Assembly (NCBI GenBank): GCA_009993045.1
Contig: JAACUG010000088.1
Location: 1-38,454 of the forward strand
Length of the DNA stretch: 38,454 bases
Reading direction: 5' to 3'
Source: Cyanobacteria bacterium CG_2015-22_32_23
GTDB taxonomy: Bacteria; Cyanobacteriota; Cyanobacteriia; Cyanobacteriales; Cyanobacteriaceae
Below, in pieces: positions 1 to 38,454 of this stretch. The notes under the pieces were generated by a model that saw only the letters and a list, made by a program, of their open reading frames with translations, ran no database searches and was not told the DNA's origin. Within the stretch, counting starts at the first letter, position 1; each line of letters begins with the position of its first letter. The position numbers were made by a program, and so were the translations under genes.

Positions 1-167
1 CTTCAGGTGATAAGAAATTTTTAATAGGCATGATTAAGATTAACAAATTTATTTGTATTATTGTAATTATATACTATACAAGTGCGTCTTAGCTTATTAT
101 CGGAAAACTGGGATTTAAAAATTTAATTGCACAGATAAATATTGATTTTTTTGATGATTTTGTTAAG

Positions 168-854
168 GTGGTAGAAAGTGGAGAGTCTTTGCAAACTGAT
201 TTTTATCATCCATTAGGAGAAACTTCTTGGCTTCAATTTGTAGCGGTAAAACTAGAGGATGGTTTCGCCCTCACCATTAGAGATATTACTCCAAGTAAAA
301 AATTTGAGATTCAGCTTCAAGAAGGTAATCGCCAGTTACAATTAATGGCTAATTTAGATGGATTAACTCAAGTAGCTAATCGTCGATGTTTTAATGATTA
401 TTTAGAGAAAGAATGGAAAAAACATTTACAACAACAAAATCCCATTACTTTGATTATGATTGATATTGACTATTTTAAACTCTACAATGATTTTTATGGT
501 CATCAAAAAGGAGATGATTGTATTTATAGAGTTGCTCAAGGTATTGCGATGATTATTAAGCGCCCATCAGATTTAGTCGCCCGTTATGGAGGGGAAGAAT
601 TTGTTGTGATTTTACCCAATACTAAAATTGAAGGTGGTTTGATGGTAGCTGATTTAATTCAAAGTACTATTTCATCTTTCTCAATTCCCCATGAAAAATC
701 TACAGTGAATCCTTATGTTACTTTAAGTATGGGTGTTTCTTGCTTAATTCCTGATGGTAAAAAAACCTCTAAGGATTTAATCTCAAAGGCGGATAAGGCA
801 TTATATAAAGCGAAAAATCAAGGGCGTAATCGAATAATAAAGGAAGAAAAATAA
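168..854 (+). CDS. Diguanylate cyclase (GGDEF domain), 5'-truncated PAS-GGDEF protein
   Basis: The C-terminal part is a complete GGDEF domain, which makes cyclic di-GMP from two GTP. GGEEF is at residues 141-145, and the inhibitory I-site RxxD (Arg132 to Asp135) sits five residues upstream, so product inhibition should be retained. Residues 1-45 read like the end of a PAS domain, finishing in a DGFALTIRDIT-type strand. The GTG start at 168 has no convincing ribosome binding site, and the PAS-like reading continues in frame back to codon 93, where a TAG at 90-92 stops it. That frame is open again from base 3. The gene is therefore probably the 3' remnant of a longer sensor protein or a nonsense-interrupted gene. 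The catalytic domain looks intact; expression is uncertain. Confidence 0.75.
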   Translation: MVESGESLQTDFYHPLGETSWLQFVAVKLEDGFALTIRDITPSKKFEIQLQEGNRQLQLMANLDGLTQVANRRCFNDYLEKEWKKHLQQQNPITLIMIDIDYFKLYNDFYGHQKGDDCIYRVAQGIAMIIKRPSDLVARYGGEEFVVILPNTKIEGGLMVADLIQSTISSFSIPHEKSTVNPYVTLSMGVSCLIPDGKKTSKDLISKADKALYKAKNQGRNRIIKEEK

Positions 855-931
855 ATTTATTTCCCTGATTTAATGTTAAATTATTAATAATTTCTGAACC
901 TTTGTTTTATAAAAATAAAAATTATTAAATT

Positions 932-1753
932 ATGAAGAATATTAAAGTATTAATTTTAGATATTGATGGTACAATTTCAGGGGAATCAAATCAAGTTAAT
1001 GATCAAGTAAAAAAAGCCATTCAAGAAGTACAAAATAGGGGAATAAAAATTGGATTAGCCACAGGGCGAATGTATCGTTCTGCATTACGTTTTTATCATG
1101 ATATTAAGGCTAATTTACCAATTATTGCTTATAATGGTGCATGGATTCAAAATCCTGAAAATGGAGAAATATTGTTACATAATCCTGTTCATAAAAAACA
1201 AGCTCAAGAATTATTTACTTATTTAAAAACTAAACAAAATATTAATGATGATATTGAAATTCATTTTTATTTTGATGATCAATTATATGTTGAAAGGATC
1301 ACAGAAAAAACCGATTTTTATATAAAAAGATCGGGAATTGATGTTAATATTGTGGAAGATTTAACTATTCTTTTACAGAATAATCCTACTAAAATTTTAG
1401 CTTCAAATCCTTCTCCTGAATTAATCTTACAAATGTTAAATGATTTAAAAAATCGTTATCAAGATCATGAATTATATTTAACTCAATCAAATCCTATTTA
1501 TTTAGAAGCTACTCAAGCAAATGTTAATAAAGGTACATCTGTTAAATATTTGGTAGAAAAAATACTTGGTTTTAAAGCAGAAGAAATAATGACCATAGGA
1601 GATAATTTTAATGATTATTCTATGTTAAAATATGCAGGTTTTAGTGTTGCCATGGGTAACGCACCTGAAGAAGTTAAAGCAATGACTTCAGCCGTTACTA
1701 ATGACGTGGAAAATGATGGCGTAGCGGAAGCAATTATTAATTATCTTTTATAA
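932..1753 (+). CDS. Cof-type HAD-IIB family phosphatase
   Basis: A 273-residue HAD hydrolase, a family that dephosphorylates small sugar phosphates or cofactors through an aspartyl-phosphate. The nucleophile motif is LDIDGT, with Asp10 and Asp12, near the N-terminus. The late motif GDNFNDYSML supplies the Mg2+-binding aspartates, and GNAPEEVKAMT follows as in Cof/YidA-type members. The length and the large alpha/beta cap between motifs fit class IIB. It follows the GGDEF gene by about 77 bp on the same strand. A weak AT-only hairpin with a short T-run lies just after the stop. The substrate cannot be told from sequence. Confidence 0.9.
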   Translation: MKNIKVLILDIDGTISGESNQVNDQVKKAIQEVQNRGIKIGLATGRMYRSALRFYHDIKANLPIIAYNGAWIQNPENGEILLHNPVHKKQAQELFTYLKTKQNINDDIEIHFYFDDQLYVERITEKTDFYIKRSGIDVNIVEDLTILLQNNPTKILASNPSPELILQMLNDLKNRYQDHELYLTQSNPIYLEATQANVNKGTSVKYLVEKILGFKAEEIMTIGDNFNDYSMLKYAGFSVAMGNAPEEVKAMTSAVTNDVENDGVAEAIINYLL

Positions 1754-2147
1754 TTATTGTGATAATTTTTCTTCAAAACTATAATCTAATCTATCAACTA
1801 AAATAGTAATTCAATTTTAAATATACCTCTTGCAAAATAAAAAGTAAAATCTATTTTAGGATGGAAAACGTTAATTTCTTAACTCATTACTCATTACCTA
1901 TTACTCGTTACTCCACTTCTGCAAGAAGTCTAATATGTCGAGGAAAGTCATTTAATTCTTAGGATAAAGTTATCTGTTTTATTCAATTAATTTTTAAGAA
2001 CTTTTATCGACTTTAAATTATTTTTTATAGATGTAATAAAAACAAACTGTAAAATTATTCAATAAAATTTTAACACTTTAATTGAAAACTAATAGAAACG
2101 GTAATAACTAAACTTAGATGAGATTAGATAATATTAAAAAATAACCC
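1754..2147. other. AT-rich intergenic region
   Basis: Non-coding stretch between the HAD gene and the next operon. It begins with a weak hairpin (AATTAT at 1752-1757 and ATAATT at 1762-1767, then a T-run) and contains a 7-bp tandem repeat at 1884-1911. Apart from the promoter starting at 2148, listed separately, I see no conserved RNA or ORF in it. Confidence 0.6.
1884..1911. repeat. Heptamer tandem repeat (TCATTAC type)
   Basis: Four consecutive 7-bp units: TCATTAC, TCATTAC, CTATTAC, TCGTTAC. This is one of several period-7 arrays in intergenic DNA of this window and resembles the short tandemly repeated (STRR) heptanucleotides described in cyanobacteria. Confidence 0.8.
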
Positions 2148-2179
2148 TTGACATTATACCCTAGTATAGAGTTTATACT
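2148..2179 (+). promoter_or_regulatory. MerR-type promoter with operator dyad in a 20-bp spacer
   Basis: The -35 box TTGACA (2148-2153) and the -10 box TATACT (2174-2179) are separated by 20 bp, longer than the usual 17. Between them lies a dyad of 9-bp half-sites: ACATTATAC (2151-2159), spacer CCTA, GTATAGAGT (2164-2172). The halves match at 7 of 9 positions as an inverted repeat. A stretched spacer holding a dyad is the hallmark of promoters activated by MerR-family metal or thiol sensors through DNA distortion. The start codon of the first operon gene is about 40 bp downstream of the -10. No merR-like gene is in the window, so the regulator would be encoded elsewhere. Confidence 0.7.
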
Positions 2180-2219
2180 GAAAGTAGTTAAATAATTATC
2201 GATCAAAACTACTGTCATC

Positions 2220-2642
2220 ATGTTTAAAAATATCACTGAAAACCTTGCCGTAGGCTCAATTACCGATGTAGAAACCCTAACCGAAATTCAGGAAAAAGGC
2301 TATAAAACCTTAATTGACTTATGCCCGTTAGCTGAAGGTAATAAACTAGATGAAGCCACCATGAAAAATTTAGGCTTTGATTATGTTAGTATTCCTGTAT
2401 CTATGCAAACCTTGAATCAACAAACCCTCAATAGCTTTATTACGGCGGTTAAAGAATCTTCTCAACCTATTTATACTCGTTGTGCTTCTGGATTAAGAGC
2501 ATCTGTATTTACTTTAATTACCTTAGCAATGCAAGAACATTGGACAGAGGAAAAATATCAAAGGGAATTTAATACTTTAGGTTTACAGCATAAACCCAAT
2601 TGTCCGTTAGCGGATTTTGCCCATACTTGCTTGACTGAATAA
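2220..2642 (+). CDS. DUF442/TIGR01244-type phosphatase-like protein
   Basis: A 140-residue protein of the beta-lactamase-hydrolase-like phosphatase family (DUF442), a relative of protein tyrosine phosphatases. The predicted active-site loop reads RCASGLRAS, giving Cys-x4-Arg, as in this family, rather than the Cys-x5-Arg of classical tyrosine phosphatases. The N-terminus (ENLAVGSITDVETLTEIQEKGYKT) is typical. Family members are often linked or fused to sulfide, persulfide or rhodanese enzymes. It is the first gene of a three-gene operon with a thioredoxin-like protein and a permease, under the MerR-type promoter. The natural substrate is unknown; a role in metalloid or sulfur stress is inferred from context. 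Confidence 0.8.
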   Translation: MFKNITENLAVGSITDVETLTEIQEKGYKTLIDLCPLAEGNKLDEATMKNLGFDYVSIPVSMQTLNQQTLNSFITAVKESSQPIYTRCASGLRASVFTLITLAMQEHWTEEKYQREFNTLGLQHKPNCPLADFAHTCLTE

Positions 2643-2699
2643 GTTAGTATGTAACTTTATCATACAAAAAAAATATTACTTTCACAAGGAGAAAAAACC

Positions 2700-2942
2700 A
2701 TGTCAACTTTAACATTAGAAATTTTAGGCACAGGCTGTAAAAAATGTCAACAATTAGAAGCAAATGCCAAAGAAGCCGTTAAAAATCTAAACTTAACTGC
2801 CGAAATTAATCATATCACCGACACCATTGAAATAGCCACCAGAGGCATTATGTCAACTCCAGCCTTAGCCATTAACGGAAAAATTGTTAGCACGGGTAAA
2901 GTGCTTACTTCAGAGCAAATTCAGCCTTTATTACAAAAATAA
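2700..2942 (+). CDS. Small thioredoxin-like redox-active disulfide protein (CKKC)
   Basis: An 80-residue minimal thioredoxin-fold protein of the 'redox-active disulfide protein 2' type (TIGR00412). The active site is GTGCKKCQ with Cys13 and Cys16, and MSTPALAING provides the cis-proline loop. Such proteins often accompany COG0701 permeases and may hand electrons or thiol-bound metalloids to partners. A good ribosome binding site, AAGGAG at 2686-2691, lies 8 bp before the ATG. The gene is 57 bp after the phosphatase gene and 129 bp before the permease gene, on the same strand. Confidence 0.88.
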   Translation: MSTLTLEILGTGCKKCQQLEANAKEAVKNLNLTAEINHITDTIEIATRGIMSTPALAINGKIVSTGKVLTSEQIQPLLQK

Positions 2943-2950
2943 ATTCTACC

Positions 2951-2977
2951 GTAGGTTGTGGTTAAAACACAACTTAC
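2951..2977 (+). other. Intercistronic hairpin in the permease operon
   Basis: A 10-bp stem pairs 2951-2960 with 2968-2977 around a 7-nt loop, with one G-U pair. No T-run follows, so it is more likely an mRNA stability or processing element, or a dispersed repeat, than a terminator. Confidence 0.55.
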
Positions 2978-3071
2978 ATATTAGAAGTAATTTATCGTTA
3001 ATTTTTTTTAATTCCTTAATTTACTAATAATAATTAAAGCACTTTAACTATTAATAAAAAACCCTAAAATT

Positions 3072-4067
3072 ATGTTTGATTTATTTTACCCTTTTGATTG
3101 GCTTTCTACTCAAATAGTGACTAAATTATTTGGTGTAAATATCGAATCTCCTCTCGGTTCAAGTTTACATTTCTTTTTTTATGATGTACCAAAAGTACTA
3201 ACTTTATTAGTAGTAATTAGCTTTATTGTTGGCACATTTCAAAGTTTATTAGCACCAGAAAAAGTAAGAGCTTTTTTAGAAGGAAAAAGAAAATTAACAG
3301 GTAATATTTTAGCGGCGATGTTAGGGGCCATAACCCCTTTTTGTTCATGCTCTGCTGTACCTTTATTTATAGGCTTTTTAAAAGGTGGAGTACCTTTAGG
3401 AATAACCTTTTCTTACCTGATTTCTGCTCCTATGGTAGATGCCGTTGCCGTGTTTTTATTATTAGCTTTATTTGGTTTAAAAGTTACTTTAATTTACGTT
3501 ATTTTTGGCATAACTTTAGCTGTAATAGCTGGTTATATTTTAGGGGTTTTAAAACTAGAAAAATGGGTTGAACCTTTTATTTGGGAATTAAGAAAACAAG
3601 CCCCTCAAAATGAGAATAATGAAGTGATAGAAAATGAATTTATCTCATGGGAAGAAAGAATGAAAATTGGTTGGTTTCAATCCTATGAAATTTTAAAATC
3701 TGTTTGGTTATATGTAGTAATTGGTATCGCTTTAGGAGCAGCAATTCATGGTTATGTGCCTACGGATTTTATCACTCAATATATAGGAAAAGATAACCCA
3801 TTTTCAGTATTAGTAGCGGTTTTAGTTGGTGTACCTCTTTATACTAATATTGCTGGAGTTTTACCCATTGCCTCGGCGTTGGTGGATAAAGGAATGCCTA
3901 TGGGTACAGTTTTAGCATTTACTATGGCAGTTACGGCCCTTTCTCTACCACAAATGATTATTTTGAAGAAAGTTTTACGTCCGAAACTGTTAAGTATTTT
4001 TATCGGTTTAACTACTTTGGGAATTATTACCGTTGGCTATTTATTTAATGCCATTTTAACTGTTTAA
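3072..4067 (+). CDS. COG0701-family permease (ArsP/YraQ-like)
   Basis: A 331-residue inner-membrane permease with about eight to ten hydrophobic segments in two halves. The first half carries PFCSCSAVPLF with Cys91 and Cys93, the cysteine motif of this family. The second half has the related PLYTNIAGVLPI segment, in line with an internal duplication. The large cytoplasmic loop, about residues 185-215, is charged. COG0701 includes ArsP exporters of trivalent organoarsenicals, but many members have no assigned substrate. Pairing with a CxxC thioredoxin-like protein and a thiol phosphatase-like protein suggests export of a thiol-reactive compound; this is inference. No clear Shine-Dalgarno is visible before the ATG. 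Confidence 0.87.
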   Translation: MFDLFYPFDWLSTQIVTKLFGVNIESPLGSSLHFFFYDVPKVLTLLVVISFIVGTFQSLLAPEKVRAFLEGKRKLTGNILAAMLGAITPFCSCSAVPLFIGFLKGGVPLGITFSYLISAPMVDAVAVFLLLALFGLKVTLIYVIFGITLAVIAGYILGVLKLEKWVEPFIWELRKQAPQNENNEVIENEFISWEERMKIGWFQSYEILKSVWLYVVIGIALGAAIHGYVPTDFITQYIGKDNPFSVLVAVLVGVPLYTNIAGVLPIASALVDKGMPMGTVLAFTMAVTALSLPQMIILKKVLRPKLLSIFIGLTTLGIITVGYLFNAILTV

Positions 4068-4115
4068 CCTTATTTAATATCCAAATTTTGTACTTCATTT
4101 AATTTTTAATAATTC

Positions 4116-4246
4116 TAGGGCTTGTCATCATCTAGCTATCAAAACTTTAGATTATCAATATTTTCGCCTATTTTAAATTGTCAAAGATAAAAGACTGAAA
4201 CTCTTATCCATACAAGACTTATAGATTTAATTGATGACACGCCCTA
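4116..4246. mobile_element. MITE-like element with 15-bp terminal inverted repeats
   Basis: The ends are TAGGGCTTGTCATCA (4116-4130) and TGATGACACGCCCTA (4232-4246), matching as inverted repeats at 14 of 15 positions. If TA is the duplicated target, the element runs from 4118 to 4244, about 127 bp, and has no coding capacity. GGGC-TGTCATCA ends resemble those of IS5/IS630-type elements seen in cyanobacteria, so this is probably a non-autonomous derivative. The family assignment is from memory and unverified. Confidence 0.6.
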
Positions 4247-4366
4247 AATCAGTATTTATACTTAGGGATTTAAGACCTTTTACCTTTATCCGACTTATAC
4301 TCAGCAAATTTTCCATGTTAATCATTCTCAATTTTGAAATTTTAATGGTCAATCAAAAAAAATATC

Positions 4367-4395
4367 TTGCCATAAGTTCTAAGAAAAGATAGAAT
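4367..4395 (+). promoter_or_regulatory. Candidate psbB promoter
   Basis: TTGCCA (4367-4372) and TAGAAT (4390-4395) are separated by 17 bp, a sigma70-like arrangement that would give a leader of about 130 nt. The leader ends in a strong ribosome binding site, AGGAGG at 4517-4522, 10 bp before the psbB ATG. Confidence 0.5.
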
Positions 4396-4532
4396 TTTTA
4401 ACATAAAATTAAGATCATAGGGATATTCTATCAAAAAACAATTTTGAGAAGCAAAAACCCTGAAAGGTTATTGTAAACTAGATCTATTCCCACGTTTAGT
4501 AAAAATCACATTAATTAGGAGGAGCGTAGTCA

Positions 4533-6065
4533 ATGGGGCTACCTTGGTATAGAGTACACACAGTAGTAATTAACGATCCGGGTCGTTTAATTTCAGTACA
4601 TTTAATGCACACTGCATTAGTGGCAGGTTGGGCTGGATCAATGGCTTTATACGAATTAGCCGTTTTTGATCCTAGTGATGCTGTTTTAAATCCTATGTGG
4701 AGACAAGGGATGTTTGTTCTTCCCTTCATGGCACGTTTAGGCGTAACAGGATCTTGGGGTGGTTGGAGTATTACGGGCGAAACAGGTATTGATCCCGGCT
4801 TTTGGTCTTTTGAAGGTGTAGCGATCGCACACATCGTTCTTTCTGGATTACTTTTCTTAGCGGCTGTATGGCACTGGGTATTCTGGGATTTAGAACTATT
4901 TACCGATTCTCGTACTGGTGAACCTGCCTTAGATTTACCTAAAATGTTTGGTATTCATTTATTCTTATCTGGTTTACTCTGTTTTGGTTTCGGTGCATTC
5001 CATTTAACTGGATTATGGGGACCTGGAATGTGGGTATCAGATCCTTATGGTTTAACGGGCCACGTTCAGCCTGTAGCACCAGAATGGGGACCTGCTGGTT
5101 TTAATCCCTTTAACCCCGGCGGTGTAGTAGCTCACCATATCGCAGCAGGTATCGTTGGTATTATTGCAGGTTTATTCCATTTAAGTGTTCGTCCTCCCGA
5201 AAGACTTTATAAAGCCCTTCGTATGGGGAACATTGAAACTGTACTTTCTAGTAGTATTGCCGCCGTGTTTTTTGCAGCGTTCATCGTAGCAGGAACAATG
5301 TGGTATGGTAACGCAACTACTCCAGTAGAATTATTTGGACCAACCCGTTATCAATGGGATCAAGGTTACTATCAACAAGAAATTCAGCGCCGAGTACAAT
5401 CTAGTATTGCTAGTGGTGCTACTGTAGAAGAAGCATGGGAAGCAGTTCCTGAAAAATTAGCTTTTTATGATTATGTTGGTAATAGCCCTGCTAAAGGTGG
5501 TTTATTCCGTACTGGTGCGATGAATAAAGGTGACGGCATCGCTCAAGGTTGGTTAGGACATCCTGAGTTTAAGGATAAAGAAGGTCGTGTATTAAATTTA
5601 CGTCGTCTTCCTAACTTCTTTGAAACTTTCCCGATTGTTTTAACCGATGCTGATGGTGTTGTCCGTGGAGACATTCCTTTCCGTCGTGCTGAATCAGCTT
5701 TAAGTGTTGAACAAACTGGTATTACAGTTACTTTCTTTGGAGGAGATTTAGATGGTAAAACCTTTACAGATCCTCTCGATGTTAAACGTTATGCGCGCAA
5801 AGCACAATTAGGTGAACCTTTTGCCTTTGATACTGAAACCCTCAATTCTGATGGTGTATTCCGTACCAGTACTCGTGGATGGTTTACCTTTGGTCATGCT
5901 TGTTTTGCATTACTATTCTTCTTTGGTCATATTTGGCATGGTGCGCGTACTCTCTTCCGTGATGTATTCGCAGGGGTTGACCCAGATTTAGATCCAGAAC
6001 AAGTAGAATGGGGATTATTCCAAAAAGTTGGAGATAAATCCACTCGTCGTGCAGAGTCTGCATAA
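4533..6065 (+). CDS. psbB: Photosystem II CP47 chlorophyll-binding protein
   Basis: A 510-residue protein, full length for CP47, the inner antenna of photosystem II that binds chlorophyll a and passes excitation energy to the D1/D2 reaction centre in the thylakoid membrane. The N-terminus [19 protein letters not shown] is characteristic. Six transmembrane helices carry histidines that ligate chlorophyll, for example in [22 protein letters not shown] and [14 protein letters not shown]. The long lumenal loop E lies between helices 5 and 6, roughly residues 260-445. Codon use looks more biased than in neighbouring genes, as expected for a highly expressed protein. psbT follows, as is usual in cyanobacteria. 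Confidence 0.99.
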
Positions 6066-6080
6066 TTAATTTTCCGACAA

Positions 6081-6113
6081 GGAATGGAAGGAAATCAATT
6101 TTCTTTCTATTCC
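6081..6113 (+). other. psbB-psbT intercistronic hairpin
   Basis: A purine-rich arm (6081-6094) pairs with a pyrimidine-rich arm (6100-6113) over 14 positions, allowing G-U pairs, with a 5-nt loop. CTTTTC follows. It could attenuate transcription into psbT or protect the 3' end of psbB mRNA. Confidence 0.55.
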
Positions 6114-6153
6114 CTTTTCAATAAAATTAACAAAATAATAATAGAGGAAAAAA

Positions 6154-6249
6154 ATGGAAAGTGTTGCTTATATTCTTGTGTTAGCGATGATGATTACAGT
6201 ATTGTTTTTCGCTGTGGCATTTCGTGAACCTCCAAAAATTCAAAAATAG
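6154..6249 (+). CDS. psbT: Photosystem II protein T
   Basis: A 31-residue single-helix subunit. It begins MESVAYILVLAMM and ends REPPKIQK, matching PsbT in length and pattern: one transmembrane helix, about residues 3-23, and a short charged cytoplasmic tail. PsbT sits at the monomer-monomer interface of the photosystem II dimer and helps recover the acceptor side after photodamage. The ribosome binding site GAGGAAA lies just upstream. The gene lies 88 bp downstream of psbB on the same strand. Confidence 0.96.
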   Translation: MESVAYILVLAMMITVLFFAVAFREPPKIQK

Positions 6250-6309
6250 ATATTTCAGATTAAGGCAGTGAAACTTATTTTTTTTACGCCTTAAATAATA
6301 AAAATATTA

Positions 6310-6378
6310 AAAGTCTTTTTCACCTATCTTCATTAAGTCATCAATTTAGTTAAGATAGTACAGAAAGAGGCTTTTTTT
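6310..6378 (+). terminator. Rho-independent terminator of psbB-psbT
   Basis: An outer stem pairs AAAGTCTTTTTC (6310-6321) with GAAAGAGGCTTT (6363-6374). An inner stem pairs CTATCTT (6324-6330) with AAGATAG (6352-6358). A run of seven T, 6372-6378, follows the final GGC. Confidence 0.8.
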
Positions 6379-6499
6379 ATGAAAAGAGGTTTCTAAAGTT
6401 ATTTCATTCTGAAACCTATAGAGTTTTACTTAATCCTTCTATGGTTATTTTTTCATCAGAAAATCTCTTATTAATTATGTCTAAATACTAATAAAAATT

Positions 6500-6976
6500 A
6501 TGTTATGTCCTTCTTGTAATTACGAAAATACTAAAGTGTTAGAGTCTCGTAACACCGAGAAAGGACAGAGTATTAGGCGCAGAAGAGAATGTTTAAACTG
6601 TCATCATCGTTTTACCACTTATGAAAGAATTGAATTTGTACCCATTACCGTAATCAAAAAAGATGGCAGTACAGAATCATTTGATCGCTCAAAAGTAATC
6701 AGGGGAATAGTTCGCGCTTGTGAAAAAACAGAGATAGAAGCAAAAATAATAGAATCTTTAGTAGAAAATATTGAATCTAACATTGAAGAAAAATCCCCAA
6801 GAGAAATAACGACTCAATACATCGGAGAATTGGTTTTAAGTCATTTAAGTCATCTTTCAGAAGTTGCTTATGTTCGATTTGCTTCTGTTTATGGTCAATT
6901 TACTAATATAGAAGATTTTGTAGAAACCTTGAAAGAATTACAAAATAAACAAAAAAACATTGAAGACGATAATTAA
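6500..6976 (+). CDS. nrdR: Transcriptional repressor NrdR
   Basis: A 158-residue Zn-ribbon plus ATP-cone protein that represses ribonucleotide reductase genes when bound to dATP/ATP. The N-terminal zinc ribbon uses CPSC (residues 3-6) and CLNC (31-34), with the typical ESRNTEKGQSIRRRRECLNCHHRFTTYER stretch in sections. The ATP-cone domain follows, starting near VIKKDGSTESFDRSKV. The length matches the family. It stands alone between psbT and rps1 rather than beside nrd genes, so it acts in trans. Confidence 0.97.
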   Translation: MLCPSCNYENTKVLESRNTEKGQSIRRRRECLNCHHRFTTYERIEFVPITVIKKDGSTESFDRSKVIRGIVRACEKTEIEAKIIESLVENIESNIEEKSPREITTQYIGELVLSHLSHLSEVAYVRFASVYGQFTNIEDFVETLKELQNKQKNIEDDN

Positions 6977-7015
6977 CTGAGGTTACTCAAAGCAAAATAT
7001 TATTGAGGTATTGGA

Positions 7016-7029
7016 TATGAGGTATGAGG
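7016..7029. repeat. Heptamer tandem repeat (TATGAGG, two units)
   Basis: Two exact TATGAGG units in intergenic DNA. Too short to be significant alone, but the same 7-bp period recurs at other intergenic loci in this window. Confidence 0.5.
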
Positions 7030-7353
7030 TTTTAGCTTTAAAATACAAGTTTTTTAAAATTTTGCTCCTTTTTAATGTTAGAGTAGATAATTGTCTATCA
7101 TTAGTCAATCAATTTTTCCTAAAAGGAAACAAGTCAAAATTCAACTGATCGAAAAGATTAACTGTAAAAAGTAAAAAATTAGATCGGGTGGTGTCTAGTT
7201 CACCATGTATGTATGAGGCATACGGAGCTAATCAAAAGAAAAATTTTTCCAAAAATTAGTAACTATGAAAACTTATCAATGATAGAAATAGTAAATTTTA
7301 TATTAATACCTATGTCTATCTAATCAGTAAACTTGAATAAACCTAAGTTTCTG

Positions 7354-7359
7354 AGGAGG
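7354..7359 (+). promoter_or_regulatory. Isolated Shine-Dalgarno in the rps1 leader
   Basis: AGGAGG is followed after 8 nt by ATT at 7368, which is in frame with the rps1 ATG at 7407 with no stop between. No comparable ribosome binding site lies next to the ATG itself. It could serve a rare ATT start or be part of an autoregulatory leader. Confidence 0.45.
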
Positions 7360-7406
7360 GATTCAAAATTATCGTCATAACAAATAAATTAAAGAAAATA
7401 GAAGAA

Positions 7407-8468
7407 ATGCCTATGGTCACTCAGACACAGACTCTAAACAATAATATTGGCTTTACTCATGAAGATTTTGCTGCTCTTTTAGATCAGTATGATTATCATT
7501 TCAGTCCGGGTGACATCGTTGCTGGAACTGTGTTTAGTATGGAGCAAAGAGGTGCGCTAATCGATATAGGAGCTAAAACCGCAGCTTATATTCCTGTTCA
7601 AGAGCTTTCGATCAATAGAGTTGATGATCCTAAAGAAGTATTACAACCTAACGAAACTAGAGAATTTTTTATTCTTACCGATGAAAATGAAGATGGTCAA
7701 TTAACTCTCTCTATTCGTCGTATAGAATATATGCGCGCTTGGCAAAGAGTTCGCCAATTACAAGAAGAAGATGCCACCGTTTACTCTAATGTATTTGCTA
7801 CTAATCGAGGTGGTGCATTAGTAAGAGTGGAAGGTTTAAGAGGTTTTATCCCCGGTTCTCATATTAGTGCTAAAGATACTAAAGAAGATTTAGTTGGGCA
7901 AGATTTACCCCTCAAGTTTTTAGAAGTTGATGAAGAACGTAATCGTCTTGTGTTAAGTCATCGTCGTGCTTTAGTTGAACGTAAGATGAACGGTTTAGAA
8001 GTGAGCCAAGTGGTCATCGGTTCAGTGCGCGGTATCAAACCCTATGGTGCTTTCATTGATATTGGCGGCGTTAGTGGTTTATTACATATTTCGGAAATTT
8101 CTCATGATCATATTGATACTCCTCATAGTGTCTTTAATGTTAATGATGAATTAAAAGTGATGATTATTGACTTAGATGCAGAAAGAGGACGTATTTCTCT
8201 ATCTACTAAGCAATTAGAACCAGAACCGGGTGATATGCTCAAAAACCGTGATTTAGTTTTTGAAAAGGCTGAAGAAATGGCTATAAAATTTAGAGAAAAA
8301 TTATTAGCTGGTGAAACAGAAGCTGCGAAAGTAGATCCTGCTGAATTAGAAGGTATTTCTGCTGAGGAAGAAGTAATCATCGAAAATATTTCTAGTGATG
8401 ATGTTTCTACGGTAGAAACTAACGACACCACTGGTGAGGAAGAACTCATCCCCACTGCTACAGAGTAG
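7407..8468 (+). CDS. rpsA: 30S ribosomal protein S1 (cyanobacterial, three S1 domains)
   Basis: A 353-residue S1 protein, shorter than the six-domain E. coli form and typical of cyanobacteria and plastids. Three OB-fold S1 domains can be seen: about residues 33-104 (GDIVAGTVFSMEQRGALIDIG), 120-187 and 202-272 (GSVRGIKPYGAFIDIGGVSGLLHISEIS in parts). S1 binds mRNA on the small subunit and helps initiation. The acidic C-terminal tail is low in complexity. I keep the ATG start because family N-termini begin just before the IGFTHEDFAALL motif, although the best Shine-Dalgarno lies 47 bp upstream. It is convergent with gcvH. Confidence 0.97.
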   Translation: MPMVTQTQTLNNNIGFTHEDFAALLDQYDYHFSPGDIVAGTVFSMEQRGALIDIGAKTAAYIPVQELSINRVDDPKEVLQPNETREFFILTDENEDGQLTLSIRRIEYMRAWQRVRQLQEEDATVYSNVFATNRGGALVRVEGLRGFIPGSHISAKDTKEDLVGQDLPLKFLEVDEERNRLVLSHRRALVERKMNGLEVSQVVIGSVRGIKPYGAFIDIGGVSGLLHISEISHDHIDTPHSVFNVNDELKVMIIDLDAERGRISLSTKQLEPEPGDMLKNRDLVFEKAEEMAIKFREKLLAGETEAAKVDPAELEGISAEEEVIIENISSDDVSTVETNDTTGEEELIPTATE

Positions 8469-8487
8469 TTTTTAAAGATCACAAAAA

Positions 8488-8539
8488 ATCTCCGTTGTAT
8501 TTTTCAATTTTTATACATTGATTAAAACTCAACGGAGAT
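8488..8539 (-). terminator. Hairpin between rps1 and gcvH, terminator for gcvH
   Basis: ATCTCCGTTG (8488-8497) pairs perfectly with CAACGGAGAT (8530-8539). Read on the minus strand the stem is followed by a T-run (the A-run just before 8488), so it is a good terminator for gcvH. It may also cap rps1 transcripts. Confidence 0.65.
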
Positions 8540-8627
8540 AATAAATTTCATAACAAAAAATTATGTAGTTAAATTACACATCAGAAATATTCTCTACCCG
8601 TTTCCTTGAACCTAATCAAAAAATAAT

Positions 8628-8648
8628 TTAATTGTTAATTATTGATTG
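8628..8648. repeat. Heptamer tandem repeat (TTAATTG type)
   Basis: Three imperfect units, TTAATTG, TTAATTA and TTGATTG, just beyond the gcvH stop. Same motif as the array at 28990-29010. Confidence 0.5.
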
Positions 8649-8650
8649 TT

Positions 8651-9049
8651 TTACTCTTCTTCAGGTTCAACTAAAGATTTATACTCAGCGGCGGAAAATG
8701 TATCTTCTAACTCATCGTCGGGATTATCTAATCTAACTTTAATTAGCCATCCTTCACCATAAGGATCATCTGCTATCATTTCAGGAGATTCAATTAACAT
8801 CTCATTACGGTCAATTACTGTACCAGAAACGGGAGCATAAATTTCCGAAACCGCTTTAACTGATTCAATTGTACCAATATTATCTTCAACACCAATGGCA
8901 TCGCCTAATTCTGGTAATTCGAGAAAAACAACATCTCCTAATTCTTCTATGGCAAAGGCACTAATACCGATAGTAGCAATTTCACCGTCTAAACGGACAT
9001 ATTCGTGAGAATCAAGGTATCTTAAATCATCAGGGTATTCTAAACTCAT
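8651..9049 (-). CDS. gcvH: Glycine cleavage system H protein
   Basis: A 132-residue lipoyl carrier of the glycine decarboxylase complex, which works in photorespiratory glycine breakdown in cyanobacteria. It shuttles the aminomethyl group between the P and T proteins on a lipoyl-lysine. That residue is Lys65 in the motif ESVKAVS. The N-terminal [16 protein letters not shown] and the [10 protein letters not shown] segments are diagnostic. Other gcv genes are not nearby. It converges with rps1 and follows cobM by about 220 bp on the same strand. Confidence 0.98.
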
Positions 9050-9196
9050 GTCAAATAAATTTTATCTATAGATCCATAACTAATTATTCATGATTAATGG
9101 AGAATTGACAATTAATAATCTCCATCAAAACATTTTTTACTCTCTTACAATGAAAATTATCAACCTTAATACTAATTTTTACTTCAATCATTTTCA

Positions 9197-9217
9197 TGAA
9201 ATCTGAAACCTGAAATC
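9197..9217. repeat. Heptamer tandem repeat (TGAAACC type)
   Basis: Three units: TGAAATC, TGAAACC, TGAAATC, between cobM and gcvH. The inverse complement of the same family occurs at 37058-37071. Confidence 0.65.
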
Positions 9218-9272
9218 TATTAAAACTTAACAAGTTAATGAGGGTAAATTATAAAATAAATACTTAATCATT

Positions 9273-10040
9273 TCATTTTGGACGAAATAAATGAGAATGC
9301 TCAGGGTGATATAATCGAGAGCGAAATTCATAATCTGAGAGTTTTCTTAATACTGGACTAATAATATACATAGTTGTTCTAATTAAGTGATTATCTTCTG
9401 TGGCGATCGCCATATCTGTTAAAGGTACAATGATAATTTTTTCATCTTCCCAACCAATCCGATAACATATAGCCACAGGAGTATCAGGAGGATAATGTTC
9501 TAATAAATCCTCTTGAGCTTTGCGTACATGACGAGCTGCTAAATATAAACACAGACTAGCCTGATGAGCTGCTAAACCCCTCAATTCTTCCTTTTCTGGG
9601 ACGGGGGATGCACTACCACTGACTCTCGTTAAAATGATAGTTTGCACTAAATCAGGGATAGTTAATTCACTACTAATTTTGGCGGCGGCAGCCTGATAAG
9701 CACTAATACCGGGTATCAATTCAAAAGGAATATTTGCCTCTGCTAATTGTCTCATTTGCTCATAAATGGCACTATAAAGGCATAAATCTCCCGACTGAAG
9801 TCTTACCACCGTTAAACCCTCCTTAACTTTTTCAATCATTAAAGGCACGATTTTTTCTAAGGTTTGATTACCCGTAGCAATTAATTGGGCGTTAGGTTTA
9901 ACATCTTTTAAAATTTGTTTTGGCACTAAAGAATCTGCATATAAAATAACATCAGCTTGTTGTAAAATTTTATAGGCTTTAACTGTTAATAAATCTGGAT
10001 CTCCTGGTCCTGCACCGATAAAATAAACACCTGATTTCAT
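9273..10040 (-). CDS. cobM: Precorrin-4 C(11)-methyltransferase
   Basis: A 255-residue SAM-dependent tetrapyrrole methylase of the CobM/CbiF type. It methylates C-11 of the corrin precursor in cobalamin biosynthesis. The N-terminal VYFIGAGPGDPDLLTVKA is the SAM-binding signature of the superfamily. VRLQSGDLCLYSAIYEQ and PGISAYQAAAAKISSELTIP are typical of the C-11 enzyme. The length fits the family. No other cob gene is nearby, and I see no cobalamin riboswitch box in the upstream sequence. Confidence 0.95.
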   Translation of the reverse strand: MKSGVYFIGAGPGDPDLLTVKAYKILQQADVILYADSLVPKQILKDVKPNAQLIATGNQTLEKIVPLMIEKVKEGLTVVRLQSGDLCLYSAIYEQMRQLAEANIPFELIPGISAYQAAAAKISSELTIPDLVQTIILTRVSGSASPVPEKEELRGLAAHQASLCLYLAARHVRKAQEDLLEHYPPDTPVAICYRIGWEDEKIIIVPLTDMAIATEDNHLIRTTMYIISPVLRKLSDYEFRSRLYHPEHSHLFRPK

Positions 10041-10474
10041 GTTATGTTCTTGTGTACTTAATGATAATTTTTTTATTTTTAACCTAAAATTGAATAATAT
10101 GAAAAGTTTTTTCAGTCAAAATATTCATTGATAATGATTTAACTTTAATTATTTTTAAGATCTTTTTTTCAGATTTGCTCTAACTTCAAATGCTTTCATC
10201 TATTTTTCTTGAACATTCTCAAATAATAACGTAATTTGAGACATTGGTTGTTCATGGTTAAATTACCTCTTTCACATTTTGTTACAATCATTTATGATAA
10301 TTAAGTGAGAGATAAAAATAAATGTCTTTCAAAAGAATTTTCGTGCCTAGAAATATGATAAATTCTAAAATCGGTGTTGTTTAAATCAAAACTACACTTA
10401 ACTCCCTTCAGAATCACTCTTAAGAGAAAATCCGACGGATTCTGACTCGTTTAACTAATATAGAAAAACTTATT
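10041..10474. other. Divergent cobM-fusA intergenic region
   Basis: A 434-bp divergent gap. A weak candidate fusA promoter is TTCACA (10271-10276) and TATGAT (10293-10298) with a 16-bp spacer, giving a long leader. A hairpin near the fusA start is listed separately. No gene is visible. Confidence 0.4.
10409..10444 (+). promoter_or_regulatory. Hairpin in the fusA leader
   Basis: CAGAATC (10409-10415) pairs with GATTCTG (10438-10444). Inside are a perfect palindrome CTCTTAAGAG and the small dyad ATCCGACGGAT, which overlaps the 3' arm, so alternative folds are possible. It lies 30 nt before the fusA start codon. Confidence 0.4.
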
Positions 10475-12568
10475 ATGGCAAAAGATCTCAGTAAATATAG
10501 AAATATAGGCATTTTTGCTCACGTTGATGCAGGTAAAACCACAACTACAGAAAGAATCCTTAAATTAACAGGTAAAATCCACAAAATTGGTGAAGTACAT
10601 GATGGGGCAGCTACAACTGACTTCATGGAGCAAGAACAAGAAAGAGGTATCACAATCCAATCCGCCGCTACAAGCTGTTTTTGGAAAGATTATCAATTTA
10701 ATATTATCGATACTCCCGGACACGTTGACTTTACTATCGAAGTATATCGCTCTTTAAAAGTACTTGATGGCGGTATTGGTGTATTTTGCGGATCTGGTGG
10801 GGTTGAACCTCAATCCGAAACTAACTGGCGTTATGCGAATGATTCTAAAGTAGCTCGTATTATTTATGTTAATAAATTAGATCGTACTGGTGCTGATTTT
10901 TATCGTGTCGTGAAACAAGTTAAAGACATTTTAGTAGCAACTCCTTTAGTCATGGTATTACCCATCGGCGTGGAAACTGAATTTAAAGGTGTGGTAGATC
11001 TTCTTACTCGTAAAGCGTGGATTTGGGATGATTCAGGAGATCCTTTTGCTTACACTATCGAAGAAGTTCCTGAAGATATGAAAGATGATGTAGAACTATA
11101 TCGTGAACAGTTGATTGAAACTGCCGTTGAGCAAGATAATGACTTAATGGAAAAATATCTCGAAGGCGAAGAAATTGCCATTGAAGATGTTAAACGTTGT
11201 ATTCGTAAAGGTACTCGTGATCTAGTTTTCTTTCCTACTTATTGTGGTTCTTCCTTCAAAAACAAAGGAGTACAATTAGTTTTAGATGGTGTCATTGACT
11301 ATTTACCTGATCCGACAGAAGTTAACCCTCAGCCTGAAGTTGACTTAGAAGGTAATGAAACTGGGACTTTTGCCATTGTTGATCCCGAAAAACCTTTACG
11401 CGCTTTAGCTTTCAAAATCATGGATGATCGCTATGGTGCTTTAACTTTCACCCGTATTTATTCGGGAACTCTCAATAAAGGCATGACAATTCTTAATACC
11501 GCTACGGGCAAAACTGATCGTATTGGTCGTTTAGTGGAAATGCACGCCAATGATCGCATTGAAATAGATTCCGCACAGGCAGGAGATATTGTCGCTATCG
11601 TGGGTATGAAAAACGTGCAAACTGGTCATACTCTATGTGATCCCAATGAACCAGCTACCCTTGAACCGATGGTATTTCCAGATCCCGTTATTTCCATTGC
11701 TATCAAACCTAAAAATAAAGGTGGTAATGAGAAAATGGGTCTTGCTCTTAGTAAAATGGTACAAGAAGATCCTTCTTTCTACGTTGAAACAGATCAAGAA
11801 AGTGGCGAAACTATCATTAAAGGTATGGGTGAGTTACACCTTGATATTAAAGTGGACATCCTCAGACGTACTCATGGGGTAGAAGTTGAAGTCGGTCAAC
11901 CTCAAGTAGCTTACCGTGAATCTATCACAAAAGTAATTAATGATAGTTACACTCACAAAAAACAATCTGGTGGATCTGGTCAATTCGGACGTATCGACTA
12001 TACTATACAACCGGGAGAACCGGGTACGGGCTTCCAGTTTGAGTCTAAAGTTACTGGTGGTAATGTACCCAGAGAATTTTGGCCAGCAGTACAAAAAGGT
12101 TTCCAAGCTAGTATTGTTAAAGGTGTGTTAGCTGGTTTCCCTTGTGTTGACTTGAAAGTTACCTTAACTGACGGTGCTTTCCACGCAGTGGATTCAAGTG
12201 CCATCGCCTTTGAAATTGCCGCAAGAGCAGGTTATCGTCAATCAATTCCTAAAGCCGGTCCTCAATTATTAGAACCGATTATGAATATAGACGTATTCAC
12301 TCCTGAAGATCACATGGGTGATGTGATCGGAGATCTTAACCGTCGTCGTGGCATGATTAAATCTCAAAGTACTAATCCTATGGGAGTAAGAATCAAAGCC
12401 GAAGCACCTTTAAGTGAAATGTTTGGTTATATTGGTGATTTAAGAACGATGACTTCTGGACGTGGTCAATTCTCTATGGAATTTGATCATTACGCACCTT
12501 GTCCTAAAAATGTAGCTGATGAAGTTATCAAAGCAACTAAAGAGCGTGAATTAGCTGCTTCTAAATAA
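10475..12568 (+). CDS. fusA: Elongation factor G, redox-sensitive cyanobacterial type
   Basis: A 697-residue translational GTPase that drives ribosomal translocation. G motifs are AHVDAGKT (16-22 region), DTPGH (79-83) and NKLDR (133-137). The EF-G-specific domains II-V follow to the C-terminus. The N-terminus [20 protein letters not shown] and the gene's isolation from rpsL, rpsG and tuf suggest the second cyanobacterial EF-G, the group of Synechocystis Slr1463. Cys105 (VFCGSGG) and Cys242 (KRCIRKG) fall exactly at the positions reported to form the inhibitory disulfide in Slr1463. Cys68 and Cys257 are also present. The gene is monocistronic, flanked by minus-strand genes. Confidence 0.97.
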
Positions 12569-12575
12569 ACTGTCG

Positions 12576-12592
12576 GGTGGGCAATGCCCACC
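12576..12592. repeat. GC-rich palindromic hairpin (REP-like)
   Basis: GGTGGGC (12576-12582), loop AAT, GCCCACC (12586-12592). It sits between convergent fusA and the pentapeptide gene, with no T-run on either side. This GTGGGC-GCCCAC palindrome is a common dispersed cyanobacterial motif and may act as a bidirectional mRNA end. Confidence 0.65.
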
Positions 12593-12609
12593 ATCATGAC
12601 TAATTTTTG

Positions 12610-13569
12610 TCAAGGATGAATTGAACCATCAGGCATAATAGTACTCCTGAGATTAACACCATTTAAAGCGCTGTTGCGTAAATTTGCACCTTTTAAATCG
12701 GCGGAGAATAAAGAACCATCAATCATGGTAACACGATGTAAACAACTTTCCACCAAATTAATTTTTGCTAATAAAGCGTAACAAAAAATACAGTTTTTTA
12801 GGTTCGTATCTTGTAAGTTTGCCATTCTAAGATCTGCTCCCACAAAAGTAATCTTATTTTTATGGGATGATTTAATATTTAATTCTGATAGTTTGACTTG
12901 ACTGGTATTAGTATTATGTAAAACTGCCCCTGTGAAATTTGCGCCCCGAAGATTAGCTTTTTCTAAATTAACTCCTTGTAAAATTCCTTCACTTATATCT
13001 GCATTACGGAGTTGACTAAACTTTAAATCTGCATAATTCAAATTAGCTTCTGTTAAATCACAACCTTGAAGATTAGCTTCTGATAAATCTGCACGGCTAA
13101 AATCTGCCCCAGTTAAAATTACTCCGCTTAAATTTGCTCCCCTTAAATCTGCTCTAGTAAAATTAGCACCAGCAAAATTAGCCCTGGTTAAGTTACAGTT
13201 TTGTAAATTACTATAACTAAAATTAGTGTTTGCTAATGAAGATTTACTGAGATTTCCGTGACTTAAATCTACATTACTAAGATTTGCACCGTTTAAATTT
13301 ACCCAACTTAAATCAGCATAACTGAGATCTGCATTAGTTAAATTAACACCAATTAATTTTGCACTAATCATGCGAGTGTGAGTTAAATCTGCCCGACTAA
13401 AATTTGCACCGCTAAAGTCACTACCGCTTAAATTTGCCCAATTCAAATCGGCTCTAGTGAAGTCAATTTGTGTTAAATTAGCTTGAATTATATCTTCTCT
13501 GGATAAATTAACTTGACTAAAATCTTTTTGTCCTTGATCATATAATCTGAGCATTTCATCAGCATTCAT
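12610..13569 (-). CDS. Pentapeptide-repeat protein
   Basis: A 319-residue protein made almost wholly of A(D/N)LXX pentapeptides from about residue 20 to 310, for example ANLSGSDFSGANFSRADL. Such tandem pentapeptides fold into a right-handed quadrilateral beta-helix. There is no signal peptide, membrane segment or fused enzymatic domain. A short less regular insert lies near residues 215-245 (TSQVKLSELNIKSSHKNK). Cyanobacteria have many such proteins, mostly of unknown role; the helix can be a DNA mimic or a scaffold. Function cannot be assigned. Confidence 0.93.
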   Translation of the reverse strand: MNADEMLRLYDQGQKDFSQVNLSREDIIQANLTQIDFTRADLNWANLSGSDFSGANFSRADLTHTRMISAKLIGVNLTNADLSYADLSWVNLNGANLSNVDLSHGNLSKSSLANTNFSYSNLQNCNLTRANFAGANFTRADLRGANLSGVILTGADFSRADLSEANLQGCDLTEANLNYADLKFSQLRNADISEGILQGVNLEKANLRGANFTGAVLHNTNTSQVKLSELNIKSSHKNKITFVGADLRMANLQDTNLKNCIFCYALLAKINLVESCLHRVTMIDGSLFSADLKGANLRNSALNGVNLRSTIMPDGSIHP

Positions 13570-13631
13570 ACTAAAAAATTATTAGTATCAGTTAGGTGTA
13601 TTAATAATTAAAAATTGAGTTTTTACTTCTT

Positions 13632-13946
13632 TTATTCTTGACTATTATTAAGTAATAAATCTAGTTGATTTTTCCTTTCTAAGTTATATAAATCATCACA
13701 ACCGCCAATAGGTTGATTATTTATAAATATTTGCGGAAGAGTTTTTTTCCCTTTCGATCTTTCTGTCATCAATTTTCTAGCTTCTTCATTGCCATCTATT
13801 TTATATTCTAGATATTCGCATCCTTTAAGCCATAATAATAATTTTGCTTTGATACAATAAGGGCAAGTTTGCCATGTATAAATTTCAACTTTTGCGTTTA
13901 TATTGGTAGATTTTTTGCCGAGTATTCGACTAATTACATTTAGCAT
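13632..13946 (-). CDS. grxC: Glutaredoxin, CPYC dithiol type
   Basis: A 104-residue glutaredoxin that reduces disulfides and glutathione-mixed disulfides with glutathione. The dithiol active site CPYC is Cys28 and Cys31. KTLPQIFINNQ provides the cis-proline and GGCDDLYNLE the glutathione-binding motif. An extension of about 18 residues precedes the fold. It is unlikely to be a CGFS Fe-S type because of the CPYC site. It lies 63 bp from the pentapeptide gene and 60 bp from the permease gene, all on the minus strand. Confidence 0.94.
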   Translation of the reverse strand: MLNVISRILGKKSTNINAKVEIYTWQTCPYCIKAKLLLWLKGCEYLEYKIDGNEEARKLMTERSKGKKTLPQIFINNQPIGGCDDLYNLERKNQLDLLLNNSQE

Positions 13947-14005
13947 TTTTTTTTTGACAACTTTAATTTTAGGAAAATTTTAATGGTTCATTGATCAAAC
14001 TATAA

Positions 14006-15025
14006 TTAATCTTCGTTTCTATTTATCAATAGTTTAATTTTTATTTTATCTGCATATAAAGTAAATTTTTCTTGGGTAAAAAACTTGTGAATTTGTTCTC
14101 TTTGATTAATTAAATAAATACTGACTAAAGTTAAACTCACTCCTTGCCATTGTAGATCCGAAAGTGTTTCTTTTAGTAATAAATTTCCAAAAGTTAAGGC
14201 AAATATAGGAGTTAAAAAGGTTAAAGCACTTAAACTGGTTAAATTTCCCTTAGAAGCTAAGAAAAAGAATAAACCGTAGGCGATCGCACTACCAAAAATT
14301 GTGGCATAAGCGATGGATAACCATGCAGTCAAATCGAGATTAATCCATTGAGAAGTTTCAAAGCGAAAACTAAGGATAAATAAAGCAAATCCTCCTATAA
14401 CTAAATGCCAACCCGTAGCAACGACAGGATCAACATGACGAGAGATATAAGGTATCATCACAGTACCGATAGCCATGGAAAAGGAAGCAAGTAACATCAA
14501 CCATTGTCCATTATCAAATAAATCTTGCCAACTAAACTCATTACGGGTGAAATTACCTTGCCACCAATTTAAAATCAATTCATCAGGTAAACCAATTAAA
14601 CTAATCCCGATAATACCAATAAATAATCCTAACCATCCCCAAAAACCAATAATTTCTTTAAATAACCAACGGGATAAAATCGCTACAGCTAAAGGCTGAG
14701 AATCAATCATAACCGAACCTAAACCTGCATCTGTGCGTACTAAACCTTCACCGAGAAACCCTTGAAACATCAAGCCATCCACCAGAGAAAATAACCCTAT
14801 CCATAGCCATCCCAATGGGGTTATGTGCTGATATTTGCCTAAAAAAATGGCTACTAATAACACTAAAATTCCTGCAGGGAAAATTCTTATTCCTGCCATA
14901 AATAGCGGCGTTGTTTGATGAATAACTCCTTTCATTGCTACCATAGCTGTGCCCCAAAGAAAAAAAGGTGCTATCAAAATAATAGGAGTAAAAAATGATG
15001 AATTGTAATTAAGTTTAAACTGCAT
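14006..15025 (-). CDS. DMT-superfamily EamA permease
   Basis: A 339-residue inner-membrane protein with about ten hydrophobic segments forming two EamA repeats (roughly residues 13-147 and 175-310). This is the drug/metabolite transporter architecture. Segments such as PFFLWGTAMVAMKGV and AIAYGLFFFLASKGN are typical. A 15-20 residue basic tail follows the last helix. The substrate is unknown; relatives export amino acids or metabolites. The region downstream is the grxC gene on the same strand, and glgP diverges from it. Confidence 0.9.
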   Translation of the reverse strand: MQFKLNYNSSFFTPIILIAPFFLWGTAMVAMKGVIHQTTPLFMAGIRIFPAGILVLLVAIFLGKYQHITPLGWLWIGLFSLVDGLMFQGFLGEGLVRTDAGLGSVMIDSQPLAVAILSRWLFKEIIGFWGWLGLFIGIIGISLIGLPDELILNWWQGNFTRNEFSWQDLFDNGQWLMLLASFSMAIGTVMIPYISRHVDPVVATGWHLVIGGFALFILSFRFETSQWINLDLTAWLSIAYATIFGSAIAYGLFFFLASKGNLTSLSALTFLTPIFALTFGNLLLKETLSDLQWQGVSLTLVSIYLINQREQIHKFFTQEKFTLYADKIKIKLLINRNED

Positions 15026-15179
15026 TGAGAGACAATATTGCGATGATTTGATTTAAGGGTTACATTTCTTTATCTTAATTTAACTTAAATCTATATATTT
15101 CCTCTTGATAACAAAAAAAAAAGCGTGATTGAGAAAAAATCGTATAACCTTAAATGTATATAAAGTATGGAAAATAAAT

Positions 15180-17699
15180 ATGACCCAACAACCTACCACA
15201 GAATTACTTTGTACCCCTACGATTAAGGTAGAAGACGATCGCACAGGGATGAGTCCAGAAACCTTGAAACGAGCCTTTTTAGATAACCTTTTTTATATTC
15301 AAGGTATTGATAGAACTCAAGCATCTAATTACGATTACTATGTAGCTTTAGCTTATACGATTCGAGATCGGTTATTACATCGTTTCTTAAAAACCACTGA
15401 CACCTACAAAAAAAATCCGCAAACAAAATTAGTTTGTTATTTTTCTGCCGAATTTTTGATGGGTAGATATTTAGGTAATAACTTAGTCAATCTTGATATT
15501 TATGAGGAAGTAGAAAAAGTTATCGCTGAATTAGGCTTAGATTTAAAGGAATTAATTGAGCAAGAACCAGATCCAGGGCTAGGAAATGGCGGTTTAGGGC
15601 GATTAGCAGCGTGTTTCCTTGATTCTTTAGCAAGTTTAGAAATTCCTGCTATTGGTTACGGTATTCGCTATGAATTTGGTATTTTCTTTCAACTTTTACG
15701 AGACGGTTGGCAAGGAGAAATGCCTGATAACTGGTTGAGATTTGGTAATCCTTGGGAATTAGCCCGTCCTGATGAAGCAGTACCTGTGAAGTTAGGAGGT
15801 TATACTCAAGGTTATTATGATAGTAAAGGACATTATCGTGTTTCCTGGATACCTGAGCGCACGGTTTTAGCTATTCCCCATGATACTCCCGTACCCGGTT
15901 ATAAAACTAATACCGTTAACCCTTTGAGATTATGGAAAGCAGAAGCTAGTGAAGAATTTAATTTTGAGGCTTTCAATGCTGGTAATTATGATCGTGCGGT
16001 AGAAGAAAAAATCAACTCGGAAACCATCTCTAAAGTACTTTATCCTAACGATAACACCCCCGCAGGAAAAGAATTAAGACTCGCTCAACAATTTTTCTTT
16101 GTTTGTGCATCCTTACAAGATTTAATCCGCATCCATCTACGCAATAACAAAACTCTTGACAATTTTCATGAAAGAGTCGCTATTCAACTTAATGACACTC
16201 ATCCTGCCATTGCCGTAGCAGAATTAATGCGTTTATTTGTCGATGAACATGGTTTAGACTGGGATCGATCATGGTATATTACCCAAAAAACCTTATCTTA
16301 TACTAACCATACCTTATTACCTGAAGCCTTAGAAACTTGGGATGTGAGCTTATTTGAAAAACTCCTTCCCCGTCATTTAGAAATCATTTACGAAATCAAT
16401 CATCATTTTCTTTCTGATGTACGTACATGGTATCCAGGTAATGAAGAATTACTCTCTCAAGTGTCTATTATTGGGGAAGGTAACGGCAAAAAAGTTCGTA
16501 TGGCAAATTTAGCTTGTGTCGGTAGTCATGCCATTAATGGCGTTGCTGCTTTACATACTAAATTACTTAAACAAGAAACTCTCAACGCTTTTGCTTTTCT
16601 TTGGCCTGAAAAATTCTACAATAAAACTAATGGGGTAACTCCTCGTCGTTGGATGGTATTAAGTAATCCTAAATTAGCTAAACTTATTACCTCTAAAATT
16701 GGAGAAGGTTGGGTAAAAGATTTAAGCCAAATTCAAAAAATTGAAAAATATATCGATGATGCTGATTTTTGTCGTCAGTGGCGTGACATCAAACAAGCAA
16801 ATAAACAGAGATTAGCCGACTATATCTTTAAACAACGGGCCATTGAAGTTGATGTTAACTCTATTTTTGATGTCTTAGTTAAACGGATTCATGAATATAA
16901 ACGCCAACACTTAGACGTTTTAAATATTATCACCCTTTATAATCGTATCAAACGCAATCCCGATCTTAACATTGCACCCCACACCTTTATTTTTGGCGGA
17001 AAAGCTGCCCCCGGCTACTTCATGGCGAAATTGATTATCAAATTAATTAACAGTGTTGCTGATGTAGTTAATAAAGATCCAGACATTAGAGGACGTTTAA
17101 AAGTTGTGTTTTTACCTAACTTTAACGTATCTTTAGGACAAAAAATCTATCCTGCTGCTGATGTTTCTGAACAAATTTCCACTGCTGGAAAAGAAGCCTC
17201 TGGTACTGGTAATATGAAATTTGCCATGAATGGTGCATTAACTATCGGTACTTTAGATGGTGCAAATATCGAAATTCGGGAAGAAGCTGGGGAAGAAAAT
17301 TTCTTCTTGTTTGGTTTAACTGCTGAAGAGGTTGCGACAACTAAGGCTAATGGTTATAACCCCCATCACTACTACGAAACTAACCAAGAACTACGAGAAG
17401 TCATTGATCGTATCGCTGATGGTTATTTTAGTCACGGTGATACTCAAATGTTTAAACCTATTGTTGACTCTTTGTTATACGATGATCAATATATGTTATT
17501 AGCTGATTATCATTCTTATATTGAGTGTCAGAAACAAGTGGCGATCGCCTATCAAGATCAAGAAAAATGGACAAGAATGTCAATTCTCAATAGCGCTCGT
17601 ATGGCTAAATTCTCTAGTGATCGTACTATAAATGAGTACTGTAATGAGATTTGGAATGCCAAACCTGTAAAAATCGACTTAGAAGATTATCAAGGATAA
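15180..17699 (+). CDS. glgP: Glycogen phosphorylase
   Basis: An 839-residue PLP-dependent alpha-glucan phosphorylase that releases glucose-1-phosphate from glycogen stored during the day. The cofactor lysine is Lys680 in SGTGNMKFAMNGA. GNGGLGRLAACFLDS and the KNPQTKLVCYFSAEFLMGR region in sections are also diagnostic. I chose the ATG at 15180, where MTQQPTTELL begins, over the TTG 51 bp upstream, because GGAA precedes it at a workable distance and the extra 17 residues look unlike the family. The gene stands alone and diverges from the permease. Confidence 0.97.
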   Translation: MTQQPTTELLCTPTIKVEDDRTGMSPETLKRAFLDNLFYIQGIDRTQASNYDYYVALAYTIRDRLLHRFLKTTDTYKKNPQTKLVCYFSAEFLMGRYLGNNLVNLDIYEEVEKVIAELGLDLKELIEQEPDPGLGNGGLGRLAACFLDSLASLEIPAIGYGIRYEFGIFFQLLRDGWQGEMPDNWLRFGNPWELARPDEAVPVKLGGYTQGYYDSKGHYRVSWIPERTVLAIPHDTPVPGYKTNTVNPLRLWKAEASEEFNFEAFNAGNYDRAVEEKINSETISKVLYPNDNTPAGKELRLAQQFFFVCASLQDLIRIHLRNNKTLDNFHERVAIQLNDTHPAIAVAELMRLFVDEHGLDWDRSWYITQKTLSYTNHTLLPEALETWDVSLFEKLLPRHLEIIYEINHHFLSDVRTWYPGNEELLSQVSIIGEGNGKKVRMANLACVGSHAINGVAALHTKLLKQETLNAFAFLWPEKFYNKTNGVTPRRWMVLSNPKLAKLITSKIGEGWVKDLSQIQKIEKYIDDADFCRQWRDIKQANKQRLADYIFKQRAIEVDVNSIFDVLVKRIHEYKRQHLDVLNIITLYNRIKRNPDLNIAPHTFIFGGKAAPGYFMAKLIIKLINSVADVVNKDPDIRGRLKVVFLPNFNVSLGQKIYPAADVSEQISTAGKEASGTGNMKFAMNGALTIGTLDGANIEIREEAGEENFFLFGLTAEEVATTKANGYNPHHYYETNQELREVIDRIADGYFSHGDTQMFKPIVDSLLYDDQYMLLADYHSYIECQKQVAIAYQDQEKWTRMSILNSARMAKFSSDRTINEYCNEIWNAKPVKIDLEDYQG

Positions 17700-17735
17700 A
17701 TACATTAGTTGACGTTGACATTTAATACATAATAA

Positions 17736-17756
17736 GGGTTGAGCAATGTTCAACCC
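17736..17756 (+). terminator. Hairpin downstream of glgP
   Basis: GGGTTGA (17736-17742) pairs with TCAACCC (17750-17756). A T-rich run begins about ten bases later (TCTTTTTTT), so it may serve as a terminator. The motif is also a common dispersed repeat in cyanobacteria. Confidence 0.5.
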
Positions 17757-17810
17757 CTACAAAATCTTTTTTTCCTATCTCCCTATTCCACTAAAATTTT
17801 ATGTATATAC

Positions 17811-18500
17811 TTAGGTTTTATTGGCTAATTCTTCTTTAAGTAATTTTTTATAAATTTGTGGTAAATATTGAGACATGGAATTATTTTCGATACCGTAACC
17901 TAGACTTGTCCATGTTGGGGATAATAGTTTTAAAACTTGTTCAATTTCCCCTTTTTCTAATAATAAAGTAATATCTGTATTCCATGAGTGAGAATCTGTG
18001 AGCCACTTATATAACACTTCATCTTGAAATTCTGGCTCAAAACTATAATCTTTCCACAGTAGAAACTTTGAAGGATGAGGATGATATTCTGCTGCTTTTT
18101 CTGCCCAAGTAGTATTTAAAAATTGGTATCTTCCCGATGCGGTGGTACATTTTCCTTCATTGGGGCCATTTTCGATAGTCACACAAATATCAGGATGTTT
18201 ACTCAAATCACTCACATATTTTCCGCTATAAATAACATGGTAAGGATTAAGATAATTCGATTCACTAGCACTAATAGTGCGCATTAATGCTCTAATATAA
18301 GGATTACCCCCTTTCATTACTAATGGTGGGCTTCCATAGAGACTCGAAATAAAATGTTGACTGGCTTTTTTGATAGGGTTTTTTTTCTCTTGAATTAAAA
18401 AATTGATTAATCCTGATAGCATGATTAAAAGGATAATGGTTTTCAGAGAATTACTGAGTAGAGAGGAAAAATTCTGTTTCTCATTACTTAAATTAGTCAT
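17811..18500 (-). CDS. Membrane-anchored lambda-lysozyme-like muramidase (GH104)
   Basis: A 229-residue protein with an N-terminal transmembrane segment (about residues 18-37) and a periplasmic domain like phage lambda endolysin R. The catalytic glutamate is probably Glu80 in RTISASESNY. Other shared features are HVIYSGKYVSDLSKHPD, the GRYQFLNTTW block and a C-terminal LSPTWTSLGYG. GH104 enzymes are lytic transglycosylases that cut peptidoglycan between MurNAc and GlcNAc. No holin, spanin or other phage gene is nearby, so this looks like a resident cell-wall remodelling enzyme rather than a prophage lysis gene. Confidence 0.85.
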   Translation of the reverse strand: MTNLSNEKQNFSSLLSNSLKTIILLIMLSGLINFLIQEKKNPIKKASQHFISSLYGSPPLVMKGGNPYIRALMRTISASESNYLNPYHVIYSGKYVSDLSKHPDICVTIENGPNEGKCTTASGRYQFLNTTWAEKAAEYHPHPSKFLLWKDYSFEPEFQDEVLYKWLTDSHSWNTDITLLLEKGEIEQVLKLLSPTWTSLGYGIENNSMSQYLPQIYKKLLKEELANKT

Positions 18501-18637
18501 ACTATCTATCTATTACCCTAATCACTCAATTTAAAAGTTTATCCATATAGTAATAGTATAGTAATTTATGATCTCAGTGGATCTTGAAAAGAAGAAATTA
18601 TCAATTTTTACCTATTTATCTAACTTCTCAAAAAATT

Positions 18638-19330
18638 CTAATGTGCTCCTTTTCGATGCAATACGACTTTTATTGTCGCTATAATTAAACTTATATCATA
18701 CCAAATAGACCATTTTCTTTGATAATCAAGATCTAATGATACTACTTCTTCAAAATCATCCACTAAAGAGCGTCCATTTACTTGCCATTCTCCTGTAATA
18801 CCCGGTTTAACTCTTAATCGTAACCAATGACGTTCATTATACCATTGCACTTCATCTGGGGTAGGAGGGCGAGTGCCTACTAAACTCATCTCTCCTGTTA
18901 ATACATTCCAAAATTGAGGAAATTCATCTAAGCTCGTTTTTCGTAAAAAATGTCCTACCTCCGTAATGCGAGGATCTGCATTATTTTTAAATATATGCCC
19001 TTTTGCTTGGTTTTCTACTAAGTGTTTCTTTTGATCCGCATCGTTATACATCGAACGAAACTTCCAAATACGGAAAGGTTTTCCTTGTAATCCGCATCGA
19101 ATTTGACTATATAAAATTGGCCCTTGACTATTTTTTTTAATGGCGATCGCTACGGGAATAAAAATTAAGATCGTAATAAATAATCCCACTAAAGCACCGA
19201 TAATGTCAATAATTCTTTTGATTTTACTATGGGCAGAAATATGCACAGATAAATTAATATTAGATGAACAATTTTTAGAAAAGGAAAACAGAGAAGATAC
19301 ATTTTCTAACATAGTGTTTGAGAAAAGCAT
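18638..19330 (-). CDS. Undecaprenyl-phosphate sugar-phosphate transferase (WbaP/ExoY type)
   Basis: A 230-residue bacterial sugar transferase that starts polysaccharide assembly by moving a hexose-1-phosphate from a UDP-sugar to undecaprenyl phosphate. One membrane segment lies at about residues 39-63 (IIDIIGALVGLFITILIF). Conserved motifs are WKFRSMYNDAD, RKTSLDEFPQFWNVLTGEMSLVGTRPP in sections, and RVKPGITGEWQVNGRS. It is the short catalytic form without the extra N-terminal domain of WbaP. No other polysaccharide genes are adjacent. The sugar cannot be told. Confidence 0.93.
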   Translation of the reverse strand: MLFSNTMLENVSSLFSFSKNCSSNINLSVHISAHSKIKRIIDIIGALVGLFITILIFIPVAIAIKKNSQGPILYSQIRCGLQGKPFRIWKFRSMYNDADQKKHLVENQAKGHIFKNNADPRITEVGHFLRKTSLDEFPQFWNVLTGEMSLVGTRPPTPDEVQWYNERHWLRLRVKPGITGEWQVNGRSLVDDFEEVVSLDLDYQRKWSIWYDISLIIATIKVVLHRKGAH

Positions 19331-19912
19331 AATTATGTAGATACTCCAAAAGGGCTGGATTTATATATCAAATTATCAAAATTTTTACTTTTGAGTGGAT
19401 ACTTTTTGAAATTGATTCTCAAAGTCAAATTTTAGAAAATTTACATTATTGGAATAGAATAAAACTTAAAAAAATCACAATTAACTATAAACAAAAATAT
19501 TATATTTAAACGACTTAAAATAATCTATAATGTTTACATTTTAATGATTTGCTATTTTTTAGAGTTAAAATATTACTATAATGATAAAAGATTTATTGCA
19601 TCAGTAAAAAAATTGATTCTTTATTATAAAATACCCTATTTTTTAGTAATCTTAACCTCTATTTTTTAAAGATTTCGTAAAGAGAATAACATAAAAAGTA
19701 AGTAAAATTTCGTAGAGTACAAAAGATTATTTTGATACCATTGACTAACAAAGACGATAAGTAAAATTTTCTGTTTGATAATTTACAAAAATTTAAAAAA
19801 ACCCAGTATTTTTAAGTATCAAACCTAAGTATTTAATCATTACTTAGATTTGACAATAAAGAAAAAATTAGTAGCTTTCAACACATTCTCAAATTTCATC
19901 TTCTCAAAAGAA
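19331..19912. other. Long AT-rich gap between two minus-strand genes
   Basis: The 582 bp between the helicase and sugar transferase genes are very AT-rich. I see no ORF of useful length, RNA gene or clear repeat. It presumably holds the promoter and leader of the sugar transferase gene, read on the minus strand, but I cannot place them. Confidence 0.5.
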
Positions 19913-22828
19913 TTAAATAGGAAAACGTTTCATTTTTATAGCGGCTTCTTTTGCCGTTTTAATTAAATTAGTGGCTACTCCCGTCACTTGAGGTATTTGT
20001 ACTAATACATCCACCGTGCGACGAAGAATACGCACAATATCCCCTTCATCAAGAGTTGTATTAGCCGAAATTTGTTCCCATGTTGCCCCTAAACACCACG
20101 CCTCGGACAAGCCAATCATATCACGTTCTAACCATACAGGCATAGAAATATCTTGACGAGTTTGAGCTTGATATAATCGCCGACGAATTTCCCATAATTC
20201 TTGTTCAGGATTATAGTTTATATCCTCTATTTTTTGCAATCCCAAAGCGTCTAAAACTTCTGGAGAGGGTTGATAGCCTACCCATGTATCAAATCGTGGT
20301 GGTTCAGTAATCAAAGCAGTAATCACCGCAGCTAAATGATGAGGGTTAAGGAAATCAAGACGATGAGACATTAAAGCTAAACCTAACCAAAGTTCATTTT
20401 CTCCTCGAATAACAGCAGATGCTTCTCCTAATAGAGTGGGAGTAAATCCGTCTAAAGCGTCAAATTCTCGCAAAATTTCGATTAAAGCCATGAATTCCTG
20501 CCAATAATAAGAACTATTGGACTTATAACGCTGATATTGACTTTGAATTTTACTTAACTCTTGTTTTAGTGATTGCCGTTTACGATTATTTTTAAGTATT
20601 TGTGCAATTTTATCAACTTTATCTAAAGGATTTTCGTTAATCGCTTTTTCTACTTCCGCAATGCGTTGTTGTTGTAAGATAATTTCATCACTAGGAGGAG
20701 TATATTCTTGCTCATATTCCTTAATTAGTTGACTGAAGGCTAAAGTATTTTCATTACCATTACATAATATTCCTACTTTCACTTCTGTTACTTCAGGTAA
20801 ATAGATTGATTCAATAATGTTACTTGGTATTGCACCAATATTAATATCTATAACATCATTAAAAGAGGCAATATACCAGTTATTATCTTTACCTAAACAC
20901 AGTAAAAATTTTTGATTTCCGTTAGGAATATGAGCTAAAAATACCCCTTGAATATTATAAGGATTTTTTTTATTTTCCCTACTTAAATTTAAAATGCTCC
21001 CTGAAGGTAAATTTTCTAAATAAGGTGTAATAGCTCTTTGTCTTTGAGTTAGCCAGTTTTTTTGAAATAATTTCAAGATTTTTTTCTCTTGTTTTCGTCT
21101 TTCTTTTAATTTCTCATAATCGGCTAATTCTTTACTATTAAAATTAGCTAACATCACATCTAACTTAGTTAATTCTGTGGTGTAAGATGCGATGGCTTCT
21201 TCTTGAGGAGAAAGTTGTAATTGTGCTAAATATTCAGCAAAACTTAACTCTAATAACTCTTTGGCTTCATCGATGGTATGTTTTTGTAGTAAATTTAAAA
21301 CCATACCGTAACTAGGAGTAAATTGACTGCGTAAAGGTTCAGGGAGTGCTTTTGCTAGTTTAGACGCAATTAAAGCCCCTTCAAAGGGAGTTTGAACAGT
21401 AACGACGTATCCCACCTCATCCATGCCCCTACGTCCTGCTCTACCGGCAATTTGGAGGAATTCTGAGGGAGTTAATAAGCGATGTCCATCGTCACTTCTT
21501 TTTTTCAACGCCGAAATTACTGTTGTACGCGCAGGCATATTAATTCCAGCAGCAAGGGTAGCAGTAGCAAAAACAATTTTAACTAAACCTAATTCAAATA
21601 ATCTTTCAACTAATTCTTTCCAAGCAGGTAAAATCCCAGCATGATGGGCAGCAATTCCTCTGGTTAAAGGTTCAATTTGACTACTTCTAACTAATTCACT
21701 ATTATCAGCTAAAAATTTTAATAAACGTTCTTTAATAAGAGGTTTTTCCATTAAATAATCTACTAATTCTTCCCCCGATTGATCATAATTAGCAATAAAG
21801 GCAATAATCTTTTTATAGGCTATTTCATGCTCTTTTTTAGCAAATTCTACTATTTTATCCTGTAATTCAAAATTTTCAATCATGAGAAAATACAGTAAAT
21901 AAAGTAATATTTTTCTACTTTCTTCTGGGGTAACTAAGTTAAAATAACTCAAAGATTCTACCGCTTGATCACATCCTCTACGACTAAATATAATATAAAT
22001 AGCAGGAAGCATATTTCTACTATTTAATTGTTGCACAATGGTTTTAATATTAGGACAATCTTGAGGGTTAAATTTACCTCTTTTATTAGTAGCTAAAATA
22101 CTCTTTAACTGAGGATTTAACTTATTATTTCTTTCATTAAAGAGTGAATATAAACCTTTATTGTGACTAAAATAAAACTTTAATGGTACAGGTCGAAAAT
22201 CAGAATTAACTAACTTACATTCGCTAATATTATTTTGTTGAAAATTCGCTTTGCGAACATTATTTATCCAACGACATAATTCTTCAGGGTTGCCAATGGT
22301 TGCCGATAATGCCACTAAATGAATATGAGGAGGACAATAAATTATGGATTCTTCCCATACAGTACCACGGCCAGGATCACTGATATAATGACATTCATCT
22401 AAAATTACAGATTGTACATCTCTTACGGAAGTACCCACTTCGCCGATAGGAGTACTATAAAGCATATTTCTAAATATTTCAGTTGTCATGACAATCACTG
22501 GAGCGGAAGGATTGATTAAAACATCCCCTGTAATTAAACCGACTTCTGCATATATTCCTGAATCAGGGAGTAAAGTTTGACCAAATTTTTGCTGAAAATC
22601 TCGAAATTTTTGGTTAGAAAGTGCTTTTAAAGGAGTTGTATAAAATACTCTTTTTCCTTGAGTTAAAGCACGATAAATAGCATATTCTCCGATTAAGGTT
22701 TTACCTGATCCTGTAGGAGCTGTAACTACAACAGATTTATTTTGATCTAAATAGCCAATGGCTTCTTGTTGAAAATCATCTAAAATATAAGGAAAAATAG
22801 TCTTAAAATCTAGTTCAATGGGATTCAT
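19913..22828 (-). CDS. Ski2-like DExH RNA helicase (ISE2/Mtr4 type)
   Basis: A 971-residue superfamily 2 helicase, likely acting on RNA in processing or turnover. Motif I is TAPTGSGKT with Lys43. Motif II is DECH (144-147), motif III LSATIG, and motif VI QIAGRAGRRG. ATATLAAGINMPART is the Ski2-family motif V. The C-terminal third holds the arch-like and DSHCT domain, ending in TLDEGDIVRILRRTVDVLVQIP. This matches the cyanobacterial relatives of plastid ISE2. Full length; no partner genes nearby. Confidence 0.94.
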   Translation of the reverse strand: MNPIELDFKTIFPYILDDFQQEAIGYLDQNKSVVVTAPTGSGKTLIGEYAIYRALTQGKRVFYTTPLKALSNQKFRDFQQKFGQTLLPDSGIYAEVGLITGDVLINPSAPVIVMTTEIFRNMLYSTPIGEVGTSVRDVQSVILDECHYISDPGRGTVWEESIIYCPPHIHLVALSATIGNPEELCRWINNVRKANFQQNNISECKLVNSDFRPVPLKFYFSHNKGLYSLFNERNNKLNPQLKSILATNKRGKFNPQDCPNIKTIVQQLNSRNMLPAIYIIFSRRGCDQAVESLSYFNLVTPEESRKILLYLLYFLMIENFELQDKIVEFAKKEHEIAYKKIIAFIANYDQSGEELVDYLMEKPLIKERLLKFLADNSELVRSSQIEPLTRGIAAHHAGILPAWKELVERLFELGLVKIVFATATLAAGINMPARTTVISALKKRSDDGHRLLTPSEFLQIAGRAGRRGMDEVGYVVTVQTPFEGALIASKLAKALPEPLRSQFTPSYGMVLNLLQKHTIDEAKELLELSFAEYLAQLQLSPQEEAIASYTTELTKLDVMLANFNSKELADYEKLKERRKQEKKILKLFQKNWLTQRQRAITPYLENLPSGSILNLSRENKKNPYNIQGVFLAHIPNGNQKFLLCLGKDNNWYIASFNDVIDINIGAIPSNIIESIYLPEVTEVKVGILCNGNENTLAFSQLIKEYEQEYTPPSDEIILQQQRIAEVEKAINENPLDKVDKIAQILKNNRKRQSLKQELSKIQSQYQRYKSNSSYYWQEFMALIEILREFDALDGFTPTLLGEASAVIRGENELWLGLALMSHRLDFLNPHHLAAVITALITEPPRFDTWVGYQPSPEVLDALGLQKIEDINYNPEQELWEIRRRLYQAQTRQDISMPVWLERDMIGLSEAWCLGATWEQISANTTLDEGDIVRILRRTVDVLVQIPQVTGVATNLIKTAKEAAIKMKRFPI

Positions 22829-23092
22829 AGTTATTTATTAATCAAAGGAAAAATACTGTAGAGAAATAATTTATAATTCAGATTTAAAACCATTTTTTCA
22901 AAGACAAAATAAGAAAATTTTATGGATTTTAATTCTTTTTTGATATACATAATTAGTTATTGTATATTATCCTAGATTAAGGACTTATTAACAATTTTAC
23001 CGAATTTTTTGATCTATAGCAGATACAAGATCTTGTTATATCTTATCTTAAACTCAGATCTTGCACCTCGTTAAAAATTAACTGGTGAAGTT

Positions 23093-23120
23093 AGGGCAAA
23101 GGGCAAGGAGCAAAGGGCAA
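23093..23120. repeat. Heptamer tandem repeat (AGGGCAA type)
   Basis: Four units: AGGGCAA, AGGGCAA, GGAGCAA, AGGGCAA, followed by a partial AGGG. Confidence 0.75.
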
Positions 23121-23174
23121 AGGGATTAAAATTGACTCAAACTATACTAAAATTGATTTTTTGACTTTTGCTTA

Positions 23175-23207
23175 TTAAGTATTTTTGATCTGATGCAAGA
23201 TCTCAGT
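23175..23207 (-). repeat. Dispersed 33-bp repeat, copy 1
   Basis: The reverse complement matches 30836-30868 at 30 of 33 positions. Shared core: AGATCTTGCAT, then AAAAATACTTAA after a short variable part. A 14-bp partial copy, ACTCAGATCTTGCA, lies at 23052-23065 in the opposite orientation, so this gap holds an inverted pair. Confidence 0.75.
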
Positions 23208-23307
23208 TAAAGAGTATTTTCCCCCTTCGAGACTTTCATCATGAGTGGCTTGTTGTTATGATTAATTTATCTTAAAAAATTCAATATAATCTTAAAATAT
23301 ATTTGTG

Positions 23308-23754
23308 ATGAGTAAGTGGTTAGAACATAGTGTACAAGTAGAAGTTGATACTCCTATTGATTTAGTTTGGAGTTTATGGTCTGATTTAGAACAAATGCCT
23401 CGTTGGATGAAATGGATTGAGTCCGTTAACATTTTAGCAGACGATCCTGATTTATCTCGTTGGCAATTAGCTAGTGGTAGTTTCAAATTTACTTGGTTAT
23501 CTCGCATTGTCAAGCTAGAAACTAATCAAATTATTCAATGGGAGTCTGTGGATGGACTTCCTAATCGTGGCGCAGTACGTTTTTATGATCGTCATGGTAG
23601 TAGTATTGTAAAACTAACTATTGCCTATGCTATACCCGGTATTTTAGGACCATTAATGGATAATTTATTTTTAGGACAAATTGTCGAATCAACTATTCAA
23701 GCTGATTTAGATAGATTTAAAATTTATGCTTCTCAAGTACAATTAAAATCTTGA
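23308..23754 (+). CDS. SRPBCC (START-like) family protein
   Basis: A 148-residue single-domain protein of the polyketide cyclase/dehydrase SRPBCC fold, a hydrophobic ligand-binding cup. It starts with the strand HSVQVEVDTPIDLVWSLWSDLEQMPRWMKWIESV, typical of the family, and ends in the long C-terminal helix (ESTIQADLDRFKIYASQV). I prefer ATG 23308 to the GTG one codon upstream. The ligand is unknown; cyanobacterial members have been tied to lipids or isoprenoids, but nothing here decides. Confidence 0.88.
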   Translation: MSKWLEHSVQVEVDTPIDLVWSLWSDLEQMPRWMKWIESVNILADDPDLSRWQLASGSFKFTWLSRIVKLETNQIIQWESVDGLPNRGAVRFYDRHGSSIVKLTIAYAIPGILGPLMDNLFLGQIVESTIQADLDRFKIYASQVQLKS

Positions 23755-23814
23755 TTTTTTGTTACATTAAATAGTAGAACTCTAGCAAAATAATTTGAGG
23801 TTGAAATAGTATTT

Positions 23815-24087
23815 ATGAAACGTAATTTTAACATTCAATTTTTAAATGGTTTTGGTGGTTTATTAGGAAAATTAGCTATCTTACTCGGAAAATTTTTCCC
23901 TATTTATATTTTAATATTTATTGCTTATGGTGATAGCTTTTTACCTTCTCCTTTAAGTGATTTAAGTTATAATACTAGAACTAAAATTAATCAAGTTTTA
24001 TTAGGTTCAGTTAATACGGATAAATTAAAAAATAGCAAATACAATAACAAAAAAAATGACAAACTTGTGGAAGATACTATGAAATAA
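23815..24087 (+). CDS. Small membrane protein of unknown function
   Basis: A 90-residue protein with a hydrophobic segment at about residues 13-40 (GGLLGKLAILLGKFFPIYILIFIAYG), then SFLPSPLSDLSYNTRTKINQVLLGS, and a Lys/Asn-rich tail of about 25 residues. One or two membrane passes are likely. It starts 60 bp after the SRPBCC gene on the same strand and may be cotranscribed. I do not recognise a characterised family, though the PLSDLSYNTRTKINQ stretch looks constrained rather than random. Confidence 0.65.
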   Translation: MKRNFNIQFLNGFGGLLGKLAILLGKFFPIYILIFIAYGDSFLPSPLSDLSYNTRTKINQVLLGSVNTDKLKNSKYNNKKNDKLVEDTMK

Positions 24088-24108
24088 ATAGTAACTTTTA
24101 AAACATAA

Positions 24109-24429
24109 TTAATCATAAATATGTATAGCTAACCAAATACAGAAAGGATCTTTAGAAGTTTTAATTACTTGATGAGGAGTATTTGCACTTATAAAAAGAT
24201 AATCTCCTGAGGTTAAATCATAGATTTTTTCCGCTACTTGTAGAGTTGCATTTCCTTGCAACAAAATAACCCATTCATCTTGAATTTGATTATAAATAAT
24301 ATTATCAGGTTGATCACTACTAATAATTCTTTCTATAACAACATTTTTACAACGTAATATTTCTTTAAAATCTTCTCCTTTTTCCAAAGAAAATATCTCA
24401 GTAAAAATATTTTTAAAATTATTATTCAT
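24109..24429 (-). CDS. Cupin-domain protein
   Basis: A 106-residue single cupin barrel. It has the first motif region around QIQDEWVILLQGNATLQV and a second, DYLFISANTPHQVIKTSKDP, with one clear metal-type histidine (His in TPHQV). The first motif lacks the usual HxH, so metal binding may be weak or use other ligands. The length and the DEWVILLQG pattern match small cyanobacterial cupins of unknown role. The gene is convergent with the small membrane protein and 11 bp from the next minus-strand gene. Confidence 0.85.
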   Translation of the reverse strand: MNNNFKNIFTEIFSLEKGEDFKEILRCKNVVIERIISSDQPDNIIYNQIQDEWVILLQGNATLQVAEKIYDLTSGDYLFISANTPHQVIKTSKDPFCIWLAIHIYD

Positions 24430-24440
24430 CGCAAAAAAAA

Positions 24441-24893
24441 TTATGGTTTAATGGGTTGTAAACGACTCACTTTTAAGGTGAAATTACCCCCTTCTGTAAT
24501 CCCAAAAGCCTTAACCCTGATAATATATCTACCACTTTCGGTAATTCGAGTAAACAAAAGAGAATTACTTTCACTATCACTTCCATCATCATTTTCCGCT
24601 ATAGTTGCACCATTTTCTGATATTAAAACCACAAGACTATCAAAATCATCAGAAATTAAATCAATAGCAATTTGATTACCTTTTTCTAAATTAATGAAAT
24701 AATCTTTGGCAAAACCACCTTCTCCCGTTGGTATATCATCTTTAGTTAGTTTATCTGTAATGAGTTGATTTTCTTCTATAGGAATTGGATTATATATTTT
24801 CGATTGTGCGAAAACAGGATAACTTAAACTAGGAGGAATAATCAGTAAACAAAAATAACAAAAAACAAGATTAATTTTATTCATTATTGACAA
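24441..24893 (-). CDS. Secreted PPC-domain protein
   Basis: A 150-residue exported protein. A signal peptide (about residues 1-30, ending near PVFAQ) precedes one pre-peptidase C-terminal (PPC) beta-sandwich. The domain shows KDYFINLEKGNQIAIDLISDDFDSLVVLISENGATIAENDDGSDSESNS in parts and ends in GRYIIRVKAFGITEGGNFTLKVS, both typical. No peptidase domain is attached. It is probably periplasmic or extracellular; the function is unknown. It lies 11 bp from the cupin gene and may share its transcript. Confidence 0.88.
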   Translation of the reverse strand: MSIMNKINLVFCYFCLLIIPPSLSYPVFAQSKIYNPIPIEENQLITDKLTKDDIPTGEGGFAKDYFINLEKGNQIAIDLISDDFDSLVVLISENGATIAENDDGSDSESNSLLFTRITESGRYIIRVKAFGITEGGNFTLKVSRLQPIKP

Positions 24894-24944
24894 AATTTGA
24901 AGTTTTATTTATAGTTATAGAAAAATTATAAGTCATTTATTAGT

Positions 24945-25745
24945 TTAAAAATCCCAGTCTTCTTCTTCCTCTTCTAAATCGTCATAATTATCATCAACTT
25001 TTTCATCATAAGCAGGAGAAATAACCCGATAAGGGGCATCATAAATCTCTTTTTTATTACGATTATTTGATATTTTTATTTGAGAATTATTTATTTCTAT
25101 AGATGATTCAGAAGGAGGGATAATTTTCGTTTTTTCTTTTGGTTTATAAGAATAAGGAGAAGCCTCACGAGTTTTTATCATAGCTTCTGATGGCGGTTTT
25201 GATGATACAGGAATAAATTGTTTTTCTGGGGGTATTTCTTCAGATATAGATGTTTCTATTTTCTTTTCTTTTTCTAAATTTATTGACTCATTTTCTGCTA
25301 AAAATTCTTGATTATTTTCTGTAATTAATTCTTCCTCAAAATCAAAGTCAAAATCTGGATCATAAACTTCATTTATAGGCGGTGGAGAAATTGGTTTTTC
25401 TTCTAATTTAGGTTCTGATTTTGGTTGATTAATAAAAGGTTTTTCAGGTTCAGGTTTTGGTTGATTAATAAAAGGTTTTTCTGGAGTTGAAGGAGGATAA
25501 TTATAAGGATTATCGGAGGAAAAAGACTGATTATATTTTTGTTTAGTAGTGGGATTATTCGCTAAAAGTTGGATAATTAAACTAGACAAAATTCCAGCAC
25601 ATAATGACAAAATAAACCATAGTGATAAAGGCAAAATAGGAGATTTAAAACCGAAAAAAACTAAGGTAATAGGTTGTAAATTTTGAAAATAAAATAAAAC
25701 AGTTATTATAATAGTTATTAAAAAAAATAACGCTTTTAATCCCAT
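24945..25745 (-). CDS. LapA-domain (DUF1049) membrane protein with Pro/acidic tail
   Basis: A 266-residue protein. Two membrane helices (about residues 3-21 and 38-64), joined by QNLQPITLVFFGFKSPILPLS, form the LapA/DUF1049 domain. The rest is a disordered, proline- and glutamate-rich cytoplasmic tail. It includes a 12-residue tandem repeat, EKPFINQPK(P/S)EP, encoded by a 36-bp duplication, and an acidic C-terminus EEEEEDWDF. LapA-family proteins take part in outer-membrane assembly in proteobacteria; the cyanobacterial role is unknown. It diverges from the BlaI-type regulator gene. Confidence 0.88.
   Translation of the reverse strand: MGLKALFFLITIIITVLFYFQNLQPITLVFFGFKSPILPLSLWFILSLCAGILSSLIIQLLANNPTTKQKYNQSFSSDNPYNYPPSTPEKPFINQPKPEPEKPFINQPKSEPKLEEKPISPPPINEVYDPDFDFDFEEELITENNQEFLAENESINLEKEKKIETSISEEIPPEKQFIPVSSKPPSEAMIKTREASPYSYKPKEKTKIIPPSESSIEINNSQIKISNNRNKKEIYDAPYRVISPAYDEKVDDNYDDLEEEEEDWDF
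25411..25482 (-). repeat. 36-bp tandem duplication inside the LapA-like gene
   Basis: Two 36-bp units, 25411-25446 and 25447-25482, differ at only a few positions and encode the 12-residue repeat in the disordered tail. Confidence 0.8.
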
Positions 25746-25860
25746 ACTTAGTTATGCCTCTTGAATAGTAAATAGTTATTAATTATTTTCTCTAGTGTAA
25801 ACTTTTTCACCTAATAATATAGTGTATGTTTAGTTTTTTTATGGTAAGATAAATTTGATA

Positions 25861-25885
25861 TTTCACTTTTAAATTCAATGTGAAA
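25861..25885 (+). promoter_or_regulatory. Inverted repeat upstream of the BlaI-type gene
   Basis: TTTCAC (25861-25866) and GTGAAA (25880-25885) form a perfect 6-bp inverted repeat with 13 bp between, about 40 bp before the start codon. It is a possible operator for the regulator encoded next, although it does not match the classical BlaI TACA/TGTA site. Confidence 0.35.
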
Positions 25886-25926
25886 CTCACACAATAATAA
25901 ATTCAATTTTAGTTTCATTAAGATTC

Positions 25927-26352
25927 ATGTCTTTTTTACCAAAATATCGACCAGAAAAATTATCATTAGGGTTTTTAGAACAAGAAATATTAGAAATTAT
26001 TTGGGATTTAGGTTCAGCTAGTGCTAAAGATGTTCATGAAAAAATTTTAGCAGATCCTGAGCGAGAATTAGCCTACGCTTCTGTGATGACGGTTTTACAA
26101 CGATTAACCAAAAAAGGTTGGATACAATACGTTAAAAAAAGTCGTGCTTTCTATTGGTATCCTCTCATCTCCAAAGATCAAGCACAAGCGATTAAATCCT
26201 ACGAACAATTAAATAATTTTTTAGCAGTTAGTAACCCTGATGTAGTTGCTTCTTTCGCTGATAGTCTCGATACTGCCAGTGTACAACAAATTCAAGACAT
26301 TGCTGATCGTCTAGCTCAAATTCGTAAAAATAGAGAAGAAAAAAATAATTAA
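25927..26352 (+). CDS. BlaI/MecI/CopY-family transcriptional repressor
   Basis: A 141-residue winged-helix repressor. The N-terminal DNA-binding domain includes LEQEILEIIWDLGSASAKDVHEKI and AYASVMTVLQRLTKKGWI, the recognition helix region of BlaI/MecI. The C-terminal helices dimerise. It sits 2 bp before an M56 metallopeptidase gene, the standard repressor-protease pairing, in which cleavage of the repressor induces the target genes. No beta-lactamase is nearby, so the pair presumably controls another regulon. Confidence 0.94.
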   Translation: MSFLPKYRPEKLSLGFLEQEILEIIWDLGSASAKDVHEKILADPERELAYASVMTVLQRLTKKGWIQYVKKSRAFYWYPLISKDQAQAIKSYEQLNNFLAVSNPDVVASFADSLDTASVQQIQDIADRLAQIRKNREEKNN

Positions 26353-26354
26353 AA

Positions 26355-27203
26355 ATGCACTTTATCTTTATTATAACGGCTTTATTTATTGCTTATAGTA
26401 TTCGATTAATTAGTCAATTAAAAGTAATTAATTATCAAAAAAAATGGGGTTTATCTTTGTTTTTATTTGCCTTTCCTCCTTTACTTTTATTTATGACTTG
26501 TATTACTGTATTAATGATGGGTTATCATGGTGAAATGTGGGGAATAAAAGCTAGTAAATTTAGTTATTATTTAGCGGTATCTTTTCTAATTTTTGCTATC
26601 TTTAGCCTTATTAAAATCAGTTGGGATCTTTATAAATTAACTCATCTTGTCCAAAAATATCCTTTACAAATTATTAATGGAAAACCCATCAAAATTTTAC
26701 AAACTTCTTTTCCTTATGCCGCTCAAGTTGGTTTTTATTCATCACAATTAGTAATAAGTACTGGATTAATACAATTACTATCTCAAGAACATTTAGAAGC
26801 CGTAATAGCCCATGAATCAGCCCATGAAATGCACAAAGATCCTTTCTTTTTCTTTTGGTTATCATACTTAGAAAGACTAACATTTTGGCTACCAAATAAC
26901 GAAAATTTATGGAATAATTTACTACTTTTAAGGGAATTAAGAGCAGATTATACCGCCGCCAAAACTGTTGATTATTTACTCATCGCAGAAGCATTATTAA
27001 AGGTAACAAACGCTGCTTTAAAACAACCTAAAAAATTGACTTTTGACCTAGAATGTCCTTTTCTTAATTATCGTTTACAAGAAAGAATTGAAACTTTATT
27101 AGATAATTCTAACTTTTCTCCTAAATTAAATTTGTGGCAAATAATGTGGTTAATTTTAGTCTTTATTCCATGGATATTTTTTCCTTTTCATAATCCCTGC
27201 TAA
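26355..27203 (+). CDS. M56 (BlaR1-type) membrane zinc metallopeptidase
   Basis: A 282-residue integral-membrane peptidase with about four to five hydrophobic helices. The zinc site is HESAH (His153 and His157, Glu154 catalytic), and the third ligand is likely in RELRADYTAA. It lacks the extracellular penicillin-binding sensor domain of BlaR1, so it must sense another signal or act constitutively. It is translationally coupled to the repressor upstream, only 2 bp away, and most likely cleaves that repressor. Confidence 0.92.
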   Translation: MHFIFIITALFIAYSIRLISQLKVINYQKKWGLSLFLFAFPPLLLFMTCITVLMMGYHGEMWGIKASKFSYYLAVSFLIFAIFSLIKISWDLYKLTHLVQKYPLQIINGKPIKILQTSFPYAAQVGFYSSQLVISTGLIQLLSQEHLEAVIAHESAHEMHKDPFFFFWLSYLERLTFWLPNNENLWNNLLLLRELRADYTAAKTVDYLLIAEALLKVTNAALKQPKKLTFDLECPFLNYRLQERIETLLDNSNFSPKLNLWQIMWLILVFIPWIFFPFHNPC

Positions 27204-27388
27204 AGAGAATTAATAATATTGATTAAATTAAATTAAAATATAGAATATTGTCAACATTTATCTAACGTAAAACTATCCAAAAGTTAAACAGATTTACCAT
27301 AATTATTTTTCTTTGATGATGTACTTTTTTTTAAGGTCATTGTAGGGTAAAATTAGTCTATTAAATTAAATTACTTTGTTTGGTAATC

Positions 27389-28921
27389 ATGATATTTCCT
27401 GATTTCCCCGAATTTTCGGCTTTAACTTCAAAAGGAAATTTTATTCCTATTTATCGTGAATTAGTCGCAGACTTAGAAACCCCTGTCTCAGCATGGTATA
27501 AAGTTTGTGCAGATCAACCCTACAGTTTTTTATTAGAGTCCGTAGAAGGAGGAGAAAATCTTGGTAGATATAGCTTTTTGGGTTGTGATCCCGTTTGGAT
27601 ATTAGAAGCTAGAGGTAATCAAACTAAACAAATTGATCGTCACGGACAAGAAAAAAATTTCACTGGTAATCCTTTTGATGTCATTAACCATTGTTTAGAA
27701 TCCATTAAACCCGTAAATTTACCTGAGTTACCAGCAGGTATTGGCGGTTTATTTGGTTATTGGGGTTATGAATTAATTTCTTGGATTGAACCAAAAGTAA
27801 CAATTTATCCTCCCCTTGAAGGAGATTTACCTGATGGCGTTTGGATGCAATTAGATAATTTACTCATTTTTGATCAAGTTAAACGGAAAATTTGGGCCAT
27901 CGCCTACGCAGATTTAAGACAAACAGATTTAACTTTAGAAGAAATTTATCAACAGGCTTGTGACAAGATTACAAAATTAGTAGTTAAATTACAACTACCT
28001 TTACCAGCCTTAGCCAAACCCTTAGAATTTAATGCTGTTGACCATAATCAAGATTCGGAAAATAGTCAATATACAAGCAATACTACCAAAGAAAAATTTT
28101 GTGCTAATGTCGAAAAAGCGAAAGAATATATTAAAGCAGGAGACATATTTCAAGTAGTTATTTCTCAAAAGTTACAAGCTAGTTATCATGGCAATCCATT
28201 TGAGTTATATAGATCTCTAAGATTGATAAATCCGTCCCCTTACATGGCTTATTATAGTTTTAATGGTTGGCAAATAATCGGATCATCTCCAGAAGTGATG
28301 GTAAAAGCCACAAAAACTGATGACGGAAAAACTAAAGCAACATTACGTCCTATAGCTGGAACACGCCCTAGAGGTAAAGATTATCAAGAAGATCAAGCCT
28401 TAGCACAAGATTTATTAAATGATCCCAAAGAAATAGCCGAACACGTCATGTTAGTGGATTTAGGCAGAAATGATTTAGGTAGAGTTTGCGTTAAAGGAAG
28501 CGTCAATGTTGATGAATTAATGGTAATTGAACGTTATTCTCATGTCATGCACATCGTCAGTAATGTGGTTGGGGAATTATCCCCAGATTATTGTGCTTGG
28601 GATTTATTAAAAGCGGCATTTCCAGCAGGTACAGTTAGCGGTGCTCCAAAAATTCGAGCAATGGAAATTATTAATGAATTAGAGTCTGAAAGAAGAGGCC
28701 CTTATTCTGGGGTTTATGGCTATTATGATTTTGAAGGACAACTTAATACAGCTATAACTATTCGTACCATGATTGTGGAAAATATTGACGGCACAGAAAA
28801 TCACCGAGTTTATGTTCAAGCTGGGGCTGGATTAGTAGCCGATTCCGAACCAGAAAAAGAATATCAAGAAACTTTAAATAAGGCAAAAGGTTTATTAGAG
28901 GCTATTCGTAGTTTAAGTTAA
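27389..28921 (+). CDS. trpE: Anthranilate synthase component I
   Basis: A 510-residue chorismate-utilising enzyme that makes anthranilate, the first step of tryptophan synthesis, with ammonia from the TrpG subunit. The LLES motif (in SFLLESVEGG) is the feedback tryptophan-binding site. The catalytic domain shows GDIFQVVISQKL, RPIAGTRPRG and GTVSGAPKIRAMEII. I chose ATG 27389 over the TTG 9 bp upstream. There is no trpG fusion and no adjacent trp gene, the usual scattered arrangement in cyanobacteria. Confidence 0.96.
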   Translation: MIFPDFPEFSALTSKGNFIPIYRELVADLETPVSAWYKVCADQPYSFLLESVEGGENLGRYSFLGCDPVWILEARGNQTKQIDRHGQEKNFTGNPFDVINHCLESIKPVNLPELPAGIGGLFGYWGYELISWIEPKVTIYPPLEGDLPDGVWMQLDNLLIFDQVKRKIWAIAYADLRQTDLTLEEIYQQACDKITKLVVKLQLPLPALAKPLEFNAVDHNQDSENSQYTSNTTKEKFCANVEKAKEYIKAGDIFQVVISQKLQASYHGNPFELYRSLRLINPSPYMAYYSFNGWQIIGSSPEVMVKATKTDDGKTKATLRPIAGTRPRGKDYQEDQALAQDLLNDPKEIAEHVMLVDLGRNDLGRVCVKGSVNVDELMVIERYSHVMHIVSNVVGELSPDYCAWDLLKAAFPAGTVSGAPKIRAMEIINELESERRGPYSGVYGYYDFEGQLNTAITIRTMIVENIDGTENHRVYVQAGAGLVADSEPEKEYQETLNKAKGLLEAIRSLS

Positions 28922-28989
28922 GGAAATTTTTAGATTTGAGTTAAAGAAAAAATATTGATTGCTGTACCAGATATAAGATATAATAAGGT

Positions 28990-29010
28990 TTAATTGTTAA
29001 TTGTTAATTG
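28990..29010. repeat. Heptamer tandem repeat (TTAATTG, three units)
   Basis: Three exact TTAATTG units between the convergent trpE and recN genes. Confidence 0.75.
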
Positions 29011-29055
29011 TCTCCCTTGTCTCCCCAAAATCTGGAGGCATGGGAGTTATAGTTT

Positions 29056-30792
29056 TTAGCCTTTGTATAAAGCTTTTTTTCTTTCTAATGCCGTTTCTAA
29101 GAGAGAATCTGCGAAAGCGATGGCATCTTCAGCACAATGTCCTCCTGTAAGTTCTGCTAATTCATCTCGGCGATGATCTTGATGTTCTAAAGGCGTTACT
29201 TTAACCACCGTTCTTACTTCTTGGGTTTCCTGAGATTTAATCAAATGTTTTTCTACCCGAAAATGATAATCAGCCATTGCCGCAACTAAAGGTTGATGAG
29301 TCACACATAAAACTTGATGTTGTTTACTGAGAGTATGTAACTTTTCTGCAATAGCTTGAGCTACCTTTCCTGAAACTCCAGCATCAATTTCATCAAAAAT
29401 TAAAGTTTTATTCTCTATGTTTGATTCAGTAAAACAAGATTTTAATGCCAAAAGAAAACGACTCATTTCTCCACCTGATGCCGTCATGGCTAAAGGTTGT
29501 AAGTCTTCCCCCGGATTTGGACTAAAATAATATTCTACCTGATCCCAACCCATGATATTTGGGTTTACGGGAGTTACTCGACACTGAAATTGTACTTTCG
29601 CCATGCCAAGGGGTTTTAATTCTTGGGTTAATTGTGCTTCTAATTTTTCCGCCGCAACTTGTCGAAGTTGGGTTAATTTAGCACATAGTTTTAGTAATTT
29701 TTCTTGATTTTCTTGGTATTCTTGCTCTAATTCTTCGATGGATTTACCATTATCCGTTAATTGTGTTAATTCTTGTTTCAGACTTTCATAATAATTAATG
29801 ACATCTTCTAATTTTGGGCCATATTTACGGCAAATTCGCTTTAAAAGTCTAACACGTTCTTCTACCTCTTCTAATCTATCGGGATCTGCTTCTAAACCCG
29901 CCCCATAGCTATATATTTGTTGCCCAGCTTCTACCACTTGATTTAACGCTTCTTGGACAATTTCTAATACTGAGGTTAATTCTTTATCATAGTTTACCAT
30001 ATCTGTGATGATTAACTGTGCTTTAGCCAAAATATCGGTAACTGCTTGATTTTCCTCCGATTCACTTTGATATAATAATTGATAGGCTTGATAGCTTAAT
30101 TGTTGTAACTCAACTACATGAGTAAGGCGATCGCTTTCAATCTCTAATTGTTCTAACTCTGTAGGAGATTGTAAATGAATTGTACTTAATTCTTTAATTT
30201 GATGTTCAATAAGATCTACTCTTTGTAACCTTTGTTGTTCTGATTGACGGCGATATTCCAAGGCTTCTTCTGCCTGTTGGGTGATAGTAAAGGCTTGAGT
30301 CACTAAGTCTCGTTGTTGAATTAATTGTTTACCTCCATAAGCATCTAATAAATCCCGTTGATTATTGACAGAAAGTAATTGTCCTGTTTCATTTTGTGCT
30401 GTAACTTCTAAAAGGCGATCGCGCAATTGGGTTATAATTTGTTTATTAACCACAACACCATTAACCCGACAGCGAGAGCGAAAATTATCTTTACTTATGG
30501 TTAAATCACGACTACAAACCACTGTACCATCATGAAAAGACTCCATTTCTTGAGATTCTAACCAAGTTTCTAACTCAGGATTAGTCTGAAAACAGGCTTC
30601 CACAATGGCTTTTCTTGCACCAGAGCGAATCATTCGCCCACTAGCTTTTCCTCCCAATACCACGTCAATGGCATCAAGAATAATGGATTTTCCTGCACCC
30701 GTTTCCCCTGTCAAAACGTTTAACCCGTTTCCACACTCTAACTCTAAATGATCAACTAAAGCAAAATTATCAATCCGAAGGGCAATTAACAT
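29056..30792 (-). CDS. recN: DNA repair protein RecN
   Basis: A 578-residue SMC-like ATPase that acts early in double-strand break repair. Walker A is GETGAGKS, near the N-terminus. The signature and Walker B lie near the C-terminus (TASGGEMSRFLLALKS and LIFDEIDAGVSG). The middle is coiled coil, shorter than in SMC proteins. I chose the ATG at 30792, where MLIALRIDNFALV begins, over a TTG 21 bp upstream. It converges with trpE and diverges from the binding-protein gene. Confidence 0.96.
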   Translation of the reverse strand: MLIALRIDNFALVDHLELECGNGLNVLTGETGAGKSIILDAIDVVLGGKASGRMIRSGARKAIVEACFQTNPELETWLESQEMESFHDGTVVCSRDLTISKDNFRSRCRVNGVVVNKQIITQLRDRLLEVTAQNETGQLLSVNNQRDLLDAYGGKQLIQQRDLVTQAFTITQQAEEALEYRRQSEQQRLQRVDLIEHQIKELSTIHLQSPTELEQLEIESDRLTHVVELQQLSYQAYQLLYQSESEENQAVTDILAKAQLIITDMVNYDKELTSVLEIVQEALNQVVEAGQQIYSYGAGLEADPDRLEEVEERVRLLKRICRKYGPKLEDVINYYESLKQELTQLTDNGKSIEELEQEYQENQEKLLKLCAKLTQLRQVAAEKLEAQLTQELKPLGMAKVQFQCRVTPVNPNIMGWDQVEYYFSPNPGEDLQPLAMTASGGEMSRFLLALKSCFTESNIENKTLIFDEIDAGVSGKVAQAIAEKLHTLSKQHQVLCVTHQPLVAAMADYHFRVEKHLIKSQETQEVRTVVKVTPLEHQDHRRDELAELTGGHCAEDAIAFADSLLETALERKKALYKG

Positions 30793-30835
30793 TAATTTAT
30801 CAACTACGCACAAAATAAGCCTTAACTTTAATTAT

Positions 30836-30868
30836 ACTCAGATCTTGCATAAGAACAAAAATACTTAA
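30836..30868 (+). repeat. Dispersed 33-bp repeat, copy 2
   Basis: Matches the reverse complement of 23175-23207 at 30 of 33 positions. It lies in the divergent gap between recN and the binding-protein gene, where promoters are expected. Confidence 0.75.
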
Positions 30869-30894
30869 AATAATTAATAACTTCTATTAACTCC

Positions 30895-31662
30895 ATGATT
30901 TCTCAAAAATTACTATTTATTATCATCGCTTTTGTTATCAGTATTCCCGTAAAAGTTTATAGTGCGTCTTGGGAAGAAATTAGCAAAAAAGGAGAATTAG
31001 TTATTGGTGTCAAAGATAATTTGCGCCCTCTTGGTTATCGAGATTCTCAAGGTAATTTACGAGGTTTTGAAATTGATGTTGCCCGTCGTTTAGCTTTAGA
31101 ATTGTTAGGCAGTGAAAATGCAGTTAAGTTAATTCCTTTGTCGAATCAAGAAAGAATCCAAAAGGTAACAGATTTAGATGTAGATTTAGCCATCGCCTCC
31201 ATCACGGTTAATACATCTCGGCAACGTATTGTGGATTTTAGTGATTTTTACTATCTTGATGGTACAGGAATTATAGTCAAAAAAGGGCAAATAAACGCTA
31301 ATATTCGGGATTTTAATGGTAAAATTGGCGTAATTGGCAATTCACGAGCCATCGCTCAAATTCAGTTTAATTTACCAAATCTACCACTAAAAGAAATATC
31401 TTCTTATCAACAAGCCTTAGATTCCATAGAATCAGGGGAAATTCAAGGTTTTGCGGGGGATATAACCATATTAACGGGATGGATGCAGGAAAACTCTAAT
31501 TATCAGCTTTTACCTACGGTTTTCGGCGGTTATCCCTTGGCGATCGCATTACCGAAAGGCAGACAATATCAAGAATTACGGGATAAAGTTAATGACGTTG
31601 TCAGAAAATTAAAACAAGAAGGTTGGTTAGAAGAAAGGGCAAAATATTGGGGTTTACCCTAA
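30895..31662 (+). CDS. Periplasmic amino-acid-type solute-binding protein (SBP_bac_3)
   Basis: A 255-residue exported protein. A signal peptide covers about residues 1-23. The bilobed family-3 binding domain shows GELVIGVKDNLRPLGYRDSQG, RGFEIDVARRLALELLG, DLAIASITVNTSRQRIVDFSDFYY and GVIGNSRAIAQIQ. These fit binding proteins of polar amino acid ABC transporters. No permease or ATPase gene is next to it, so it serves a transporter encoded elsewhere or acts as a sensor. A strong terminator follows at once. Confidence 0.92.
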   Translation: MISQKLLFIIIAFVISIPVKVYSASWEEISKKGELVIGVKDNLRPLGYRDSQGNLRGFEIDVARRLALELLGSENAVKLIPLSNQERIQKVTDLDVDLAIASITVNTSRQRIVDFSDFYYLDGTGIIVKKGQINANIRDFNGKIGVIGNSRAIAQIQFNLPNLPLKEISSYQQALDSIESGEIQGFAGDITILTGWMQENSNYQLLPTVFGGYPLAIALPKGRQYQELRDKVNDVVRKLKQEGWLEERAKYWGLP

Positions 31663-31858
31663 ATTCGCCTCTAAATCCCCAAGTATGGGGACTTTTTTTC
31701 AATTATTCTCCCCAAAATTGGGGCTGGGGGCAAAATCTGTTTTTAGATTTTTCTTCTAAATTCGCCCCTAAATCCCCAAGAGTGAGGACTTTTTGTGATT
31801 TTTCTCCAAAATTCGCCCCTAAATCCCCAAGAGTGAGGACTTTTTTTGATTTTTCTCC
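31661..31858 (+). repeat. Three-copy repeat containing a terminator hairpin
   Basis: Copy A (31661-31715), copy B (31758-31807) and copy C (31809-31858) share AAATTCGCC, CTAAATCCCCAAG and a GGACTTTTT end. B and C are about 50 bp long, in tandem with a 51-bp period, and differ at a single base. In copy A the CCCC and GGGG arms pair perfectly. In B and C the arms are CCCC and GAGG, so the stem is weaker. Between A and B lies a perfect palindrome, CCCCAAAATTGGGG. Confidence 0.85.
31677..31699 (+). terminator. Rho-independent terminator after the binding-protein gene
   Basis: CCCC, loop AAGTAT, GGGG, then AC and seven T. It lies within repeat copy A, 15 bp past the stop codon. Confidence 0.75.
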
Positions 31859-31877
31859 AAAATTGAAAGGCTTACAA

Positions 31878-33281
31878 TCAGATAAATGTTTCTAAAACAC
31901 CAGTTAAAACGGGAATGGTTTGCCCAGAAACGCTATAAACTAAGGCTTCTCGATAAATTAGATTAGCATCATGAGATAATTTGTTAGCTTCTCCTTTAGA
32001 AGTAATAATAGCGGCCATGGCACATCGATAAGCTAAATTAATAGCTTGTATTCTTAAATCTAACTTTTGAGTGAAATTATCATGGGAGTAAGTTACCATT
32101 TCTAACATTTTTGCCTGTAAATTTTCTACTTGAGCTTTTAATTGAGTATAGCTATATGTAACTTTATCTAACTTTAATTTTTGACAATTATTTTCTAAAA
32201 TTTTTAAACCAGCCAAACTACATCCCAAGGCAAAAAAACCATGATGTAAAACATTTTTCTCGTCTTTTTTATCAATAGCGTGAGGAGGTTTTATCATGAC
32301 AACATCTTCTGAAGGTAAAAAATATTGACTAACATTTGCCGTTACAGTATTTGTACTATTCATAGCAGAAAGTTTCATCGGTGGGCTAAATTCAATAGTA
32401 TTTTGATTTTGAAAAGGCATCATGGCGTATAATTCTTGTCCATCGGGTAAAGTTGCACCGATAATAAAATAAGAAAAAATATCATAACCTGTAATCCAAG
32501 GTATAAAACCCTTTAATTGATAGCCTTTTTCTGTGGGAATTGCTGTTAATAATGGTTTTCCTTTTCTTCTCAAATGAGAAAAACCCACACCACAAAATAG
32601 GTTTTCTTTGATGATTTTTGATAAATATTTTTCTTTAACTATTTTATTTTTACTATTACTTAACATCGCCATAGCACTTTGATGTTGAGTTTGTAAAAAC
32701 GATAACGCACCTGAATATTTTGCTATCATTATTTGCCAGGAATAAAATCCTAAATTACTAATATCTAATCCACCCCAAAATTTTGATAACTTTAATTGAA
32801 AAAAATTATAATTAACTTTATTCATCTTCATTAAAGTTTGTTTAAGAATATCGCTATCCTTATCTATGACTTCTCTTTTTAACAAAACTTCTTTCTCCAA
32901 AAAATTTTCTGCTTCTTGTAAAAGGCTTAACTCTAATGGTGTTAAATTATTAATATTTTCTTCTGATTTAACAGAAATTAAAAAACATTTTTGGTCAAAT
33001 TTTCCCTTTAACTTTCTTTTTTCTTTTTGTACTTTAGCAATAGCTTTTTTATCTAATTTATTAGCTTTAATTATTGCCTCTATTACCTCATAAACATCGG
33101 CTATTTCTTCTTCTAAATTATCCTTATTTGCCGTTAATACTTCTTGGGCTTCTTCTATTAATTTCTGTTTTAAAGCCTCTTTATATTCACCATTAGATAA
33201 CTTTTTCACTTGACATTTTTGACTATCTGAGTTAATGATCTCAGGTATTTTATTTCTAATTAATTTTTGATATTGATTCAT
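31878..33281 (-). CDS. Fusion: MazG-like pyrophosphohydrolase plus acyl-CoA dehydrogenase-like domain
   Basis: A 467-residue two-domain protein. Residues 1-104 match the small MazG-like/phosphoribosyl-ATP pyrophosphohydrolase family. They begin YQKLIRNKIPEII and have the metal site EEAQE (Glu43, Glu44, Glu47) and EIAD (Glu59, Asp62). The natural end is near FDQKCFLISVKSEE. Residues 112-467 look like an acyl-CoA dehydrogenase-fold flavoprotein: the helical N-terminus, SKFWGGLDISNLGF, GVGFSHLRRKGKPLL, the beta-domain segment KGFIPWITGYDIF, and a C-terminal four-helix part ending REALVYSVSGQTIPVL. A catalytic glutamate is not obvious at the usual C-terminal place. The frame is open throughout, so this is one polypeptide as sequenced. 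The function is unknown; house-cleaning of a nucleotide or CoA-linked metabolite is a guess. Confidence 0.85.
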   Translation of the reverse strand: MNQYQKLIRNKIPEIINSDSQKCQVKKLSNGEYKEALKQKLIEEAQEVLTANKDNLEEEIADVYEVIEAIIKANKLDKKAIAKVQKEKRKLKGKFDQKCFLISVKSEENINNLTPLELSLLQEAENFLEKEVLLKREVIDKDSDILKQTLMKMNKVNYNFFQLKLSKFWGGLDISNLGFYSWQIMIAKYSGALSFLQTQHQSAMAMLSNSKNKIVKEKYLSKIIKENLFCGVGFSHLRRKGKPLLTAIPTEKGYQLKGFIPWITGYDIFSYFIIGATLPDGQELYAMMPFQNQNTIEFSPPMKLSAMNSTNTVTANVSQYFLPSEDVVMIKPPHAIDKKDEKNVLHHGFFALGCSLAGLKILENNCQKLKLDKVTYSYTQLKAQVENLQAKMLEMVTYSHDNFTQKLDLRIQAINLAYRCAMAAIITSKGEANKLSHDANLIYREALVYSVSGQTIPVLTGVLETFI

Positions 33282-33493
33282 AATTTAAAATATAATAAAA
33301 TCAAGATCTAAAAATAGACTCTTATAAACTTTATTAAGTTACCTGAATAGAAGATAATATTTTAGTTATGTTTATATTTAATTTCTCACTTTTAGGTATC
33401 AATAAATTATAGATCAGAAATTGATCTTCTATCGTATATTTCAGAATTTAGCCTCAATATAATATTAATTTATAAGTAATTAGGATTATCCAT

Positions 33494-35293
33494 ATGACAA
33501 TAGATCGTGATTTAATGGGTCAAGTTTATCAATGTATTATTGTTTGTCCTCTCTCTCAATCCCCTAAAATTCCTTTTGTTTTTTCCCCTAATTCTTCCCA
33601 TCGATATGCTTTAACTACCCCTATTTCTGATATATCTTTATCTCCTTTTTTGATAGTTGGCGATCGCCATTATTTTTGTTTAGATGTAGTGGATACAAAA
33701 CCCACAGAAAGAGGAATTTTAGATGAAAATTTAGATCATGTAGAACGTTTTGAGCGAGATAGTTTAAAAGAAGCAGGAATCCCAGATTTAGCCTTTACTT
33801 ACTTGACTCTAACAGAATATAGCCCCACAGTACCAGAATTATTTGACGGTTGGGAAGATAAAAATAACCATCAAGAATTTGTAATTATTACCAGTCATAA
33901 GGAAGATCAAAAATTAGAAGATTATTTCCAGAATAATAACTTTAAAATAGCTGAAGTTTTGCCTTATTTACAAAAAACTGCCAAATTATGGAAAAGTTTT
34001 GCGAAAATAGATTGTTGCGAAACACTATTAAGATTAGATAACTTAAAAGTTGACTTAGACGGCACATTAATTATAGATAAAATATATCTTGATTTTCCTA
34101 ATGATCCACCTTTATTAAGACAATTAGTAGAAACATGGGCAAATTTATTAGGAGATTCCCATGATGACTATAAGTCTTTTATCACTGATTTGATGATTCA
34201 AATTGAATCGGGAGACATTGACGATATTCAACAATTACGCTCAGAATTACAATTGTTAGCTCAAGAAATTGAAATGCAATCTTTATTAGAGCAAGAAGAA
34301 GACAAAGAAGGAGAAGAAATGATAATCATACCAGGTGCGGATGAATTAAACGAGTTAGTCAATCAATTTGATTTTGAAGAATCAGAAATTCAAGACGCAA
34401 CCCAAATTAACAATCCTTCAGCCGATGATCAACCGACAATAGTACTTCCTATGAGGCTTTTAAGTCTAACAGAAGTGGGTTTAAGTGATATTGGACGCAA
34501 AAGAGGCCATAATGAAGACTGTTTCGCCATTGAAACTAATATTCAGAAGAAAGAAAGTCCTCAAGGTACTTATTATAATGCCAAAGGTTTTTTTGTAGTG
34601 TGTGATGGCATGGGAGGTCACGCTTCAGGAGAAGTCGCCAGCGCCATGGCAGTTAAAACTTTATATAATTACTTTCAAAAATCTTGGGTAGATGAATTAC
34701 CATCAGCAGAAACCATTAAAGACGGTATTCTTCAAGCCAATGAAGTCATTTATGGGGCTAATATCGAAAAAGGACAAACAGGATCAGGTAGAATGGGAAC
34801 TACTCTTGTTATGACTTTAATTCAAGGTACAAAAGCCGTTATCGCTCATGTAGGTGATAGTCGTATTTACAGAGTAAATCGCAAATGGGGATTAGAACAA
34901 CTAACGGTAGATCATTCTGTAGCACAAGCCGAAATTAAACACGGTATTGAGTCAGATATTGCCTTTGCTAGGCCGGATGCTTTCCAGTTAACTCAAGCTT
35001 TAGGCCCTAGAGATAATACTTTTGTGAATCCTGATATTAATTTTTTGGATATTAAAGAAGATACACTTTTTGTTATGTGTTCTGATGGATTATCTGACAA
35101 CGACTTATTAGAAAATCATTGGGAAACCGCATTATTACCGTTAATTAGCTCTAAAGCCAATTTAGATGAAGGTATTACACAAATTATCGATTTAGGTAAT
35201 CAATTTAATGGTCATGATAACATTACTTGCGTTTTAATTCGCATCAAAGTGCAACCTAATTTAGAACATCAAAATGCTATTTTTCAATCATAA
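33494..35293 (+). CDS. PP2C-type protein phosphatase with divergent N-terminal domain
   Basis: A 599-residue protein. The C-terminal PP2C domain (about 325-585) removes phosphate from Ser/Thr using two metals. Its motifs are GRKRGHNEDCF, DGMGGHASGE (from Asp371), HVGDSRIYR, LTVDHS, SDGLSDN (530-536) and GHDNITCVL (from Gly573). The N-terminal 300 residues carry a segment, EFVIITSHKEDQKLEDYF to LLRLDNLKVDLDGTLIID, that recalls a degraded protein-kinase C-lobe without catalytic HRD or DFG residues. An acidic linker (about 270-310) joins the two. The amidase gene starts 20 bp downstream. Confidence 0.92.
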   Translation: MTIDRDLMGQVYQCIIVCPLSQSPKIPFVFSPNSSHRYALTTPISDISLSPFLIVGDRHYFCLDVVDTKPTERGILDENLDHVERFERDSLKEAGIPDLAFTYLTLTEYSPTVPELFDGWEDKNNHQEFVIITSHKEDQKLEDYFQNNNFKIAEVLPYLQKTAKLWKSFAKIDCCETLLRLDNLKVDLDGTLIIDKIYLDFPNDPPLLRQLVETWANLLGDSHDDYKSFITDLMIQIESGDIDDIQQLRSELQLLAQEIEMQSLLEQEEDKEGEEMIIIPGADELNELVNQFDFEESEIQDATQINNPSADDQPTIVLPMRLLSLTEVGLSDIGRKRGHNEDCFAIETNIQKKESPQGTYYNAKGFFVVCDGMGGHASGEVASAMAVKTLYNYFQKSWVDELPSAETIKDGILQANEVIYGANIEKGQTGSGRMGTTLVMTLIQGTKAVIAHVGDSRIYRVNRKWGLEQLTVDHSVAQAEIKHGIESDIAFARPDAFQLTQALGPRDNTFVNPDINFLDIKEDTLFVMCSDGLSDNDLLENHWETALLPLISSKANLDEGITQIIDLGNQFNGHDNITCVLIRIKVQPNLEHQNAIFQS

Positions 35294-35313
35294 TTGCCTT
35301 TTTTTTAATACCC

Positions 35314-36735
35314 ATGAAAAACGATTCTAACTTAAAGTTTATCTCCGCTTTAGATTTAAGTACATTAATTCATCGTAAAGAAATTTCCCCCGTAGAAATA
35401 ATCGAATTTTACGCAGCCAGAATCAGTAAAATTGATCCTTTTCTTGGTAGTTTTACCTATGTAGCTTTAGAGACTGCCATGGAAACCGCCAAAAATCACA
35501 CAGAAATTTTAGGAAAAACCACTGATACTTCTACTTTACCCCTGTTTTTTGGTATTCCTACCGCCATTAAAGACTTATACCCTGTGGCTGGAATGCCCAT
35601 TAGTTATGGTAATGGTTTTATTAAAGATCAAATTTCTTCTTCTGACTGTGGCTTGGTAACAAAAATTAAACAAGCTGGATTTATCATCCTCGGCAAAACT
35701 GCAACCTCAGAATTAGGCTCATTACCTTATATTGAATCTATGGGTTTACCTCCTGCTCGTAATCCTTATAATTTAGAATACACTTCAGGAGGCTCTAGTG
35801 GAGGGGCGGCGGCGGCGGTGGCGGCTGGTTTAATTCCTGTAGCACCTGGCTCTGATGGTGGTGGTTCAGTTCGTGGTCCTGCTTTTTGTTGTGGTTTAGT
35901 AGGGTTAAAACCTTCTAGGGGTAGAATTTCTAACGCCCCTGTGGGGGATTATTTAGGAGGCATTGCTACTCATGGTTGTCTTAGTCGCACCGTAGCGGAT
36001 AATGCGGCTTTGTTAGACGTTATTTCAGGATACATCACGGGTGATCCTTATTGGCTGCCTAATCCTGCCGTTAGCTTCTTAGATGCCATTACCCAAGATA
36101 CGGGAAAACTTAGAATCGCTTTTGCTACTTCTGTTTTACCTTCTGGTGAAGGAGATGATATTTTACAACAACAGGTAAAAAATATTGCTCATCATTTACA
36201 AGATATGGGGCATTGTCTCTCGGAGGCTTGTCCTGATTTTACCCCTTTAGTTGAACCTTTTGTCACTATTTGGCAATCCAGTGTTAGTCTTGCTGCTTTT
36301 CCTGAACAAATTTTAAGCCCGATGAATCGTTGGTTAAATGGGCGATCGCAAGATTTAGGAGGCTATTTACAATCTTTACATCAAATACAGATAATTTCTC
36401 GTCAAATAGTCGCTTTTTTTGATGATTTTGACGTTTTACTACTCCCTACTTATTTACAACCCCCTATCAAAGTCGGTGCATGGTCTGATTTATCTTTTGA
36501 AGATACTTTACAGCATATCATTAAGTGGATTAATCCTTGTCCTCCTTTTAATGCTACAGGGCAACCTGCTATTGCTATTCCGACAGGCTTTACAGAGCAA
36601 GGGATTCCAGTGGGGGTACAATTAATAGGAAAACCAAACGATGAAGCAACAATATTACAATTAGCTTATCAACTAGAAAAAATAATTAATTGGCATCAAT
36701 ATCATCCCAAAGAAGTAATTATAATTAATACATAA
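35314..36735 (+). CDS. Amidase-signature family amidase
   Basis: A 473-residue amidase. The Ser-cisSer-Lys triad is Lys86 (PTAIKDLYP), the cis-serine in GGSSGG (161-162) and the nucleophile Ser185 in DGGGSVRGP. The signature block continues as FCCGLVGLKPSRGRIS. It hydrolyses an amide bond of unknown substrate. Without gatC or gatB nearby, and with a C-terminal end unlike GatA, a stand-alone amidase is more likely than Glu-tRNA amidotransferase. It is 20 bp after the phosphatase gene and probably cotranscribed. Confidence 0.92.
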   Translation: MKNDSNLKFISALDLSTLIHRKEISPVEIIEFYAARISKIDPFLGSFTYVALETAMETAKNHTEILGKTTDTSTLPLFFGIPTAIKDLYPVAGMPISYGNGFIKDQISSSDCGLVTKIKQAGFIILGKTATSELGSLPYIESMGLPPARNPYNLEYTSGGSSGGAAAAVAAGLIPVAPGSDGGGSVRGPAFCCGLVGLKPSRGRISNAPVGDYLGGIATHGCLSRTVADNAALLDVISGYITGDPYWLPNPAVSFLDAITQDTGKLRIAFATSVLPSGEGDDILQQQVKNIAHHLQDMGHCLSEACPDFTPLVEPFVTIWQSSVSLAAFPEQILSPMNRWLNGRSQDLGGYLQSLHQIQIISRQIVAFFDDFDVLLLPTYLQPPIKVGAWSDLSFEDTLQHIIKWINPCPPFNATGQPAIAIPTGFTEQGIPVGVQLIGKPNDEATILQLAYQLEKIINWHQYHPKEVIIINT

Positions 36736-36832
36736 CTTTACGATTTAGTAACAACTTGTGAGATTTGCCCCTGATAATGATAATATAAATTACCAATTAG
36801 AAAAATCAGTTTACCAAGGAAATATTTATACT

Positions 36833-36970
36833 ATGGAAGCTACTATGTTGTTGGCTAAACTACCAGAGGCTTACGAAATTTTCAAGCCTTTAGTAGATGT
36901 GTTACCCATTATCCCTTTATTCTTTTTATTATTAGCGTTTGTTTGGCAAGCGGCTGTTGGTTTCAGATAA
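36833..36970 (+). CDS. psbK: Photosystem II protein K precursor
   Basis: A 45-residue single-helix photosystem II subunit, found next to CP43. The sequence [19 protein letters not shown] followed by [10 protein letters not shown] is highly characteristic. The first eight residues (MEATMLLA) are likely removed to leave a mature protein starting at Lys9. The longer reading frame starting 75 bp upstream adds an unrelated leader and should not be used; AAGGAAA about 9 bp before ATG 36833 supports this start. A terminator follows. Confidence 0.97.
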
Positions 36971-37010
36971 ATTAAATTTTTTGCTGAAATTAAAACAGAA
37001 ATAATTATTA

Positions 37011-37051
37011 AAAACCCATGCTTTAAAAATTAAAATAGTGTGGGTTTTTTT
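37011..37051 (+). terminator. psbK terminator
   Basis: AAAACCCA (37011-37018) pairs with TGGGTTTT (37041-37048), and the T-run extends to 37051. The loop of 22 nt is long and AT-rich. Confidence 0.8.
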
Positions 37052-37057
37052 ATAGGC

Positions 37058-37071
37058 TTCAGGTTTCAGGT
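37058..37071. repeat. Heptamer tandem repeat (TTCAGGT, two units)
   Basis: Two exact units, the inverse complement of the TGAAACC family seen at 9197-9217. Confidence 0.55.
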
Positions 37072-37111
37072 TTTAAATAATGAGTTTATAAATTATTCAA
37101 CTTCTTCCCCG

Positions 37112-37167
37112 TCTCCTCTCTCCTCTCTCCTTTTTCCTCTCTCCTTTCTCCTCTCTCCTTTCTCCTC
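37112..37167. repeat. Eight-unit heptamer array (TCTCCTY), pure pyrimidine
   Basis: Eight consecutive 7-bp units of TCTCCTC or TCTCCTT, one of them the variant TTTCCTC, run from 37112 to 37167. The plus strand is all pyrimidine. The array ends at the base before the alr stop codon (minus strand), so it forms the start of the alr 3' region. It is the longest of the period-7 arrays here. Confidence 0.9.
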
Positions 37168-38310
37168 TTAAATATTATTTATTCTTGGTAAACGGTTTTT
37201 AAAACCGCATAATATTTCCCATGAAATTGTACCCATAGTATTTGCCCAATCATCTGCACTAATGTCTAAATTACCATCTTTGCCTAGTAAAGTAACAATT
37301 TCACCTACTTCTAAATCAGGGAAATCTGTCACATTTAACATTAATTGATCCATAGTAATATTACCAATTTGATTAGCAAATCTTCCCTTAATTATTACCT
37401 TTATTTTGTTTGATAATAACCGAGGAATTCCATCAGCATAACCAATACCAACTACTGCAATTTTTGTCTGGCGATCGCTTTTAAAAGTATGACTGTAACT
37501 AACCCCAGTATCAGGAGGTAAAGTTTTAATTTGGGTAATTCTGGCTTTAACTTCTAAAGCAGGTTGTAATTTGAGTTTCTCCTTCAGATGAGATGCTGGA
37601 TAAATGCCATATAAAGCTAAACCGACTCTTACCATATCATAATGTAAATGGCGATCGCTTAAAGTACCAGCAGAATTAGCTAAATGTAAAAGAGGAAGAT
37701 TGATAACACTGGTTTTTAAAGCAGAAATAGCTTCTTCAAAACGAGAATGTTGCAACATCATCACAGAAGTATTAATATCATCAGCAGTAGCTAAATGGGA
37801 ATAAATACTAACTAAATGTAACTGAGGAAATTGTTGAATATAGTTAACAAAATCTACGGCATTGTGCCAATGAGTGCCAAGCCTTGACATTCCCGTATCT
37901 AATTTAAGATGTACAGGTAAAGTGGCGTTAAGATGACTTAAAGTTTCCGCAAAAATAAAAGCCTGTGGAGGTGTGCATAAAGTAGGCTCTAACTTATATT
38001 CTACAATATCCTTAATTTCATTTTTGGTGTTAATAGCCCCTAAAATCAAAATGGGTGCATTTATACCAGCTTCCCTTAACTCAATGCCTTCGGATAAAGT
38101 AGCAATGGCTAAAGAGTCAACTCCTGATTTTAAAATAGTTTGCGCAACTTTGACCGCACCATGGCCATAACCATCAGCCTTGATGACTGCCATTAACTTA
38201 GTTTCAGGGTTGAGAAACCTTTTCAATTCTCGCACATTATTGACTAAGGCTTGATGATTAATATTAATCCATGCCCGTTGTTGTTGATGACTAGAGAGAT
38301 AATAATTCAC
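37168..38310 (-). CDS. alr: Alanine racemase
   Basis: A 380-residue PLP enzyme that makes D-alanine for peptidoglycan. The PLP lysine is Lys44 in AVIKADGYGHGA. The second catalytic residue, a tyrosine, is in the GVSYSHTF segment. MVRVGLALYGIYP and VGIGYADGIPR are family motifs. The length is normal. Two HIP1 octamers lie inside the gene. The stop codon touches the heptamer array. No operon partner on the minus strand is visible within the window. Confidence 0.96.
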   Translation of the reverse strand: MNYYLSSHQQQRAWININHQALVNNVRELKRFLNPETKLMAVIKADGYGHGAVKVAQTILKSGVDSLAIATLSEGIELREAGINAPILILGAINTKNEIKDIVEYKLEPTLCTPPQAFIFAETLSHLNATLPVHLKLDTGMSRLGTHWHNAVDFVNYIQQFPQLHLVSIYSHLATADDINTSVMMLQHSRFEEAISALKTSVINLPLLHLANSAGTLSDRHLHYDMVRVGLALYGIYPASHLKEKLKLQPALEVKARITQIKTLPPDTGVSYSHTFKSDRQTKIAVVGIGYADGIPRLLSNKIKVIIKGRFANQIGNITMDQLMLNVTDFPDLEVGEIVTLLGKDGNLDISADDWANTMGTISWEILCGFKNRLPRINNI

Positions 38311-38454
38311 TTTTACTACTTTTACACGATAAAATTTAAGGTGATTAATTAATCAAAGAATTGAAGATAATAAAATCAATTAAGATATATTTTTTGTGCA
38401 TTCTTTAATTTAATACCTAACACCGCTCTATGAAACTTACTCAAACTTGATCAA

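Follow-up and report, generated by a model that had tools for sequence, protein, structure and literature searches.

One cyanobacterial family encodes, within a single polypeptide, an N-terminal MazG/PRA-PH-like domain and a C-terminal domain of the acyl-CoA dehydrogenase (ACAD) fold. The fusion gene was studied in a 38,454-nucleotide stretch of contig JAACUG010000088.1 (assembly GCA_009993045.1), hereafter the window. The join between the two halves is genuine and old, and the ACAD-like half is very probably not a beta-oxidation enzyme. Both folds are known; what appears to be new is their pairing, and a family of ACAD-like proteins in which the usual catalytic residue is missing, neither of which we found described in the open-access literature, in keeping with the original prediction that the pairing was undescribed.

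A gene fusion kept across one cyanobacterial family

The continuous 467-codon frame that had been predicted (31878-33281) is encoded by the minus strand; when the same interval is read along the plus strand, stops abound. The features of the gene are as follows.

31878..33281, minus strand: 467-codon fusion gene (ATG to TAA; stop at 31878-31880); open reading frame, with the fusion kept in the family
32970..33281, minus strand: N-terminal MazG/PRA-PH-like domain, residues 1-104, from profiles, alignment and structural matches
33141..33155, minus strand: EEAQE metal motif, residues 43-47; E43, E44 and E47 invariant in 35 sequences
33096..33107, minus strand: EIAD metal motif, residues 59-62; E59 and D62 invariant in 35 sequences
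32940..32969, minus strand: linker, residues 105-114, modelled with low pLDDT and under relaxed selection
31881..32939, minus strand: ACAD-fold domain, residues 115-467, from profile and AF2 fold
32676..32714, minus strand: SGALSFLQTQHQS, residues 190-202; S190, G191, F195, Q199 and H200 invariant in 121 sequences
32565..32582, minus strand: FSHLRR, residues 234-239, at the site of the ACAD (S/T)EPxxGSD loop; R238 invariant in 121/121
32487..32498, minus strand: WITG, residues 262-265, flavin-ring motif kept; W262 and G265 invariant
31917..31955, minus strand: YREALVYSVSGQT, residues 443-455, C-terminal helix region; E445 invariant, MCAD Glu376 position without glutamate

A scan of genome contigs with the single protein gave no matches, and a profile scan recovered the relatives. 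In 14 of the 15 family genomes the fused frame is open (the remaining one is 67% complete), and all members with a match carry the fused form, so the search for the fusion in related cyanobacteria called for by the original prediction showed that the halves are not always separate genes. A sequencing or assembly error that joined two genes would fit the stop separating the halves in relatives outside the family, but the 14 genomes share the fusion and a loose linker lies between two constrained halves; because the fusion is conserved across the family, we consider such an error refuted. Pairwise dN/dS values of 0.08-0.33 in both halves indicate purifying selection, and values for the linker are about 1 or above in most comparisons, which over ten codons is only indicative. 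The shared fusion and the selection on both halves together lie well outside what chance would produce. There is no methionine from the linker to residue 152 of the protein, and therefore no obvious internal start for a free C-terminal protein. One family copy (genome G003, L002:317-1666) terminates some 17 codons early, at a TAG far from the junction, which is either an error or a true truncation.

Outside the family, three other lineages (f12 with Trichocoleus; f20; and f8 with Cyanothece UBA12306 and SU2) have the two as separate genes on one strand, the MazG-like gene first and the ACAD-like gene next after it, about 8-90 bases further on. The MazG gene of these adjacent pairs stops a few residues past the equivalent of residue 104, which bears out the earlier placement of the join where free-standing MazG-like proteins end. 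Because the two halves are adjacent, co-directional genes in these lineages, we read the fusion as an operon pair minus its stop, the simplest history being that the family's ancestor lost that stop. In the ACAD tree, the fused sequences need a single change, with a fused sequence from outside the family (L160) weakly placed. The MazG half of L160 falls outside the MazG clade of the family, and L160 could either have been fused independently or branch deepest.

Two domains of known types, one without the usual catalytic glutamates

The N-terminal half shares the EExxE...ExxD motif, and by prediction a helical bundle, with the all-alpha NTP pyrophosphohydrolases of the MazG/PRA-PH type (HisE, iMazG, DCTPP1 and cyanophage S-2L MazG), but the copy in the window lies below Pfam cut-offs and is fused to an oxidoreductase-like domain. 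Searched as a single sequence against Pfam and NCBIfam, it scores weakly with both PRA-PH (14.8 bits versus a cut-off of 21.3) and the HisE model (E=6e-4). Among 35 members of the MazG-like family, 27 match PRA-PH at E<=0.01, and E43, E44, E47, E59 and D62, the metal motif recognized in the original prediction, never vary. This half was modelled separately (pLDDT 87.6) because a structural search with the full model probes the ACAD half alone; its top matches, which are weak (Foldseek probability 0.97-0.98, E about 1, Z 6.8), are HisE (phosphoribosyl-ATP pyrophosphatase) and iMazG. On sequence grounds, the N-terminal half resembles MazG and PRA-PH and its metal motif is intact; it is a putative hydrolase. 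It is not the only MazG domain of the cell, since the source genome has further MazG-type frames, one containing two MazG domains and two smaller ones.

The ACAD-type nature of the C-terminal part, for which a flavoprotein fold had been proposed and was looked for here, is upheld by both profile and structure. As a single sequence it falls just below the Pfam ACAD cut-off (21.5 versus 22.9 bits), whereas a profile built from 31 relatives aligns with the full length of isovaleryl-CoA dehydrogenase (1ivh) at E=1e-18. The AF2 model of the whole protein is confident (pLDDT 91.5), and its residues 108-467 superpose on MCAD with a Z of 35.4 and an rmsd of 3.2 over 355 aligned residues. Among 121 relatives, the residues S190, G191, F195, Q199, H200, G231, R238, W262, G265, T312, G353, R410, G430 and E445 are invariant.

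The whole-domain fold and the flavin-ring motif are thus common to this half and the acyl-CoA dehydrogenases (isovaleryl- and medium-chain; PF02771/PF00441), but sequence identity is only 13-17%, and the catalytic glutamate, the EPxxGSD loop and the RxxFG segment are lacking. The roles of the catalytic, loop and FAD positions are assigned from what is established for MCAD and IVD. The original prediction that a catalytic glutamate is not evident holds at both known ACAD positions: in the alignment to isovaleryl-CoA dehydrogenase, 110 of the 121 sequences have glycine and 9 have alanine at the position of MCAD Glu376, and that of IVD Glu254 holds a variable K/Q/N/E/R, so that an acid is conserved at neither. 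FS[HQ]LRR stands where other ACADs have the (S/T)EPxxGSD loop. The alignment to IVD also lacks the RxxFG segment (Arg/FG/Gln), which reaches across the dimer to bind the pyrophosphate of FAD; FAD binding is doubtful because of this loss. The flavin-ring residues are kept (S235 in 120/121, W262 in 121/121 and T264 in 116/121), as are G430, R444 and T455 towards the C terminus in nearly all 121 sequences. Judged from these alignments, the ACAD half belongs to a conserved cyanobacterial family in which neither known catalytic glutamate is present and the segment for the FAD pyrophosphate is lost.

An ordinary acyl-CoA dehydrogenase of fatty-acid degradation would account for the fold and the profile similarity, but is highly improbable: the source genome, 99.8% complete, has neither a PF01012 match for ETF nor a second ACAD, no catalytic glutamate occupies either position, and helix 191-208 carries an invariant Q/H. 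With no ETF and no other ACAD in the genome, a replaced substrate-loop motif and polar residues in the putative pocket, the CoA-linked substrate suggested in the original prediction is unlikely. Its view that an ACAD fold is unusual in cyanobacteria is not supported either, as the ACAD-like family is present in 52 of 386 genomes of the phylum.

The losses of both glutamates, the loop and the RxxFG...Q segment, in a genome without ETF, would also suit a descendant that does no redox chemistry or needs no cofactor, serving as a scaffold or as a lyase-like enzyme that kept the fold and gave up flavin chemistry. The retention of S235, W262 and T264, and of G430/R444/T455, in nearly all 121 sequences speaks against such a descendant, which we regard as rather unlikely. 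Because other polar residues are conserved, an active, altered site is favoured over plain decay. The ACAD fold is used for oxygen chemistry by the group D flavin monooxygenases TdsC/DszC, HsaA, HpaB and HadA (PMC10696468). The ACAD half shares that fold and has TdsC among its structural matches, but no profile reaches cut-off (the matches to HsaA, SfnB and DszC, seen in relatives, are weak and far below it) and no flavin reductase is linked. The source genome contains only two PF01613 (flavin reductase) matches, in flavodiiron-like frames of 580-582 codons, neither of them linked, and we found no dedicated flavin reductase in it.

Partners of the ACAD-like family and proposed function

Across the 386 genomes of the phylum, MazG-like genes were found in 21 of the 52 that carry the ACAD-like family versus 4 of the 334 that do not, counts made by hand from a limited number of candidates scored per genome and uncorrected for relatedness. 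In heterocystous and some other lineages, the ACAD-like family is instead fused at its C terminus to a PF04199 cyclase, and in yet others it is followed by a separate cyclase gene (partner loci L028, L029, L037, L038, L046, L075, L076, L083, L084, L139, L142, L145, L148, L150, L154, L182 and others); the source genome has no PF04199 cyclase gene. Compared with solved structures, one partner cyclase best matches a 'cyclase family protein' and isatin hydrolases, and we found nothing relevant on isatin hydrolase or kynurenine formamidase in cyanobacteria in the open-access literature. The two fusions thus share one ACAD-like family, with a C-terminal amidase-type cyclase in the heterocystous proteins and an N-terminal MazG here.

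We tentatively view the protein as a bifunctional enzyme of one cyanobacterial family, combining putative NTP cleavage with O2-linked oxidation. The MazG half would convert an NTP-like nucleotide to monophosphate and pyrophosphate, and the ACAD-like half would oxidise a small polar, rather than fatty-acyl, substrate and pass the electrons to O2, as in oxidases and group D monooxygenases, and not to ETF. The fusion would hold both activities at a fixed ratio for one route, which might most simply clear away or turn over a compound derived from a nucleotide or a heterocycle. The partner of this putative oxidoreductase in heterocystous relatives is instead an isatin-hydrolase-like amidase of the ring-opening type.

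Nearly as likely is a looser coupling, in which the MazG-like domain is a general accessory for nucleotide house-cleaning, acquired next to or ahead of proteins that have nothing in common, and the fusion served to lock in co-expression or the oligomeric state while the two halves share no substrate. MazG-like relatives do occur in loci of the DndD/PbeC type and at the N terminus of a PLD-helicase, and most ACAD-like relatives have no MazG: 68 of the 121 stand alone without a MazG neighbour, and several lineages keep both genes unlinked. The linked MazG genes are moreover scattered over separate places in the tree of free MazG sequences, although a single clade of them is not rejected (AU p 0.126). 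Against an accessory without shared substrate, the pairing recurs in four lineages, in one of them as a fusion, and the two genes decay jointly, with stops in both at one place in two reduced genomes of f8 (L105 and L106).

An extension of the bifunctional proposal, which we consider quite unlikely as it stands, is an undescribed cyanobacterial pathway for oxidised or damaged nucleotide-type heterocycles, built on a new class of ACAD-fold oxidases. The MazG half would strip the triphosphate form of its pyrophosphate, oxidation of the ring would fall to the ACAD-like half, and in other lineages the isatin-hydrolase-like cyclase would open the ring, the two fusions being alternative packagings of a single route. 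The MazG fusion links a widespread cyanobacterial ACAD-like family to putative nucleotide hydrolysis and the second fusion links the same family to a ring-opening-type amidase; together, the two offer a handle on the substrate of the family and caution against inferring beta-oxidation in cyanobacteria wherever the family occurs.

Other MazG- and ACAD-like loci and the surroundings of the gene

Free MazG-like genes lie inside phosphorothioation-type loci (L189, L190, L191, L194, L197, L201 and L204), flanked on one side by a DndD/PbeC-like ATPase and a Uma2-like nuclease and on the other by a DndE-like gene. L192, L198 and L200 also have a DndE-like neighbour; the DndE assignments were made by eye, with no match from PADLOC. 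A review of Dnd systems does not mention MazG (PMC10853773). At L205:1910-4978 and L206:3018-5168, a MazG-like domain forms the N terminus of a large protein in which segments resembling phospholipase D and helicases were recognized by eye. An ACAD-like relative at L093 adjoins an NRPS gene and a class III aminotransferase. An apparent link of the family to aminotransferases and aldehyde dehydrogenases was considered and dropped, the aminotransferases being unrelated (ArgD-like beside two ACADs, and one by an NRPS gene).

No wider conserved operon surrounds the gene: besides MazG and the cyclase, neighbours vary between families. The divergent neighbour in the window is arranged in the same way in six genomes of the family, an arrangement that the others lack, and we do not count it as a component of the system.

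33494..35293, plus strand: protein-phosphatase-2C-like gene, divergent neighbour of the fusion gene

Rfam gave no match within the window. A 51-bp tandem repeat (31746-31864; 2.3 copies, 95% match) lies between the 3' end of the fusion gene and a solute-binding-protein-like gene. Further tandem repeats of 15, 30 and 45 bp (13023-13416) lie in an open reading frame at 12610-13569 on the minus strand, with a spacing that is pentapeptide-repeat-like.
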